NCBI GenBank assembly: GCA_947450025.1
Contig: CANFTW010000004.1
Location: forward strand, 124,001-188,000
Source: Bacteroidota bacterium
Lineage (GTDB): Bacteria > Bacteroidota > Bacteroidia > B-17B0 > Aurantibacillaceae
Length of the DNA stretch: 64,000 nt
Direction: 5' to 3'
Of the stretch, positions 1 through 64,000 are shown in pieces (the stretch's first letter is position 1; each line of letters starts with the position of its first letter). Below the pieces are notes generated by a model. It ran no database searches. It was not told where the DNA came from and was given only the letters and a program-made list of their open reading frames with translations. The translations under genes were made by a program, and so were the position numbers.

Positions 1-55
1 CTAAATACAGCTTAGGATATTTTTTAAAAAAGTTTTTTTTATAAATATTTATTAT

Positions 56-63
56 TAGCTTTG
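56..63 (+). promoter_or_regulatory. -7 promoter element of the cold-shock gene
   Basis: TAGCTTTG matches the Bacteroidota primary sigma -7 consensus TAnnTTTG exactly. It lies 28 bases before the ATG of the cold-shock gene. The -33 region is a T-rich run without a clear TTTG. The predicted leader is short and AT-rich. Confidence 0.6.
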
Positions 64-91
64 GGCATAAACAATTTTTTAAAAAAATAAA

Positions 92-283
92 ATGAGCACA
101 GGAACAGTAAAATTTTTTAACGAAACTAAAGGTTTTGGTTTCATTAAAGAGGAAGAATCAGGAAAAGAGTACTTTGTACACGTAACTGGTTTAGTAGACA
201 AAATCAGAGAAAACGACAATGTTACCTTTGAAATCCAAGAAGGTAAAAAAGGATTAAATGCAGTAAACGTAAAACTATCATAG
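92..283 (+). CDS. Cold-shock domain protein (CspA family)
   Basis: A 63-residue single cold-shock domain that binds single-stranded RNA/DNA through a five-stranded OB fold and acts as an RNA chaperone in the cytoplasm. Both nucleic-acid-binding motifs are visible: RNP1 as KGFGFI (residues 13-18) and RNP2 as YFVHV (27-31). The length is close to the usual 65-70 residues. The ATG follows an A-rich stretch with no Shine-Dalgarno. The gene is monocistronic, with its own promoter upstream and a strong hairpin terminator directly after it. The family assignment is secure; which Csp paralogue it is, and whether it responds to cold, cannot be told from sequence. Confidence 0.95.
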   Translation: MSTGTVKFFNETKGFGFIKEEESGKEYFVHVTGLVDKIRENDNVTFEIQEGKKGLNAVNVKLS

Positions 284-307
284 TTATATAATACCATTTA
301 AAATTTT

Positions 308-340
308 ATCCCCGGAAAGTAATTTTCGGGGATTTTTTTT
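308..340 (+). terminator. Intrinsic terminator of the cold-shock gene
   Basis: An 11-pair stem (308-318 with 323-333, one G-U pair) with a GTAA loop is followed by a run of eight T residues. It lies 25 bases after the csp stop codon. Confidence 0.9.
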
Positions 341-434
341 ACAGTATTTTTTATGGAAAAAGTAAACATTAAACACACTAATAGTTAAAAAAATGTTATT
401 TTAGGCGACTAATTAAAAAACACTAAAATTATTT

Positions 435-2387
435 ATGGAACAAGTTACTGTACAAAAAGGGCATCCAAAAGGACTTTACCTATTATTTTTTACTGAAATG
501 TGGGAGCGTTTTTCTTACTATGGAATGCGTGCAATTTTTACGTTATTTATGGCCAATGCCTTATTGTTTGATAAATCTTTATCATCAACTATTTATGGTA
601 ATTATACAGGCTTAGTATACTTAACTCCGCTTATCGGAGGTTATGTGGCAGATAAATATTGGGGCAACAGACGTTCGATTTTTATTGGAGGTATTTTAAT
701 GGCAATTGGGCAATTTTTCATGTTCATGTCTGCTTCTTTTTATAGTAACAGCTCGCTTTCAGCAACGCTTATGTTTACTGGTCTTGGATTTTTAATTTTC
801 GGTAATGGTTTTTTCAAACCAAATATTTCAACATTAGTTGGTCAATTGTATGCCGATGGTGATAAGAGAGTGGATTCGGCATTCACTATTTTTTACATGG
901 GTATTAACTTAGGCGCTTTTTTCGCACCATTAGTTTGTGGTGGATTAGGCGAAGTTTATGAAAATGGAGTTATTAATCCAGCAGCTTTTAAATGGGGATT
1001 CCTTGCGGCTTGTATAGGAATGATAATAAGTACCATTTCATTTGAATTTTTAAAAGGTAAATATCTAGTTTCTCCAACTGGCGAGGCTATAGGCGTAAAA
1101 CCAAAGCCTGCTGTAATTGATAATAGTGTTTCAAAAGTTAAAACTACACCTGTTCAAATGGCATTTTGGGCTATTTTAGCACTTGTTTTATTTGTTGTAT
1201 TTAAAGGATTTGTAGGATTTGATACCATTGGCGCGTTTATTTATACAGCTTGTATTGTTGCACCAGCAACTATTATTACTGATAAAAGTTTAACTAAAGA
1301 AGAAAAAGAAAGAATTTGGGTAATTTTTATCATTGCATTTTTTGTTATTTTCTTTTGGTCGGCATTTGAACAAGCTGGTGCATCATTAACCTTTTTCGCT
1401 CAGGAACAAACTAATCGTATGATTGGTTCATTTGAAGTAAAAGCAAGTTATTTCCAAAGTATAAACGCAGTAGCAATTGTTATTTTTGCTCCACTATTTG
1501 CTATTTTATGGACAACTTTAGGTAAAAAGAATCGCGAACCCGCTTCGCCTGTTAAGCAAGCTGTTGGTTTGTTTTTATTAGCAATCGGTTATTTGATTAT
1601 TGCTATTGGTGTTAAAGATTTAGATCCAAGTGTAAAAGTTAGCATGATGTGGTTAGTAACACTTTACACGGTGCATACCTTTGGTGAATTATGTTTATCT
1701 CCAATTGGATTATCAATGGTTGTTAAACTAGCTCCTGTAAGATTTGCATCATTATTAATGGGAGTATGGTTTTTATCGACGGCAACTGCCAATAAATTTG
1801 CAGGAGACTTAAGCGCATTATACCCTGAAGAAGTGAAATTAGAAAAAAGTGTAACTGCATCTCAATTTACATTTAACACAACTGATAGTTTAATGAATAA
1901 AAACATTACAATTGACAGTTTATTAGTTACAAAATTGGCAGCCATGCACCCTCACACAATTATGAAGATTGCATTAGATACAGATGATGATGCTAAAGCA
2001 AAAGAGCCTACATTTATTGATAAATTTAAAACAAATTTATTTGGAGCAAAAGAAGGAGGTAGAAAAGATTCTCTTATTAGTTTATCACCTGCTAAAACAA
2101 CTAACGATTCTGTCTCTGTATTTCAAATGAAACAAATAGTAGCGGCGGATGCAAAATATGCTTATGCTAAATTTTTTAATGAAGATGGTACTAAATTATA
2201 TGTTTTAAAGAGTTCTAAATCCTTAGAAATATGGAATTTAAGCCCCGAAAAGCCTTCTTTTATGGGAATTCAAATTAGTAGCTTGTATCATTTTTTCATG
2301 ATATTTGTAGTAATGGCTGGTGGAGCATCATTAATTTTATTCTTCTTAAGTAAAAAATTGCTAAAAATGATGCATGGGGTTAAATAA
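435..2387 (+). CDS. POT/PTR family proton-dependent peptide transporter
   Basis: A 650-residue inner-membrane symporter for di- and tripeptides. The N-terminal region carries family signatures: the loop GYVADKYWGNRR (about residues 69-80) and the PTR2-type stretch GNGFFKPNISTLVGQ (about 123-137), followed by FYMGINLGAFFAP. Multiple hydrophobic helices run to about residue 455. About 150 hydrophilic residues (roughly 460-608) then precede the last helix (about 618-640), so a sizeable domain sits between the final two membrane segments. This extra loop makes the protein longer than the typical 450-500 residue bacterial transporters. The start is the ATG at 435; a weak TATTTTAG element lies at 397-404. 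It appears to be transcribed alone. Substrate range is inferred from the family only. Confidence 0.93.
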   Translation: MEQVTVQKGHPKGLYLLFFTEMWERFSYYGMRAIFTLFMANALLFDKSLSSTIYGNYTGLVYLTPLIGGYVADKYWGNRRSIFIGGILMAIGQFFMFMSASFYSNSSLSATLMFTGLGFLIFGNGFFKPNISTLVGQLYADGDKRVDSAFTIFYMGINLGAFFAPLVCGGLGEVYENGVINPAAFKWGFLAACIGMIISTISFEFLKGKYLVSPTGEAIGVKPKPAVIDNSVSKVKTTPVQMAFWAILALVLFVVFKGFVGFDTIGAFIYTACIVAPATIITDKSLTKEEKERIWVIFIIAFFVIFFWSAFEQAGASLTFFAQEQTNRMIGSFEVKASYFQSINAVAIVIFAPLFAILWTTLGKKNREPASPVKQAVGLFLLAIGYLIIAIGVKDLDPSVKVSMMWLVTLYTVHTFGELCLSPIGLSMVVKLAPVRFASLLMGVWFLSTATANKFAGDLSALYPEEVKLEKSVTASQFTFNTTDSLMNKNITIDSLLVTKLAAMHPHTIMKIALDTDDDAKAKEPTFIDKFKTNLFGAKEGGRKDSLISLSPAKTTNDSVSVFQMKQIVAADAKYAYAKFFNEDGTKLYVLKSSKSLEIWNLSPEKPSFMGIQISSLYHFFMIFVVMAGGASLILFFLSKKLLKMMHGVK

Positions 2388-2430
2388 ATAACATTTAACG
2401 TTTTAGTCATATTTAGAAATTAGAATTAAC

Positions 2431-2438
2431 TATTTTTG
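2431..2438 (+). promoter_or_regulatory. -7 promoter element of the thioredoxin-fold gene
   Basis: TATTTTTG is an exact match to TAnnTTTG. It contains the TTG that would otherwise be the longest possible start of the gene. This argues that translation begins further downstream, at 2466 or 2490. Confidence 0.6.
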
Positions 2439-2465
2439 GGCATACATTTTACCTTTTTTAGCACC

Positions 2466-3114
2466 ATGTTTAACTGGAAAGATATATCAATGGCAGGGAT
2501 TATTATCCTTGGTGTTATATTCTATACTTGTAAAAAAAACACCTTACAAGCATCCATCTTTTCAGATGAAAATAGAGCTAGTAATTTTATTCAACCAAAT
2601 AATATCACCTTTACCTCAGAAAACACAGATATTAATTTTCGAGAAGAAGCATTAGTTAATTGGATAAGTTTTGATGAAGCCTATTTAAAATGTAAAAAAA
2701 ATCCTCGTCCCATTTTAATTGATATTTATACTCAATGGTGTGGTCCGTGCAAAATGATGACTCATCAAACATTTAACCATCCTGATATTGCAAAAATATA
2801 TTAATGATAATTTTTATGCCGTGAAATTTGATGCAGAAAGCAAAGACAGTGTGAAGTTTGACAAATACACCTTTGTTAGTTCAGATAATTCTAACCCGAA
2901 AGCAGCGCATCAATTTGCTTTATCTATATTAGATAATCAATTGGCTTATCCTTCAATTGTATTTTTAAATAATCAAATTCAACGATTGGATATCATTAAA
3001 GGTTTTATGCCTCCTAAAAGTTTTGAGCCAATATTAAAATATTATGGATCTGGAGACTACCAAACGAGTAAATGGGAAGATTATGAAAAAACATTCGAAT
3101 CTTCCCTTAAATAA
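2466..3114 (+). pseudogene. Thioredoxin-fold envelope protein, interrupted by a frameshift
   Basis: Two overlapping reading frames together encode one thioredoxin-like protein of about 216 residues. The first part has an N-terminal hydrophobic segment (AGIIILGVIFYTC, possibly a lipoprotein signal) and then the redox motif WCGPC. It ends at a TAA at 2802-2804. The second part continues in the +1 frame with the rest of the fold, including the cis-proline region LAYPSIVFLNN. Removing one A from the run of five at 2792-2796 restores continuous sequence DIAKYINDNFYAVKF. The family reduces or transfers disulfides in the periplasm. Promoter position favours ATG 2466 or 2490 as start. Either the gene is a recent pseudogene or there is a one-base homopolymer assembly error; the second half looks well conserved, so error or very recent mutation is likely. 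Confidence 0.8.
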
Positions 3115-3124
3115 TTTTTGACAA

Positions 3125-4438
3125 TTATACTAAATCACCGTATAAATCAAAATCACTAGCATCTTTAATTTTAACATCAGCAAAATCGCCAATTCTAACA
3201 TAGTTAGTATCCGTTGCTTTTACTAAAACTTCATTATCAACATCAGGGCTATCAAATTCTGTTCTACCAACAAAATAGTCATTCTCTTTCCTATCAAATA
3301 ATACTTTATAGGTTTTTCCAATTTTTTCTTGATTTAAATTATAAGAAATTTCTTGTTGAACTTTCATGACAGCATCTGCGCGTTCCTTTTTAACTTTTTC
3401 TTTCACATCATCCTTTAGTAAATAAGCATGTGTGTTTTCTTCATGAGAATAGGTGAAAATCCCTAATCTTTCAAATTTAGAATCAGACACCCATTGTAAC
3501 ATCTCTTCATGATCTTGTTTGGTTTCGCCCGGATAACCAGCAATTAAAGTTGTTCTAATGGCAATACCTGGAACTTTATCACGGATTTGATTAACGGTAT
3601 CAATCGTTTTTTGCTTTGTAATTCCACGTCTCATGCTTTTTAGCATATTATCTGAAATGTGTTGTAACGGCATATCTAAATAATTACACACATTACTACG
3701 CTTATTCATGACATCCAAAACATCCATTGGAAATCCACTTGGAAAAGCATAATGTAATCGAATCCAATCGATACCTTCTACATCACTTAATTGATCTACT
3801 AAATTGGCTAGTTCACGCTTTTTATAAATATCTAATCCGTAGTATGTTAAATCTTGGGCAATTAATAATAATTCTCGGGTGCCTTTAATTGCTAATAATT
3901 TTGCTCTACTTACCAGGGCCTCAATAGGTTCTGAAATGTGTCCTCCTCGCATTAATGGAATAGCACAAAAACTGCAGGGTCTATCACAACCTTCACTAAT
4001 TTTAAAATAGGCGAAATGATTAGGAGTAGTCAATAATCGCTCTCCTACTAATTCTTTTTTATAATCTGCTTTTAAGGTTTTTAAAATTTTTGGCAATTCA
4101 CGAGTACCAAAGTAAGCATCAACATCTGGAATTTCTTTTTCTAAATCAGCTTTATACCTTTCACTTAAACAGCCAGTTACATATAGCTTTTCAATACTTC
4201 CATCTTTTTTTGCTTCTACATATCTTAAAATTGTATCGATACTTTCTTGCTTTGCATTTTCAACAAAACCACAAGTATTAATAATAACGATATTATGATT
4301 ATCATCTTCGCTTTCATGCTCCACATTAAAGTTATTAGCTTTTAATTGGCCCATTAAAACTTCGCTATCAACAATATTTTTGCTACAACCAAGGGTTACA
4401 ACATTGACCTTATTTTTCTTTTGAGTTTTTGTTTTCAT
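3125..4438 (-). CDS. rimO: Ribosomal protein uS12 methylthiotransferase RimO
   Basis: A 437-residue radical-SAM enzyme that adds a methylthio group to the conserved aspartate of ribosomal protein S12. The N-terminal methylthiotransferase domain has its three cluster cysteines at 18 (TLGCSKN), 56 and 90. The radical-SAM cluster is CDRPCSFC (C151, C155, C158), followed by IPLMRG. A TRAM-like domain ends the protein. The TLGCSKN form is characteristic of RimO rather than MiaB, and the length is typical. It is divergently arranged with the membrane protein at 4504, and their 5' ends are close together. Start at ATG 4438 keeps a basic N-terminus before the first domain. Confidence 0.96.
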   Translation of the reverse strand: MKTKTQKKNKVNVVTLGCSKNIVDSEVLMGQLKANNFNVEHESEDDNHNIVIINTCGFVENAKQESIDTILRYVEAKKDGSIEKLYVTGCLSERYKADLEKEIPDVDAYFGTRELPKILKTLKADYKKELVGERLLTTPNHFAYFKISEGCDRPCSFCAIPLMRGGHISEPIEALVSRAKLLAIKGTRELLLIAQDLTYYGLDIYKKRELANLVDQLSDVEGIDWIRLHYAFPSGFPMDVLDVMNKRSNVCNYLDMPLQHISDNMLKSMRRGITKQKTIDTVNQIRDKVPGIAIRTTLIAGYPGETKQDHEEMLQWVSDSKFERLGIFTYSHEENTHAYLLKDDVKEKVKKERADAVMKVQQEISYNLNQEKIGKTYKVLFDRKENDYFVGRTEFDSPDVDNEVLVKATDTNYVRIGDFADVKIKDASDFDLYGDLV

Positions 4439-4503
4439 TAATTTTCAACTGCGACAATAGGAAGTATTTTACTAATTTTAGATTTACAAATTTAGCTAAA
4501 AAA

Positions 4504-5097
4504 ATGATGATGCCTAAAAAACGCCTATTAATAACTACTCTAGTCTTATTTATAGGGTCATCTATTTTAAATGCCTCAATTCTTTCTATAAACCCTAAAA
4601 ACAGTGAATTAGTAAACAACTATTTTACTGAAATGAAAATTGAAAGCTTAATCTATTTATTCATTGGTTTAGTGAGTTTTTTATGTTCTTTAATTTTTTG
4701 GTTGATTATTAAATATTCATTTTATAAAGGCACTGCAATCTCTTTATTTATATTGAGTTTCATATTAATTTACAATGGCTATCATCAAAACGCGATCCAT
4801 CAAAAACAGAAATCAAAAATTGAACAACTTCTAATTAAAACATCACAACCTATTCAAACAAATGAATTGGATGGAATAAATGTAGAACTTGAGTGCCTGA
4901 AACAATACCAATGGATAAATTGGGCCATACTAACAGTAGGCATTATGTTGTATTTTTTATTTCATACTTCACCACAAAAATTCTGGAAAGGTTTTGGGTT
5001 TGGTCTGATAATTAGTACTTGCATCATGTTAAGCTTAAATAAAATATCCAAAAACAATCTGTTAAGGTACCAAACATTCATTCAGTCTATTTTTTGA
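4504..5097 (+). CDS. Hypothetical multi-pass membrane protein
   Basis: I do not recognise a family. The protein has about five hydrophobic segments: LLITTLVLFIGSSIL, then LIYLFIGLVSFLCSLIFWLI, GTAISLFILSFILI, INWAILTVGIMLYFLF and GFGLIISTCIMLSL. A hydrophilic stretch of about 45 residues lies between the third and fourth segments. I chose the ATG at 4504, the first of three consecutive Met codons. The longer reading frame from 4429 would overlap rimO and give an unlikely polar N-terminus ahead of the first helix. A weak TAATTTTAG promoter-like element lies about 25 bases upstream. It is likely an inner-membrane protein of unknown function. Confidence 0.6.
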   Translation: MMMPKKRLLITTLVLFIGSSILNASILSINPKNSELVNNYFTEMKIESLIYLFIGLVSFLCSLIFWLIIKYSFYKGTAISLFILSFILIYNGYHQNAIHQKQKSKIEQLLIKTSQPIQTNELDGINVELECLKQYQWINWAILTVGIMLYFLFHTSPQKFWKGFGFGLIISTCIMLSLNKISKNNLLRYQTFIQSIF

Positions 5098-5110
5098 TTT
5101 AACAATTAAA

Positions 5111-5147
5111 CAACATCATACTATTATAGTAACCAGCTATGATGTTG
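5111..5147 (+). terminator. Possible terminator hairpin
   Basis: A 10-pair perfect stem (5111-5120 with 5138-5147) lies just after the membrane protein gene. The loop is 17 bases and only a weak T-rich tail follows, so termination is plausible but not strong. Confidence 0.4.
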
Positions 5148-5171
5148 ATTTCTAACTGTAAAAAAAGTGTT

Positions 5172-5210
5172 ATTTTTTGAAAATATATTCCCATTTTTTC
5201 AGTAACTTTA
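5172..5210 (+). promoter_or_regulatory. Probable promoter of rnpB
   Basis: TTTTTTG ends at 5179 and TAACTTTA lies at 5203-5210, one base off the TAnnTTTG consensus. The expected start point a few bases later coincides with the 5' strand of the P1 helix of RNase P RNA. Confidence 0.45.
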
Positions 5211-5213
5211 TAC

Positions 5214-5577
5214 AAAACAGGTTTGTTTCATCGCTCTTTATATTAAGGGAGGAAAGTCCGGGCAACGCAGAGCAATTTGCCATCTGAAAAGATGGGTATG
5301 TTTTTAGGAATAAAAGCATAACAGAGAGTGTCACAGAAAACCAGGTAGCCATTATGTTTACATAATGGTCATAGTGAAAATGTGAGGTAAGAGCTCACAT
5401 GTGTAATTGGTAACAAATACATAGGACAAACCTCTTATGTTGTAAGGCCATGTAAACTCTAATTTTGTGGCGGCTCGTCACAATAACTTCGGTTATGTTA
5501 GAGAGGGTAGGCTGCATAGATAAATGATGAAAGTCGTGCTTGCACGAAACAGAACTCGGCTTATAGAACCTGTTTTT
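5214..5577 (+). ncRNA. rnpB: RNase P RNA, bacterial type A
   Basis: This is the catalytic RNA of RNase P, which removes 5' leaders from tRNA precursors. The universally conserved 5' core GAGGAAAGTCCGGGC is at about 5250-5264. The matching 3' core ACAGAACTCGGCTTATAG is at about 5550-5566. The ends pair as helix P1: AAAACAGGTT at 5214-5223 with AACCTGTTTT at 5567-5576. The internal GAGAGGGTAGGCTGC segment fits the conserved region preceding the 3' core. Size (about 364 nt) is normal for the type. The gene sits alone between a small membrane protein gene and the PKD gene. Confidence 0.95.
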
Positions 5578-5594
5578 ATTTTTAAACTGTACTC

Positions 5595-8500
5595 ATGCTA
5601 AACCGCATATTATATACCATCATGATTGTTTTGGTTTCAAAACTATCATTTGCTCAGTGTCCTCAAGTTTATGACTACTTAGGAAATTTAGTAACCAATC
5701 CCTATTTTATTGATTGTCAAGGAACAGGGATATATAATATGAATTTCGCATCGAATACCAACTGGGGGCCATACACAATTAGTTGGGGAGATGGAACAGC
5801 AAATACTGTTGGCGCCTCCTACACGGCTAGTTCATTAATTAATCACACTTATAATTCATCAACACCAGACACATTTGTTATTACACTCAGTATTCCTTCT
5901 TTAAGTTGTACCCTCACAGGGTTGGCTGTGATGGAAAAACCCGTCAACGCGTCTATACAAATCCCAATTGGAGGCATCACTACTGCATGTGCACCAAAAG
6001 CACTATTATTTACTAATTCTAGTACGGATGTTTCACAAACCACATGGTTCACTTGGAACTTCGGTGATGGTTCTCCTATTCAAACTTTCAGTTATTCGAA
6101 TGTTGGACAAACCATTTCACACACTTATAATCCTGGTACAGTTAATTGTCAAACAGCAGTGACATTAACTGCAAAAAATTATTGTACAACCATACCTACT
6201 ATTGCAAATTTCAATCCTATTCAAATTTATGATAAAGATGATGCGGCCATTACACCATCTGCTTTTATTAAATGTTGGCCCGATAATATATTTACATTTA
6301 CAAATACAACAAATCGAAATTGTGTCCCTCAAGGAAATACGTTTCAAAGACAAGAACGATGGAATTTAGGCGACCATTGGGGATTAGGGCATGATTCGAT
6401 TGTGGGATGGAGACCTTGGCCTCCTACTTCACCGCTGAGTGTTGCGTATCCTTCAGTTGGAACCTATACCGTTTTATTAGAAGATAGTAATTTGTGTGGA
6501 GTGGATCTTCAAATTCAATCGGTTACTATCGTAAACCCTCCAACGGCTGGTATTATAGCACCCTCAGGTCCATTATGTCAAAATTCAGCTATTACCTTTA
6601 CGAATACAAGTCCTACAGGATATTTGTATAAATGGAATTTTGGAAATGGTGGAGGTTTTGTTTCTAAACCATACGGAGTTCAAACATACACCTACAATAC
6701 ACCTGGAACTTATACTATATCCTTGGTTGCACTAATTGGTGGAGGTGGCGCCTCATGCACTGATACCGATAAAGTGGTGATTACAATTTTACCAAGTCCT
6801 ACAGCAAACTTTACTGTCAGTCCAAATAAAGGATGCAATTCTATTACAGGTGCAACGTTTACAGATTTATCCTCTAATGCTATTTCTTGGGCTTGGAATT
6901 TTGGAAACGGAAATACATTTAACGGTCAGATTCCTCCAGCTCAAAATTACACCAATATTGGAACTTCAATAGCGAGTTTAACGATTACTTCGGCTAATAC
7001 TTGTACCCAAAGTTTTACCACACCCATAACTGTTTATCAAATACCAATAGCAGCTTTTTCATCAACTAATGCCTGTGTTGGAGCATTAGTCAATTTTATT
7101 GACAATTCAACTCATGCTTCAGGAGATCCTATTATTTCTTGGAATTGGAATTTTGCTGATGCATCCCCTACCTCTTCTGCTTCTATTCAAAATCCTTCTC
7201 ATACATACTCTGTTCAAAATACATACTCTGTTCAATTGTCTGTAAATACAGCAAATTGTAGTGACACAGTCATTCAAAACATTACAATCAATATTAAACC
7301 TACAGCTCATTTCACCTTAACGCCAAGTAATGGCTGCCCTACTCTAACGGTTAATTTTACAAATACATCAACTAATGCAACAAGTTATAATTGGACTTTT
7401 GGAAACGGAAACAATTCAGCTGTAATTCATCCTACAGAATTATTCACAAATACCACCGCGGTTAATCAAACTTATACTATAAATCTAACAGCGTCAACTG
7501 CTTCAGGCTGTTCAGATTCCTTTACATCAACCGTTACTGTATTTAAAAAACCGATCTCATTATTTTCTGTCAATGCTCCAGCAGGTTGCTCACCTGTGGC
7601 AGCAACTTTTTCTAACACCTCTTCAGGTGCGAATAGTTTCTTGTGGACATTTGGAGATGGCGCAACAAGCACAAATTCTACAGCAGTTTTATCACATACA
7701 TATGTAAACTCCACATTATTGATTCAAACATACACAGCACAATTAGTAGTGAATAGTATCAATGGTTGCAAAGATAGCTCATCAATCAGTATCACCTCAT
7801 ATCCAAGACCTATTTTCAACTTCACCATGTTGCCAAATAGTGGATGTTCGCCATTGAATATAAATTTCCCTTCTGTTCTTGGTGCCGTTTCATATCAATG
7901 GGATTTTGGAGATGGAAGTCCCTTAGATTTTTCTCCTAACCCAAATCACACCTTTACCAATACAACAACCGTTAACCAAACCTTTACCGTACAATTAATT
8001 GCCTCAAATGCTTTTTCGTGTGCCGATACAGCATATGGCTACCCTATTGTTTTCGCAAAACCTCAAGCTAACTTTGTTCATACGCCTACAGTTGGATGCT
8101 CTCCTTTATTGACGACGTTTACCAATAATAGTATATCGGGCACAAGCTATCTTTGGAGATTTGGGGATGGAACAACATCCTCTTTAACCAACACTAATCA
8201 TACTTATATCAATCCAAACAATAACTCCAATCAACCTTATAGCTGTACTTTAATTGCAAACAGTATCAATGGATGCAAGGACTCTATTACAAAAAACATT
8301 TTGGTTTATTATAAACCAGATGCCACGTTCAGTATTGACACTCCAAAATGCCTTTCAAAAACAATCACTTTTACTAATCATACAATAGGTGTTACAAATA
8401 ATATTTGGGATTTTGGTGACTTTTCTAGTTCAAACCTTGCAAATCCAATTCACACCTACACTAATAATACCTCTGGAAATATAACTTTTACCGTTGGATT

Positions 8501-9869
8501 GATATCAAGTTCATCCGATGGATGCAAAGACACGTCATTTGCATTTCCAGAAATTTACGCTAAACCAATTGCTAACTTTGCTTTAACACCAAGCGTTTCA
8601 TGTTCTCCTCTAACAACAAATATGTCAAATTTCAGTTTATTTGCATCATTATACTTATGGAAGTTTGGAGATGGAAATACATCTGCATCTTTAAACACCA
8701 TTCATTCCTATTCTAATACTAGTTTTACATCTAATCAAACCTATACTTGCACCTTAATTGCAATTAATAATAACGGATGTACAGATTCTATATCGCAACC
8801 ATTATTAGTATTATATAAACCTAAGGCAAATTTCACTGTTGACACACCAAGTTGTTCGACTAAATTGCTAACCTTTACAAATACCTCTTTAGGAGGAATT
8901 TCCTATCAATGGAATTACGGAACCGGAACTTCAAGCAATACCAATCTATCTCAACAATTCACCAATACAACAAATGCTAATCTTACACAAACTGTTCAAT
9001 TAATTACAAGCTCTTTAAATAATTGTAAAGACACGTTAATTGTCCCAATTATTATTCATCCAAAACCTGAGTTTTCTATTATCGCTTCACCTGATTCTGG
9101 ATGTACAGCCTTAAGTGTTAATTTTCCTCCAATAATTGGTGTAATAAACTATCAATGGAATTTTGGAGACGGCAATATTTCAACAACTGCTAATACAACA
9201 AATACATATTATAACAACTCACCTACTAATAAAACATTTATTGTTCAATTAATCGGAACTGATGCCTACGGATGTAAAGACACATCAACAAAAATAATTC
9301 GTGTGTTTGCTAAACCTATTGCTTTATTTCAAGCTAATCCAAATACAGTATTTATTCCAAACAATGCCGTCACATGTTCTAATCTTTCTTCTGGCGCCAC
9401 AAGTTATTATTGGAATTTTGGAGATCAAACAAATTCTACAGAAACTAATCCCTCTCATTTATATCAAAATGTAGGAGAGTATCAAATATATTTAGTTGCT
9501 ACAAATATTAAAGGGTGTAAAGATACTTTTGAACTTCCATTCAAAATAATTGCACAATTAGAAAGCTCAATCGATATTCCAAATGCATTTTCTCCTAACC
9601 CGAATGGAGGGAACGGCGGAGTATATAATGATAATGATTTAAACAATGATGTTTTTCATCCAGTTTTAAAAGGAATCGACAAATATGAATTGAATATATT
9701 TTCACGATGGGGAGAACTCTTATTTGTATCAAAAGATATTTTAATTGGTTGGGATGGATACTATAAAGGAAAACTTTGTACACAAGATGTGTATGTTTGG
9801 AAAATCATTGCAACAACCATTGATGGAAAAAAAATTAATAAAACAGGAGATTTACTATTATTAAGATAA
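5595..9869 (+). CDS. Giant PKD-repeat cell-surface protein with T9SS type-B C-terminal domain
   Basis: A 1424-residue secreted protein. It begins with a signal peptide (LYTIMIVLVSKLSFAQ, cleavage after about residue 21). About 15 PKD-type beta-sandwich repeats follow, recognisable by core motifs such as WNFGDGS, WDFGDGS and WRFGDGT. From about residue 570 the period is regular at 80-90 residues, and many repeats carry a Cys pair (GCSP near the start, GCKD near the end) that could form disulfides. The last 100 residues (IDIPNAFSPN, FSRWGELLF, YVWKIIATTIDGK, KTGDLLLL) match the gliding motility-associated C-terminal domain (CHU_C), a type-B signal for the type IX secretion system. It is therefore predicted to be exported to the surface or medium. 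PKD repeats usually serve adhesion or spacing; no catalytic domain is visible. It heads an operon with the two following genes. Confidence 0.93.
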   Translation: MLNRILYTIMIVLVSKLSFAQCPQVYDYLGNLVTNPYFIDCQGTGIYNMNFASNTNWGPYTISWGDGTANTVGASYTASSLINHTYNSSTPDTFVITLSIPSLSCTLTGLAVMEKPVNASIQIPIGGITTACAPKALLFTNSSTDVSQTTWFTWNFGDGSPIQTFSYSNVGQTISHTYNPGTVNCQTAVTLTAKNYCTTIPTIANFNPIQIYDKDDAAITPSAFIKCWPDNIFTFTNTTNRNCVPQGNTFQRQERWNLGDHWGLGHDSIVGWRPWPPTSPLSVAYPSVGTYTVLLEDSNLCGVDLQIQSVTIVNPPTAGIIAPSGPLCQNSAITFTNTSPTGYLYKWNFGNGGGFVSKPYGVQTYTYNTPGTYTISLVALIGGGGASCTDTDKVVITILPSPTANFTVSPNKGCNSITGATFTDLSSNAISWAWNFGNGNTFNGQIPPAQNYTNIGTSIASLTITSANTCTQSFTTPITVYQIPIAAFSSTNACVGALVNFIDNSTHASGDPIISWNWNFADASPTSSASIQNPSHTYSVQNTYSVQLSVNTANCSDTVIQNITINIKPTAHFTLTPSNGCPTLTVNFTNTSTNATSYNWTFGNGNNSAVIHPTELFTNTTAVNQTYTINLTASTASGCSDSFTSTVTVFKKPISLFSVNAPAGCSPVAATFSNTSSGANSFLWTFGDGATSTNSTAVLSHTYVNSTLLIQTYTAQLVVNSINGCKDSSSISITSYPRPIFNFTMLPNSGCSPLNINFPSVLGAVSYQWDFGDGSPLDFSPNPNHTFTNTTTVNQTFTVQLIASNAFSCADTAYGYPIVFAKPQANFVHTPTVGCSPLLTTFTNNSISGTSYLWRFGDGTTSSLTNTNHTYINPNNNSNQPYSCTLIANSINGCKDSITKNILVYYKPDATFSIDTPKCLSKTITFTNHTIGVTNNIWDFGDFSSSNLANPIHTYTNNTSGNITFTVGLISSSSDGCKDTSFAFPEIYAKPIANFALTPSVSCSPLTTNMSNFSLFASLYLWKFGDGNTSASLNTIHSYSNTSFTSNQTYTCTLIAINNNGCTDSISQPLLVLYKPKANFTVDTPSCSTKLLTFTNTSLGGISYQWNYGTGTSSNTNLSQQFTNTTNANLTQTVQLITSSLNNCKDTLIVPIIIHPKPEFSIIASPDSGCTALSVNFPPIIGVINYQWNFGDGNISTTANTTNTYYNNSPTNKTFIVQLIGTDAYGCKDTSTKIIRVFAKPIALFQANPNTVFIPNNAVTCSNLSSGATSYYWNFGDQTNSTETNPSHLYQNVGEYQIYLVATNIKGCKDTFELPFKIIAQLESSIDIPNAFSPNPNGGNGGVYNDNDLNNDVFHPVLKGIDKYELNIFSRWGELLFVSKDILIGWDGYYKGKLCTQDVYVWKIIATTIDGKKINKTGDLLLLR

Positions 9870-9870
9870 T

Positions 9871-11433
9871 ATGAAAATAACATTACAACTCTTAGCTTTG
9901 CTTTTTACAGTTCATTTTTACGCGCAAACAAAAGTCGCACCTAAAACTGTAGCTAAAAATCTAAAATTAGCGAATGCCGCATTTGAGGCCGAAGATTACA
10001 TCATTGCCATTAATACCTATAAAAAAGTTTTGCAAGAAGATGCTAATAATGAAACTGCTAATTTAAATTCAGTTATTTGCCGAATAAAGTTAAATCAATC
10101 AGCTGATTCTTGTGCTCCATATTTATTAAAATTAAAAAAGAGTTCATCCCCTGAAGTTCAATACTATTTTGGGAAAATTTATCATCTAACTTATAATTTT
10201 GAAGAAGCGATAAAGTGCTATGAGAATTATAAAAAAATTAACATTAAAAAAAGAAGTATAACAGATGAAGAAGTAAATTATCAAATTTTATGTAGTAAAA
10301 ATGCTATTGATTTGGTAAATCAACCTCATTTATCAATTATAAAAAATATTGGTAACGAAATAAATACTTCATACGCTGAATATGTACCTTTAATTACACC
10401 CGACGAAAACTTTTTATATTTTACGTCAAGAAGAGAAGGTAGTACTGGTAATTTAAAAGATGCTTATGGAAATTACTATGAAGATGTTTATGTTTCTCAG
10501 AAAAACAGTAATGGAAAATGGAGTACACCTAAAAATATTGGGCCACCAATTAATACAAATACACATGATGCTTGTGTTGCTTTAAGTTTTGATGGTAATC
10601 AAATGATTGTATATAGAACTTCCGAAGACCAACTGAGCGGTGATTTATATTTAACACATACAGATTATGAAGGTTGGAGTGCTCCTATAAAATTAGGTCC
10701 TCAATTTAACACTCCTTCAATCGAAACAAGTGCCTGTTTTAGTTCAGACACTAGTGTTATTTACTTTAGTTCAAATAAACCAGGGGGCTTAGGAGGTAAA
10801 GATATTTATCGTGTCAAAAAACTTCCAAATGGAAAATGGTCTTTACCTATGAATTTAGGACCAACCATCAACACTGATAAGGATGATGACTCTCCATTTC
10901 TTCATCCAGATGGTATAACTTTATATTTTAGTTCAAAAGGTCATAACACGATGGGGGATTATGATATTTTTAAAGCCATTTTGAATACCGAAACAAATAC
11001 TTTTTCCTCTCCTGAAAATTTAGGTTATCCTATTAATACCGTAAACAACGACATCTTTTTTGTTTTAAATGCTAATGGCACTAGGGGTTACTACTCCTCT
11101 GTTAAAGAAGAGACATTTGGAGGATCTGACATTTATACGGTTGACACTCGATTTGGAGACAACGATTTTAAAGTCAAACATGGAAAGGTGATGAATGGAA
11201 AAGAATTATGTAAAGCTAAAATTACCTTAATTGATATTGAAAGCAAAAAGGTATCTGGCATTTTTAATGCAAATTCAAAAACAGGAAAGTTTATTTTGGT
11301 GATGAATCCTTTAAGATCTTATAAAGCAATTGTAGAGGAAGATGGATTTCAAACGATGATATTAGATATTGAACCTTTAGCTAATGAGCAAACTGAAACC
11401 GATTTAATTTTAAGTTTAACTAAAAAACCATAA
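9871..11433 (+). CDS. TPR and PD40 (WD40-like) repeat envelope protein, PorE-like without OmpA domain
   Basis: A 520-residue secreted protein with a signal peptide (LQLLALLFTVHFYAQ). Tetratricopeptide-like helices cover about residues 27-145. About five PD40 blades follow (150-430), with recurring units such as PDENFLYFTSRREG, VIYFSSNKPGG and TLYFSSKGH, each followed by D-Y/I-F/Y. A carboxypeptidase regulatory-like beta domain (GKVMNGKELCKAKITL onward) ends the protein. The T9SS component PorE and related proteins share this order but end with an OmpA-like peptidoglycan-binding domain, which is missing here. The gene starts one base after the PKD gene stop (TAATATG), so the two are translationally coupled. 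A periplasmic role in exporting or anchoring the PKD protein is inferred from context. Confidence 0.85.
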   Translation: MKITLQLLALLFTVHFYAQTKVAPKTVAKNLKLANAAFEAEDYIIAINTYKKVLQEDANNETANLNSVICRIKLNQSADSCAPYLLKLKKSSSPEVQYYFGKIYHLTYNFEEAIKCYENYKKINIKKRSITDEEVNYQILCSKNAIDLVNQPHLSIIKNIGNEINTSYAEYVPLITPDENFLYFTSRREGSTGNLKDAYGNYYEDVYVSQKNSNGKWSTPKNIGPPINTNTHDACVALSFDGNQMIVYRTSEDQLSGDLYLTHTDYEGWSAPIKLGPQFNTPSIETSACFSSDTSVIYFSSNKPGGLGGKDIYRVKKLPNGKWSLPMNLGPTINTDKDDDSPFLHPDGITLYFSSKGHNTMGDYDIFKAILNTETNTFSSPENLGYPINTVNNDIFFVLNANGTRGYYSSVKEETFGGSDIYTVDTRFGDNDFKVKHGKVMNGKELCKAKITLIDIESKKVSGIFNANSKTGKFILVMNPLRSYKAIVEEDGFQTMILDIEPLANEQTETDLILSLTKKP

Positions 11434-11435
11434 TT

Positions 11436-12437
11436 ATTAAACATCGTAGCACATACTTTTTCCTATTATTGACGATGATGCTTTCAGTTATCTTGAAAGC
11501 TCAAGACCCTCAATTTACTCAATTTTATGCATCACCTATGTATTTAAATCCTGCATTTACAGGTGTTACATATGAACATCGTTTCGTAGCAAATTACCGA
11601 AATCAATGGCCTGGTATTAGTAAAACCTATCAAACCTATATGGCAAGTTATGACTACAACTTAAGCGAGTTAAATAGTGGCATTGGGATAACCGTTATGC
11701 AAGATAGAGCTGGTAGTGCTGGATTAACCCATTCTCAAATAGGGGTTAGTTATGCATACCATTTTAAAATAAGCAAATTTTCAGAAATTAGAATGGGCGC
11801 TAATTTATCTTATAATATGAAACGACTAGATTTCAATAAATTAAGATTTAATGATCAAATCGCTACTGGGTCTTCTACTTCTATTGAAAGTTCTAAATAC
11901 GAACAATTAAATTTTATGGATTTCGCTGCTGGTGCGCTATTAAATTCAACAGAATATTGGTTAGGATTATCAGCTAAACATTTAACACAACCTAATTCAA
12001 GCTTAACTGGTGATAATGTTCCATTACCCTTAAGTTTAAGTTTGCATGGTGGATATCGATTTATAATAGAGAAACAAGGCCGACATGATTTAAAACGTTA
12101 TATATCTCCTGCATTTAATTATAGACATGAGCAAAAATATGACCAATTAGATATAGGGATTTATTACTACCATTTACCATTATATGCCGGAATTTGGTAC
12201 AGAGGGTTGCCCTTTAAAAAGTATAAAGCAGCATACTCTAGTAAAGAAAGTATAGCACTATTAATTGGTGTTGAAATTACAGATTACAATCTTAGAATAG
12301 GCTACAGTTATGATTTAACGATTTCTAAACTTGGTGTCGCTAATTCCTTAGGTGCTCATGAAATTTCATTAGTGTATGAAATAGCAAAGAAGAAAAAAAG
12401 AAATAGAAAAGTACTGGTTAGTTGTCCTAAATTTTAA
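11436..12437 (+). CDS. PorP/SprF family type IX secretion outer membrane protein
   Basis: An outer-membrane barrel of the PorP/SprF family, needed in other Bacteroidota for secretion or surface attachment of specific T9SS type-B substrates. The family N-terminus AQDPQFTQFYASPMYLNPAF is intact and beta-barrel strands run to the end. The start is unusual. The first ATG (11475) gives only MMLSVILKAQ, too short for a signal peptide. Reading upstream in frame gives IKHRSTYFFLLLTMMLSVILKAQ, a normal signal peptide, beginning at ATT 11436 or at ATT 11433, whose A is the last base of the upstream stop (TAATT where TAATG is usual). I therefore propose an ATT start; TTG 11469 is the alternative. It is the third gene of the cassette and ends at a strong terminator. 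Confidence 0.88.
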   Translation: MKHRSTYFFLLLTMMLSVILKAQDPQFTQFYASPMYLNPAFTGVTYEHRFVANYRNQWPGISKTYQTYMASYDYNLSELNSGIGITVMQDRAGSAGLTHSQIGVSYAYHFKISKFSEIRMGANLSYNMKRLDFNKLRFNDQIATGSSTSIESSKYEQLNFMDFAAGALLNSTEYWLGLSAKHLTQPNSSLTGDNVPLPLSLSLHGGYRFIIEKQGRHDLKRYISPAFNYRHEQKYDQLDIGIYYYHLPLYAGIWYRGLPFKKYKAAYSSKESIALLIGVEITDYNLRIGYSYDLTISKLGVANSLGAHEISLVYEIAKKKKRNRKVLVSCPKF

Positions 12438-12450
12438 TCAATAAGATTAT

Positions 12451-12490
12451 AAAAAAAATCCCCAACTGAAATTTCAATTGGGGATTTTTT
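12451..12490. terminator. Bidirectional terminator between the T9SS cassette and metK
   Basis: ATCCCCAA (12458-12465) pairs with TTGGGGAT (12478-12485), and the stem continues inward after one mismatch. Eight A residues precede it and seven T residues follow, so it can stop transcription from both convergent units. Confidence 0.88.
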
Positions 12491-12504
12491 TAAGGATTGA
12501 AAAA

Positions 12505-13758
12505 TTATTTCAATTTAAACGCAGCTTTTACTTTTAATACGTAGTCTAATTTTTCCCAAGTAAATAATTCAACTTTCATCGTTTTTACTTTTCCATCAGG
12601 AGATTTAAAAGTTTTAGTAACTACTTCATTCTTACGGCCCATGTGTCCGTATGCAGCAGTTTCGCTATACATTGGAGTACGTAATTTAAAACGTTGCTCA
12701 ATAAAGTATGGACGCATATCAAATACTTTTTGAACGATTTTAGCAATCTCTCCATCAGTCATTTTTACTTTTGAAGTACCATAAGTATCAATAAAAATAC
12801 CCATTGGCTGAGCTACACCAATTGCATAAGACACTTGAACTAAAACTTCAGAACAAACGCCTGCGGCTACTAAGTTTTTAGCAATGTGTCGAGTAGCATA
12901 AGCTGCTGAACGATCTACTTTTGAAGGATCTTTACCAGAGAAAGCACCGCCACCGTGAGCACCTTTTCCACCGTATGTATCTACAATAATTTTACGACCT
13001 GTTAAACCAGTATCTCCGTGAGGACCACCAATTACAAATTTACCCGTTGGGTTAATATGGTAGTTAATTTTATTGTTGAATAAATGAGCATATTTAGGAT
13101 AGTTCTTTTTAACTCTTGGAATTAAAATATCAATAATATCCTTTTTAATTTTAGCTAACATTTTTGGCTCTGTATCAAAATCGTCATGCTGTGTAGAAAC
13201 AACAATCGCATCAATACGAACTGGTTCATTGTTATCGTTATACTCTAAAGTAACTTGTGATTTTGCATCAGGACGTAAATATTTTATTTGTTTATTTTCT
13301 CTACGTAATGCTGCTAATTCTAATAATATACCATGAGCTAAGTCTAATGCTAAAGGCATATAGTTAGCTGTTTCGTTAGTTGCATAACCAAACATCATAC
13401 CTTGATCACCTGCACCTTGCTCTTCTTTTTTCTTTCTATCAACACCTTGATTGATATCTGCAGATTGCTCATGAATAGCAGATAAAATACCACAAGAATT
13501 TGCCTCGAACATGTATTCAGATTTTGTATATCCAATTTTACGAATTACTTCACGAGCAATTTCTTGAACATCTAAATACGCTTTTGATTTAACCTCTCCA
13601 GCTAAAACGACTTGACCAGTTGTTACTAATGTTTCACAAGCTACTTTACTTTGTGGATCGAATGCTAAAAAATTATCAATTAATGCATCTGAAATTTGAT
13701 CGGCAACCTTATCTGGATGGCCTTCTGATACTGATTCTGAGGTGAAAAGATATCCCAT
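12505..13758 (-). CDS. metK: S-adenosylmethionine synthetase
   Basis: A 417-residue cytoplasmic enzyme making S-adenosylmethionine from methionine and ATP. Family motifs are complete: [13 protein letters not shown] from residue 13, GAGDQG at 115-120 and [13 protein letters not shown] at about 244-256. The protein is slightly longer than the usual 385-390 residues. It starts at ATG 13758, with an exact -7 element (TAAATTTG on the minus strand, 13807-13814) about 50 bases upstream. I see no SAM riboswitch in this leader. The product is the cofactor for rimO, queA and bioA elsewhere in the window. Confidence 0.98.
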
Positions 13759-13806
13759 GTTCTTTTTTTATGTTAGTTTTTAGTTATTAATAATTTACAA
13801 GAGCAA

Positions 13807-13814
13807 CAAATTTA
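13807..13814 (-). promoter_or_regulatory. -7 promoter element of metK
   Basis: Read on the minus strand this is TAAATTTG, an exact TAnnTTTG match about 50 bases before the metK ATG. The -33 element is only A/T-rich. Confidence 0.5.
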
Positions 13815-13885
13815 AAGTTTTGAATTGGTAATAAAAAAAATGTTTTGAACAATGAATTTGTCAATGTTTATAGCTTGATATAAAT

Positions 13886-13913
13886 AAAGCCTTATCAAAA
13901 TTGATAAGGCTTT
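13886..13913 (-). terminator. Terminator of ilvE
   Basis: A perfect 13-pair stem (13886-13898 with 13901-13913) lies 25 bases beyond the ilvE stop codon. The T-run on the minus strand is short and interrupted. Confidence 0.75.
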
Positions 13914-13937
13914 AAATTATTTAAATGAGAAGTAGTA

Positions 13938-15005
13938 TTAATTTACTTTATACATCCAACCCATTTTATCTTCTGCTTTTCCTTTACGAATATTTCTTAA
14001 AGTTTCATCTACTTTATTACAAAACTCACGACCAGCTACTGCAGGTAATTCCATGTAGTGGTCTTGGTAACCAATGCCTAATATTGGAGCAATAGTTGCT
14101 GCAGTTCCTACACCAAAAGCTTCCTTAATTTCTCCTTTTGCATGAGCATCTAGAATCTCCTGAATAGATATTTTACGTTCCTCTACTTTCATACCCCACT
14201 CTCTTGCCAAAGCTAACACACTTCTACGAGTAATTCCATCCAAAATAGTATCACTTAAGGCTGGAGTCACAACTGTATCTCCTATAACAAACATTAAGTT
14301 CATCGTTCCTGATTCTTCTAAAAAAGAATGTGTTTTACCATCAGTCCAAATAACTTGTTGATACCCTTTTTGTTGAGCTAATCGTGTAGGATATAAACTA
14401 CGACCATAATTACCAGCTGCTTTTACAAATCCAACACCACCTTCTACTGCTCGGATATAATTTGTTTCAATTAATACTTTAATTGGTTCGCTATAGTATT
14501 TACCTGCAGGACAAGTAATAATGACAAATTTATAGGTATCACTTGCTTTTACACCAATAGCCTCGTCTGTTGCAATTAAAAAAGGTCTAATATATAACGA
14601 ACCTGTTTCTGAGGTTGGAACCCATGCTGCATCTAGTTTTAACAATTCAACTAATCCTCCCATGAAAATTTCTTCTGGTACCTCGGGCATCGCCATACGA
14701 ATGGCTGACTTATTTAAACGTTTAAAATTTTCTAATGGTCTAAAAATACTAACTTCTCCAGATTCAGATTTATAGGCTTTCATTCCTTCAAAAATGGCTT
14801 GCCCATAATGTAATGCTGACATAGCATAACTCATTGGCATATCTTGGTAAGGCATTATATGAGACTTCTGCCACTTTCCATCAGCATATTCTGCAATAAA
14901 CATGTGGTCAGAAAAACATTTTCCAAATGGTACATTATTAACATCGTTTTCACTCACTCTGCTGTGAGCTGTTTTTTCGATTTTTATATCAACGTTTGCT
15001 ATCAT
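13938..15005 (-). CDS. ilvE: Branched-chain amino acid aminotransferase
   Basis: A fold-type IV PLP enzyme of about 355 residues, transferring amino groups between glutamate and the keto acids of leucine, isoleucine and valine. The PLP lysine lies in GVGFVKAAGNYG. Other family motifs are YIRPFLIATD, SFLEESGTMN and the phosphate-binding DTILDGITRRSV. I chose the internal ATG at 15005 (MIANVDIKIEK), because the longer frame from 15038 only adds a hydrophobic stretch not expected in this cytosolic family. It is transcribed alone and ends in a hairpin terminator. The assignment to the IlvE type (eukaryote-like subgroup, about 350 residues) rather than D-amino acid transaminase is good. Confidence 0.95.
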   Translation of the reverse strand: MIANVDIKIEKTAHSRVSENDVNNVPFGKCFSDHMFIAEYADGKWQKSHIMPYQDMPMSYAMSALHYGQAIFEGMKAYKSESGEVSIFRPLENFKRLNKSAIRMAMPEVPEEIFMGGLVELLKLDAAWVPTSETGSLYIRPFLIATDEAIGVKASDTYKFVIITCPAGKYYSEPIKVLIETNYIRAVEGGVGFVKAAGNYGRSLYPTRLAQQKGYQQVIWTDGKTHSFLEESGTMNLMFVIGDTVVTPALSDTILDGITRRSVLALAREWGMKVEERKISIQEILDAHAKGEIKEAFGVGTAATIAPILGIGYQDHYMELPAVAGREFCNKVDETLRNIRKGKAEDKMGWMYKVN

Positions 15006-15125
15006 AAATTGTAAATTTAATACGAAACAAATAAGCACATTATTTTTTAGTAATACAATTTCTTTTGTCGATTATTTTAATAGGTTTAAGGAAATTAAGT
15101 AAACTCCTCATTTTTAACTAAATAG

Positions 15126-15155
15126 TTTGTTTTTAACTAAATTTTATTATTTTCG
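15126..15155 (+). promoter_or_regulatory. Promoter of the M23 peptidase gene
   Basis: TTTG (15126-15129), an 18-base spacer and TATTTTCG (15148-15155) fit the Bacteroidota pattern with one mismatch (C for T). The ATG follows about 20 bases later. Confidence 0.55.
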
Positions 15156-15175
15156 TGTAACAACTTACCATTGAT

Positions 15176-16147
15176 ATGACTCGCGCTATTCATATTATAT
15201 TGATAGCTATTGGGCTACCATTTATAATAAAGGCTAAAGAAGAGCCTAAAAAGGATACCATGCGCCTTAAAATTAGTAGTATTTCAATCTCTAATAAAAA
15301 CAAAATCATTAGCAAGCTTCAATTAATACAATTGGTTGATTCTCTTTTAGAACTTGATTCCATTAATGATGAAGCGATTGAACTAATAAGTTATTATAAT
15401 AGCATTTTAAATTCCAAAGAAACTGATTTATCTCATGTTAAATATGGTAGATTACCAGCAACAAATTTTTATGATGATTTTGACGAAACGACTATCTTTC
15501 AAATAACTCCCGAAACTGAGTTTCCGGAATCTCAAATCATAAAAATTGAAAGTGATTCTTTAGGAATATATCATCATCCTCGAACTGGACCTATCAATTC
15601 GAAATATGGATGGCGAGATGGAAGAATGCATAAAGGAATTGATATTAATTTACACAAAGGAGATCCTGTTGTAGCAGCTTTTGACGGCATGGTGCGTATT
15701 GCGCAATTAAAAGACGCTTTTGGTAATGTCGTCATTATAAGACACTATAACGGACTCGAAACTGTATATGCTCATTTATCTAAAATTAAAGTGAAACCGG
15801 GTCAGGTTGTTTCATCAGGGCAGTTAATTGGATTAGGAGGAAATACTGGAAGAAGTAGCGGACCTCATTTACATTTTGAAGTTAGATTTAAAGGACATAG
15901 CATCAATCCTGCGTCAATCATCTCTTTTACAGAACAAAAAACACATAACGACACTATCGTTATCAAAAAAACAAAATATGGGATATGTGCATTTCCTAGT
16001 AACGCCTCTATACATACCATTGAAAAAGGTGACACTTGGTATGAAATTGCCAAGCAATATGGATTATCAATGAAGGAACTATGTATTTTAAACAATACAG
16101 ACAAGCGTTATTACCTAAAAATAGGGCAAAAGCTAAGAGTGAATTAA
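15176..16147 (+). CDS. M23 family metallopeptidase with C-terminal LysM domain
   Basis: A 323-residue exported cell-wall protein. The N-terminus is a signal peptide (AIHIILIAIGLPFIIKA). A low-complexity linker covers about residues 25-130. The LytM/M23 domain carries the zinc ligands H152 and D156 (MHKGIDIN) and the HLH motif at 231-233 (GPHLHFEVR). A LysM peptidoglycan-binding module (IEKGDTWYEIAKQYG onward, about 279-323) ends the protein. With all metal ligands present it could be an active endopeptidase cutting peptidoglycan cross-bridges. The catalytic-then-LysM order with LysM last is less common than LysM first. The stop lies two bases from the end of the convergent gene at 16150. Confidence 0.93.
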   Translation: MTRAIHIILIAIGLPFIIKAKEEPKKDTMRLKISSISISNKNKIISKLQLIQLVDSLLELDSINDEAIELISYYNSILNSKETDLSHVKYGRLPATNFYDDFDETTIFQITPETEFPESQIIKIESDSLGIYHHPRTGPINSKYGWRDGRMHKGIDINLHKGDPVVAAFDGMVRIAQLKDAFGNVVIIRHYNGLETVYAHLSKIKVKPGQVVSSGQLIGLGGNTGRSSGPHLHFEVRFKGHSINPASIISFTEQKTHNDTIVIKKTKYGICAFPSNASIHTIEKGDTWYEIAKQYGLSMKELCILNNTDKRYYLKIGQKLRVN

Positions 16148-16149
16148 GT

Positions 16150-18381
16150 TTAAAGATTTAACCAGTATACAAATTTCAATACCACTCCTCTATTTTTTAC
16201 AGCAAAATTATCGGAATAATAATTATCAGAATATACGATGAACAAATCGCTCATTGGCCTGAAGCGCCATTGAAAACGAGCATTGATATTAACGTTTTTA
16301 ATTTGACTATTGTACTGAATAAATGTTGTGAAAAATATACTTTTCGTAAATGACAATTCTATCTTAGGTCCTATTAAATCTAAATAGACCTTTTTAGACA
16401 AATGAGGAAGTATAATTTCATCATGAGTATAACTCGCTGTAATAATTGCATAAGGTTGTTTTCTAAAAACGATATCGGCATTATACGACAATTTACTGCC
16501 AGTAAAATAATCTCCATAAATTACACCGGCCGAAGCATTTAAAATTTTTCGTTGATCTGTTTTTAATTTTATACCCACATCTTGATAACGATAATTACCA
16601 ACATTTAAATAAGCGTTACCCGAAAAAGTAACATCTGTAGGGTATACTAGTTTGGTATAAAAATTTCTGTAATCAATAGATAGTGCTGATGTATTCGTTA
16701 AATTAAAATCCCAACCTAGCTGATGCATCATATCGGTGGTAGTGTATTTATCATTTGCATAATAATCCATATACCAACGAGGACCCATTTTATTAATCAT
16801 TGACTTTTTAGGATAAAAATAATAGTTGATACTGGGCTCTAATCGCCAATAGGTGTTTCGTATAGTTAGATTTTTTGAATAATCGAGTTGTAAAATACGA
16901 GGCGTAAAACCAGTTTCAGCATTATAATTTTTGTTGACATATTCATGATTCCATTGGATATTGATTTTTTGGGTGTTATACGATAACCATGTAGCGTGTG
17001 CATAAGCATCCCCATTTTTAACAGGGGATAATGAATGATGAAAAAATGCTTTTCCCATCCATTTATTGTTATCGCTAATTAAATTATAATCAGCACCAAC
17101 CACTCTATTAAAATTTATTCCTGCAAATCCTGAAGAATCATATTGTTGTCGATTCACAAATATGAACGAAATATTTGAGCGCTTAAAAACATTGCGTTGA
17201 ACAGCAGCTACAAAATAATTTTGCGAAAAAACATCCGCTTCTAATACTTTGGTTTTTGCTGTTTGAATGTCCATCACACCAATGCGCCAATTTTTGTTGG
17301 GCTTACCACTCAGCCTCACTCCTGCAATAATTGGTACTGCACTCCCATTATTATATCCTATTCGTCTTGAAAAAAATGGACGTATTTGACGGAAACCAAA
17401 GTTTGCAAACAAATCGCTATTCTCAATAAAAAACTGACGTTGTTCAGGAAAAAACAAACTGAATCTGGTTAAGTTTGTGATTTGTCGATCAACTTCTACT
17501 TGCGAAAAATCAGGATTAAACGTGACATCTAAATTTAAAGAAGACGATAACGCGATTTTTGCATCAGCTCCTCCATTCAGTTCATATACATTTGGACTTT
17601 TAGAAACAAAATCCTTACTTGCCTTGGCAATACCATATGGAATAATCGCCATATTTCTTCCCGCTTTTTTAGGTAAAGTGTCCCAATTTAGTGTTCCCAC
17701 ATACGCTAAGGAGGCAATATTAAATTGTCTAGGAACTTTGCACCAAGATGAGTTTTCATTTTGTTTTAAATCATTTCTAGAAAAATTAATTCCCCAACGA
17801 TCAATATCGTGTTTGTATCGAATAGTCTTAAATGGAATTTCCATTTCTACAATCCAACAATTTTCTTTTCGTTTAACAGCACTAAACCATTTATTATCCC
17901 AATTAGTTGTGACGCCTTGTCCTCCTCCACTCGCAATTAATCCTTCACGTTGCACACCATAAGGATTAACACCAAAACTAAAGCCATTTTGTTTATCTAA
18001 AAACGGATCAACAGTAAATACAAAACAATCACTAACTGGATATGAAAAATCCCGTTTTAAAGATTGAACAACATAATTACCTGGTATCGAATCATAGCAA
18101 ACAGCCGCAACAAAAATAGATTTATCATTATAAGTAACATAAGCCGTTGTTTTGGATTTTGACAAACAAGTATCGTAAGGGAAATTTTGCCAAAAATTAT
18201 CTGCTACCTCACATTGCTTCCAATACTCTTCATTTAACTCTCCGTCAATCGTAATTCCTTCTGTGGTTTTGCAAATGTTTAAAGCCTTATGATTTTGTGC
18301 TTGCAGCGACAAAATCATAAGACACAAAATAGTAATATATCCTAATAGTTTCAAGCTTGTAAATATATAGTTTCGTAACAA
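16150..18381 (-). CDS. DUF5916 outer membrane protein with N-terminal carbohydrate-binding-like domain
   Basis: A 743-residue secreted protein. A signal peptide (GYITILCLMILSLQAQ) precedes a CBM9-like beta domain (about residues 35-215, starting ITIDGELNEEYWKQC). The rest is a long region typical of DUF5916 proteins, with VTFNPDFSQVEVDRQ and FPEQRQFFIENSDLF, ending in many alternating-hydrophobic strands consistent with a beta barrel. Such proteins are common in Bacteroidota; function is unknown. The only in-frame start that keeps the signal peptide is TTG at 18379-18381; a TGA lies three codons upstream, and a nearby ATG is out of frame. It is convergent with the M23 gene, with a one- to two-base gap. 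Confidence 0.85.
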   Translation of the reverse strand: MLRNYIFTSLKLLGYITILCLMILSLQAQNHKALNICKTTEGITIDGELNEEYWKQCEVADNFWQNFPYDTCLSKSKTTAYVTYNDKSIFVAAVCYDSIPGNYVVQSLKRDFSYPVSDCFVFTVDPFLDKQNGFSFGVNPYGVQREGLIASGGGQGVTTNWDNKWFSAVKRKENCWIVEMEIPFKTIRYKHDIDRWGINFSRNDLKQNENSSWCKVPRQFNIASLAYVGTLNWDTLPKKAGRNMAIIPYGIAKASKDFVSKSPNVYELNGGADAKIALSSSLNLDVTFNPDFSQVEVDRQITNLTRFSLFFPEQRQFFIENSDLFANFGFRQIRPFFSRRIGYNNGSAVPIIAGVRLSGKPNKNWRIGVMDIQTAKTKVLEADVFSQNYFVAAVQRNVFKRSNISFIFVNRQQYDSSGFAGINFNRVVGADYNLISDNNKWMGKAFFHHSLSPVKNGDAYAHATWLSYNTQKINIQWNHEYVNKNYNAETGFTPRILQLDYSKNLTIRNTYWRLEPSINYYFYPKKSMINKMGPRWYMDYYANDKYTTTDMMHQLGWDFNLTNTSALSIDYRNFYTKLVYPTDVTFSGNAYLNVGNYRYQDVGIKLKTDQRKILNASAGVIYGDYFTGSKLSYNADIVFRKQPYAIITASYTHDEIILPHLSKKVYLDLIGPKIELSFTKSIFFTTFIQYNSQIKNVNINARFQWRFRPMSDLFIVYSDNYYSDNFAVKNRGVVLKFVYWLNL

Positions 18382-18479
18382 ATAAAATCAACGGATGTTT
18401 CATAAAAAATTAATTATTTCAAAGGTTATTATAAAAATTCTTTACTTATATTTAAAACTGTAAATTATTAAGCTAGCAT

Positions 18480-19412
18480 ATGCAAATTAAACCAACTCCA
18501 CTAAAAGACATTGCAACCATTATTGGCGCAAAGTATGTTGGCAATGATAATCATATCATTACAGGATTTAATGAAATACATCGGGTTACTTTTGGAGATG
18601 TTGTTTTTGTAGATCATCCTAAATATTACGATAAAGCTTTACAATCCAATGCAACAACTATTATTATTAATAAAAATGTTCCATGCCCTGATGGTAAAGC
18701 TTTAATCATTCACCCCGAACCATTTACTGCTTTTAACCAATTAACCCAATATTTTCAACCTAAACAATATGCCTCACAATTAGTAAGTTCAACGGCTAAA
18801 ATTGGAAAAAACACAGTGATTATGCCTGGATGTTTTATAGGCAATCATGTGGTGATTGGAGATGGTTGTATTATACATCCCAATGTAGTGATTTACGACC
18901 ACTGTATCATAGGCAACCATGTCACTATTCATGCAGGAACGATTGTTGGGTCGGATGCATTTTATTTTAAAAAAAGACAAACACATTTTGAGCAATTAGA
19001 AACTTGTGGAAATGTAATTATCAAAGATTATGTTCGTATTGGTGCTAATTGCACATTTGATAAAGGAGTTACTTCTGACACGATTATTGGAGAAGGAACC
19101 ATTATTGATAATTTAGTTCATGTTGCTCACGATGTCGTTATAGGTGACATGTGTTTGTTTGCAGCAAATGTTGCCATTGCAGGATGTTGCACAATAGGAA
19201 ATCATGTAACCATGTGGGGCCAAGTTGGGGTATCTAGTGATATTACCATAGGTGATGGTGCTGTGATACAAGCTCAAAGTGGTGTTGGAGAAAATGTACC
19301 TGCAGGGAAAGTATTTTTTGGCACACCGGCATCCGAAGCCCGAACTAAAATGCGAGAAGTATTTGCTGTTAAACAATTACCATCTTTAATTCACAAACTG
19401 TACGAAAAATAA
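18480..19412 (+). CDS. lpxD: LpxD-like UDP-3-O-acylglucosamine N-acyltransferase paralogue
   Basis: A 310-residue left-handed beta-helix acyltransferase. The N-terminal domain ([11 protein letters not shown]-type sequence at about residues 40-50) is followed by hexapeptide repeats ([23 protein letters not shown] and others, about 100-280). The catalytic-type His is in [11 protein letters not shown] (His217). The family adds the second N-linked acyl chain to the lipid A precursor UDP-3-O-acylglucosamine. Bacteroidota often carry two LpxD-type proteins, one in the lpx cluster and one elsewhere. This one resembles the second type, so its exact substrate is less certain. The downstream phosphatase gene begins one base after its stop, indicating co-translation. 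Confidence 0.85.
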
Positions 19413-19413
19413 A

Positions 19414-20637
19414 TTGTCAACTTCTAAAAAAAATACGCATTCTAACTCAGTCAAAGATATTAAACTGAGTGCTTTGTTAGAAATGACAAAAGCCATTAAC
19501 AACAATGCTACTACCGCTCAATTACTAGATATTTATCAAGATATTTTAGAAAACAGATTAAAGGTAGGGAAACTCGTCCTGTTTAGTTTTACATCGGAAT
19601 GGACCTGTATTTTAAAATATGGTGTTGACAAAGATTATAATCACTTATCGTTTGAACCTGAATTACTAGACATAAAAGAAATCGAAGCTATCTCTTATTC
19701 AAAAGGCAGCTTGAGCCAGAAATTCGAAATTGTAATTCCGGTCTATCATAAACAAACACCATTAGCATATGTCTTGCTGGGCGATTTAGATGAAGCGAAG
19801 ATAAAGACAAGTTCGGCCATTAAACACTTACCATTTATTCAAACATTAACAAATGTGATGATTGTGGCCATAGAGAATAAAAAACTTTATAAATCCTCCA
19901 TTCAAAAAGCAGCTATCCAAAAAGAATTGGAACTAGCTCAAAGTATGCAGAAGTTGTTATTTCCATCTTCCTTACCAAACATTGAAGAATTAGAAATGAA
20001 TGCCTTGTATTTGCCGCATCAGCAAGTGGGAGGAGATTACTATGATGTAATTTGGATCAATGAAGTTGAGTTTGTGTTTTGTTTGGCTGATGTTTCTGGA
20101 AAGGGCATTGCAGCGGCTTTATTAATGAGTAATTTACAAGCCGCATTGCGAGTACTTTTAAAATATACGCAAAATTTAACAGAGGTTGTGATTGATATTA
20201 ATCAACTGATTTGCGATAATGCCAAAAGCGAAAAATTTATTTCATTATTTATTGCTAAATACAATATCGGGACAAGAAAATTATCGTATATCAATGCTGG
20301 GCATAATGCTCCTATATTAATAAATCATCAACAAATAATTGAACTAGACAAAGGCTGCACTTTATTAGGAATTAGCAATCCTCTTCATGCTCTTGAAACA
20401 GACACCTTATTGATTGCCCCTCAATCCGTTTTATTCTCCTACACGGATGGATTAACCGATACAGTGAATAGCCATGATGAATCCATTTCAGTGGTTGAAT
20501 TAAAAAACATCTTAATAAATAATAAAAACTCAAATTGCGAATTTATTAATAAAGCAATGATGTATTATTTAGAAGAATTTAAAGGCGAAATGCCTTTTGT
20601 AGATGATATCGCAATGTTAACATGTAAGTTTAATTAA
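19414..20637 (+). CDS. SpoIIE/RsbU-type PP2C serine phosphatase with N-terminal GAF-like domain
   Basis: A 407-residue cytoplasmic protein. Residues about 1-165 look like a GAF-type sensor, followed by a short helical linker (ELAQSMQKLLFPSSLP). The SpoIIE phosphatase domain has metal-binding motifs VGGDYYDV (about 205-212), DVSGKG (about 226), YINAGHNAP and YTDGLTD. Relatives dephosphorylate STAS-domain anti-anti-sigma proteins, but no kinase or antagonist gene is adjacent. The start is a TTG at 19414, one base after the lpxD-like stop; no ATG is available until residue 24. Translational coupling with the LpxD paralogue is likely. The end overlaps the convergent aroE by four bases. Confidence 0.88.
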   Translation: MSTSKKNTHSNSVKDIKLSALLEMTKAINNNATTAQLLDIYQDILENRLKVGKLVLFSFTSEWTCILKYGVDKDYNHLSFEPELLDIKEIEAISYSKGSLSQKFEIVIPVYHKQTPLAYVLLGDLDEAKIKTSSAIKHLPFIQTLTNVMIVAIENKKLYKSSIQKAAIQKELELAQSMQKLLFPSSLPNIEELEMNALYLPHQQVGGDYYDVIWINEVEFVFCLADVSGKGIAAALLMSNLQAALRVLLKYTQNLTEVVIDINQLICDNAKSEKFISLFIAKYNIGTRKLSYINAGHNAPILINHQQIIELDKGCTLLGISNPLHALETDTLLIAPQSVLFSYTDGLTDTVNSHDESISVVELKNILINNKNSNCEFINKAMMYYLEEFKGEMPFVDDIAMLTCKFN

Positions 20638-21377
20638 GTGTGCCATATCTGCCAAGCTTTATCGGCTTGAAGTTTCAACATATTTAATCCATTAATAATA
20701 ACTGCGCCTTGAGCTTTACCCTTCTGTAAAAACAAAGTTTCTTCCGGATTGTAAATTAAATCATATAACAAATGTTCTGAAGTAACTAACTCAAACGGAA
20801 TATTAGGAACCTCCTCTGTGTGCGGATACATTCCTAATGGTGTGCAATTCACAATTAATTTAAACGCATTCAACACATATTCATTTAACTCATCGTATTG
20901 AAAATAATTGACAGCTTTTTTATCTTGTGAAGTAACGTAGTAAACATCTACGCCAACATTTTGTAAAGCGTAAGCAATGGCTTTTGAGGCGCCGCCTGTT
21001 CCTAAAATTAAGGCTCTTTGATGAATAGGTTCTAGAAAAGGTTTAATACTTTGAGCGAAGCCGTAATAATCAGTATTATAACCAATTAAATATGGAGTAT
21101 TATCATTCCATATAATTTTGATACAGTTTACAGCACCAATTTCTTTAGCAGTGCTATCTAACTCATTTAAAAAAGGAATAACTAATTCTTTATATGGCTT
21201 TGTCACATTTAAGCCTGATAAATTATGATCTGTAATGATTTGTAATAAATAATCTAAATTTTCTAAATCAAAATTCGAATATTGAAATCCTGATTTATCC
21301 TCCTTGATAAATTTTTCTTCTAAATACGATTTAGAAAATGAATGAGATAGCGATTTGCCGATGAGTCCGAAGTGCAT
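20634..21377 (-). CDS. aroE: Shikimate dehydrogenase
   Basis: A 247-residue NADP-dependent enzyme reducing 3-dehydroshikimate to shikimate in aromatic amino acid synthesis. Motifs seen: the substrate serines in GKSLSHSFSK, the catalytic lysine in NVTKPYK (Lys63), the substrate aspartate in YNTDYYGF, and the nucleotide-binding GTGGASKA. The C-terminal segment GAVIINGLNMLKLQA is also typical. It is slightly shorter than the usual 270 residues. It follows lolA on the minus strand with a 7-base gap, so the two form an operon. Confidence 0.95.
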   Translation of the reverse strand: MHFGLIGKSLSHSFSKSYLEEKFIKEDKSGFQYSNFDLENLDYLLQIITDHNLSGLNVTKPYKELVIPFLNELDSTAKEIGAVNCIKIIWNDNTPYLIGYNTDYYGFAQSIKPFLEPIHQRALILGTGGASKAIAYALQNVGVDVYYVTSQDKKAVNYFQYDELNEYVLNAFKLIVNCTPLGMYPHTEEVPNIPFELVTSEHLLYDLIYNPEETLFLQKGKAQGAVIINGLNMLKLQADKAWQIWHT

Positions 21378-21384
21378 GTCGGAA

Positions 21385-22044
21385 CTAATCTCTTTCGTCT
21401 GTTATTTGATCTGCTTTAAAAGGCTTTAAATCAAACACAAATACATTATCAGCAATTTCAGTATTTGATTTAAACGATTTGATTTCGTAGCTCTGAGTAC
21501 TACCATCTTTCATGAGCATAACCATTTTAGCAATCTGATTTTTTGCCTTATCTACAAATATTTTAACTGTATGAAATTTCTTTTTTTCAGGTTTTACTGA
21601 TGGATAAAGAGTAATAACATGACAAGTGGCAGCGCCTACTTTTTCTTCCTTTTCATATTTGTACTTAAACCCCGTTTCATACATCGTGAAAATTTTAGAT
21701 GGATTTAACTGATCTTCGTTATTTGCATCAAAGCTTTTAATCGTTACTTCATTAGCATCTTTATTGTGTGCCCATATCGTTTTCCCATCACAAACAATGG
21801 TATTACCGGGTATTTCTAATTTAAATTTTGCTCCTTTAACCAAAACTTTACCGGTTTGTTTTTCGGTTTGTTTTTTGTCTTTATTGACAATCGTAAAAAT
21901 GTATTCAGAAGTTATGGTTTTATAAGCTTTAGTAGCTTTACTTAAATCATCTAATATTTTTTTAGCTTTTGGATCTTGATCTTGTGCTTGAGAACATAAA
22001 GAAACAAGTGTAAAAACGGATAATAATAAGAATATTTTTTTCAT
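21385..22044 (-). CDS. lolA: LolA-like outer membrane lipoprotein carrier
   Basis: A 219-residue periplasmic protein with a signal peptide (IFLLLSVFTLVSLCSQAQ). The LolA fold region includes TSEYIFTIVNKDKKQTEKQ, KFKLEIPGNTIVCDGKTIW and a C-terminal FKSNTEIADNVFVFDLK. LolA proteins ferry lipoproteins from the LolCDE complex to the outer membrane. Bacteroidota lack LolB, and LolA paralogues are common, so the assignment is to the family. It is the first gene of an operon with aroE. An exact -7 element (TATTTTTG on the minus strand) lies about 90 bases upstream. Confidence 0.88.
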   Translation of the reverse strand: MKKIFLLLSVFTLVSLCSQAQDQDPKAKKILDDLSKATKAYKTITSEYIFTIVNKDKKQTEKQTGKVLVKGAKFKLEIPGNTIVCDGKTIWAHNKDANEVTIKSFDANNEDQLNPSKIFTMYETGFKYKYEKEEKVGAATCHVITLYPSVKPEKKKFHTVKIFVDKAKNQIAKMVMLMKDGSTQSYEIKSFKSNTEIADNVFVFDLKPFKADQITDERD

Positions 22045-22132
22045 GGTGCTATGTTTATGATTGTTTCAAAAATGAAACATAATTAATTTTAATTTGCCTA
22101 GAGCAAATCAATGCCCGTGCCAAATTAGAATG

Positions 22133-22140
22133 CAAAAATA
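22133..22140 (-). promoter_or_regulatory. -7 promoter element of lolA-aroE
   Basis: On the minus strand this reads TATTTTTG, an exact TAnnTTTG match. It implies a leader of roughly 80 bases before the lolA ATG. The -33 region is weak. Confidence 0.45.
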
Positions 22141-22246
22141 TATAAAAAGTTTAAATCTGTTAATTTTAATTACGGTATGAATTCGAATGGCGAATGTCAT
22201 TTTTTAAGTAAGTATTAAAAAAAAGTCATTTTTTTATAAAAAAATT

Positions 22247-22276
22247 TTTGCGGTTAAGAAAATAGTTGTAAATTTG
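22247..22276 (+). promoter_or_regulatory. Promoter of tRNA-Asp
   Basis: TTTG (22247-22250), an 18-base spacer and TAAATTTG (22269-22276) give a complete Bacteroidota sigma-type promoter. It places the start point about 20 bases before the mature tRNA. Confidence 0.75.
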
Positions 22277-22303
22277 CACTCCCAATTCGTAAGAAGGGAA
22301 GTT

Positions 22304-22377
22304 GGTCCGGTAGTTCAGCTGGTTAGAATGCCGCCCTGTCACGGCGGAGGTCGCGGGTTCGAGTCCCGTCCGGACCG
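22304..22377 (+). tRNA. tRNA-Asp (anticodon GTC)
   Basis: The acceptor stem GGTCCGG (22304-22310) pairs with CCGGACC (22370-22376), with G as discriminator. The anticodon loop is CTGTCAC with anticodon GTC, and the T-arm GCGGGTTCGAGTCCCGT is standard. The 3' CCA is not encoded. It has its own promoter and terminator and is the only tRNA gene in the window. Confidence 0.98.
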
Positions 22378-22378
22378 C

Positions 22379-22410
22379 AAAAATCCTGATAAGAAATTAT
22401 CAGGATTTTT
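22379..22410 (+). terminator. Terminator of tRNA-Asp
   Basis: A 14-pair perfect stem (22379-22392 with 22397-22410) with a GAAA loop; the 3' arm ends in a T-run. Confidence 0.88.
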
Positions 22411-22457
22411 CATTTATACCCATTTCCTATTAATTAATAGTTTATAGTTTCATCCGC

Positions 22458-23081
22458 TTACTCAGTAGCCGATAATATCATTTCCTTAATAGTATAATAT
22501 TGTTTCATTTTAAGATTCTTCTCTCTGCGCCAACTACTAGAGATGTTTACCTTGAACAATTCAGCCACTTCTTTATAATTCATGTGATTTAAAAAAGCTT
22601 TTACATAGTCTACATCTGTTCCCTTCCATGAGTCTAAATAATCTTCATAAATCATAAATAGATTATTTAAATACAAACTGTTTTTCTCATTACTCGTGGC
22701 AATTAAAAACCGACTATCAGTTTTTTTTATCAAATCCAATCGCTGCCTTGCATCAATTAAACCAAAACCTAATCGTTCATAGGCAGTATGTTTACTTTGA
22801 ATAGACTCTAGCGTATCGTGATATAACACATGCTTAAGTTTAAAATCTAGATTGTTTTCGATAATACACTCTTCGATATCAAAAATTATCTCTAATGTTC
22901 CTTGCAAATTATTAGTTATTCCCTGAAACTCGGTTCTCATAACCATATCTAAAGAGGTAATGAAATGTTTTTTATGAATTTTATTAATGACACCAATCAC
23001 GTTACGTAACTCTTTTTGAATACTTTCAGAAGTACTTGAACCCAAACTTCTAACTGACGACATTAAAATAAAGTGTTCCAT
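22458..23081 (-). CDS. SatD-like protein, divergent
   Basis: A 207-residue soluble protein, probably of the SatD family. Features that fit are the EFQG motif at about residue 52 (family: G-D-x-F-Q-G), the YERLGFGLIDARQRLD stretch in the middle (family: G-x-A-F-x-x-A-x-x-x-L), and a C-terminal helix-turn-helix-like segment NYKEVAELFKVNISSSWRREK. The usual N-terminal G-D-I-x-x-S-R motif is degenerate here (MSSVRSLGSS). SatD proteins are poorly understood DNA-binding-like proteins. The gene is on its own, opposite the tRNA, and lacks the DUF3307 neighbour often seen with satD. The Met at residue 7 is a possible alternative start. Family assignment is tentative. Confidence 0.6.
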   Translation of the reverse strand: MEHFILMSSVRSLGSSTSESIQKELRNVIGVINKIHKKHFITSLDMVMRTEFQGITNNLQGTLEIIFDIEECIIENNLDFKLKHVLYHDTLESIQSKHTAYERLGFGLIDARQRLDLIKKTDSRFLIATSNEKNSLYLNNLFMIYEDYLDSWKGTDVDYVKAFLNHMNYKEVAELFKVNISSSWRREKNLKMKQYYTIKEMILSATE

Positions 23082-23150
23082 AGTTAAAATTACATTTTTT
23101 GCACAAATAACGCAAAAATAAAAAAATATTCTAAAAATACATACTGAATA

Positions 23151-23181
23151 TTTGGTAGTTGCGAAAAAAGGCTTACATTTG
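23151..23181 (+). promoter_or_regulatory. Promoter of the rplM operon
   Basis: TTTG (23151-23154), a 19-base spacer and TACATTTG (23174-23181) match the consensus fully. Predicted transcription begins about 30 bases before the rplM start, leaving little room for a structured leader. Confidence 0.78.
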
Positions 23182-23215
23182 CAGCCCTATTTAGAAAATT
23201 TAAAACAAATAAGAA

Positions 23216-23674
23216 GTGGACGCATTAAGTTATAAAACAAAATTTGTCAACAAAGCTAACTCAGATAAAGAGTGGTTATTAGTTGACGCAGAAAATGAAG
23301 TAGTAGGTCGTTTGGCCTCTAAACTAGCGTATTTAATACGTGGCAAACATAAAACTAACTTTACACCTCATACTGATTGTGGTGCTAACATCGTTGTAAT
23401 CAACGCTGAGAAAGTTCGTTTTACTGGTGCTAAAATGGATGATAAAGAATACGTTCGTTATACTGGTCACCCAGGTGGACAACGTTTTGCTACGCCAAAA
23501 GAAATGTTAGCTAAAAAGCCTGAAGAAGTAATTAAACATGCAGTGCATGGGATGTTACCTAAAGGGCGTTTAGGAAGAGCATTAAATACAAATTTATTTG
23601 TATTCGCAGGTGCTGAGCATGATCATGCTGCACAACAACCAAAAAAAGTAGATTTATCAACTATTATTGCATAA
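23216..23674 (+). CDS. rplM: 50S ribosomal protein L13
   Basis: A 152-residue ribosomal protein of the large subunit. Recognisable segments: WLLVDAENEVVGRLASKLA, DCGANIVVINAEKVRFTG, YTGHPGG and the MLPKGRLGRAL box. The start is a GTG at 23216, directly downstream of a consensus promoter. It begins the operon rplM-rpsI-rpsB, the usual order in Bacteroidota. Confidence 0.98.
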   Translation: MDALSYKTKFVNKANSDKEWLLVDAENEVVGRLASKLAYLIRGKHKTNFTPHTDCGANIVVINAEKVRFTGAKMDDKEYVRYTGHPGGQRFATPKEMLAKKPEEVIKHAVHGMLPKGRLGRALNTNLFVFAGAEHDHAAQQPKKVDLSTIIA

Positions 23675-23679
23675 TATAA

Positions 23680-24066
23680 ATGGAAGTAATTAACACATCA
23701 GGTCGCAGAAAATGTTCGGTAGCTCGTGCTTATGTATCAAAAGGTACAGGAGTAATCACTATCAACAAAAGAGATTATAAAGAATATTTCAAAACTCCAA
23801 CTTTACAATACTACGTATTACAATCATTAAACAACGCGAAAGCAGTTGGTGAATATGATGTAAAAGTAAACGTAAATGGTGGTGGAACTACAGGACAAGC
23901 TCAAGCAGTGCGTTTAGCTATTGCAAAAGCATTAGTAGAAATCAACCCAGAATTGAAAAAAGAATTACGTGCAGAAGGATTAGTAACTCGTGATCCACGT
24001 ATGGTTGAACGTAAGAAATTCGGTCAAAAGAAAGCTCGTGCACGTTTCCAATTCAGCAAACGTTAA
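23680..24066 (+). CDS. rpsI: 30S ribosomal protein S9
   Basis: A 128-residue small-subunit protein with the standard GRRKCSVARAYV beginning, the VNVNGGGTTGQAQAVRLAIA core and the basic C-terminus ending QFSKR, which reaches the P-site tRNA. It follows rplM by five bases. Confidence 0.98.
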   Translation: MEVINTSGRRKCSVARAYVSKGTGVITINKRDYKEYFKTPTLQYYVLQSLNNAKAVGEYDVKVNVNGGGTTGQAQAVRLAIAKALVEINPELKKELRAEGLVTRDPRMVERKKFGQKKARARFQFSKR

Positions 24067-24093
24067 TATTTATTTACAATACATTATACAAAC

Positions 24094-24939
24094 ATGTCAA
24101 ATACATTCAACGAATTATTAGAATCAGGTGCTCACTTTGGTCACTTAAAAAGAAAATGGAATCCAGCAATGGCTCCTTATATTTATGCTGAGAAAAACGG
24201 TATTCATATTATCGACTTAAACAAAACAGTTGCTAAAATTGATGAGGCAGCTGCCGCATTAAAACAAATTGCTCGTTCTGGAAAGAAAATATTATTTGTA
24301 GCTACTAAAAAACAAGCTAAAGATATTGTCGCAGAAAAAGTAAAAGCAGTAAACATGCCATATGTAACTGAGCGTTGGCCAGGTGGAATGTTAACTAACT
24401 TTGCTACTATTCGTAAAGCAGTTCGTAAAATGTCTCAAATCGACAAAATGGCGACTGATGGAACTTTTGATAATATTTCTAAAAAAGAAAAATTACAAAT
24501 TTCTCGTGAGCGTGCTAAATTAGAAATTAACTTAGGTTCAGTAGCAGATTTAACTCGTTTACCATCAGCTTTATTTATCGTTGATATTTCTAAAGAACAT
24601 ATCGCTGTAGCAGAAGCAAAACGTTTAAACATTCCAACATTTGCAATTGTTGATACAAACTCAAACCCTAATTTTGTTGATTACGCTATTCCAGCTAACG
24701 ACGATGCTTCAACTTCTGTTGCTTACATCGTAGAGTTAATGTGTAAAGCAATTAACGAAGGTTTAGGTGAGCGTAAAATGGATAAAGAAGCGACTGCAGC
24801 TGATGAAAAAGAAGGTAAAAATTCTAAAGAAGAAGCAGAAGAATTAGCAGAAGGCTTAAAAATCAAAGGAGCAAAATCTGATGATGAAGAAGGTGCTCGT
24901 AAACCAGCGGCTCGTAAAAGAACTACAGCGAAAAAATAA
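24094..24939 (+). CDS. rpsB: 30S ribosomal protein S2
   Basis: A 281-residue small-subunit protein. The conserved core runs from LLESGAHFGH to about residue 225 (FAIVDTNSNPNFVDYAIPAN and the VAYIVELM segment). The last 50 or so residues are a charged extension rich in Glu, Lys and Ala ending in RKRTTAKK, beyond the typical 230-250 residues of many bacteria; such tails occur in other Bacteroidota. A terminator-like hairpin lies between this gene and tsf. Confidence 0.98.
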   Translation: MSNTFNELLESGAHFGHLKRKWNPAMAPYIYAEKNGIHIIDLNKTVAKIDEAAAALKQIARSGKKILFVATKKQAKDIVAEKVKAVNMPYVTERWPGGMLTNFATIRKAVRKMSQIDKMATDGTFDNISKKEKLQISRERAKLEINLGSVADLTRLPSALFIVDISKEHIAVAEAKRLNIPTFAIVDTNSNPNFVDYAIPANDDASTSVAYIVELMCKAINEGLGERKMDKEATAADEKEGKNSKEEAEELAEGLKIKGAKSDDEEGARKPAARKRTTAKK

Positions 24940-24958
24940 TTTTTCACTACTATAATTT

Positions 24959-24994
24959 AACGGCCGTTCCTTTAAAGGGAAGGCCGTTTTTTTT
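24959..24994 (+). terminator. Terminator or attenuator between rpsB and tsf
   Basis: AACGGCC (24959-24965) pairs with GGCCGTT (24982-24988), with a further inner stem of TTCC against GGAA. Eight or more T residues follow. It probably reduces read-through into tsf. Confidence 0.82.
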
Positions 24995-25029
24995 AAATTA
25001 AAATAATAAAACAATAAATAATTAAGACA

Positions 25030-25854
25030 ATGGCAATTACAGCACAAGAAGTAAACAAATTACGCCAACAAACCGGAGCAGGTATGATGGATTGTAAAAA
25101 AGCATTAGAAGAAAATAATGGTGATTTTGAACAAGCAATTGACTACTTACGTAAAAAAGGAGCTAAAGTAGCTGCAAACCGTGGAGATAGAGATTCTAAA
25201 GAAGGTGTCGTTTTAGCAAAAACATCTGCTGATAACAAAACAGGTATTTTAATTTGGGTTAACTGCGAAACTGATTTCGTAGCTATTAACGCAGATTTTA
25301 TTGCTTTTGCTGATTCTATCGCAACTATTGCTTTAGAAAAAAACGCAAAAACTAAAGAAGAGATTTTAACTTTACCATACAACGGAGATATTACTGTTGG
25401 TGATAAATTTATGGAGCAAGTTGGTAAAATTGGTGAAAAAATTGAAATTGGTTATTTTGAAACAATTTCAGCTGAAAAAGTATCAGCGTACATTCACCCA
25501 GGTAACCGTGTATCAGTAATCGTTGGATTTAACAAAGAAGTTGCTGATGAAGTTGGACGTAATGTAGCGATGCAAGCAGCTGCTATGGCTCCAGTTGCTT
25601 TAGATAAAGAAGGTGTAACTCCTGAAATGTTAGAAAGAGAATTAGAAATTGCTCGTGAACAAATTCGTGCGGAAGGTAAAGCTGAAGATATGGTAGAAAA
25701 AATTGCTCAAGGTAAAATTGCTAAATTCTACAAAGAGTCTACCTTATTAAACCAAGAATATATTAAAGATAACAAATTAAATGTTGCTCAATATTTACAA
25801 AGTGTAGATAAAGGCTTAACTGCTACAGCATTTAAACGTTACGCTTTATCTTAA
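25030..25854 (+). CDS. tsf: Translation elongation factor Ts
   Basis: A 274-residue guanine-nucleotide exchange factor for EF-Tu. The N-terminal UBA-like domain has VNKLRQQTGAGMMDCKKALE, followed by the CETDFVAIN motif that contacts EF-Tu. Length is typical. It lies 90 bases after rpsB behind a hairpin, so it may be transcribed partly from its own promoter. Confidence 0.98.
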   Translation: MAITAQEVNKLRQQTGAGMMDCKKALEENNGDFEQAIDYLRKKGAKVAANRGDRDSKEGVVLAKTSADNKTGILIWVNCETDFVAINADFIAFADSIATIALEKNAKTKEEILTLPYNGDITVGDKFMEQVGKIGEKIEIGYFETISAEKVSAYIHPGNRVSVIVGFNKEVADEVGRNVAMQAAAMAPVALDKEGVTPEMLERELEIAREQIRAEGKAEDMVEKIAQGKIAKFYKESTLLNQEYIKDNKLNVAQYLQSVDKGLTATAFKRYALS

Positions 25855-25860
25855 TTTATT

Positions 25861-25892
25861 AAAATCCCGATTTTTTAATCGGGATTTTTTTT
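25861..25892 (+). terminator. Terminator of tsf
   Basis: A stem of 10-12 pairs (AAAATCCCGATT, 25861-25872, with its complement at 25877-25888), a TTTT loop and a T-run after the stem. It lies six bases after the tsf stop codon. Confidence 0.9.
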
Positions 25893-25985
25893 GTTCTATT
25901 TTTACAAAACAAAATGGCGAAAAAAAGTATACTCTCGACATTTTACACAGCCCTTATCAATTGTACTTATAACCTATACTAAACT

Positions 25986-26693
25986 ATGAAATACAAACGC
26001 ATACTCTTAAAATTATCAGGCGAGGCCTTAATGGGAAATAAAGGTTTTGGTATTGACCAAGAACGTTTAATGGAATACGCCAAAGAAATTAAAGCAGCCT
26101 ACGATGCAGGTTGTCAAGTTGCGATTGTAATTGGTGGTGGAAATATCTTTAGAGGGATTCAAGCAGAAAAAGGTGGCATGGATCGCGTTCATGGCGATTA
26201 CATGGGTATGTTAGCAACGGTTATTAATTCAATGGCTATTCAAGCAGCTTTAGAAGGCTTAGGAGTGCAAACACGTTTACAAAGTGCTATTAAAATGGAA
26301 CAAATTTGTGAACCATTTATTAGAAGAAAAGCAGTACGTCATTTAGAAAAAGGACGCGTAGTTATTTTTGGAGCAGGTTCTGGAAATCCATATTTTACTA
26401 CAGATTCAGCAGCAGCTTTAAGAGCTATTGAAATTGAAGCAGAAGTTATTTTAAAAGGAACTCGTGTAGATGGTATCTACACAGCTGATCCTGAAAAAGA
26501 CAAATCAGCGACTAAATATGATCAAATTAGTTACGATGAAGTTTATTCAAAAGGCTTAGAAGTAATGGATTTAACGGCATTTACCTTGTGTAAAGAAAAT
26601 AATTTACCAATCATTGTATTTGACATGAACAAAAAGGGTAATCTTCAACAATTATTAAATGGCGAAGCCGTAGGAACTTTAGTTGTTGCTTAA
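25986..26693 (+). CDS. pyrH: UMP kinase
   Basis: A 235-residue amino-acid-kinase-fold enzyme that phosphorylates UMP to UDP using ATP. Motifs: [12 protein letters not shown] at the N-terminus, [10 protein letters not shown], and the nucleotide-binding [20 protein letters not shown] (residue about 132 onward). Size is normal. In many bacteria pyrH follows tsf and precedes frr; here a terminator separates it from tsf and frr is not next. Confidence 0.97.
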
Positions 26694-26731
26694 TCAATGT
26701 TACTTTTTGATGTATTCTTTATTATATTATC

Positions 26732-26866
26732 ATGAAACCTCAAAAGCACCTAATATTTATCTTCATTGCGATTTTAATCCTTGCGTTAATGTCGGCATGC
26801 AAAACTCATAAAGATTGCAGAGGAAGAAAAAAAACTGCCAAAACAGATATGGGAGGCTGGTTATAA
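26732..26866 (+). CDS. Small lipoprotein of 44 residues
   Basis: A short gene starting at ATG 26732 and ending at TAA 26864-26866. The N-terminus KPQKHLIFIFIAILILALMSAC is a clear lipoprotein signal, with lipobox MSAC and Cys at residue 23. The mature part is only 22 residues: CKTHKDCRGRKKTAKTDMGGWL split as a Cys-rich start, a basic RGRKK stretch and a C-terminal MGGWL. Very small lipoproteins of this layout occur in Bacteroidota, but I cannot assign a function. It lies 38 bases after pyrH and ends just before a strong terminator, so it may be transcribed with pyrH. The good lipobox and the terminator position support a real gene. Confidence 0.7.
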   Translation: MKPQKHLIFIFIAILILALMSACKTHKDCRGRKKTAKTDMGGWL

Positions 26867-26878
26867 AAATTCAAATTA

Positions 26879-26910
26879 AAAGCTCAATCAAAACGATTGA
26901 GCTTTTTTTT
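26879..26910 (+). terminator. Terminator after pyrH and the small lipoprotein gene
   Basis: An 11-pair stem (26879-26889 with 26895-26905) is followed by a run of T residues. It lies 12 bases after the lipoprotein stop. Confidence 0.88.
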
Positions 26911-26958
26911 ATAAACGTTTTTTATTAATAGAAAATTTTATGCTGTTATAATTATTAG

Positions 26959-26966
26959 TAATTTTG
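26959..26966 (+). promoter_or_regulatory. -7 promoter element of serC
   Basis: TAATTTTG is an exact TAnnTTTG match lying 29 bases before the serC ATG. The -33 region is T-rich without a clear TTTG. Confidence 0.6.
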
Positions 26967-26994
26967 GTCGCATCAAAAACTAATCTTAACCACT

Positions 26995-28068
26995 ATGTCA
27001 AAAGTTCACAATTTTAGCGCAGGTCCTGGTATCTTACCATTAGAAGTTTTAAAACAAGCCTCAGATGCTTGTATCAACTTCGATAACATGAATTTATCAT
27101 TATTAGAAATTTCTCACCGTAGCAAAAACTACGTGGCTGTAATGGATGAAGCACGCGCTTTAATTAAAGAATTGTTTGAAGTGGGTGATGATTATGAAGT
27201 GATGTATTTAGGTGGTGGAGCCAGTACTCAATTTGCGATGGTACCATACAACTTATTAACGGATAATGGATATGCCGCTTATTTAAACACTGGTGTTTGG
27301 GCAAGTAAAGCCATTAAAGAATCTAAAATTATTGGTAACACTAAAGTGATTGCGTCTTCTGAAGATAAAAATTTTTCATATATCCCTAAAGGATATGAAG
27401 TGCCTAAAGATGCAGACTATTTCCATATTACATCTAACAATACTATTTATGGGACTCAAATTAAAAACTTTCCTAAAAGTGAGGTGCCTTTAGTATGCGA
27501 CATGAGTTCTGATTTATTCAGTCGTAAAGTCAACGCAAAAGATTTTTCTTTAATCTATGCTGGTGCACAAAAAAACATTGGACCTGCTGGAAGCACAATG
27601 GTGATGGTGAAAAAAGATATTTTAGGAAAAACAGGCCGTAAAATGTTATCGATGTTAGATTACCAAGTTCATATTAAAGGGGAATCTATGTATAACACAC
27701 CTCCTGTATTTCCGGTTTATGTGACCATGTTAACCTTACGTTGGTTAAAACAAAATGGCGGCATCAGCTGGATAGAAGGTTTAAATCAGAAAAAGGCAGA
27801 TTTAATCTATAGTGAAATTGATCGAAACTCACAATTTGTTGGAACAGCCGCTAAAGAAGATAGAAGCAATATGAATGTTTGTTTCTTATTAAATAAACCA
27901 GAATTAGAACCTGAATTTGATAAGTTATGGAAGTCTGCTAATATTGATGGTATTAGAGGTCACCGTGATGTTGGCGGATACAGAGCATCGATTTATAACG
28001 CTATGCCTATTGAAAGCGTTCAAGTGCTAGTGGATGTGATGAAAGACTTTGAAGCGAAATTTGCTTAA
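26995..28068 (+). CDS. serC: Phosphoserine aminotransferase
   Basis: A 357-residue PLP enzyme converting 3-phosphohydroxypyruvate and glutamate to phosphoserine. It starts with the typical HNFSAGPGILP, has the GGGASTQFAMVPYNL motif and the PLP lysine in YAGAQKNIGPAG. The C-terminal GHRDVGGYRASIYNAMP also matches. Many Bacteroidota have serA directly downstream; here a terminator follows instead, so serine synthesis genes are dispersed. Confidence 0.97.
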   Translation: MSKVHNFSAGPGILPLEVLKQASDACINFDNMNLSLLEISHRSKNYVAVMDEARALIKELFEVGDDYEVMYLGGGASTQFAMVPYNLLTDNGYAAYLNTGVWASKAIKESKIIGNTKVIASSEDKNFSYIPKGYEVPKDADYFHITSNNTIYGTQIKNFPKSEVPLVCDMSSDLFSRKVNAKDFSLIYAGAQKNIGPAGSTMVMVKKDILGKTGRKMLSMLDYQVHIKGESMYNTPPVFPVYVTMLTLRWLKQNGGISWIEGLNQKKADLIYSEIDRNSQFVGTAAKEDRSNMNVCFLLNKPELEPEFDKLWKSANIDGIRGHRDVGGYRASIYNAMPIESVQVLVDVMKDFEAKFA

Positions 28069-28084
28069 TTCTATATTTTTATAC

Positions 28085-28119
28085 AAAAAAGCCGTACTCC
28101 TTAATAGTACGGCTTTTTT
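28085..28119 (+). terminator. Terminator of serC
   Basis: A perfect 14-pair stem (28085-28098 with 28106-28119) whose 3' arm ends in six T residues. Confidence 0.9.
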
Positions 28120-28199
28120 ATGGTTGGATTGAACATCACCTTTCTTTCATATTTTTATTTATCTTAGCAATAAATCATTTCAGCCTTCGTTTTAAACTA

Positions 28200-28865
28200 G
28201 TGAAAAACATTGTTACCTATATTTTAGTTTTTAGCTGCCTCATCCTCTCGGCACAAGATGAGCCATCCAATAAATCTCCAGAGTTACCTCGATTTGCAGT
28301 ACGAGGAAATGTTGGGATTCCTAAAGTAGCTTCCAGCGAGGCATTTCGAAATTCATTTTCAGGTGTAATAACAGGGGACTTAAATGTGACCTATAAGTTT
28401 TTCTCGAATATGTTTGTAGGACTTGGTTATGGCTACACTTATTACAAACCGCAAAAACATTTTAGAGATCAGTTTATCAATACCAATATGCAATCGCATA
28501 ATATTTTTATGAAAATAGGCGCCGATAAATTTTTTAGCACCAATGGCTTTGCAAGTTTTTCATTAAATGCAGGATATAATTTTAACCAATATGGTGGCAT
28601 CATTTATAAAAATGACTCTTTAAAAGGAAAATTCCCAACGTCCTTTAGCAGTTCATTTGTTGAACCAATGATTGGCTTATATTTTATTGTAGACCCAAAC
28701 TTTGCGATTGGAGGACATATTAGTTATAATTACAATTTCTCACAATTTAATCCACAGTATTGTGGCTTTAATAAATGGTTTGATTATAGTACCGTTAAAA
28801 ATAATTGGAACATGAGCATGATTACCCTAGGGTTTGGGTTTTACTACGGCATTGTCAAAAAATAA
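28200..28865 (+). CDS. Outer membrane beta-barrel protein, hypothetical
   Basis: A 221-residue secreted protein. A signal peptide (IVTYILVFSCLILSAQ) is followed by alternating beta strands with aromatic girdles (NMFVGLGYGYTYYK, GFASFSLNAGYNF, IGGHISYNYNFSQF, MITLGFGFYYG). The terminal segment ends with aromatic-rich strands as in small OmpW/OmpX-like barrels. The start is GTG at 28200, which gives a normal n-region (KN). Specific role unknown. The gene stands alone, convergent with the permease gene that follows. Confidence 0.75.
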   Translation: MKNIVTYILVFSCLILSAQDEPSNKSPELPRFAVRGNVGIPKVASSEAFRNSFSGVITGDLNVTYKFFSNMFVGLGYGYTYYKPQKHFRDQFINTNMQSHNIFMKIGADKFFSTNGFASFSLNAGYNFNQYGGIIYKNDSLKGKFPTSFSSSFVEPMIGLYFIVDPNFAIGGHISYNYNFSQFNPQYCGFNKWFDYSTVKNNWNMSMITLGFGFYYGIVKK

Positions 28866-28894
28866 AACAGATTTCGCTACCCTACTCTTTTTAC

Positions 28895-30136
28895 TTACTC
28901 AAATCGCAAACTCTCTATCGGATCTAATAAGGAAGCGCGTTTAGCTGGAATGTATCCACTAATAAGCCCTACTAATAAACAGACCGTGAAGCCAATTATA
29001 ATCCATGTCCATGGCATAAAAAAGGAAGCACTTAAATTAAATGAAATTAAATTAGCGGCGATAATTCCCATTAATATTCCAAAAAAACCACCGCAGACGC
29101 AAATTACTACACTCTCAATTAAAAATTGATTTTTAATGGTTTGAGAAGTTGCACCTAAAGATTTTCTTAAGCCTATTTCTTTGGTACGTTCGGTAACCGA
29201 TACCAACATGATATTCATTAATCCGATGGAAGCTCCAATTAAAGTAATAATCCCAATAATGATCGCACCCATAGATGCTTTACTAGTTAAACCAATTAAC
29301 ATACTCGCTAAACTATCAGCACGCGTTACTTCAAAATTATCTTCTTCTCCAATTTCAACACGACGAATTTTCCTGAATAAACCTTCTGCTTCTCCTAACG
29401 CCACATCTAACCAATGAGCGTTTGCAGCCAGCACACTAATAGTAAAACTCATATCAGGTTTACTGAAATATTGACGCGCAGCCGTTAAGGGAATGATGCA
29501 TACTTTATCTCCACCAAAGCCCATACTATTTCCTTTACTAGCTAAAATGCCTATAATCTTATATTTTCCACCATTAATGGTAATTGTTTTATCAAGTCCT
29601 TTTTGTTTTCCTTTAAATAAAGCAAACTCAACATCTTTACCAATAATCACCACATGAGTTCCACTAATAATTTCTTGGGGAGAAAAGTTTCTTCCTTTCT
29701 CTAATTCATATCCACTTGTGATTAAATAATTTTCATCACCTCCAAAGACTTGAATATTAGGATTTGTTTTTTCAGATTCAAATTTTAATCGGGAGTTAAA
29801 CGATGCCATGGTTGACACAGCTGTTGTAACAGGAAAAGCAAATTCATTTTTAAAACGAAGCGCTTCTTTATAAGTAATAGATTGATATTTTTTAGCACGT
29901 TTACCATGACGCCCAACGCGAACATTCACATCACGATTTCTGATGGTAAAGGAGTTCGCTCCCATACTCGTAAAGTTGCTATTAATAGAACTTTTCATAG
30001 CATCAATGGCTGATGATATGCCAACTAATGCTGTTATTCCAAAAAAGATAATCAACATCGTTAAGAACGCTCTTAACTTATTACCTTTAATAGAATCGGT
30101 TGCAACTTTAATGTTTTCTCTCAGCAGTAATGCCAT
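28895..30136 (-). CDS. MacB/FtsX-type ABC transporter permease
   Basis: A 413-residue inner membrane protein with the MacB-type architecture. The first helix lies at about residues 20-42 (KLRAFLTMLIIFFGITALVG). A large periplasmic domain covers about 45-280. Three C-terminal helices carry the FtsX signature ERTKEIGLRKSLGAT and the ending YIPAKRASLLDPIESLR. Such permeases pair with an ATPase to move lipoproteins, peptides or drugs across the envelope mechanically, but no ATPase or membrane fusion gene is adjacent. The substrate cannot be deduced. Confidence 0.92.
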   Translation of the reverse strand: MALLLRENIKVATDSIKGNKLRAFLTMLIIFFGITALVGISSAIDAMKSSINSNFTSMGANSFTIRNRDVNVRVGRHGKRAKKYQSITYKEALRFKNEFAFPVTTAVSTMASFNSRLKFESEKTNPNIQVFGGDENYLITSGYELEKGRNFSPQEIISGTHVVIIGKDVEFALFKGKQKGLDKTITINGGKYKIIGILASKGNSMGFGGDKVCIIPLTAARQYFSKPDMSFTISVLAANAHWLDVALGEAEGLFRKIRRVEIGEEDNFEVTRADSLASMLIGLTSKASMGAIIIGIITLIGASIGLMNIMLVSVTERTKEIGLRKSLGATSQTIKNQFLIESVVICVCGGFFGILMGIIAANLISFNLSASFFMPWTWIIIGFTVCLLVGLISGYIPAKRASLLDPIESLRFE

Positions 30137-30220
30137 AGTGTAAAAATAAGCATTTACTATCCATATACTTTACCGTTTATGTAGGATTTTAATCTCTTTA
30201 AATTTCCGAAAACAGATACC

Positions 30221-30898
30221 TTACACTAAAAGCTGCTCCATAAAGCCGCCAATTTGCTTTTCGATATTGACAAAATGAATTTCCAAAATCCATTCGCGCT
30301 TAGTACCTAATACTCCAGGGGCAAACATATCTTTTTGATTGTCGGGATGAATGTAATTATCACGACTCTCGCTTTCAATTTGCTCATGAGGAAAATTACC
30401 AATTAAATGCCCTGCAATATCGCCACCAAAAGTCCAACCATACTTTTCAGCAAGTTCCACATTATATTGATAATACTCAGCTCCAGTGATCATAGAATGT
30501 TTAAAAAACCAATCTCGTGATTCTTTCCACGCTAATTCAATATCTTTTTTGAGTTTATGTTTTAAAGAATCATTTCCAATTACATAAGTTCTTCCCACAT
30601 CTGCTTCCCATTCTTCGAACACTGGACCAAAATCAAAAAACACAAGATCATCGGACTGTATAATTAAATTAGGAGGGTTTTCTTTATAGGGATGTAAGGT
30701 GTTTTTTCCAGCACGTACAATACGTTTGTGCCAAAACTTTTTGATGCCATACAATTCAAATGCTAAGGCATACAATTCTTCGTTTAACTGTTTTTCGGTT
30801 TTACCCGCTACAATTAAATGACGTTCTTGTGCCACATCAAATAAATTGAAAGCTTTGGCTTCCGCCTTTAATAATTCTTGAACTGTATGAGTTTGCAT
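30221..30898 (-). CDS. M24 family metallopeptidase
   Basis: A 225-residue enzyme with the pita-bread fold of methionine aminopeptidase and prolidase. Metal-ligand candidates are visible: D89 in FFDFGP, D100 in EADVGRTY, His in GHLIGNFPHE (H164, H171) and Glu in ILEIHFV. It consists of the catalytic domain alone and is shorter than aminopeptidase P. It is not the housekeeping MetAP, whose sequence is different. Substrate unknown; likely a cytoplasmic Xaa-Pro-type peptidase. It diverges from topB. Confidence 0.85.
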   Translation of the reverse strand: MQTHTVQELLKAEAKAFNLFDVAQERHLIVAGKTEKQLNEELYALAFELYGIKKFWHKRIVRAGKNTLHPYKENPPNLIIQSDDLVFFDFGPVFEEWEADVGRTYVIGNDSLKHKLKKDIELAWKESRDWFFKHSMITGAEYYQYNVELAEKYGWTFGGDIAGHLIGNFPHEQIESESRDNYIHPDNQKDMFAPGVLGTKREWILEIHFVNIEKQIGGFMEQLLV

Positions 30899-30983
30899 CT
30901 TTAAAAAATTGCGAATAACTTTTTTTATAGTTTATAAAATTAAACTATAATTTAAAGCATTCAAAACTAAAGCTTAATAAATA

Positions 30984-33299
30984 GTGATTCTCTGTATTGC
31001 CGAAAAACCAAGTGTTGGAAAAGAAATTGCACGCATATTAGGTGCTAACAACCGACGTGACGGATTTTATGAAGGCAATAATTATTTAATCAGTTGGACC
31101 TTTGGTCATTTATGCACCCTAAAAGCCCCTGATGATTATAGTGATGATTGGAAACGATGGGACTTGAATTTTTTACCAATGATTCCTCCTCGTTTTCAAT
31201 TAAAAGTGATAGATAATAGTGGCGTCACCAAACAATTTAATACTTTAAAAAATTTAATAGAACAATGCACCGAAGTTGTAAACTGTGGTGATGCTGGAAT
31301 TGAAGGAGAACTCATCCAACGTTGGGTATTAGCGAAAGCTTCAAATAACAAGCCCGTGAAACGTTTATGGATATCATCTATGACAGATGAAGCTATTAAA
31401 GAAGGATTTGAACAATTAAAAGACAGTAAGGATTACGATTTATTATATGCGGCTGGAAATGCTCGTGCCATAGGTGATTGGCTCCTTGGGATGAATGCCA
31501 GTAGATTATATACTGTAAAATATGCACAAGGTAAAGGCGTTCTGTCAATTGGAAGGGTGCAAACCCCTACTCTAGCTTTAATTGTAAACCGTTATCACGA
31601 GATTCAAAATTTTAAACCTGAAACTTATTGGGAATTAAAAACAACTTATCGGGCTGTCATTTTTAATTCTACCAAACGAAAATTTACAAAAAAAGAAGAT
31701 GCCTCTCAAATATTGGAGCACATCAAACAGCATCTATTTGAAATTGTATCGAGTACTAAAAAAAATGCCAATGAGAGTCCCTTCCCTTTATTTGATTTAA
31801 CCTCTTTGCAAGTAGAGTGTAATAAAAAATTAAACTTCACAGCAGACGATACGTTAAAACATTTGCAAAAATTATACGAATCAAAGCTAGTGACTTATCC
31901 AAGGGTGGACACCACGTATCTTCCAGAAAACATGTATCCTAAAATTAAAGGTATTTTAGAGAACATGAAGCCCTATGAGCAGTTTACCAAAGTATTATTG
32001 GATAAGCCAATCAAAAAAAGCAAAAAAGTATTTGACGATAAAAAAATTACCGACCATCATGCCATTATTCCAACTGGTGTAATGCCACCATCGGGCATGT
32101 ATTTGCCCGAAAAACAAGTATATGATATTATTGCACGTCGATTCATTGCCGCTTTTTATAATGATTGTGTGGTAAGTAATACGGTTGTATTAGGAGATGT
32201 GGATGGCAATGAATTTAGCGCTACTGGTAAAGTAATTTTAGAAGAAGGCTGGCGAGTACTGTTTCCTAAAAAAGATTCTGCTAATGCCGATGATAAAGAA
32301 AAAGAAGATGAAGAACAATTGATGCCACTTTTTGTAAAAGGTGAAAAAGGTGAGCACATACCCGACTTGCAAGAAAAACAAACGCAACCTCCTAAAATGC
32401 ATACCGAAGCCACTTTACTAAGAGCCATGGAAACTGCTGGTAAACAAGTGGATGACATAGAACTAAGAGAATTAATGAAAGACAATGGTATTGGCCGTCC
32501 TTCAACTAGAGCTAATATTATTGAAACATTATTTAAACGTAATTACATTACTCGTCAACGAAAAAACTTAGTACCCACCATTACAGGAATTCAATTAATA
32601 AAAACCATTAATAACGAATTATTAAAATCGGTTGAGTTAACCGGAATATGGGAAAAGAAATTACGCCAAATAGAAAAAGGCGAATATGACCCTCATTTAT
32701 TTTTAAATGAAATGAAAGAGATGGTAACTGATTTAACCAAAGAAGTCAAATTTGAACAAGGCCACATGATTACCATTGAAGCGGAAGCTTCGAAAGCCTC
32801 TGCTTCCGACAAATTAAAAGCAGGTACAACAGAAAATGGATTAGTAAAGACGGAAAATAGTTCAGAAAAAAAGAAAGAACCTAAATCCGATGCACCCATC
32901 ACTTGTCCTAAATGCAATAACGGAACAATCATCAAAGGCAAAACAGCTTACGGTTGCAGTGCCTTTAAGGAAGGTTGCAACTTTAAAATAGACTTTGAGT
33001 TTGGTGCAAAAAAATTAAGTGATAAACAATTATTGACACTCATTCAAAAAAAGAAATCGCCAAGCATCAAAGGATTTACTCTGAATAACAAAAAAGTAAA
33101 CGGATATTTAATTTTAAATGTAAACTTTACAACTGAGTTTGTTGAAGAACAAGAAAAAATAAAAGGAACGACTACTATTGCCGAAAATCAAGCTTGCCCA
33201 AAATGTAAACAAGGTTTGATTATTAAAGGTAAAACCGCTTTTGGATGTAATCGATTTAGAGAAGGTTGCGATTATCGAGTACCGTTTATTGAGTCCTAA
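30984..33299 (+). CDS. topB: DNA topoisomerase III
   Basis: A 771-residue type IA topoisomerase. The Toprim domain opens the protein (ILCIAEKPSVGKEIA, with the catalytic Glu-Lys) and has CGDAGIEGELIQRW. The active-site tyrosine is Tyr305 in VTYPRVDT. The SIGRVQTPTLALIVNRY motif is typical of topoisomerase III. Two C-terminal zinc-ribbon-like units (CPKCNNGTIIKGK with GCSAFKEGC, and CPKCKQGLIIKGK with GCNRFREGC) finish it. The start is GTG at 30984. The 3' end overlaps the convergent queA by 14 bases. Chromosomal rather than mobile origin is suggested by housekeeping neighbours. Confidence 0.95.
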   Translation: MILCIAEKPSVGKEIARILGANNRRDGFYEGNNYLISWTFGHLCTLKAPDDYSDDWKRWDLNFLPMIPPRFQLKVIDNSGVTKQFNTLKNLIEQCTEVVNCGDAGIEGELIQRWVLAKASNNKPVKRLWISSMTDEAIKEGFEQLKDSKDYDLLYAAGNARAIGDWLLGMNASRLYTVKYAQGKGVLSIGRVQTPTLALIVNRYHEIQNFKPETYWELKTTYRAVIFNSTKRKFTKKEDASQILEHIKQHLFEIVSSTKKNANESPFPLFDLTSLQVECNKKLNFTADDTLKHLQKLYESKLVTYPRVDTTYLPENMYPKIKGILENMKPYEQFTKVLLDKPIKKSKKVFDDKKITDHHAIIPTGVMPPSGMYLPEKQVYDIIARRFIAAFYNDCVVSNTVVLGDVDGNEFSATGKVILEEGWRVLFPKKDSANADDKEKEDEEQLMPLFVKGEKGEHIPDLQEKQTQPPKMHTEATLLRAMETAGKQVDDIELRELMKDNGIGRPSTRANIIETLFKRNYITRQRKNLVPTITGIQLIKTINNELLKSVELTGIWEKKLRQIEKGEYDPHLFLNEMKEMVTDLTKEVKFEQGHMITIEAEASKASASDKLKAGTTENGLVKTENSSEKKKEPKSDAPITCPKCNNGTIIKGKTAYGCSAFKEGCNFKIDFEFGAKKLSDKQLLTLIQKKKSPSIKGFTLNNKKVNGYLILNVNFTTEFVEEQEKIKGTTTIAENQACPKCKQGLIIKGKTAFGCNRFREGCDYRVPFIES

Positions 33300-34500
33300 A
33301 CAACAGCGATCCATCGCCGTAACTCAAAAATCTAAACTCATGCTCTAACGCGTATTGATAAACTTTACGCCAATCTTCACCAATAAATGCAGCCACTAAT
33401 AAAATCAAAGTACTTTCTGGTTGATGAAAATTAGTGACTAAGCGACTAACCACTTTAAACGGATAACCTGGTACAATTAAAATACTTGTTTTGGCATATA
33501 AGTTAGTTAACTGATGTTGCTTTAAATAATCTATCACAGATTTTAAAGATTCTTGTACTGATAAATTGGAAGTCGATTCGTAAGGTTGCCATTGATGAAT
33601 ATCTAATTCATGAATTTTCAAAGAAGGCTCTAGATTAATTTTTTCTCCAATCCAATATAAACTTTCTAAGGTTCTTAACGATGTTGTGCCAACAGCAGTA
33701 ATGGTTTTATGAATATTAGCATACATATACTCTATGGTTGAGAGAGATACATCAATGTATTCAGAATGCATATCATGCTCAGCCATCGTCTCTGATTTTA
33801 CCGGCTTAAACGTTCCAGCTCCTACATGTAAGGTCACATAGCTTGGCTCTATCTGTTTAGCCTTGAGCTTTCCAAATACGTTATCTGTAAAATGTAATCC
33901 AGCTGTTGGAGCAGCCACGGAACCCGCTTTGTTAGCGTATATCGTTTGGTATCTTTCTAAGTCTAATGCTTCGGTGGCGCGTTTTAAATAAGGAGGTATT
34001 GGGATAGCACCTGCTAATTGCAATACTTCGGCAAATGTTTTTTCAACAGGTTCCCATGTAAACTCCAAAATAAATGTTCCTTGTAAACGCTCCTTTATTT
34101 CCGCTTTCATTTGCACATCTGGATGTGACAAAAACACCTGCGACTGTTTCCATTTTGCTGCTCCTCCCACCAAACACTTCCAAACAGAAGTGCCCTGTTG
34201 CATCATATTGGTATAGACATCGGCTTGATGAGAGATAGGTTCTAAACAAAATATTTCAATATCTTTTTGAGTTTCGGTTTTAAAAAACAGTCGTGCAGGA
34301 ATAACCTTTGTGTTATTAAAAAACAATAAGGAATCTTGAGGTAAATACTCATCAATGAAAGCGTATTGAGATTCAAGAATATTACCTTGTTTATACACTA
34401 ACAATTTAGATGCATCTCTTTCTGATAAGGGATAAGTCGCAATACGATCTTGTGGTAAATCGTAGTGATAATCTTTAATCGAAATCGTTTTCTCTTCCAT
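33286..34500 (-). CDS. queA: tRNA preQ1(34) S-adenosylmethionine ribosyltransferase-isomerase
   Basis: A 404-residue enzyme that transfers and isomerises the ribosyl group of SAM onto preQ1 at tRNA position 34, giving epoxyqueuosine. Family landmarks: YDLPQDRIATYPLSERDASKL at the N-terminus, LFFNNTKVIPARLF, AAPTAGLHFT, VTLHVGAGTFKPV and the C-terminal TNFHQPESTLILLVAAF. I chose the ATG at 34500 (MEEKTISIKDY); the longer frame to 34557 adds an implausible leader. It overlaps topB tail to tail. Confidence 0.96.
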   Translation of the reverse strand: MEEKTISIKDYHYDLPQDRIATYPLSERDASKLLVYKQGNILESQYAFIDEYLPQDSLLFFNNTKVIPARLFFKTETQKDIEIFCLEPISHQADVYTNMMQQGTSVWKCLVGGAAKWKQSQVFLSHPDVQMKAEIKERLQGTFILEFTWEPVEKTFAEVLQLAGAIPIPPYLKRATEALDLERYQTIYANKAGSVAAPTAGLHFTDNVFGKLKAKQIEPSYVTLHVGAGTFKPVKSETMAEHDMHSEYIDVSLSTIEYMYANIHKTITAVGTTSLRTLESLYWIGEKINLEPSLKIHELDIHQWQPYESTSNLSVQESLKSVIDYLKQHQLTNLYAKTSILIVPGYPFKVVSRLVTNFHQPESTLILLVAAFIGEDWRKVYQYALEHEFRFLSYGDGSLLFRTQ

Positions 34501-34648
34501 TAGGTGAACGTCCTTGTTTTGCAGGGCGAAAATAAGAGATAATTCACATTTCAGCAATTGGACAGGGTATTTAATTATCTTTTATCTGAATTATTGATTT
34601 ATAAGAGTACCTTTAATCAGCGTCTGTACATTCAGGCTTATTAAGCCT

Positions 34649-35242
34649 ATGGAAAATGACTTTGAAACTCTGATTGAAAGTTTTATAAAAGACAATGTTG
34701 GCATTGCGGATCATTTTATAAACCATCCTTTAGCCCAGCATCTCAAACAAAATTTACTAACCTTATTAGCGGAGAATAAATTAATGGCTGCTGGCACAGG
34801 TAATCAACAAACTATTTTAATGGATCAATCTATTAGAAGTGATTCAATTTATTGGTTAGACAGAAATCATCACAATGTTTACGAAGATGAATTTTTTGAT
34901 TTGATAGATGACTTTGTTAAATATTTAAATCGTAGTTGTTTTGCTGGCATTACCAGTTATGAATTTCATTACTCCTTATATGAGCAAGGTAGCTATTATC
35001 AAAAACATCTTGATCAATTTAAAAATAATACCAGCCGAAAATATTCCATGATCAGTTATTTAAATGACGATTGGGTAGAAGCTGACGGTGGGCAATTACG
35101 CATTTATCAAAACTATAATAACAAAACCATTAATCCTACCGAGGGTAAAACTGTTTTTTTTAAAAGTAATGAATTGGCTCATGAAGTATTAGTGACCAAT
35201 CAAAGGAGAATGAGCATTACCGGTTGGCTTAAACGCGATTAA
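34649..35242 (+). CDS. 2-oxoglutarate/Fe(II)-dependent oxygenase, prolyl 4-hydroxylase type
   Basis: A 197-residue cytosolic enzyme with the double-stranded beta-helix fold. The iron triad is visible as H120-x-D122 (YYQKHLDQF) and H178 (ELAHEVL). The 2-oxoglutarate-binding arginine is in QRRMSITGW (about 187). The surrounding strands SYEFHYSLYEQG and YSMISYLNDDW match the P4H superfamily. Substrates in bacteria include EF-Tu or small molecules; the target here is unknown. The gene stands alone, divergent from queA. Confidence 0.88.
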   Translation: MENDFETLIESFIKDNVGIADHFINHPLAQHLKQNLLTLLAENKLMAAGTGNQQTILMDQSIRSDSIYWLDRNHHNVYEDEFFDLIDDFVKYLNRSCFAGITSYEFHYSLYEQGSYYQKHLDQFKNNTSRKYSMISYLNDDWVEADGGQLRIYQNYNNKTINPTEGKTVFFKSNELAHEVLVTNQRRMSITGWLKRD

Positions 35243-35280
35243 ACTCCTAAGGCAATTTAAGAATGAGGTGACACAAAACT

Positions 35281-35311
35281 TTTGCAAATAAGCAATAATC
35301 GTTTAGATTTG
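35281..35311 (+). promoter_or_regulatory. Promoter of the TPR-protein gene cluster at 35.3 kb
   Basis: TTTG (35281-35284), a 19-base spacer and TAGATTTG (35304-35311) form a full consensus promoter about 37 bases upstream of the ATG. Confidence 0.75.
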
Positions 35312-35347
35312 TTTGAGTAATTAAAACCAATTCTATTCCTTCGTCCA

Positions 35348-36781
35348 ATGATAAAATTAAACACCTTTTGTCTTAGTCTGTTTTTTTATTTGTTATGTTT
35401 AACCGCTGCTGCACAAAAAGAGCCTGAACTAACCATTGCCTTATTAGCCAACGATAAAATTGCTGAAGTGAATCTTAATCAAGATGCTTTTATAGCTTCT
35501 GTTGGCGAATACTCAGACCTTGCCAAAAAAGAATTTAAAGATGTAGGACCTCAACAAAAAGTGGCTATTTTATTAATTGCTCATACACAAGGCAACCCAA
35601 CCATTGAAATATATTCGAATCCTAAATTAGCTGCTGATAAAGAAGCAAGTGTTTTAAAAAATTTACAAGGGATTGTTTTAGGACATACCAAGTATGTTGA
35701 TTTCCCTATTTTATTTATCATCAATGCAAAGTTTGAAGATTTAAAAACAGACTTCAAAGACTTATTAGTCCCAATGGATAAAAGCGATGAACAATATGTT
35801 AATGCTAGCTTAAAAGAAAAATACGAATTAAATAAAGCCTATGCCATTAAGGAAGCTTTACCGATCCTAAGTGCATATGAAACCATTGTAGATGATCAAT
35901 TTGTAGGAGTGAAGAGTTTTGGAAAAGTAGTAGAAAGTATTGATTTTAATAAGCCACAAAACATCTCAACCTTAACTAGTAAAAATAATTTTTATTGGAG
36001 AGCCTCTATGGAAATGTCGGCGGGCAACCAATTAATTCCAGTCACTAAAATTGCCTTATTACTTTCACAAGGCGAATTTGATTATGCTTTAAAATACATT
36101 GAAATGATTCGATTATTTTGCGACCCTAAAGCGGTGCCAACCATATACTTAAAAGAAATGGCAAGAAGATTAGATGAGTTTAACAAACAATTAAATGAAG
36201 CCATTGACAAAGGTATTGCCGAACATGATAAGGGGAATTATGAAAAAGCCATTGCAATTTACAAAGACATTTTGCAAGAATATCCTAACTCAGCGAGTGT
36301 GCAATACGAATTATATTACTCGCAAAATGCCTTACAATTAAAGAATCAAACACAGAGTATTGATGATCGTAAAGATTGGGATTTAGCCAAAGTATCCATT
36401 TACAATAGCAATCCATTGTATACCATGGATGTAAGAGCAGCTAATGGCAAGGAAGGATATCTATTATTTCGCCGTCAATCAATCCAACAATTATTTAAAA
36501 CTAAAGAAGCTAAACTAAGTGATATGTATACCTATGCCGATATTGCAATGGATTTAGGCGTTTATGATTTTGCCGCACAATTGTTTTGGTTGTCGAGTAG
36601 CTTTGATAAAGACAGTAAAGATGCTTTATCTAAATATTTATATTGTCTAGAAAAATTAGGCGTTACTGATTTAAAAGAAAACTTTAAAGGCGATTTTGAA
36701 AAGGAATTTAAAGCCATTGATAAAGCCAAGGTAAAAGAAATGGAACAAAGCAGTATCTATAAATCGTTTAAAACTAAATAA
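35348..36781 (+). CDS. Secreted TPR-containing protein, hypothetical
   Basis: A 477-residue protein with a signal peptide (LFFYLLCLTAAAQ). The N-terminal half (about 25-230) has no family I recognise and resembles an alpha/beta domain with KVAILLIAHTQGNPTIEIYS. The second half has TPR-like helix pairs, clearest at IDKGIAEHDKGNYEKAIAIY and ILQEYPNSASVQYELYYSQ. It is likely periplasmic or outer-membrane associated. It is the first of three closely spaced genes on the same strand, with a strong promoter. Function unknown. Confidence 0.72.
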   Translation: MIKLNTFCLSLFFYLLCLTAAAQKEPELTIALLANDKIAEVNLNQDAFIASVGEYSDLAKKEFKDVGPQQKVAILLIAHTQGNPTIEIYSNPKLAADKEASVLKNLQGIVLGHTKYVDFPILFIINAKFEDLKTDFKDLLVPMDKSDEQYVNASLKEKYELNKAYAIKEALPILSAYETIVDDQFVGVKSFGKVVESIDFNKPQNISTLTSKNNFYWRASMEMSAGNQLIPVTKIALLLSQGEFDYALKYIEMIRLFCDPKAVPTIYLKEMARRLDEFNKQLNEAIDKGIAEHDKGNYEKAIAIYKDILQEYPNSASVQYELYYSQNALQLKNQTQSIDDRKDWDLAKVSIYNSNPLYTMDVRAANGKEGYLLFRRQSIQQLFKTKEAKLSDMYTYADIAMDLGVYDFAAQLFWLSSSFDKDSKDALSKYLYCLEKLGVTDLKENFKGDFEKEFKAIDKAKVKEMEQSSIYKSFKTK

Positions 36782-36789
36782 ACAAAAGC

Positions 36790-37341
36790 ATGCCAAATAG
36801 CTCATCTCATGTTTTAAAATATTTCATCCTTTTTAGTGTTGCCATTTTAGGGTATTTGGGTTTAAGTAGTTATTCATCTTCTAGAGCATCTACTCCTTCT
36901 AAATGGGAAATCTATTATGGCGAAATCAACTCAGTGTATTCCTATGTTCAAATTGACACAAATTTTTTATTAAATAAACTTGAGTTTTTATTTATTGATC
37001 AGCAGCAGCGTGGCTATTGCCTTGTTGATACAAGCAGTGTTTCAAAAGCAGATTCTTTAGTTCCTATTAAGCTAGCGCAAATTGAAAAACTCCACGGAAA
37101 CAGTCACCCTTTTTTTAAGCGGATTCAAAAAGTACCCATTGATGAGGATCATTTTTATATTCGCCTGCTAGAAAGTATACGTGGCACCAATTTATATGAA
37201 CTCAGCAGAAACAAACAAAAGTATTACACCTTACATGAATTTGCTGTAACGAAACGCGATACGATGCCCGTGATATGGACGGGTGTGGATAGTCACACCA
37301 CAAATTCACGCGCATTTAAACAGTATCATTCAAAAAAATAA
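36790..37341 (+). CDS. Hypothetical membrane-anchored protein
   Basis: A 183-residue protein with one N-terminal hydrophobic segment (LKYFILFSVAILGYLGL) and a hydrophilic remainder. No catalytic motif or known family is recognised. The segment could be an uncleaved anchor or a signal peptide; no lipobox is present. It starts eight bases after the TPR protein stop and probably shares its transcript. Confidence 0.6.
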   Translation: MPNSSSHVLKYFILFSVAILGYLGLSSYSSSRASTPSKWEIYYGEINSVYSYVQIDTNFLLNKLEFLFIDQQQRGYCLVDTSSVSKADSLVPIKLAQIEKLHGNSHPFFKRIQKVPIDEDHFYIRLLESIRGTNLYELSRNKQKYYTLHEFAVTKRDTMPVIWTGVDSHTTNSRAFKQYHSKK

Positions 37342-37376
37342 ATTATCTTAACACTCAAATTATAATCTTTTTATTT

Positions 37377-38003
37377 ATGAAAAAACTAATCTTAAGCTTT
37401 GCTTTAATGATGTCGATGATGAGTTTTGCTCAATCATTTGAAGGAGAAATTTTTTATAAAAATACTGTGAAAAGTAAAGTTCTAGAAATTGAAGCAGAGA
37501 AGTGGCTGGAAATGCTTGGTTCAGAACAACATTTTTATATTAAACGTGATCATTACAAATCAGAAACCAATGGCAAGGTGGCTCAATGGCAATTATATGA
37601 TGCTAAAAGCAACAAAATTTATACAAAGCCGGGTAATTCAGAAGTGTTATTATGGAACGATGCCGCCATTAATAATGATGTGGTTATAAAATCAGAAGTA
37701 AAAGCACATGCGGCAAAAATACTTGGCTATGATTGTGATGAAATAAAAATGACTTGTAAAAGTGGCATTCAAACCTTTTATGTCTCGGCAAAACTTGCCG
37801 TAGATTATAAACTCTATGAAAAACATGCCTATGGCAATTGGAGTGTATTTTTAAAACAAGCCAATGGTTTAAGTTTAAAAACCATTATTGAAACACCTCA
37901 ATTTATTATGGAACAAGAGGCCGTTGAAATTCAACCACGTCCTATTGATGAGGCCTTTTTTAAATTACCTGCAAATGCTAAAAGCACTAAAAACCCCTAC
38001 TAA
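37377..38003 (+). CDS. Secreted protein, DUF4412/GLPGLI-like
   Basis: A 208-residue exported protein with a signal peptide (LILSFALMMSMMSFAQ). The mature domain starts FEGEIFYKNTVKS and contains QHFYIKRDHYKSETNG, ILGYDCDEIKM and FYVSAKLAV, resembling the lipocalin-like folds of DUF4412 or GLPGLI proteins that are widespread in Bacteroidota. These may bind or transport hydrophobic molecules, but no function is established. It is the third gene of the cluster, followed by a strong bidirectional terminator. Confidence 0.68.
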   Translation: MKKLILSFALMMSMMSFAQSFEGEIFYKNTVKSKVLEIEAEKWLEMLGSEQHFYIKRDHYKSETNGKVAQWQLYDAKSNKIYTKPGNSEVLLWNDAAINNDVVIKSEVKAHAAKILGYDCDEIKMTCKSGIQTFYVSAKLAVDYKLYEKHAYGNWSVFLKQANGLSLKTIIETPQFIMEQEAVEIQPRPIDEAFFKLPANAKSTKNPY

Positions 38004-38020
38004 TTAGATAGTCTCTTATA

Positions 38021-38053
38021 AAAAAAGCTCATCGAATCCGATGAGCTTTTTTT
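38021..38053. terminator. Bidirectional terminator
   Basis: A perfect 14-pair stem (38021-38034 with 38039-38052), AATC loop, A-run before and T-run after. It separates convergent genes ending at 38003 and 38072. Confidence 0.9.
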
Positions 38054-38071
38054 ATAATGAGTGCTTTGCAA

Positions 38072-39907
38072 TTAATACCCTAACCAGTTTTTATAAAACG
38101 ATTGCTGATTATAGGTATTCGACATTTCCATAATTTCAGCTAAGGCTTTGGCATTTGCTGTGGTTTCAGTTTCTGTCTCAAACAAGGACGTTTGATGCAC
38201 ACGATGCTGTTGCATATTGATGATGATTTGTTTTCCAATCTCATTGGCTTTATACATTTCACCTAAAGCGTAATAACATTTCATTAAATACAATACCGAA
38301 TTATCGTAAGGTGCGCAAGAGTTTGGAAACGCTTTAAAATAAGCTTCTAACACCTCTTTAGCTTGTTTATCTTTTTTCTCATTCATGAGCATGTATGTTA
38401 ACCAGCCAAACTCAAGGGCATAATTATTTCGAAAACGGTTATCCAGTAATTGTGATTGCTCATTGCCTTTAAAGGTAAATACCGTCATTAAATTTTTATA
38501 TAAAGTGTTGGTGGCAATGGTACCATCATAAATGACAGGCTCTTGAGACGTATTGGTTAAACGATAAGCTAATCCTTCTAAACTTAAGTATTGATTTAAT
38601 TCTAAATATTTTTCACTCGATAAGGTTTGTGCAAAATAAATAGGGCGTTTGTTTCCGTAGGTCGACATGATATCCATCATCATTAATTCATCGCGCATCA
38701 AATAGCCCTTACTGGTAAGTGGCCAAGAAATAGTTTTATGTTTGATTTCTGTGGTGAGTGTTTTTCCATTCACAATAATATATTGTCCTTGCTCAAGTGT
38801 GGTCACATTTTGATCTTGATTAATGTAGTCAATGAGTTCTTTTATACTCCATGTTTTAGTAAGTTCGGTTTGCACATAAATCACTTCGCGATTAGGATTG
38901 GCAATTGATGCCGCACTATGTAAAAAGGTTAAACCAGGGGTTCCTAAAAAAGGATAACGCAAATGATCAATATAACGTGGAGTTAATAATAAACTAGTAT
39001 TAATTACAGTTACATCAGTGCGTATATGATATTTGGCTTGAACATATAATAAGGTAAAGGTATCTGTATCACCATTCACAAACAGAATGGCATTTTTATC
39101 GCAAGAGTTTAAATAATTTTTGGCTAAGGAAATATAAAACTCTGAGTAAATGCCATCAGGAATTTCTTTCATGGCTTCTTCATCACTTTGAAATTGGCGC
39201 ATGTCTATAAATGCCGTTACATATTCATGCGATAATTTTAAACCAATGCTACCAACTAGTGTTTCAAAATCAGGATTTCGAGCCTTCACTTGTTTAAAGA
39301 TTTCAATAGCTTTATAACGGTAAAATCGGTACTTGCTTAATTGTTCGGGACTTAAAGCCATTAAGCCATCCTTTAATTTAAAGCGATGGGTTGAATCGGA
39401 TAAACCTGAGTTATCATTTAATAAATTACTAGCATAAGCAGAGTAAGCTCTCCCAACAGCATATAATACTGTATCAGGTAAATTTTGGGCATTGCCATAA
39501 ACTTGTATCACGTCCCAATCACAACCAACATATCCAAAGTATGGTGAAGCATCGTAATGCACCCCTTCCCAATTATTTATAAACGTTTGATACTCGGGAT
39601 GCTCTCCCTCGCTTGAATTTTTCTTAATAAAATCAAGTTCTTTGTATGACTGGCTTTTTAAACTCCATAACAAGCCTTCTTTAATTAAAGGATAATTAGC
39701 CGTGTAGGCTTTGATGCAAACATGCCAGCCATCAGGGTGCTTTTCAAATTTAATGATATCATCTTTCGATTGATTAGCCATGGCGTAATTGGTAAAATAA
39801 GTACGAACCACTTCCTTGTAACGAGGATATAAAGCATAATCTGTTTGAGCAAGGCTCATATATTGGCAACATAACAGAAGAATACTGAAAATTATTTTTT
39901 TAATCAT
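38072..39907 (-). CDS. Secreted protein related to the soluble domain of DUF2723 proteins, with TPR-like end
   Basis: A 611-residue protein with a signal peptide (KIIFSILLLCCQYMSLAQ) and no membrane helices after it. The middle (about residues 270-330) contains NAILFVNGDTDTFTLLYVQA, then HIRTDVTVINTSLLLTPRYI. This is strikingly like the C-terminal periplasmic part of DUF2723 (O-mannosyltransferase-like) proteins, where the same segment reads roughly N-D-x-D-T-x-x-x-x-Y-x-Q with IRTDVRVVNxSLL. In those proteins it follows a multi-pass membrane enzyme domain, which is absent here. The C-terminal quarter looks like TPR helices (KDKQAKEVLEAYFKAFPNS). It could be a stand-alone chaperone or glycosylation partner; this is inference. 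Confidence 0.6.
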   Translation of the reverse strand: MIKKIIFSILLLCCQYMSLAQTDYALYPRYKEVVRTYFTNYAMANQSKDDIIKFEKHPDGWHVCIKAYTANYPLIKEGLLWSLKSQSYKELDFIKKNSSEGEHPEYQTFINNWEGVHYDASPYFGYVGCDWDVIQVYGNAQNLPDTVLYAVGRAYSAYASNLLNDNSGLSDSTHRFKLKDGLMALSPEQLSKYRFYRYKAIEIFKQVKARNPDFETLVGSIGLKLSHEYVTAFIDMRQFQSDEEAMKEIPDGIYSEFYISLAKNYLNSCDKNAILFVNGDTDTFTLLYVQAKYHIRTDVTVINTSLLLTPRYIDHLRYPFLGTPGLTFLHSAASIANPNREVIYVQTELTKTWSIKELIDYINQDQNVTTLEQGQYIIVNGKTLTTEIKHKTISWPLTSKGYLMRDELMMMDIMSTYGNKRPIYFAQTLSSEKYLELNQYLSLEGLAYRLTNTSQEPVIYDGTIATNTLYKNLMTVFTFKGNEQSQLLDNRFRNNYALEFGWLTYMLMNEKKDKQAKEVLEAYFKAFPNSCAPYDNSVLYLMKCYYALGEMYKANEIGKQIIINMQQHRVHQTSLFETETETTANAKALAEIMEMSNTYNQQSFYKNWLGY

Positions 39908-39990
39908 AAATAGGGGCTTAGGTTTTTAATAATAATTGAAGTGAAAATAACAAAATAAATCCATTTATATGAAAAGCCACATGAAACCCT

Positions 39991-40647
39991 TTAGACTGCA
40001 TGCCAAGGTGCGGGCACCTCAAACTCCATGAGCTGCAGAGTGATGGGATGTGTGATGCGTAACTGAGCCGCATGCAAGGCAATGGCATGGTCATGATAAG
40101 CTTCGGTTGAACCATACAAGCTATCACCGATGATAGGACATTGGATACTGGCTAGCTGCACTCGTATTTGATGGTACTTACCAGTATGTAAAGTGATATG
40201 CCATAACACTTGAGCATCCAAAGCACTGGTGTGGTATTCTAATCTAGCACGTTCGGCAAAAGGCGTATCAGCCGAAACTAATACCGCTTTCTTTTTTTCT
40301 TTTCGATGCCAATGTTCTAATATCCCTGAGGCTAATAAAGGTGAGTGACTGGTGAGTGCTTCGTACTGTTTAGACACTTGACCTTGAGCAAACTGTTCAC
40401 TTAAAAAACGTAAATGCTCTTTTTGTTTAGTAAACAATACAATGCCACTCGTCACTCTATCTAAACGATGCAAATGCTGGGTGTAAGGCAAAACCTCACC
40501 CGTTTGCGCTTTCACATACTGTTTTACCTGTTGCAATAAATTTGGATGATTGTTACGATCAGGTTCCACCATTAAGCCTGCTGGTTTATGACACACTAAA
40601 AGCACATCGTCTTCATATACTATTTGCAAGGCTGGAATGGGTAACAT
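39991..40647 (-). CDS. RluA-family RNA pseudouridine synthase
   Basis: A 218-residue enzyme converting uridine to pseudouridine in rRNA or tRNA. The catalytic aspartate is Asp63 in HLHRLDRVTSG; KYHQIRVQLA and the start IVYEDDVLLVCHKPAG also fit. It lacks an S4 domain. It resembles the short TruC/RluA-like type, but the exact target is not clear. It lies 36 bases after the nuclease gene on the same strand. Confidence 0.92.
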   Translation of the reverse strand: MLPIPALQIVYEDDVLLVCHKPAGLMVEPDRNNHPNLLQQVKQYVKAQTGEVLPYTQHLHRLDRVTSGIVLFTKQKEHLRFLSEQFAQGQVSKQYEALTSHSPLLASGILEHWHRKEKKKAVLVSADTPFAERARLEYHTSALDAQVLWHITLHTGKYHQIRVQLASIQCPIIGDSLYGSTEAYHDHAIALHAAQLRITHPITLQLMEFEVPAPWHAV

Positions 40648-40683
40648 GGAATGGGTTTCTAAGGAATTTAATACTACAAAAAA

Positions 40684-41610
40684 TTATTCATGTAAGTAAC
40701 ATTTACCACTTGCATTTTTGGTAAATTTTTTACAACGTGTTCCTTTTTGAGTGGTGGCCGAACACTGAACACTAACTGATTGTGCATCATTTGAATGATG
40801 GAGCACTTTATTGGTTGATTCTTGTATAGCAGGTGATAAGTTATTGGAAGGCTTCATAGAATTCCAATCCCAGGCATCTAGGATTAATAGGCGCTCCATG
40901 GCCTCTTCTTGTTCATCAGCTAAGCTGTCAAAAAAATCGAGGTGTGTGAAGGCTTCTACACTATCAATGGTTACGGCATAATGCTTTAGTGATTCATGCG
41001 AAGCTTTGTTAGGAATAATAAAACCAATGCCATGGAGGTGTTGACCCTGCACACTTAAAATAACTTTGTAAAAATAATTGGGCACCGCCACTTTATTGAG
41101 TCCAATAGTTGAAAGCGAATCGGTTAATACTGGCCCTGTGACAATATAAATCACATGATTGTTAATGGCCCAATGGCGCGCTTGCTCCTCTAAACTTTTC
41201 CAAATACCTCGATTAAAGCTTGGGTTTTGTGGAGACATGTTGCTATAATAAAAAGATTCTTCCATGGTTTTCAACGAGTAACTCATATCGGCTGCTGGCG
41301 CTAAATGTCCGCGATCGTAGCCACTATTAGCATAATCGGCATCGTTGGCCGATAGGGTTTTTACCATTGGATCCTCCATAAAATGATTACTTCGTTTCAC
41401 AATGGCAACCGTTTCGGTATCAGTTAATTGGTAGGCTACCCAATTAGCTTGTTCATAGGCTTCATTATAGGAGAGCGTGTAACCAGTATGTTCAATTATT
41501 TGCTCATACTCTTTTAATTTTGGAATTTCAAGATGCTTGAGATTTTGTTGAGCAAATATACTGATGAATGCTAAACGACATATTATGAGATAAATTAATG
41601 GCTTCATCAT
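40684..41610 (-). CDS. Secreted DNA/RNA non-specific endonuclease with Cys/His-rich tail
   Basis: A 308-residue exported nuclease. A signal peptide (LIYLIICRLAFISIFAQ) precedes the beta-beta-alpha metal endonuclease domain. The catalytic histidine is H102 in DRGHLAPAADM, and the metal-binding asparagine is in NMSPQNPSFNRG (about N133). The domain ends near residue 235. The last 26 residues carry C283, C293, C304 and H307, spaced CSATTQKGTRC then CYLH, resembling the small zinc-binding DUF5763-type motif. This is not part of the standard nuclease. Roles in nutrient DNA degradation are inferred from the family. Two consecutive Met codons make the start ambiguous by one residue. Confidence 0.9.
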   Translation of the reverse strand: MMKPLIYLIICRLAFISIFAQQNLKHLEIPKLKEYEQIIEHTGYTLSYNEAYEQANWVAYQLTDTETVAIVKRSNHFMEDPMVKTLSANDADYANSGYDRGHLAPAADMSYSLKTMEESFYYSNMSPQNPSFNRGIWKSLEEQARHWAINNHVIYIVTGPVLTDSLSTIGLNKVAVPNYFYKVILSVQGQHLHGIGFIIPNKASHESLKHYAVTIDSVEAFTHLDFFDSLADEQEEAMERLLILDAWDWNSMKPSNNLSPAIQESTNKVLHHSNDAQSVSVQCSATTQKGTRCKKFTKNASGKCYLHE

Positions 41611-42022
41611 AGAGCTACCTTAACCAGGATTGTATTTTTTAATCAAAGTTAAAAATACTCGTTAAATCGTTATGAAAAACATTCATCCAATAGGAATTCA
41701 TCAACAGGTATTAGTCGAGCTATTCCTTGCATCCGGACTGATGAACTAACTATTTTAGTTTTTATATATAAAAAATGATTTCTAATCTTGTTAAAATATT
41801 GACTGGTATTTAAATATTTATTACATTTGAATACCCTCTCTATTAAGACTTTATATTTCACGTCTTTATTATATTTACCTATAACCTTTTTGGTTATCAT
41901 TTGCCATGAAATAACGACTTGAATTCGAAATAAGTTCTGAATTATTAACTGTTTACTTTAACCTTTTAAAATACATTTTTGTGACCTGTTTATATAAAAC
42001 CGATTTAAACAAAACCCGTTTT
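41611..42022. other. Intergenic stretch with no convincing gene
   Basis: This 412-base stretch is AT-rich. A minus-strand frame of 76 codons at 41670-41900 has no recognisable motif and a low-complexity Lys/Asn/Ile-rich composition. The ATTTTTG near 41975-41982 may belong to the promoter of the following lipoprotein gene. I see no RNA gene or repeat. Confidence 0.5.
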
Positions 42023-42472
42023 ATGATAAAATTAATACCCATATCAGTTGCCTTTTTAGTTCTTGTGATCATGAATTATTCATGCAAGGATAAAGCTGAC
42101 TTGCTCAGTAATAATGGAAGTTCTGTAGAGAATTATCAAGAAACGAATATGTCACAAGATGAGCTTGAAGTGGCTAGTCCTGGTCAGTTTTTATCAGATA
42201 ACGAAACAACGTTTAAGCAAGATGTGAGCACTGGCAAATGGATTATAGAAGGCACATTAATGAATTCAGCTAGTAACGCTAACTACCGCGATGCTGTGCT
42301 CGAAATTTCATTTTATGATCAACAAGGAGATTTGTTAGGTACAAATACAGGCGCCATTCATCAAGCTATTAAAACAGATGCTTCCGTGACATTCAAGCTA
42401 ATCCTTGATGGATTTGCAGGAACCACCTCAATTGCCACTAAAGTTAAATCAGCAACCGTTATCCCAGATTAA
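42023..42472 (+). CDS. Probable lipoprotein with FxLYD-like domain
   Basis: A 149-residue protein. ATG 42023 gives a lipoprotein-type signal (KLIPISVAFLVLVIMNYSC, Cys at about residue 20); the longer GTG start at 41981 would place charged residues ahead of it. After a linker, residues about 65-145 form a beta-sandwich-like segment (GKWIIEGTLMNSASNANYRD, LEISFYDQQGDLLGTN, VTFKLILDGFAGT) reminiscent of FxLYD domains. These are thought to mediate extracytoplasmic contacts. Function unknown. Confidence 0.65.
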   Translation: MIKLIPISVAFLVLVIMNYSCKDKADLLSNNGSSVENYQETNMSQDELEVASPGQFLSDNETTFKQDVSTGKWIIEGTLMNSASNANYRDAVLEISFYDQQGDLLGTNTGAIHQAIKTDASVTFKLILDGFAGTTSIATKVKSATVIPD

Positions 42473-42518
42473 ATTCGACGTTACTAATTAACCGATCTCA
42501 ACCCACCTGTTTATTAGT

Positions 42519-42716
42519 ATGGACTCTATCAACACCAATCACTTCCATTTAGAAAGCCCTGAAACCGTGAAGGAGTTTCAACTACTTAAACTCATTGATG
42601 ACTCTATTCATGTACCACATGCCGCTATGATGCCCATGAACGAAACCGTTCAATTAGATGCTCTTGTCTCAAAATTAAAATCACAGAGTTTTTCTAATCA
42701 CATTCAGTCAAATTAA
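42519..42716 (+). CDS. Small hypothetical protein
   Basis: A 65-residue acidic-to-neutral protein with no signal or membrane segment. It contains ESPETVKEFQLLKLIDD and ends KSQSFSNHIQSN. It lies 46 bases after the lipoprotein gene on the same strand and may share its transcript. No family recognised; the coding status rests on a clean frame between two convergent units. Confidence 0.4.
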   Translation: MDSINTNHFHLESPETVKEFQLLKLIDDSIHVPHAAMMPMNETVQLDALVSKLKSQSFSNHIQSN

Positions 42717-42736
42717 ATAAACATTTAATCTTCACC

Positions 42737-44413
42737 CTACTCTCTTAAACCATTTAAAATCAAACGATGTGGCTCATCTAACACATATTGTGTTAAGGCA
42801 TCCAACAAGGATTCGGAAGATGCATATAATTCTCTGCTAGCATTTAGCAAGGTGGAAACATCAATTTCTTTCACGATGGTTTTTCCTGCCTCCCGGTAAG
42901 TATCTTTAATACGTTGTTCATACTCTTGCTTAATGGAAACCATTAATTGCTGAATACCATGTAGCAAGTTGTCTTGTTCGGGTTCTTCTAATACCTTATT
43001 TGCGCTCACATAAAAAGCACTGAGTTGTTCACGAATTAATTTATAAATTCCAAACTTCACCTCGTTTACTGAGTTGCTAAATTCTTTTTTGTCGTCCACA
43101 ATATCTTTCATTCCCTTGGCACTATACATAGCACTTCGCAGGGCACTCACTAATTGCGTTAAGCGTTTTAAATCATCAACATGAATAGGTTCCTGAATCA
43201 GTTTGGTGTAAACAATTAAAATTTCGCCCTCTGCTTTTTTAATGACTTGATAGTTTTGAAGATAGGAATTAGCTTCAAAAAAATGAGGATCTTTTATGTA
43301 GCCTTTGTATACCGAATGTGGTTCATCAAGCTGAGTGATTTGAAACACCTCTCGGTTTAAATGAATGACGCGATAAATAAATAAGCCAATTTCTTTTTCC
43401 ATTAAATCAAGCGCATTGCTAGGCAATTCGGTATTGATGTTTTGTATAAAATATGTGGCACTAGGTACATGACTGATAAAACGCTTATCTAAAAAACGAG
43501 CAAAGGCGTCTAAAAAAAAGTAAAACAACAATACACCAATCACGTTAATAAACGTTTGAAAAGCTACTAACACAAAAATGGGATCGTGCAAGCCTAAGAA
43601 CTTATTTAAAACATAAATGATGGGACTTAAACATATAAAGCCAAACAACGAAGTCACCACATTAAAAAAGATATTACCAAAGGCTACTCGTTTTTTAGCG
43701 GCAATGCCACCAATACTGCCAATAGCTATTTTAATGGTAGTTCCTAACTCAGCACCAAGCACAACAGCCACGGCTGTTTCAATAGGTATAATGTGAGCAT
43801 ACAGTGCGCTTAACACAATCGCCACCGTGGCGGCACTGGTTTGAATTAATGCGGTAAGCACAAAGCCAATGATTACAAACACTACACGAGGGTAACTTAA
43901 GTAAGGTGCAAAGTTAAAGGTGGTGAGCAAGGCCTCCATACTTTGCTTCATAAAATCAAGGCCTAAAAACAATAAGCCGAAGCCCATACAAAATTTAAAA
44001 ATTTGATACAGAGTTTTATAATTTCGGCACAGCATTAAACCTATTCCTGCTAAACCAATAATAGGTAGGGTAATGCTAGTTAAATTGATTTTAAACCCTA
44101 ATAAAGCCACCAACCAACTATTGACCGTGCCGCCAATATTGGCGCCAAGTGCCACGCTTAAGGCATTGCGCATGGAGAGCATGCCTGCTCCCACAAACGA
44201 CAGCATCATTAAATTAACAATGGAACTACTTTGCAGTAAAGCCGTCACCACCGTGCCACTGCATATGGCACTGAACTGATGTTTGGTGTGTTTTTGAAGA
44301 AATAATTTAAAGGAGCGGCCTTCTAATTGTTTTAAGGTATCTTCGAGATGAAACATCCCGTAAATAAACAAGCCTAAGCCTGCAAATAATTTCCAAAAAT
44401 CGGTCCCAGACAA
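42737..44413 (-). CDS. Na+/phosphate cotransporter family protein with PhoU-like tail
   Basis: A 558-residue inner-membrane transporter of the NptA/PNaS family. The duplicated family core is visible: LLQSSSIVNLMMLSFVGAG (about residues 59-77) with the QSSS motif, and ALIQTSAATVAIVLSA (about 189-204). ALGANIGGTVNSW and VLGAELGTTIKIAIGSIGG are also typical. About eight to ten helices end near residue 315. The remaining 240 residues are helical and hydrophilic, like the PhoU-type regulatory tail in bacterial members. It imports phosphate with sodium. It lies six bases downstream of the small protein gene at 44420. Confidence 0.92.
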   Translation of the reverse strand: MSGTDFWKLFAGLGLFIYGMFHLEDTLKQLEGRSFKLFLQKHTKHQFSAICSGTVVTALLQSSSIVNLMMLSFVGAGMLSMRNALSVALGANIGGTVNSWLVALLGFKINLTSITLPIIGLAGIGLMLCRNYKTLYQIFKFCMGFGLLFLGLDFMKQSMEALLTTFNFAPYLSYPRVVFVIIGFVLTALIQTSAATVAIVLSALYAHIIPIETAVAVVLGAELGTTIKIAIGSIGGIAAKKRVAFGNIFFNVVTSLFGFICLSPIIYVLNKFLGLHDPIFVLVAFQTFINVIGVLLFYFFLDAFARFLDKRFISHVPSATYFIQNINTELPSNALDLMEKEIGLFIYRVIHLNREVFQITQLDEPHSVYKGYIKDPHFFEANSYLQNYQVIKKAEGEILIVYTKLIQEPIHVDDLKRLTQLVSALRSAMYSAKGMKDIVDDKKEFSNSVNEVKFGIYKLIREQLSAFYVSANKVLEEPEQDNLLHGIQQLMVSIKQEYEQRIKDTYREAGKTIVKEIDVSTLLNASRELYASSESLLDALTQYVLDEPHRLILNGLRE

Positions 44414-44419
44414 ATTGGC

Positions 44420-44668
44420 TTAATATTTTTCGTATGTCAAATCGGCAACAGATGCTTTAAGTTTTTGGATATCTGCTTCCATTTTATTTTTAAAGGCTTT
44501 CCAACTAGCCTTGCGTTCGCTTTTATAATTTTCCATGTGTTTTTCTAAAAACGAAATTTCTTTTAATAAAATCGATTCTTTCTTTTTAATTAAAATCAGC
44601 TGTGGTGCTGGTTTGGCGGCTATTTTTTTAGCGGCTGCTTGAGTGGCCATATGAATTGTGTTTAACAT
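44420..44668 (-). CDS. Small Lys/Ala-rich coiled-coil protein, hypothetical
   Basis: An 82-residue basic protein. An Ala/Lys/Pro-rich N-terminus (QAAAKKIAAKPAPQ) precedes a probable alpha-helical coiled coil (about residues 28-78, KESILLKEISFLEKHMENYK). No signal peptide. The Met at residue 7 (44650) is an equally good start. It lies six bases upstream of the Na/Pi cotransporter gene on the same strand, so the two are likely co-transcribed. No family recognised. Confidence 0.5.
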   Translation of the reverse strand: MLNTIHMATQAAAKKIAAKPAPQLILIKKKESILLKEISFLEKHMENYKSERKASWKAFKNKMEADIQKLKASVADLTYEKY

Positions 44669-44819
44669 TGAGTTGATAAAAGTAAAGTTTGTGCTAAAAA
44701 AAGATTTACAGAATCAGTCAAAATAATTACATCATTCACACATTTTAGATAATCCGATGTTACCAAAAAGTGTTAATATATATTAACGAATTACCTCTGC
44801 ATGGTTTTTTAGTTTAATT

Positions 44820-45314
44820 TTAAATTACGCTTGATATAAAGTTTGAAATAAAAGTTGGAATTAAATAAAGTAAACCTAAGATCATTTTTGCTACAAACGG
44901 AATATCAAGTTCGTAATGGATATGATACTCTGTAATTTGAGCTACAGATTGATAACTGATGAGATAAATGGTTGAAAGGATTGAAAATAATAATCCCAAA
45001 ACAGAAAAAACGCCTAATATTCTCTTTCGGGTATGCTCTTTTTCAATCAAAAATATGGATATAGGAACCCATGCCAGCCAAATAACAAGAGCAAAAACTA
45101 AGAACCCATAGGTTGAAAATTGCTGCCAATATAAATTAGTGGTATACAACAGTGATAGCCATACAAAGCCCTCCGAAAACTGCTGAATAGCGAAAATAAA
45201 TGGAATACAAGCAAACATCAATGACGTTTGATGTTGCGTTTTTTTAATAGACGCTACTCCTATTGCGGTTAATACAATTCATGATGCAAAACTTGCTGTT
45301 GTTGAAAAACACAT
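44820..45314 (-). pseudogene. DUF6629-like membrane protein disrupted by an in-frame TGA
   Basis: From ATG 45312-45314 the minus strand reads MCFSTTASFAS, then TGA (45279-45281), then IVLTAIGVASIKKTQHQ in the same frame, continuing into MFACIPFIFAIQQFSEGFVW and four hydrophobic segments. The MCFS-x-x-ASF start followed by a helix and the IPLxFAxQQxSEG motif is the hallmark of the DUF6629 family, which has no stop at this point. The family position is usually a small residue or Gly; GGA to TGA is one change. The protein also ends early (about 165 codons) after YLIPTFISNF. A 133-residue fragment from Met 45221 could still be made. No frameshift is needed. Function of the family is unknown. Confidence 0.75.
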
Positions 45315-45320
45315 CGTTTC

Positions 45321-45737
45321 CTATTTATTATCAATGTTGGTTTCTTGTTCTTTCTCAGCTATGCCCAAATAATTATCAACCCTTGCGCTAATCACTTTTC
45401 CGTTAACCTTAAAGTGTATGGTGTAATAATAATAGTTTATACTTGGCACATCCGCTGTAAAACCATCTGTTCCACTAGGGATGAGATAGTTATTTAAAGT
45501 GGCTCCATTGTTATAAAAAAACAGAATACTCCCCGAAATAAATTTATTAGGAATAATCGTGAATGATTTATCAAACACATAGGCGGTAATACAGCCATAG
45601 GTATTGATGGTTTCTATGTTATACTCCTCAACGGTTTTTAATAAACCTCCATGAGGACCGCTCATGTAATGAAGAGAATCTTGTGCCCTTATACTGGTAA
45701 CCAAAAAAATAAGCGCTAGGATGATGTAAGATTTCAT
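45321..45737 (-). CDS. Secreted protein with metal-resistance-like domain, hypothetical
   Basis: A 138-residue exported protein with a signal peptide (YIILALIFLVTSIRAQ). The mature part includes GPHGGLLKTVEEYNIET, YVFDKSFTIIPNKFISGSI and NYLIPSGTDGFTAD. The PHGG...G/EY...E pattern followed by a strand-rich region resembles small periplasmic domains found near heavy-metal efflux genes in Bacteroidota, but no efflux gene is adjacent here. It precedes the broken DUF6629-like gene on the same strand by six bases. Family assignment is tentative. Confidence 0.6.
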   Translation of the reverse strand: MKSYIILALIFLVTSIRAQDSLHYMSGPHGGLLKTVEEYNIETINTYGCITAYVFDKSFTIIPNKFISGSILFFYNNGATLNNYLIPSGTDGFTADVPSINYYYYTIHFKVNGKVISARVDNYLGIAEKEQETNIDNK

Positions 45738-46085
45738 AGAGTAAGTCAGTTAATAAGATTCAATTGGATAGTAAAATTGTATAATCCATTCTATTCACAC
45801 CTTACACAATGCCTATAAAAAATTACATATTTTACGGCTGTGCTCAGTTACCAATATATTTTAATGAAAGGCGTTGGCTGAGAGTAGCCTAAGGCAAGGC
45901 AAGAAGCCATTCATATATCAGAAATGTAGGTTTGACTTAGCTCAGCTTATAAATTAGCAATGAGCCTATATATTCCCTCCACTGCCCCGTCCAGAGAAAA
46001 AAATAAACTTAATAATTTGGTAATACTCACAAGCCGTTTACGAAAACATGGTAACCTAATTTTGCAACATAAAAAACGCAAAGCC
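45738..46085. other. Intergenic stretch with a probable promoter at its end
   Basis: This 348-base region separates divergent genes. It holds a longer possible upstream extension of the following gene (from ATG 45960), which I reject because TAATTTTG (46057-46064), an exact -7 element with a TTTA about 18 bases before it, lies inside that extension. A GGCTGAGA at 45876-45883 recalls the TPP riboswitch but the rest of that motif is absent. Confidence 0.45.
46057..46064 (+). promoter_or_regulatory. -7 promoter element of the small protein gene at 46086
   Basis: TAATTTTG is an exact TAnnTTTG match 22 bases before the ATG at 46086. It decides the start of that gene. Confidence 0.5.
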
Positions 46086-46334
46086 ATGAACATTTATCTA
46101 AAAAAAAGAAAACAATCTGTATTTAATAATTACAAAACCGTTCGTGCCACTATTAGTTTAAATCATTTAGATAGCCAACCTACCGAGTATGCTTGGCAAG
46201 AAGCCATGGTCGTCATAAACTGGGAAGCTCACTGGTTAGAGCAAGTAACTGAAGTGAAATCAGAAGCTTGCCAAATGAACCAAACATCCATGAAGCAAAA
46301 TAAATTGATCACTAAATGGTGGGAAAATAATTAG
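46086..46334 (+). CDS. Small hypothetical protein, basic N-terminus
   Basis: An 82-residue soluble protein starting MNIYLKKRKQSVFNNYKT and containing three Trp residues in AWQEAMVVINWEAHWLEQ. No known motif, signal or membrane segment. A longer start at 45960 exists but runs through a consensus promoter. The gene stands alone. Its reality is supported mainly by the promoter and start-codon spacing. Confidence 0.45.
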   Translation: MNIYLKKRKQSVFNNYKTVRATISLNHLDSQPTEYAWQEAMVVINWEAHWLEQVTEVKSEACQMNQTSMKQNKLITKWWENN

Positions 46335-46459
46335 TGAAGGACTAGAGTGTAGCTTCTACTCCGCTCAGATACTAGATAAGCAAAGGGCTATAAACGTCCT
46401 TCCTCATCAGAAGGGGAATGATTAAAATTCTTGTATTAATTAGTTGAAGGATTTTTAAT

Positions 46460-47860
46460 TTACTTTCCGATACAAAACTTTGAGAAAATATTACCTAGCA
46501 AATCATCGTTGGTAACCTGCCCAGTAATTTCACCTAAGGCTTCTAATGCATAACGAATATCTAAGGCTAAAAAATCACTTTGTATATTGGTACTCAAACC
46601 TTCATTTACTTTCATTAAAGCTTGTTGAGCATGATTTAAGGAACTCACGTGGCGAGAGTTGGTGACAATCGTATCAGTTGTATTCACTGTGCGCGTGTCA
46701 AACAAACCAACCAAGGTGTCTTTTAAGGTTTTAATATTTTGTTGTTCCTTAGCCGAAATAAATAACAAGCCCGGCACATCTTCAAACTCTTTCTTTAATT
46801 CGTTTAGGTTTTCAAAATCAATTTTATTCCCAACAATTAATAATTGCGAAGTGCCTATATAATCTTTAATCACTTGTAATTCTAATTCTAAATCTCCTCT
46901 GCTCAATTCATGAGTATCAAACAAGTAAATCACAATAGCCGACTTTTTAATCACTTCAAAAGCCTTATTCACTCCTATTTGCTCAATTACATCGGTGGTA
47001 GTGCGTATACCCGCTGTATCAATAAATCGAAATAACACTCCATCAATAATTAATTCATCTTCAATAGTATCTCTAGTGGTTCCTGCAATTTCACTCACAA
47101 TGGCACGGTCGTCTTCCAACAACACATTTAATAAAGTTGATTTTCCAGCATTGGGTTTACCAACAATGGCTACAGGAATTCCATTTTTAATCACATTGCC
47201 CACTTCAAAACTGGCAATCAATTTTTCAATAATGCCTAAAATGGTATGGATTAATTTTTTTAAATCCGTTCGATCTGCAAACTCCACATCCTCTTCACTA
47301 AAATCTAATTCCAGTTCAATCAAGGAGGCAAAGTTTAATAAGTTCTCGCGCAAAATGGAAATCTTACTACTAAAACCTCCACGCATATGTTGCATGGCTA
47401 CTTGATGAGAGGTTGCTGAATTACTCGCAATTAAATCGGCTACAGCTTCTGCCTGACTCAAATCTAACTTCCCATTTAAAAAAGCACGTAAAGTATATTC
47501 GCCTGCTTGCGCTGGGCGAGCGCCATGCTTAAACAACACTTGCAAAATTTGTTGTTGAATAAACATTGAACCGTGACAAGAAATTTCAACAATCTCTTCG
47601 CCCGTATAGGTGTTTGGTGCTTTAAAAATAGTAACTAATACCTCATCAATAATCACCTCGTTCTCCACAATTAATCCAAAGTGAGCCGTGTGGCTAGCTT
47701 TATGAGCCAAGGCTTTAGACTTTAACGATTTGGTATAAAACACTTGCTCGGTAATAGCAATAGCTTGGCTGCCACTTAAACGAATAACAGCAATAGCTCC
47801 TGGTCCGTGAGGGGTTGCTAAAGCTGCAATGGTATCGTTGTTTAAGGTGTAATTTGCCAT
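46460..47860 (-). CDS. mnmE: tRNA uridine-5-carboxymethylaminomethyl modification GTPase
   Basis: A 466-residue protein working with MnmG to modify the wobble uridine of tRNAs. The N-terminal folate-binding domain begins NDTIAALATPHGPGAIAVIR. The inserted G domain has G1 GKPNAGKST (about 234-242), G2 TTRDT, G3 DTAG and G4 NKID. The C-terminal CIGK (463-466) holds the catalytic-region cysteine. Length is standard. It starts at ATG 47860 and diverges from the ABC gene pair. Confidence 0.97.
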   Translation of the reverse strand: MANYTLNNDTIAALATPHGPGAIAVIRLSGSQAIAITEQVFYTKSLKSKALAHKASHTAHFGLIVENEVIIDEVLVTIFKAPNTYTGEEIVEISCHGSMFIQQQILQVLFKHGARPAQAGEYTLRAFLNGKLDLSQAEAVADLIASNSATSHQVAMQHMRGGFSSKISILRENLLNFASLIELELDFSEEDVEFADRTDLKKLIHTILGIIEKLIASFEVGNVIKNGIPVAIVGKPNAGKSTLLNVLLEDDRAIVSEIAGTTRDTIEDELIIDGVLFRFIDTAGIRTTTDVIEQIGVNKAFEVIKKSAIVIYLFDTHELSRGDLELELQVIKDYIGTSQLLIVGNKIDFENLNELKKEFEDVPGLLFISAKEQQNIKTLKDTLVGLFDTRTVNTTDTIVTNSRHVSSLNHAQQALMKVNEGLSTNIQSDFLALDIRYALEALGEITGQVTNDDLLGNIFSKFCIGK

Positions 47861-48107
47861 AGGGCTAATATAGGCATTTTAGCAATATGGTTTTTAGAAA
47901 AAGGATGCCCACATGCGAACCTTGTTGGTAATATATTAAACTAGTCTAGTAACAAAGTGCCCTTAATACCTGAAGACATTTTATCATAAATTGTGAAATG
48001 ATGGTTAGGTATTTTTAAATCAGCCAATATTTTTTACTTATTTTCGTTTATACATTGTTACCAAACGATTTCCTGAACTTATTTACTATACACTAAACTA
48101 AAACACC

Positions 48108-49307
48108 ATGTTTGTTTCTTATCAAGAGTACCTCCATGAAATTGCCAATAGCTTGCAGCATGCCGATTACAGTTTAACTTCGCGTCGCATTCTCGATTTC
48201 TTGTACGATTATCAGTTAGATAAAAATGAGGTTATCAAAGCACTGAGTTTTGATATTCGCACGCGTTACCTGCAACAAGCGCAACAACAAGAAAGCGATA
48301 CACAAGCTTTACAACTGTTATGTGAGCAATGGTTACAAGCAGTTAAACAACTTGCTATCCCTGAACAACAAGCAACGGCAACCTCAACCATGGTGTATGA
48401 AGCGCATGAGCTCAGTAAGGAATATAAAAGCCGAGCGCGTGGCTTTAAATTAGAACCCGTATCACTTAACATACAATTGGGCGAATTAACCGCTGTGGTT
48501 GGAGAAAACGGAAATGGAAAAACTACCTTACTGCGTTTAATGGCTGGAGAGTTAGCACCTACGGGTGGTTCAGCCACTTACTTTGGAAACGACGATACAG
48601 ATTGGTATACCACAAAAGGAAAAATTGCTTATATCCCACAACGCACAAACCGTTGGTACGGAACCTTAATTGATAACCTTCACTTTTTTTGTACCATTAA
48701 TGGTATTACTGGTGCCGAAAATGAAGACCATGTTCATTACATTTTATTCCGCTTAGGGTTATATCAATTCAGAAATTTAAAATGGACAGAAATTTCAAGT
48801 GGCTATCGCTTACGTTTTGAATTAGCGAAAGCCTTAATGATGCGTCCGCGTTTATTAATTTTAGATGAGCCCTTAGCGAATCTAGATATAAATGCTCAAC
48901 AATTATTGTTACAGGATTTAAAATATTTATCGCAATCAAGCAAAAACCCTATGGGTGTGGTTTTAAGTTCGCAACAACTGCATGAACTCGAACGTAATTG
49001 CAAAAACATTGTGTTTATTAAACAAGGTAAAACCATTTATAGTGGGGAACAACAATCTTTTGCTTCCGACAGAACACATAATGCCTTTGAAATTGGCGGT
49101 AACTTTAGCATCTCCGACCTACAACAACAATTGAGTTCCTTAGGCGATATTAAAATTGTGGATTCGGGAACCGTCTTAATTATTAATACGCCTTTGTCGG
49201 TAGATGCCTTACAATTATTAAAGGTGATTACAGCACATCAAATTCCAATTAATTATTTCAGAGATATTTCTAAATCAACGCGTCAATTATTTCAAAAAGA
49301 TATTTAA
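48108..49307 (+). CDS. ABC transporter ATP-binding protein with helical N-terminal extension
   Basis: A 399-residue ATPase. Residues about 1-95 form a helical, Gln-rich extension (YLQQAQQQESDTQALQLLCE) that ordinary ABC ATPases lack. The nucleotide-binding domain follows: Walker A GENGNGKTTL (about 132-141), signature EISSGYRLRFELAKAL (about 230) with the unusual SSGYR form instead of LSGGQ, and Walker B LLILDEPLANLD (about 250). A C-terminal domain of about 80 residues ends it. It lies 12 bases before the membrane protein gene, its probable partner. Function unknown. Confidence 0.9.
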   Translation: MFVSYQEYLHEIANSLQHADYSLTSRRILDFLYDYQLDKNEVIKALSFDIRTRYLQQAQQQESDTQALQLLCEQWLQAVKQLAIPEQQATATSTMVYEAHELSKEYKSRARGFKLEPVSLNIQLGELTAVVGENGNGKTTLLRLMAGELAPTGGSATYFGNDDTDWYTTKGKIAYIPQRTNRWYGTLIDNLHFFCTINGITGAENEDHVHYILFRLGLYQFRNLKWTEISSGYRLRFELAKALMMRPRLLILDEPLANLDINAQQLLLQDLKYLSQSSKNPMGVVLSSQQLHELERNCKNIVFIKQGKTIYSGEQQSFASDRTHNAFEIGGNFSISDLQQQLSSLGDIKIVDSGTVLIINTPLSVDALQLLKVITAHQIPINYFRDISKSTRQLFQKDI

Positions 49308-49318
49308 TCCCATTTACT

Positions 49319-50860
49319 ATGCTAAAATTCTTAGTTCCGTCATTTATCAAAAACATTGATAAAACTTTAGTGCTCAATTACCCATTTTGGTACATTGTTA
49401 AATTACACTACCTCTTGTACTTTACCATCATCATGTGGCTTATTAGCTATGGTGTAGGTTGCATGCTCCCTATTAACATTACAAGTTATAATCCAGAAAA
49501 AGTAACCGACATCTGGATATTTGTTTTCTCGGTATTAGGTGTTATTTTATTTTGTGTGTGGATGTATTACCTCACCATTTATAATAACGAAGACCACTTT
49601 GGAAAATTTAGTATGTGGGACGATACAAAGATGTTGCTAATTTTAGTAATTGGTATTAACATGCTAATGTCGTTTTCGTATCCAATGCAGTTACGTGTCA
49701 AAAACAGATTAGCCAACACCTTTACAGATATTGAACTGGCCCAACAATACAATGATTTAAACTTAGGTTATAAATACATTACCAGCGACCTCGAAGATTT
49801 TCAATACTGCGGATTTGATTTACACGATAATCCATCTCACGATTCTATTATTAATAGAGAAAGTTCCTATTACGGAAAGCAATACGTATACGACCTTACT
49901 AAATTCAACAATTTTACACGTTATGATATAAGTGGAAATAATTATCTGTTTTACGACATCTCTTTATTTTCAATGACACCGTCGTTAGTTTTAAAAGATT
50001 CGATATTTAGAAAAGCCTTACTGAGTGATGAAGCCGTAGAAAAAGCGTATAGCCTTCATACTACTGATGCTGATAAATTAAAAGCCATCAGCAAACATTT
50101 AAATTTGGTAAACCTCTATAATCGTAATCATTATTTCGAATACACTGCTCAAGAATATTTAGATAATTACAATCATTACGAAAAAAATTGCACCACCTAT
50201 TTTCCAGATGCCCATAACATTCATCCTCAAGATCGCCGAGTAATTAATTACCTTCCCGATTCGGATGTGAGTGCCTATATAGCAAATATTTATAAAGCCA
50301 AATTTACTAAGCCTCATGTTTTATTATCTAACTATTTATGGTTTGCGTTCTATTTTTCTTTTTGTGTTTCATTATTAATCATAGTTTTCCGAAATAATAA
50401 ATGGCAACATTTTTTAGTATCGGCCGTCGCGTTTATTTTATTAGGAATCATCTTGGGTATTTTATCATTAGCCTTTGGAACGCGTTCCTCCGAATCAAAA
50501 TTTACCACGCTATTTTTAATAACCTGGGGTATTTGTGCCGTGCTGAGTATTCAGTATTATTTTAAGAAAAACCGATACTCCACTGTAAAAGCAGTTGCTA
50601 CAAATTTATTTTACATCTGCCTTCCATTTATGGCACTCATTATATGTGGTTATGCACATGATGTGTTTGGTTGGCTAAAAATGGAAAACGAAGGTCTAAC
50701 TGATGCGTTTCATATTGCGCAACGCGAAATCATGGAAAGAACATATGAAGATGCTTTATTTTTAGCACAGCTATTAGGGATTGGCGTTTTTGTATTAGTA
50801 GTGATGCCTTTATATAAATTGTTTTTTGCCAAACAAAAGGCCTTACCACGAGAAAAATAG
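49319..50860 (+). CDS. Multi-pass membrane protein, probable ABC partner
   Basis: A 513-residue inner-membrane protein. Three helices (about residues 30-55, 65-90, 97-115) precede a large hydrophilic domain (about 120-325), then about five more helices from YLWFAFYFSFCVSLLIIVF to the C-terminus (LLGIGVFVLVVMPLYKLFF). The exterior domain is rich in Tyr, Asn and Asp and contains no catalytic motif I recognise. The arrangement differs from FtsX/MacB and ABC-2 permeases. Being directly behind an ABC ATPase, it is likely the transmembrane subunit. No known family recognised. Confidence 0.78.
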   Translation: MLKFLVPSFIKNIDKTLVLNYPFWYIVKLHYLLYFTIIMWLISYGVGCMLPINITSYNPEKVTDIWIFVFSVLGVILFCVWMYYLTIYNNEDHFGKFSMWDDTKMLLILVIGINMLMSFSYPMQLRVKNRLANTFTDIELAQQYNDLNLGYKYITSDLEDFQYCGFDLHDNPSHDSIINRESSYYGKQYVYDLTKFNNFTRYDISGNNYLFYDISLFSMTPSLVLKDSIFRKALLSDEAVEKAYSLHTTDADKLKAISKHLNLVNLYNRNHYFEYTAQEYLDNYNHYEKNCTTYFPDAHNIHPQDRRVINYLPDSDVSAYIANIYKAKFTKPHVLLSNYLWFAFYFSFCVSLLIIVFRNNKWQHFLVSAVAFILLGIILGILSLAFGTRSSESKFTTLFLITWGICAVLSIQYYFKKNRYSTVKAVATNLFYICLPFMALIICGYAHDVFGWLKMENEGLTDAFHIAQREIMERTYEDALFLAQLLGIGVFVLVVMPLYKLFFAKQKALPREK

Positions 50861-51018
50861 ACAAAAACAAAGGGAGCGCCAAAAAACAAGCCATGTCTAT
50901 GATGTTTTTGTCAATTTATCTCACAAAATATTGTCATGAAATAAGGATTTATGCTTAAATTAGCGCATCATAAAAAAAACGAGTTCACAAACATATCTAA
51001 ACAATAAATTATAATACA

Positions 51019-51903
51019 ATGGGCGTTTTAGTAGGAAAAAATTCAAAAGTCATAGTTCAAGGTTTTACAGGTGGAGAGGGTACTTTTCATGCCACACAAA
51101 TGATTGAATATGGAACTAATGTTGTTGGTGGTGTAACACCTGGTAAAGGTGGTTCAACTCACTTAGACAGACCAGTTTTTAATACCGTAAAAGAAGCGGT
51201 TGAAAAAGCAGGTGCTGACACGTCTATTATTTTTGTACCAGCTGCCTTTGCTGCTGATGCGATTATGGAAGCTGCAGAAGCAGGTATTAAAGTGATTATT
51301 TGTATTACAGAGGGTATTCCTGTAAAAGACATGATTGCTGCTAAAGAATATTTAAAAGGAAAAGCATGTCGTTTAATTGGTCCTAACTGTCCAGGTGTGA
51401 TTACAGCTGGTGAAGCAAAAGTTGGTATTATGCCAGGATTTGTATTCAAAAAAGGACGTATCGGTATTGTTTCTAAATCAGGTACTTTAACTTACGAAGC
51501 TGCTGACCAAGTTGCAAAAGCTGGTTTAGGAGTGAGTACAGCAATTGGTATTGGTGGAGATCCAATTATTGGAACACCAACTCGCGATGCGGTTGAATTA
51601 TTAATGAATGACCCTGAAACTGATGCGATTGTAATGATTGGTGAAATTGGTGGAAGCTACGAAGCAGATGCTGCTCGTTGGATTAAAGCTAATGGCAACA
51701 AAAAACCAGTAGTTGGTTTCATCGCTGGTCAAACTGCTCCAAAAGGCCGTACGATGGGTCACGCGGGTGCAATTGTTGGTGGACATGATGATACAGCGCA
51801 AGCTAAAATGGAAATTATGCGTGAATGTGGAATTCACGTAGTTGATAGCCCTGCTGCAATTGGTAAAACCATGGCAGAGGTTTTAAAAGGTGTAAAAGCA
51901 TAA
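51019..51903 (+). CDS. sucD: Succinyl-CoA ligase, alpha subunit
   Basis: A 294-residue TCA-cycle enzyme subunit that carries the phosphohistidine intermediate. The CoA-binding fold begins [36 protein letters not shown] and the phosphorylated His in GHAGAIVGG (about residue 246) are typical. It is normally adjacent to sucC, but here sucC is on the opposite strand about 2.5 kb away. A weak TAAATTAG element precedes it. A hairpin terminator follows. Confidence 0.97.
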
Positions 51904-51923
51904 AAAACCATATAACCATGAAG

Positions 51924-51951
51924 AAGGTCGAATTTTATTCGGCCTTTTTTT
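51924..51951 (+). terminator. Terminator of sucD
   Basis: A nine-pair stem (51924-51932 with 51938-51946, one G-U pair) is followed by a run of T residues. Confidence 0.75.
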
Positions 51952-52011
51952 ATGTTCGATTTTTGAGGTAAACTCCTTGCATTTATATAGGTTTTATAAA
52001 ATATATCTTCT

Positions 52012-52019
52012 ATTTTTGA
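52012..52019 (+). promoter_or_regulatory. -7 promoter element of the barrel protein gene
   Basis: TATTTTTG is an exact TAnnTTTG match 35 bases before the ATG at 52055. It rules out the longer start at 51977. Confidence 0.5.
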
Positions 52020-52054
52020 AACATCAATTCCCCGATTGTTACAATAGTATTTTC

Positions 52055-52804
52055 ATGAAACATCACATTAAATTTATTCTTTGTTTAAGCCTTTTACTTC
52101 AACTTCAGGTGAAAGCTCAATCAGTAAAAGATTCTTGCTTCCGTATTTTAATGGTAGGCTTTCATGTAAGTGGGCAATTGCCACAATATGATTTAGCTAA
52201 ACGCTTTGGCCCTAGCCTAAGTGCTGGCGGTAGTTTTGCATGGAAAACTAAACATAACTTATTATTCAGTGTAGAAGGCAGTTATTTTTTTGGCAGAAAC
52301 GTGAGAGAAGACGTAGTGGCATCCATGAGAACAGCTGATGGCCATATTACAGATAACGAAGGCTATCCTGCTGATTTACGATTAACCGAACGCGGATGGA
52401 ACATTTTCGGAAACGTGGGTTATGTGATTTCGAAGTGGGGAAACAATCCTAACTCTGGTGTATTTTTCACGATTGGTGGAGGTTGGATGCAACACAAAGT
52501 CAAACTATATGATGCCAACCAAAAAATTGCAGCGGTGCATGGCGATTTAAAAAAAGGCTATGATCGTTTATCGGGTGGCATTGGTTTATCTCAATTTATT
52601 GGATACAAATACTTGAGTAATAATCGACTTGCAAACTGCTATTTTGGTTTTGAATTTTTTGAAGCTCAAACACAAAGCCTACGTGGGTTTAATTACGACA
52701 CTGGCTTAGCCGACACAAAAAAACGCTTTGATGTTTTAATGGGATTTAGATTTGGATGGATTCTTCCGCTTTATAAGCGTACCAAAGATTTTTATTATTA
52801 CTAG
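52055..52804 (+). CDS. Outer membrane beta-barrel protein, hypothetical
   Basis: A 249-residue secreted protein with a signal peptide (IKFILCLSLLLQLQVKAQ). The mature part alternates hydrophobic and polar residues with glycine and aromatic girdles (LSAGGSFAWKTKHNLLFSV, GVFFTIGGGWMQHKVK, FGFEFFEAQTQ, LMGFRFGWILPLY), typical of barrels. No known family recognised. ATG 52055 was chosen because a consensus promoter lies inside the longer frame. It is followed by a shared terminator. Confidence 0.72.
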   Translation: MKHHIKFILCLSLLLQLQVKAQSVKDSCFRILMVGFHVSGQLPQYDLAKRFGPSLSAGGSFAWKTKHNLLFSVEGSYFFGRNVREDVVASMRTADGHITDNEGYPADLRLTERGWNIFGNVGYVISKWGNNPNSGVFFTIGGGWMQHKVKLYDANQKIAAVHGDLKKGYDRLSGGIGLSQFIGYKYLSNNRLANCYFGFEFFEAQTQSLRGFNYDTGLADTKKRFDVLMGFRFGWILPLYKRTKDFYYY

Positions 52805-52959
52805 GCAACCTTTTGAAAGAGTTTACTCACGTTCAACTTCTTTGCTTATCTGCAGGAATGATTCAAGGCAAGTAATCCGATTAGTTCATTCGTGTCATTA
52901 GCTATTCTTACAACTCCTCCACCGTAAACTACAAACTGAAGTTTAAAGTTGATAGCATC

Positions 52960-52991
52960 AAAAAAGCCATCAGAAATCTGATGGCTTTTTT
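52960..52991. terminator. Bidirectional terminator
   Basis: A perfect 14-pair stem (52960-52973 with 52978-52991), AAAT loop, preceded by A residues and ending in T residues. It separates the convergent barrel gene and the sucC operon. Confidence 0.88.
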
Positions 52992-53011
52992 AAAGATATT
53001 CATTACAAATA

Positions 53012-53503
53012 CTAGTATTGAGAGAATCCTTCTCTTGGAGATGGTTTATGCTCAATTAATAAACCTACGCAAGCCGCATCTGCAGGTTTGTGTTTGTCTT
53101 TATCAGCAGTAGATGTAACTGGTACTGAAACTTCAATAATTAATTGACGACTTGATTTACTTTGAAACTCAAATAAAGGTTCATTTTTAACCGTTGCATT
53201 ATCATACAATAACTCATTCGTTTTTGCATCAAAAATTTTATAATTTACTTTTTCACCTAATGGAGTTTCGCAACACACATTAATACGGTAGTCCATTCCT
53301 TTATAAACGACACAACGAATTTTTGATGTAGAACCTTGGTTAAATAAACCACTTTTAGATTGTGCATTATACATCCAATCTTCTTTTTCACCATGTTTGG
53401 TTTCTACCACACAATATTTACGATGAAACTGCCCACATACTCCAGCTTGTGAAAATGATAACACAGAGCTTAATATGAATAATGTTAAAAATACTTTTTT
53501 CAT
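53012..53503 (-). CDS. Secreted Cys-containing protein, hypothetical
   Basis: A 163-residue exported protein with a signal peptide (VFLTLFILSSVLSFSQ). The mature part has cysteines at about 23, 31, 64, 77, 78 and 146, suggesting disulfides, and a beta-rich layout (YRINVCCETPLGEKVNYKIF, RQLIIEVSVPV). No known family. It is the last gene of a probable operon with sucC and the lipoprotein, seven bases after the latter. Confidence 0.62.
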   Translation of the reverse strand: MKKVFLTLFILSSVLSFSQAGVCGQFHRKYCVVETKHGEKEDWMYNAQSKSGLFNQGSTSKIRCVVYKGMDYRINVCCETPLGEKVNYKIFDAKTNELLYDNATVKNEPLFEFQSKSSRQLIIEVSVPVTSTADKDKHKPADAACVGLLIEHKPSPREGFSQY

Positions 53504-53510
53504 GGTTTTA

Positions 53511-54407
53511 TTATTTAGTTAATGTGTAAGAATTTCTAATCGCTTTAACTTTAGCAACAATCGTTTTATATTGATCAGCTGAAATGACTAGATCTTTCCC
53601 ACCCGCTAATACATTTTTATTTTTAGACTTTTCAGCTGACGCAGGCACATCTTTTTCGGAAATTTTATCGTAGTCTGCTAATAACTCTTTAAATTGAACT
53701 AAAACAGAAGCCACACTCGCATCGCTTTCATACTTTTTCAAAAACTCAATAAGATTTTCTAAAGTATATTTTTGATCAGCAACACGGTTTACTAATGGAC
53801 TGTTTGGCTCATACTTCCCTAAACTTGTTACAATGTATAAACTTTCAATCCAGCCACCTGCTACTACTAATGATAAAGTTGGACCTTGTTTGCTATTTTC
53901 TAAGGTTTCAAATGAACTAAAATAAACATCATCTGTAATTAAGGTTAATGAATCAGGATTAGCTACATTCCCTTCTAAACGTTTTAACACTTCAGGTTGA
54001 ATAGCAGATGACACACCAATTTGATCACCTAATTGCTTTACTGTTTTGAAGTATTTTAATGCCTCAGAACCAATTTCAAAAATACTGCAATAGCTTAAGT
54101 CGCAACTGTAAATACCAAAGTTTAAAGCCTTGGCTTTATTATCAGTATAATTCTTTTGATTATCAGGACTGTTTAAAAAAGATACATTTTTATTGTTCTT
54201 TCCGCCAACTGTTTTGATGAAATTCAACATCTCACCTGGAGAAGGAACTTGAAAAAATGTTTCAGTAATTTGTTCTGTATGAATTTCTGTCTTTAAAGAA
54301 TCTACTCCAGACATTTCATCACCACCTTCTGTTTTATCGCCTCCACAAGAAACAAGCATTAAACTTGCAGCTAAAGGAGCAATTAAAAAATGTTTACGTT
54401 GCATCAT
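53511..54407 (-). CDS. Lipoprotein, hypothetical
   Basis: A 298-residue protein with a clear lipoprotein signal (FLIAPLAASLMLVSCGGDK, Cys at about residue 21). The mature part is mostly helical and acidic (NFGIYSCDLSYCSIFEIG, EALKYFKTVKQLGDQIGV). No family recognised. It starts 16 bases after the sucC stop on the same strand. It is likely on the periplasmic side or the cell surface. Confidence 0.65.
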   Translation of the reverse strand: MMQRKHFLIAPLAASLMLVSCGGDKTEGGDEMSGVDSLKTEIHTEQITETFFQVPSPGEMLNFIKTVGGKNNKNVSFLNSPDNQKNYTDNKAKALNFGIYSCDLSYCSIFEIGSEALKYFKTVKQLGDQIGVSSAIQPEVLKRLEGNVANPDSLTLITDDVYFSSFETLENSKQGPTLSLVVAGGWIESLYIVTSLGKYEPNSPLVNRVADQKYTLENLIEFLKKYESDASVASVLVQFKELLADYDKISEKDVPASAEKSKNKNVLAGGKDLVISADQYKTIVAKVKAIRNSYTLTK

Positions 54408-54423
54408 GATATTATTTGTATAA

Positions 54424-55617
54424 TTATTTACCGATTAATTTTGATACTAAATCTGCCGCTTCTTGTAATTCGATTGCTGAATATACTTTTAATCCAGACT
54501 CATCAATTAATTTTTTAGCTTCTACAGCATTAGTTCCTTGTAAGCGAACAATGATTGGAACATTAATAGTACCCATGTTTTTGTATGCATCAATTACACC
54601 TTGCGCCACACGGTCGCAACGAACGATACCACCAAAAATATTCACTAAAATAGCTTTCACGTTTTTATCACCTAATATTATGTGGAATGCTTTTTCAACA
54701 CGCTCAGCATTAGCTGTACCGCCCACATCTAAGAAGTTAGCAGGCTCACCACCTGATAATTTAATGATATCCATCGTAGCCATTGCTAAACCAGCACCAT
54801 TTACCATGCAACCAACGTTTCCGTCTAATTTCACATAGTTTAATTCTGCTTTACGAGCCTCTACATCCACTGGATTTTCTTCAGACTCATCACGCATCGC
54901 TTCAATATCTTTGTGACGGTATAAAGCGTTATCATCTAAAGTTACTTTAGCATCCACTGCAATAATTTTATCATCCGATGTTTTTAAAACAGGATTAATT
55001 TCAAACATCGAAGAATCAATTGAATCGTAAGCTTTGTATAAAGCTGCTACGAACTTTGTCATTTCTTTAAACGCATTACCGCTTAAGCCTAAGTTAAAAG
55101 CTACCTTACGGCATTGAAAATCACGTAATCCTACTTTAGGATCAATTTCTTCTTTCCAAATTAAATGAGGAGTTGCTTCAGCAACTTGTTCAATATCCAT
55201 TCCACCTTCAGTACTGTACATAATGATATTACGACCCGTTGAACGATTTAATAAGATACTCATATAAAACTCTTTAGTAGGAGTTGCTCCTGGATAGTAT
55301 ACATCTTGAGCTACTAATACTTTACTTACTAATTTACCTTCAGCGCTAGTTTGAGGAGTAATTAAGTGCATCCCAATAATGTTTGTTGCAACTTCTTTTA
55401 CTTTTTCTAAGTTTGGAGCAAATTTAACACCGCCCCCTTTACCACGACCACCTGCGTGAATTTGAGCTTTTACTACAACACCATCGCATTTGTATGTTTC
55501 CATAACTTGCTTAGCAGCTGCAACAGCTTGCTCTGGAGTTTCAGCAACAATTCCCTCTTGAATAGCTACACCAAAACTTTTTAAAATACTTTTTCCTTGA
55601 TACTCGTGAATGTTCAT
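54424..55617 (-). CDS. sucC: Succinyl-CoA ligase (ADP-forming), beta subunit
   Basis: A 397-residue ATP-grasp subunit of the TCA-cycle succinyl-CoA ligase. It begins MNIHEYQGKSILKSFGV; the nucleotide-binding AGGRGKGGGVKFA and the CoA/succinate-side GGTANAERVEKAFH and NIFGGIVRCDRVAQG are characteristic. It heads an operon with two exported proteins. A full consensus promoter lies just upstream. Its partner sucD is on the opposite strand at 51019, so the two subunits are not translated from one message. Confidence 0.98.
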   Translation of the reverse strand: MNIHEYQGKSILKSFGVAIQEGIVAETPEQAVAAAKQVMETYKCDGVVVKAQIHAGGRGKGGGVKFAPNLEKVKEVATNIIGMHLITPQTSAEGKLVSKVLVAQDVYYPGATPTKEFYMSILLNRSTGRNIIMYSTEGGMDIEQVAEATPHLIWKEEIDPKVGLRDFQCRKVAFNLGLSGNAFKEMTKFVAALYKAYDSIDSSMFEINPVLKTSDDKIIAVDAKVTLDDNALYRHKDIEAMRDESEENPVDVEARKAELNYVKLDGNVGCMVNGAGLAMATMDIIKLSGGEPANFLDVGGTANAERVEKAFHIILGDKNVKAILVNIFGGIVRCDRVAQGVIDAYKNMGTINVPIIVRLQGTNAVEAKKLIDESGLKVYSAIELQEAADLVSKLIGK

Positions 55618-55648
55618 ATGATAGTGTTTATAGTTCTAAATTTGCTCT

Positions 55649-55678
55649 CAAAAATAGGGTTTTTATTGTAAAAGCAAA
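55649..55678 (-). promoter_or_regulatory. Promoter of the sucC operon
   Basis: On the minus strand TTTG (55675-55678), an 18-base spacer and TATTTTTG (55649-55656) match the Bacteroidota consensus fully, about 30 bases before the sucC ATG. Confidence 0.75.
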
Positions 55679-55713
55679 CATTTTTTTGTAAAATATTTGC
55701 CGTACTATAAAAC

Positions 55714-56997
55714 CTACAACTCTGCAATAAATTCATGAATCACCTCATATACCTGATTCAACTCCGATTCGCTAATACAATAGGGTGGAATTATATACAA
55801 AATGTTTCCTAAAGGCCTAACAATAATACCCTTTTTATAAAAATAAGTAGCAATGCTTTCGGATGCATGATTGAGATAATGCGTATGCTCTTCAGTATTG
55901 ATTTCGAGAGCTAGAATAGTCCCTTTACTTCTGATATGCTTTAATTTAAAGTGATTTTGATGCTTTGTAACAAACGCTTGATGTAATTGAGAAATCATTG
56001 AAATTTGATACCAAGTTTCTTTCTTTTCCATCAAATCCAAACTTCCTAAGGCAGCCGAACATGCGGTAGGATTTGCCGTGTAACTATGTCCATGAAAAAA
56101 GGTTTTGGTTTTATCATCACTCACACAGGCATCATAAATAAATTGAGCGCAACTTGTCACTCCCAAAGGCATATACCCTCCCGTTAATCCCTTAGATAAA
56201 CAAATAATATCGGGTTTGTTAGTTAAATAATGACTCGCAAAAAACTCACCAGTTCTTCCAAAACCAGTCATGACCTCATCGGCAATACAAACTACCTGGT
56301 GTTGTTGACATAAAGCAATTAATTCATCAAGGTATTTTGCCTCATACATTACCATACCAGCCGCTCCTTGAACTAATGGTTCAAAAATAAATCCAGCTAT
56401 ATCATGATGATTGGTAAACCACCCCTCTAAAACTTCTTTAATTTGTTCAATATTATCGACATCAGGTAATGGAATATGAATCACATCAAACAACAAATTC
56501 TCGAAAGCATTGTTAAACACGTTTCTTGCCCCTACACTCATTCCTCCAAACGTATCGCCATGGTAGGCATTTTCAAAGGCTATAAATTTTTTCTTTTGAG
56601 TACCTTGATTATGCCAATATTGCAATACCATTTTTAAACCTACCTCAACAGCCGTGGAGCCATTATCAGAATAGAAAATCTTGGACTGATTTTCTGGCAA
56701 ATGCCCTATTAATCGTTCCGCTAATTTTACGGCTGGTTCGTGAGTGAATGAACTAAAAATAGTATGCTCCAAAGTATATAACTGCTCACTCACCTTTTGA
56801 GAAATATAAGGATGGCAATGACCATGTAAATTAACCCACCAAGATGAAATGCCATCTAATAATTTATTCCCATCCGCATCATAAAAATAAGCCCCCTCGC
56901 CCCTCACAATTTGAATAGGAGCTTCGGCATACTTTAAGTGTGTAAAAGGATGCCAAACAAACTGCTTGTCTTTTTGTTGTATATCTGTATTGCTCAA
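55714..56997 (-). CDS. bioA: Adenosylmethionine-8-amino-7-oxononanoate aminotransferase
   Basis: A 427-residue PLP enzyme of biotin synthesis that uses SAM as amino donor to make 7,8-diaminononanoate. The N-terminus VWHPFTHLKYA and ISSWWVNLHGHCHP are typical of BioA. The PLP lysine is in CLSKGLTGGYMPLG. No other bio genes are adjacent. Its own product, biotin, is the cofactor of acyl-CoA carboxylases, such as the one divergently encoded at 57080. Confidence 0.95.
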   Translation of the reverse strand: MSNTDIQQKDKQFVWHPFTHLKYAEAPIQIVRGEGAYFYDADGNKLLDGISSWWVNLHGHCHPYISQKVSEQLYTLEHTIFSSFTHEPAVKLAERLIGHLPENQSKIFYSDNGSTAVEVGLKMVLQYWHNQGTQKKKFIAFENAYHGDTFGGMSVGARNVFNNAFENLLFDVIHIPLPDVDNIEQIKEVLEGWFTNHHDIAGFIFEPLVQGAAGMVMYEAKYLDELIALCQQHQVVCIADEVMTGFGRTGEFFASHYLTNKPDIICLSKGLTGGYMPLGVTSCAQFIYDACVSDDKTKTFFHGHSYTANPTACSAALGSLDLMEKKETWYQISMISQLHQAFVTKHQNHFKLKHIRSKGTILALEINTEEHTHYLNHASESIATYFYKKGIIVRPLGNILYIIPPYCISESELNQVYEVIHEFIAEL

Positions 56998-57079
56998 GGT
57001 TATAATTATTTTTGATTCGAAAGTATATAAAATAATTTAATTCATTTGCTATATTTATGCTCTTATTAAATATTAAACC

Positions 57080-58699
57080 ATGGACTTAGAATTCAATAAA
57101 AATGATGATAAAATGCGTTTGCTGATTTCCCAAATGGAGCAACGCTTAACAAAGATATACGAAGGCGGTGGTAAAAAACGCATCGAAAAATTACATGAGC
57201 AAGGAAAAATGAGTGCGCGTGAGCGTATTGATTTTTTATTAGATAAAAACACTCCTCGTTTTGAAATGGGAGCATTTGCTGGATACGAGATGTATCCTGA
57301 GCATGGTGGTTGCCCAGGGGGCGGCGTGGTTATTGTTATTGGTTATGTGAGTGGTAAACAATGTATTGTTGTTGCGAATGATGCCACTGTAAAAGCAGGA
57401 GCTTGGTTCCCTATTACTGGTAAAAAGAATTTACGGGCGCAGGAAATTGCCATGGAAAACCGCCTACCAATCATTTATTTAGTTGATAGTGCTGGTGTGT
57501 ATTTGCCAATGCAAGATGAAATTTTTCCTGACAAAGAACACTTTGGACGTATCTTCCGTAACAACGCGGTGATGAGTAGTATGGGCATTTTACAAGTATC
57601 TGCCGTAATGGGAAGTTGTGTGGCAGGTGGAGCTTACTTACCAATTATGAGTGATGAAGCGATGATTGTTGACAAAACAGGCTCTATCTTTTTAGCAGGA
57701 TCTTACTTGGTAAAGGCCGCCATTGGCGAAAATATTGATAATGAAACTTTAGGTGGTGCAACAACACACTGCGAAATTAGTGGAGTGACTGATTATAAAT
57801 GCAAGGATGATGAGGATTGCCTAACACGCATTCGTAATATTATGGGTAAGGTTGGTGATTATGATAAAGCTGGCTTTAACCGCGAAACGCCTGTTCTACC
57901 TAAAAAAGATGCTAAAGACATGTATGGTATCTTAAATGATAAACAATACGAAATTCGTGATATTATTGAACGTATTGTAGATAATGGAGAGCATGATGAG
58001 TATAAAGAATTATACGGTCAATCTATTGTATGCACTTATGCTCGCATTGATGGTTGGGCAGTAGGTATTGTAGCTAACCAACGTAAAGTGGTTAAAAGCA
58101 AAAAAGGGGAAATGCAATTTGGTGGTGTGATTTATAGCGATAGTGCTGATAAAGCGGCTCGCTTTATTATGAATTGCAATCAAAAGAAAATTCCATTAGT
58201 GTTTTTACAAGATGCTACTGGATTTATGGTAGGCTCTCGTAGCGAACACGGCGGTATTATTAAAGATGGTGCAAAACTAGTGAATGCTATGGCTAATTCA
58301 GTGGTTCCAAAATTCACGATTATTTTAGGTAACTCATATGGCGCTGCTAATTATGCTATGTGTGGGAAAGCATACGACCCTCGTTTAATTGTTGGATGGC
58401 CAACAGCTCAAGTAGCGGTGATGGGTGGAGCGCAAGCTGCTAAAGTGTTAGTTCAAATTGAAGTGTCTAGTTTAAAAGCAAAGGGTGAAGAAATTACACC
58501 AGAAAAAGAAGCTGAATTATACAACAAAACAAAAGATAAATACGATACTCAAACCACACCGTATTATGCAGCCTCTCGTTTATGGTTAGATGCGATTATT
58601 GATCCAGTTGAAACTCGTAAAGTTATCAGCATGGGAATTGAAGCAGCTAATCATGCTCCAATAACCAAAGCATATAATGTGGGGGTATTACAAACCTAA
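57080..58699 (+). CDS. Acyl-CoA carboxylase, carboxyltransferase (beta) subunit
   Basis: A 539-residue crotonase-like subunit that transfers carboxyl from biotin to an acyl-CoA. It has the family's two carboxyltransferase halves, with GGGVVIVIGYVSGKQCIVVA, VDSAGVYLPMQDEIFPD in the N-terminal half and FLQDATGFMVGSRSEHGGII, ILGNSYGAANYAMCGKAYDP in the C-terminal half. The sequence, with YLPMQDEIFPD, is closer to methylcrotonyl/propionyl-CoA carboxylase types than to AccD. The alpha (biotin carboxylase) subunit is not in the window. It starts three bases ahead of the STAS-like gene. Confidence 0.93.
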   Translation: MDLEFNKNDDKMRLLISQMEQRLTKIYEGGGKKRIEKLHEQGKMSARERIDFLLDKNTPRFEMGAFAGYEMYPEHGGCPGGGVVIVIGYVSGKQCIVVANDATVKAGAWFPITGKKNLRAQEIAMENRLPIIYLVDSAGVYLPMQDEIFPDKEHFGRIFRNNAVMSSMGILQVSAVMGSCVAGGAYLPIMSDEAMIVDKTGSIFLAGSYLVKAAIGENIDNETLGGATTHCEISGVTDYKCKDDEDCLTRIRNIMGKVGDYDKAGFNRETPVLPKKDAKDMYGILNDKQYEIRDIIERIVDNGEHDEYKELYGQSIVCTYARIDGWAVGIVANQRKVVKSKKGEMQFGGVIYSDSADKAARFIMNCNQKKIPLVFLQDATGFMVGSRSEHGGIIKDGAKLVNAMANSVVPKFTIILGNSYGAANYAMCGKAYDPRLIVGWPTAQVAVMGGAQAAKVLVQIEVSSLKAKGEEITPEKEAELYNKTKDKYDTQTTPYYAASRLWLDAIIDPVETRKVISMGIEAANHAPITKAYNVGVLQT

Positions 58700-58702
58700 A
58701 AG

Positions 58703-59113
58703 ATGATAACCAAAAAGGAGGTTCATATTTTAAAAGAAATTGATTTGAAAGAAGCAAACATTACGCTTCGTTCAAATGGAATTGTGTATGTTTTATTTAA
58801 AGATGATTGTGTTTTAGACGTTGATTTACAATTTCGATTACTAGATTTTTATAATGAAATCACAGGAGGAAAATTAACACCATTTATATTTTTAGCAGCC
58901 GAAAATGTAACCATTACAACAGAAGCCAGAGATAATGCTACGACTATAGAGAGCATCTCTCCTCTTGGCGCTTCTGCAGCGATTGTTACGAATTTAGCGT
59001 ATAAATTAATTGCCAATTTTTACATGCGATTAAACAAGCCTAAAAGACCTTTTAAAACTTTTAGTAATGAAGAAGAAGCTGTAAAGTGGTTGAAATCAAT
59101 AAAAATGTCTTAG
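58703..59113 (+). CDS. STAS-like (SpoIIAA-type) protein, hypothetical
   Basis: A 136-residue soluble protein resembling small STAS/SEC14-like proteins of Bacteroidota (DUF7793-type): KEANITLRSNGIVYVLFKDDCV, LDFYNEITGGKLTPFIFLAAEN and a C-terminal FKTFSNEEEAVKWLKS. It lacks the Ser phosphorylation site pattern I would expect of anti-anti-sigma factors. It begins three bases after the carboxyltransferase stop and precedes the hydrolase by seven bases, so the three form an operon. Function unknown. Confidence 0.65.
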   Translation: MITKKEVHILKEIDLKEANITLRSNGIVYVLFKDDCVLDVDLQFRLLDFYNEITGGKLTPFIFLAAENVTITTEARDNATTIESISPLGASAAIVTNLAYKLIANFYMRLNKPKRPFKTFSNEEEAVKWLKSIKMS

Positions 59114-59120
59114 GACTGGT

Positions 59121-60071
59121 ATGAAAAAACTAATCATCCATAGCTTATTTATTTTTTCTTTTTTTTCACTTCTTGCACAAACTAAAGCCCCACTTATTTT
59201 TAAATGGCAAGATCGTTTTGTGACCAAAAACATTCACAAGTATATTAAGCACGACACCTTAATACAAACAAGTGCTGCTAACATTCATGTTTGCTTTAAT
59301 AAAGATAGTCTAAAACCTTATTTACTTCTATTACACGGCATGGGGGCTAATGCTCGAACTAATTGGAGTAATCAACTAGAAAGCTTATCAAAACACTTTA
59401 ATTTAATTTTACCCGACTTAATTTATTTTGGAGAAAGCACTTCCGATTCAAAAAATTATTCAGTTGACTTTCAAGTTGAACAAATTAGAGAAGCCATTTT
59501 AAAAATAGGAATTACACAACAACTCAACGTCATGGGATTTAGCTATGGTGGCTTAACCGCAGCTATGTATAATCAGTTACATCATAACGAGGTTATCAAA
59601 TTAATTATCATTGATGGGCCAGTTAAATTTTACTCAGCGCAATTAGCCGATAGTTTAGCACAAGTAGTTGGTGTGAACTTTATTAAAAACCTCATTGTTC
59701 CATCAACCATTACAGAATTTGACGGAATGAAAAAAGCAGTGATGTCGAGAGGTTTCCCTGCTACGAAACGATTAAAACGTAAACTGCTCACCTATTTCTT
59801 TTTACCCACTAAACAAATCAGAGATCAACAAATGACATACTTATTTGAACATCAAGCAACCTATCAAAACTATGATTATCATTTAGACATCACACCGACC
59901 TTATTAATATGGGGAGAAAAAGATGGTGCGATTCCTGTTTCGGTTGGACAAAAATTGCATCAAGCCTTTCCAAATACCACTCAATTAATCATCTATCCTA
60001 AAGCAAAGCATGACGCCCACTTTAGAGAATACAAAAAACTAAACAAAGCAGTGATTGCGTTTTTGAAGTAA
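59121..60071 (+). CDS. Secreted alpha/beta hydrolase
   Basis: A 316-residue exported enzyme with a signal peptide (LIIHSLFIFSFFSLLAQ). The alpha/beta fold has the oxyanion region LLLHGMGANARTNW, the nucleophile elbow GFSYGG (Ser141), the acid in IWGEKDGAIPV and the catalytic His in KAKHDAHF. All three catalytic residues are present. Substrate unknown (esterase or lipase-like). Third gene of the operon with the carboxyltransferase and STAS-like protein. Confidence 0.9.
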   Translation: MKKLIIHSLFIFSFFSLLAQTKAPLIFKWQDRFVTKNIHKYIKHDTLIQTSAANIHVCFNKDSLKPYLLLLHGMGANARTNWSNQLESLSKHFNLILPDLIYFGESTSDSKNYSVDFQVEQIREAILKIGITQQLNVMGFSYGGLTAAMYNQLHHNEVIKLIIIDGPVKFYSAQLADSLAQVVGVNFIKNLIVPSTITEFDGMKKAVMSRGFPATKRLKRKLLTYFFLPTKQIRDQQMTYLFEHQATYQNYDYHLDITPTLLIWGEKDGAIPVSVGQKLHQAFPNTTQLIIYPKAKHDAHFREYKKLNKAVIAFLK

Positions 60072-60550
60072 ATCATAAGAACAGTTTATTACTTTTTGCA
60101 GCCAAAAAGTAAACAATCACGCCAAGGCGTGATATGATTTTGTGATAGGCAATTCCTGAAGGACCGCAGCTAAAAATAACCGCTTGCGCATGCACCCCTA
60201 CTTTATTTTTACTGCTATTGCTTCACAAAATCAAGACTCAGCAGCAAATATTTTATTTTTCTATCGCATATATAAGTGTATAGAAAAACAACTCAGAACA
60301 TAAAACGGCATTTACGGCATTTTAAAATTTAGCGTTTAAATCAAATAGAATCAAATGTGTGGGCATGTGAGCAGATTCTTTGGGCTGTTCGCGCAGCGCT
60401 TCAAAGAATCGGATTGATGCTATGCAGATTTTAGCTAAATTTTAAAGAGCCTTGATTTTTTTGTTTCTTTTTTATCAAGAAAAAAGAAATTTTAATCCTT
60501 TGAATAACAAACAAAGAGAGCAGTAAATAAAACTTAAACAGTTTTACTTT
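60072..60550. repeat. Palindrome-rich intergenic element
   Basis: This 479-base gap holds four hairpins: a 10-pair stem at 60089-60112 (TTACTTTTTG with its complement), an adjacent 8-pair stem at 60116-60133 (ATCACGCC/GGCGTGAT), a 9-pair stem GATTCTTTG/CAAAGAATC at 60374-60410 with a CG-rich loop, and a 10-pair stem at 60464-60489 (TTTCTTTTTT/AAAAAAGAAA). The middle is richer in G+C than flanking genes. No coding frame is convincing. It may be a dispersed intergenic repeat or a decayed non-autonomous element; the copy number in the genome is unknown. Confidence 0.45.
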
Positions 60551-63500
60551 CTATTGCCCATTCCATTTAGGTAATCGTCCTGGTGTTGAAGGCAATTTCA
60601 ATTCTTCTAACTTATTTTCTAGAGCTCCTAATTTTGAATTTAAATCATTCACAGCATCATATACTAATTTAAACTTAGGCGTTATTTCCTTTAGTTTTTC
60701 TTCATAAGTACCCGTTAATCCTAATGATTGATTCCAAGTTCCACCAACAATTGTTTCAACAGATCCTACTATACCAGGTAAGGTTTCAAACTCTCTTCTA
60801 GCTAAACTGGCATCCCCATTCATCTCATCATTTAATGCTTTTAATCGCTTTTCAATCAACAACAATTCTTGCATATACGTCATACTAGAAGATGGGCCTT
60901 TTTGAACACCTGCCTTTAAAAATTTAATTCGCTCACTCATGCTACCCATAAATTGATTTGTACCTAGCACTACTCTTCTATACTCTCCTAATGATTTATT
61001 AGCCGCCAATAACTTTACTTTATCAACTTCAGGTAATGTGGAATTAGAAAGCGTTGTTAAATTAAAACTCACTTTATCTGATAGATTTTCTAAAACTCCA
61101 TTTTCAACTTTTATGATTTGTGCAAAATATTTACCCGGCAACGCTACGGGTCCTTGCTCATCGCTTTCGTAGGGATTATTTGGATCAGGCGTGTAAAAAG
61201 AAACAGGAGAGGTTAATTCTAAACGACCATCCCATAACACTTCTTTCATTCCTTTTGAAGCAGATTGTTTAATTTTTCTGATTTCATTGCCTTGCTCATC
61301 TGTAATCACTAACAATGTATAAGGTGCTTCTTCATTATCTTCTATACGTAAGCTATCTTTTGAAGGATAAGCAATGGCTTGATTATTTTTAATTTTTTCT
61401 TTCTCCAATGCTTTACGTTTATCTTTTAATGTTTTATAATCGTCCTTTATATAATAACGAATAATTGCCCCAATAGGAGGATTCTCGGCAGTGTAAAATG
61501 TTTCGCCTTGAAATGATTTTCCTTTATGACCGTATGGCTGAGATTGATTAAACACCAAACCATCCATGATTGGAAAAATAGTTGCCTTCTTGTCTAAGTC
61601 TTCTTTTTTAATGGTTTGCAAAATCGTATAATCATCCATCACATAAAAACCTCGTCCAAATGTTGCAATCACAATATCATGATCTTGCTCCTGAATAACG
61701 ATATCCCTCACACAAATAGATTGTGGCAACCCTCCAGTCATTTCCATCCAATTTTTTCCTGAATCAATACTCACATAAAATCCAAACTCTGTTCCACAGA
61801 ATAATAGATTTTTATTTTTATCATCTTCTGTCAAACAATACACCGACCCACGAGCTGGTAAATTATTACTGATGCTTGTCCATGTTTTTCCCTTATCAGA
61901 ACTCTTCATTAAGTAAGGTTTAAAATCGCCATTTCGGTGATTATTAAAACACGCATACATCACATTTTCATCATGACGAGACGCTAAGACATTTTGTAAT
62001 AACACTTGGATTGGAACTCCTGAAAAGTTGGACACTTTTGTCCAACTAACGCCACCATTTTCTGTTACCTGAATTAATCCATCATCTGTACCTACCACTA
62101 TTAATTGTTCGTTTAATGGCGATTCAGATAAAGCGGTTATATTGCCGTAAATAGAAGTGGATTGATTTTTAGCAACCGCATCCATACTCCATACTTTACC
62201 CATCACTGGTAATTTATTTCTATCAATACCTGCTGTTAAATCAGGACTTATAACTTTCCATGAATTTCCTCTATCGTCACTTCTAAATAATTTATTAGCA
62301 GCAAAGTAAATACGCTTATTATCAAATTTGCTAATGATTAAAGGCGCATCCCAATTAAAACGATAGGCAGGTTCCCCATTTTTTTCCATTGGTTTAATGT
62401 CAATAGCTTCTCCATTTTTTCGATCGTAACGCACTAAGCCTCCATACTGCCATTGGCTGTATACAATGTTTGGTTCAGTTGGGTCAACTCGTGATTGAAA
62501 ACCATCACCACCAACGGTAACAAACCAATCGGCATTAGTAATTCCGCTAGCGCTAATCGTTCTGTTAGGCCCACCTAAGGTATTGTTATCTTGTGTGCCA
62601 CCATACACATAATAAAATGGTTTGCTATTATCTACACATACTCTATAAAACTGAGTAATTGGTAAGTTTGAGCAAAAACGCCATGTTTGAGCACCATCCA
62701 TACTTTCGTATAAACCACCATCGCAACCCATAATTAAGTGTCCTGTATTTCTTGGATCAATATATAAAGCATGATTATCGACATGTTTATTTTTTTCTCC
62801 AACCCCTCTAAAAGTTTTACCACCATCTGTTGTTACTTGCGCCCAGGTATCTAAACTATATACTTTGTTTTCATCTTTTGGATCGGCAACAATTTCTTGA
62901 TAATAATTTCCGGCTGTTGACCAATCATTTTGTTTTTCCCAACTAGCACCACGGTTGGTACTTTTATAAAATCCTTTGCCTTCGGCAGCTTCCACAATGG
63001 CATACACATAATCTGTGTTCGCTGGAGAAATTGCTAAACCAATTCTTCCCACATCACCACTAGGTAAACCATTGGTTAATTTATTCCAAGTCACACCATA
63101 GTCGGTACTTTTATAAATAGCACTTTCGGGTCCGCCACTAATGTAAGTGTATTCATGACGACGACGCTGATGTGCCGAAGCATACACAATGTTAGGATGC
63201 TTCATATCAATTAATACATCATTGCAACCTGTGTTTTCGCTAATGGTTAATGTTTGTTTCCAGGTTTTTCCACCATCGGTTGTTTTATAAATACCACGCT
63301 CACCGCCGGCATTCCATAAAGGACCATAAGCCGCCACATACACAATATCAGAGTTTGTTGGATCAACCGAAATTCTTCCGATGTGTTCAGACTTTTCTAA
63401 GCCCATGTTTTTCCAAGTTTTTCCACCATCCTCACTTTTATAAACCCCATCTCCATATCCTACGGCACGTTGATTATTATTTTCTCCAGAGCCTACCCAA

Positions 63501-63853
63501 ATAACGTTTGAGTTACTAGGGTCAATGGTAATACAACCAATAGAATAAGAATTTTGATTATCAAAAATTGGGTAAAACGAAACCCCAGCATTATCTGTTT
63601 TAAAAACACCACCAGCAGCCGCTACAACATACCATTGATTTCGATTATTGGGATTAACCGCAATATCCCCTACTCGGCCTGATGTTACTGCAGGACCTAA
63701 GGAACGAAAGGATAAAGCCGAATAAGTTTCGGATTTAAACAAAGGATTAGTTTGTTCAGATTTAGAATCTTTAAAACTAGTTGTTTTTTGAGCATTAAGC
63801 GATATGGCGCTTGTTAACGCTATAGAAACTATTAAATTGGTAGATAACTTCAT
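60551..63853 (-). CDS. Large secreted sortilin/VPS10-like BNR-repeat protein
   Basis: A 1100-residue exported protein with a signal peptide (LIVSIALTSAISLNAQ). Residues about 50-780 form repeated beta-propeller units of the sortilin/BNR type, each with SxDxGxTW: GVYKSEDGGKTWKNM, GIYKTTDGGKTWKQ, AIYKSTDYGVTWNKL, GFYKSTNRGASWEK and LMKSSDKGKTWTS. The C-terminal 300 residues have a Fn3-like segment (GMKEVLWDGRLELTS) and helices. No T9SS-type C-terminal domain is apparent. Such proteins are often annotated as glycosyl hydrolases but a catalytic function is unproven. An exact -7 element lies upstream at 63873-63880 on the minus strand. Confidence 0.9.
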   Translation of the reverse strand: MKLSTNLIVSIALTSAISLNAQKTTSFKDSKSEQTNPLFKSETYSALSFRSLGPAVTSGRVGDIAVNPNNRNQWYVVAAAGGVFKTDNAGVSFYPIFDNQNSYSIGCITIDPSNSNVIWVGSGENNNQRAVGYGDGVYKSEDGGKTWKNMGLEKSEHIGRISVDPTNSDIVYVAAYGPLWNAGGERGIYKTTDGGKTWKQTLTISENTGCNDVLIDMKHPNIVYASAHQRRRHEYTYISGGPESAIYKSTDYGVTWNKLTNGLPSGDVGRIGLAISPANTDYVYAIVEAAEGKGFYKSTNRGASWEKQNDWSTAGNYYQEIVADPKDENKVYSLDTWAQVTTDGGKTFRGVGEKNKHVDNHALYIDPRNTGHLIMGCDGGLYESMDGAQTWRFCSNLPITQFYRVCVDNSKPFYYVYGGTQDNNTLGGPNRTISASGITNADWFVTVGGDGFQSRVDPTEPNIVYSQWQYGGLVRYDRKNGEAIDIKPMEKNGEPAYRFNWDAPLIISKFDNKRIYFAANKLFRSDDRGNSWKVISPDLTAGIDRNKLPVMGKVWSMDAVAKNQSTSIYGNITALSESPLNEQLIVVGTDDGLIQVTENGGVSWTKVSNFSGVPIQVLLQNVLASRHDENVMYACFNNHRNGDFKPYLMKSSDKGKTWTSISNNLPARGSVYCLTEDDKNKNLLFCGTEFGFYVSIDSGKNWMEMTGGLPQSICVRDIVIQEQDHDIVIATFGRGFYVMDDYTILQTIKKEDLDKKATIFPIMDGLVFNQSQPYGHKGKSFQGETFYTAENPPIGAIIRYYIKDDYKTLKDKRKALEKEKIKNNQAIAYPSKDSLRIEDNEEAPYTLLVITDEQGNEIRKIKQSASKGMKEVLWDGRLELTSPVSFYTPDPNNPYESDEQGPVALPGKYFAQIIKVENGVLENLSDKVSFNLTTLSNSTLPEVDKVKLLAANKSLGEYRRVVLGTNQFMGSMSERIKFLKAGVQKGPSSSMTYMQELLLIEKRLKALNDEMNGDASLARREFETLPGIVGSVETIVGGTWNQSLGLTGTYEEKLKEITPKFKLVYDAVNDLNSKLGALENKLEELKLPSTPGRLPKWNGQ

Positions 63854-63872
63854 GGATTAAGTTTTAGTTATA

Positions 63873-63880
63873 CAAAACTA
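63873..63880 (-). promoter_or_regulatory. -7 promoter element of the BNR-protein gene
   Basis: Read on the minus strand this is TAGTTTTG, an exact TAnnTTTG match about 20 bases before the ATG. No clear -33 element. Confidence 0.4.
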
Positions 63881-63932
63881 TTCTTTTTAGCGAAAGCTTA
63901 TTAACCTTTTATTGACATTTAATAATTACCTC

Positions 63933-64000
63933 ATGCTGAATATATTTCAACAGTTGTTCAGGATAAATGAAAATCAATTAGATTTGTATATGGAAAAAAC
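63933..64000 (+). CDS. Start of a further gene, cut by the window end
   Basis: An open frame from ATG 63933 reads LNIFQQLFRINENQLDLYMEK and continues past the window. It is divergent from the BNR gene. Twenty-two residues are too few to identify, and a shorter start at ATG 63990 is possible. Confidence 0.35.
   Translation, partial: MLNIFQQLFRINENQLDLYMEK

Follow-up and report, generated by a model that had tools for sequence, protein, structure and literature searches.

A conserved three-gene type IX secretion cassette of Bacteroidia with an OmpA-less PorE-like protein and a cysteine-tailed PorP/SprF carrier, possibly linked to the gliding track

The window, that is, the entire 64,000-nucleotide stretch of DNA analyzed here, contains three adjacent genes that encode a giant substrate of the type IX secretion system (T9SS), a PD40 protein and a PorP/SprF-family barrel (Table 1). 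An earlier note on this DNA had described them as a cassette consisting of a PKD giant with a type B C-terminal domain (CTD), an OmpA-less PD40 protein and a PorP/SprF protein, and the three open reading frames are indeed found where it had placed them. The tight spacing to which it had pointed is also borne out: the stop codon of the giant, ending at 9869, is separated by 1 nt from the ATG of the PD40 gene at 9871, and the PD40 stop, ending at 11433, by 2 nt from a conserved ATT at 11436, if this is where the PorP gene starts.

Table 1. Features of the cassette and its upstream flank, in window coordinates
Feature	Position	Strand	Basis and remarks
RNase P RNA gene rnpB (RF00010)	5215..5579	+	cmscan, 190.8 bits; context of the cassette, not its function
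Giant T9SS substrate, putative adhesin	5595..9869	+	Open reading frame, 1424 aa; Sec signal peptide; 12 PKD domains
Type B CTD of the giant, extended loop	9570..9866 (boundaries approximate)	+	Profile matches, loop comparison
Predicted periplasmic PorE-like protein, 520 aa	9871..11433	+	TPR, PD40 propeller (read as five-bladed), CRD beta-sandwich; no OmpA, no lipobox
PorP/SprF-family outer-membrane carrier	11436..12437	+	PF11751, TIGR03519; C-terminus LVSCPKF
C-tail cysteine motif SCPKF, predicted disulfide site	12420..12434	+	Tail comparison

The translated giant starts with an N-terminal Sec signal, and in the profile search, PKD_4 matched 12 stretches of it (5.8e-97). Its C-terminus falls below the cut-offs of both curated profiles, CHU_C (25.7 bits, cut-off 27) and TIGR04131 (27.1 bits, cut-off 35), probably because of an extended loop (FSPNPNGGNGGVYNDNDLNNDVF). 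Alignment with 12 other CTDs from the same genome shows that the conserved type B motifs are present, up to the conserved end WDGYYKG..GDLLLLR. Judged by these motifs and the extended loop, the giant is a type B-like substrate, albeit one that scores under both curated cut-offs.

The middle gene product combines a clear PD40 match (1.4e-20) with weak TPR matches. Its best profile match is the CHU_0125 family (NF053607; 223 bits, far below the cut-off of 620), where it aligns with the TPR/PD40/CRD part of the OmpA-bearing profile CHU_0125_OmpA (positions 12-503 of 639); it also aligns with positions 16-448 of 648 of the PorE profile (NF052230; 196.3 bits, below the cut-off of 600). The AlphaFold2 model (pLDDT 88.5) comprises helices resembling TPR, a propeller with, by our reading, five blades and a CRD-like sandwich, after which the protein ends. 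The order TPR, propeller, CRD that is typical of PorE is thus present in both the profiles and the model, and no OmpA or OmpA_C peptidoglycan-binding domain was found in the profile search. By inspection, the signal sequence (...HFYAQ-T) contains no lipobox cysteine. Because the OmpA domain, lipidation and the profile cut-off all fail, we call this protein PorE-like and not a PorE. Foldseek searches with the model retrieved only generic propeller-containing proteins, with an overall TM of about 0.3. A local frameshift as the cause of the OmpA loss is ruled out, given that the PorP gene follows at once and that the entire clade of cassette PD40 proteins (tree support 99) lacks OmpA. The same genome encodes three more OmpA-less PD40 proteins, none of which adjoins a PorP gene (L021 4276-5937, L022 4951-6543, L023 4428-6059).

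The third gene is, by its matches to PF11751 (4e-67, 227.1 bits against a cut-off of 22.3) and TIGR03519 (255.8 bits, cut-off 90.55), a member of the PorP/SprF family. Its tail contains a single cysteine, without the Cys-X-Cys twin motif, and this cysteine is invariant in all four near relatives. A PDB sequence search with this protein gave no match, and the AlphaFold2 model, built from five near-identical sequences (pLDDT 45.7), was set aside. The listed reading frame starts with TTG at 11469, which cuts the signal peptide, so that the ATT at 11436 is the likelier start. The ATT-AAA codon pair (window 11430-11475) is kept in near relatives; several genomes of the same genus have no ATG, GTG or TTG before the hydrophobic core of the signal peptide, whereas in many genomes of other genera, such a codon is available. 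Possibly, the PorP gene is translated from ATT by termination-reinitiation after the PD40 stop.

Upstream, rnpB ends 15 nt ahead of the ATG of the giant, with no terminator found between the two (window 5215-5595). This arrangement is kept in 42 genomes of the family (genera g1, g3, g6 and g8), and given this conserved linkage, the cassette may be co-transcribed with rnpB.

The genome-wide search for PorP/SprF and type B genes that the earlier note had proposed yielded 17 PorP/SprF-family places, one of which (C1:292200) is PorV, and 36 type B CTD matches, along with 122 type A matches. Most of the PorP genes lie directly 3' of a type B gene; four of them have an OmpA-bearing PorE-like gene behind them, and these carriers have SPRYF-like tails. 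Only in the window unit does an OmpA-less PD40 gene lie between substrate and carrier, and this unit also supplies the cognate type B substrate of the window carrier. The genome has further genes for PD40 proteins that do bear OmpA. Among its paralogues, the window PorP is most similar (37%) to a carrier encoded beside gldJ, porU and porV that ends in SCPSF. GldJ is present, and the GldK of this genome contains the sequence RGCFLGNFKP, the cysteine of which, by alignment with PorK, we take to match GldK Cys343. PorP genes that end in SCPSF and lie beside gldJ, with no adjacent type B gene, are seen in several families (L018 8776-9735, L236, L248, L268, L298); such a PorP is a candidate carrier for many orphan type B substrates.

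To trace the cassette, 87 genomes of the family were searched, and proteins scoring at least 418 bits were counted as PD40 orthologues (paralogues came next, with up to 398). PD40 and PorP orthologues were each detected in 56 of the 87 genomes and jointly in 52, of which 49 have the two genes adjacent and in the same order; among the remaining three, two are split over contigs, and in G029, the PorP gene has moved 58 kb. At the level of the class, 395 genomes were drawn, which contain many PD40 proteins of 500-600 aa with 38-48% identity. From these, 40 loci were picked by PD40 similarity and a short open frame, so that the absence of OmpA among them is partly selected; their neighbours are unselected. 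The succession of type B giant, OmpA-less protein and PorP was observed in 39 of the 40, across 14 other families, with one PorP cut by a contig end. The cassette is a conserved neighbourhood, its order being kept over 15 families, and random association, the outcome against which the earlier note had set its claim, is refuted by the adjacency within the family and the order across the class. Among the 38 complete class-level carrier tails, 36 carry a cysteine motif, usually C[PA]KF; it is absent in two.

Co-occurrence of the three families, also put forward in that note, holds for most genomes, but PD40 occurs in some of them without giant and PorP, and in others, the pair occurs alone. G013, G014 and G035 have lost both giant and PorP and retain PD40 next to rnpB; G031 has no giant, and its contig breaks off within the PD40 gene. 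At the four loci concerned (L120, L121, L122, L123), PD40 directly adjoins rnpB, and PorP is missing along with the giant wherever the contig shows it. That PD40 persists in these four genomes suggests that this protein may have a function of its own. Conversely, PD40 is gone in G076, G056 and G084, two independent events on the tree, and the carriers of all three also lack the tail cysteine; with n=2, this coincidence is too small for an association test. The tail cysteine was lost although PD40 was kept in five family carriers (G052, G053, G020, G025, G027), and most of the Cys-less carriers have long branches in the tree (about 0.5 to 1.6 vs a median of 0.18).

The substrate CTDs vary along with the carriers. 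Loop length was scored as the spacing between the SPN and RWG motifs, which superseded an earlier pattern that halted at an inner ND. This spacing is 33 in most cassette substrates, against 23 in most others (six cassette values below 33 may be misreadings), with about 10 extra loop residues in the cassette CTDs. Among substrates whose carriers end in C[PAM][KS]F, 57 of 63 have long loops, vs 14 of the 64 substrates of other carriers (Fisher 8e-16, kinship ignored), and nine of these 14 exceptions are cassette members, or former ones, in which the carrier has lost its tail or is broken ahead of it. It appears that long-loop type B substrates can fall below the curated type B profile cut-offs.

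A comparison of carriers freed of the selection on PD40 drew on the window's own genome, on almost every PorP from seven further genomes and on part of those from an eighth. No tail cysteine is present in 22 of 26 carriers followed by a PE gene (OmpA/PorE type) or in any of the seven that precede gldKLM; GldJ-adjacent carriers have it in five of five (SCPSF). When the tail was excluded from the PorP tree, a single clade (SH-aLRT 95) united all 35 cassette carriers with the GldJ-linked ones, and the OmpA/PorE-linked carriers with SPRYF-like tails fall mostly into another, together with most other carriers (SH-aLRT 100), although the details are unsure because this is a quick tree with long branches. 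A further Cys-tail PorP group (CPIYM, CPEYL and similar) goes with short-loop CTDs (L015, L255, L277, L230, L244, L263), in some cases with a PE gene downstream. CTD loop, PD40 type and carrier tail go together, largely by inheritance within clades; substrate, adaptor and carrier thus fall into matched classes. The proposal of the earlier note that the combination with an OmpA-less PD40 protein may define a distinct variant is supported by this, since OmpA-less protein, carrier class and CTD subclass group together across the class. At the sequence level, the variant is recognized by three linked signatures, namely, an OmpA-less PorE-like protein encoded between the other two genes, a C[PA]KF carrier tail and an extended CTD loop.

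That type B substrates depend on their carrier for secretion and are anchored by it is known (PMC12618676, PMC9143113), and cognate type B/SprF pairs have been published (PMC12618676); the idea of a dedicated export and attachment module, raised in the earlier note, agrees with these pairs, so that the pairing itself and the export and attachment function are established biology. Judging by homology, the giant would cross the inner membrane by Sec and then pass the T9SS translocon, and the barrel would take it over via the type B CTD and stay bound as its surface anchor. We consider it very likely that the giant is exported and anchored by the barrel encoded two genes downstream. The product of the middle gene would be a periplasmic PorE-like adaptor; that it binds the inner face of the carrier and, because OmpA is missing, cannot tie the carrier to peptidoglycan, as PorE does through OmpA (PMC7192894), seems probable.

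The carrier tail links this scheme to gliding. A disulfide joins Cys326 of SprF to Cys343 of GldK, a residue invariant in GldK/PorK, and gliding needs both cysteines of the Cys-X-Cys tail of SprF; P. gingivalis PorG has a single cysteine (PMC12635249). The cysteine of SCPKF could, in the same manner, form a disulfide with the invariant GldK cysteine, in which case the adhesin would ride the gliding track instead of being fixed; we give this bond about an even chance, counting against it the one tail cysteine here compared with two in SprF and the loss of the tail cysteine in some carriers. All in all, a PorE-like protein without a wall domain next to an SprF-like carrier cysteine fits a track-linked adhesin better, and we lean slightly toward the trio being a single export-and-anchoring unit for a mobile adhesin, where we infer both the movement and the disulfide. 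Weighing against this reading are also the CTD scores below both curated cut-offs, the PD40 genes kept where the giant is missing and the largely clade-wise inheritance of the associations.

The principal competing explanation, which we deem unlikely, is a static anchor, with the OmpA-less protein fixing the carrier via a separate peptidoglycan-binding or OmpA protein, like in Fjoh_3952-3951-3950 or PG1035-PorP-PorE. The TPR/PD40/CRD part common to PorE-like proteins, the availability of OmpA-bearing PD40 proteins in this genome and the reading of F. johnsoniae type B operons with a PorE homologue as static (PMC12618676) speak for it, but OmpA is missing throughout the cassette clade, the gene order differs, and the carrier lies outside the OmpA/PorE-linked clade, with a Cys tail that is unusual there. 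Less probable still, the PD40 protein could be a loading factor or chaperone that keeps the carrier or the CTD in the periplasm until export and stays outside the mature anchor, with the tail cysteine pairing with PD40 or an oxidoreductase. Such a role would suit the position of the gene between substrate and carrier, with gaps of 1-2 nt, and the loss of the tail cysteine in both PD40-loss events. However, pairing with PD40 was rejected for want of covariation, as both conserved PD40 cysteines, 235 and 289, stay where the carrier cysteine is lost, and a tail cysteine is also found in carriers that have no PD40 gene next to them (L140-L146). A plain type B/PorP pair, to which a PD40 gene with an unrelated function is loosely tied, would accommodate the four genomes with PD40 but no giant and the three with the pair but no PD40, but is very improbable in the face of an order conserved over 15 families and a single clade of cassette PD40 proteins.

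Compared with known systems, the trio resembles PG1035-PorP-PorE of P. gingivalis, where a type B substrate, a PorP barrel and a TPR/PD40/CRD partner form one complex (PMC9143113); PorE, however, is a lipoprotein with an OmpA peptidoglycan-binding domain (PMC7192894), and the window protein is neither lipidated, by its signal, nor so equipped. The F. johnsoniae operon Fjoh_3952-3951-3950 (PMC12618676) likewise encodes a type B substrate, its cognate carrier and a PorE-like protein, but in the order substrate-carrier-PorE and with a reported static role, whereas in the window, the OmpA-less gene precedes a carrier gene whose product has a Cys tail. In the window's own genome, all four OmpA/PorE units follow the F. 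johnsoniae order and lack the tail cysteine. SprB-SprF of F. johnsoniae (PMC12635249) shares with the window a large adhesin, a cognate carrier with a C-tail cysteine and the partner cysteine in GldK, but SprF has Cys-X-Cys where the window carrier has one Cys. CHU_0125 (NF053607; PMC5891637), described as a Pal homologue, has an OmpA part that is absent from the window PD40 protein. In the full-text literature, as far as its partial coverage goes, we found no paper combining PD40, SprF and gliding; within that coverage, the trio is a conserved and apparently undescribed variant of an already known type of system.

Research on the T9SS and on gliding has yet to settle what makes a type B adhesin fixed or moving. 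Tentatively, and with somewhat less confidence than for the window unit, we suggest that Bacteroidia possess a third class of type B adhesin unit, conserved since ancient times, in which the gene for an OmpA-less PorE-like adaptor lies between those for substrate and carrier, and a single-Cys carrier couples the adhesin to the GldK track. If so, PorE-like proteins would come in two kinds, wall anchors and track adaptors, the rule that a PorE-like gene in the operon implies a static adhesin would fail here, and a sequence rule (OmpA-less partner, C[PA]KF tail, long-loop CTD) would predict mobility from genomes.

Elsewhere in the window, at 2436-3114, a frameshift or an assembly error divides a thioredoxin-like protein between two open reading frames that overlap and lie in different frames.
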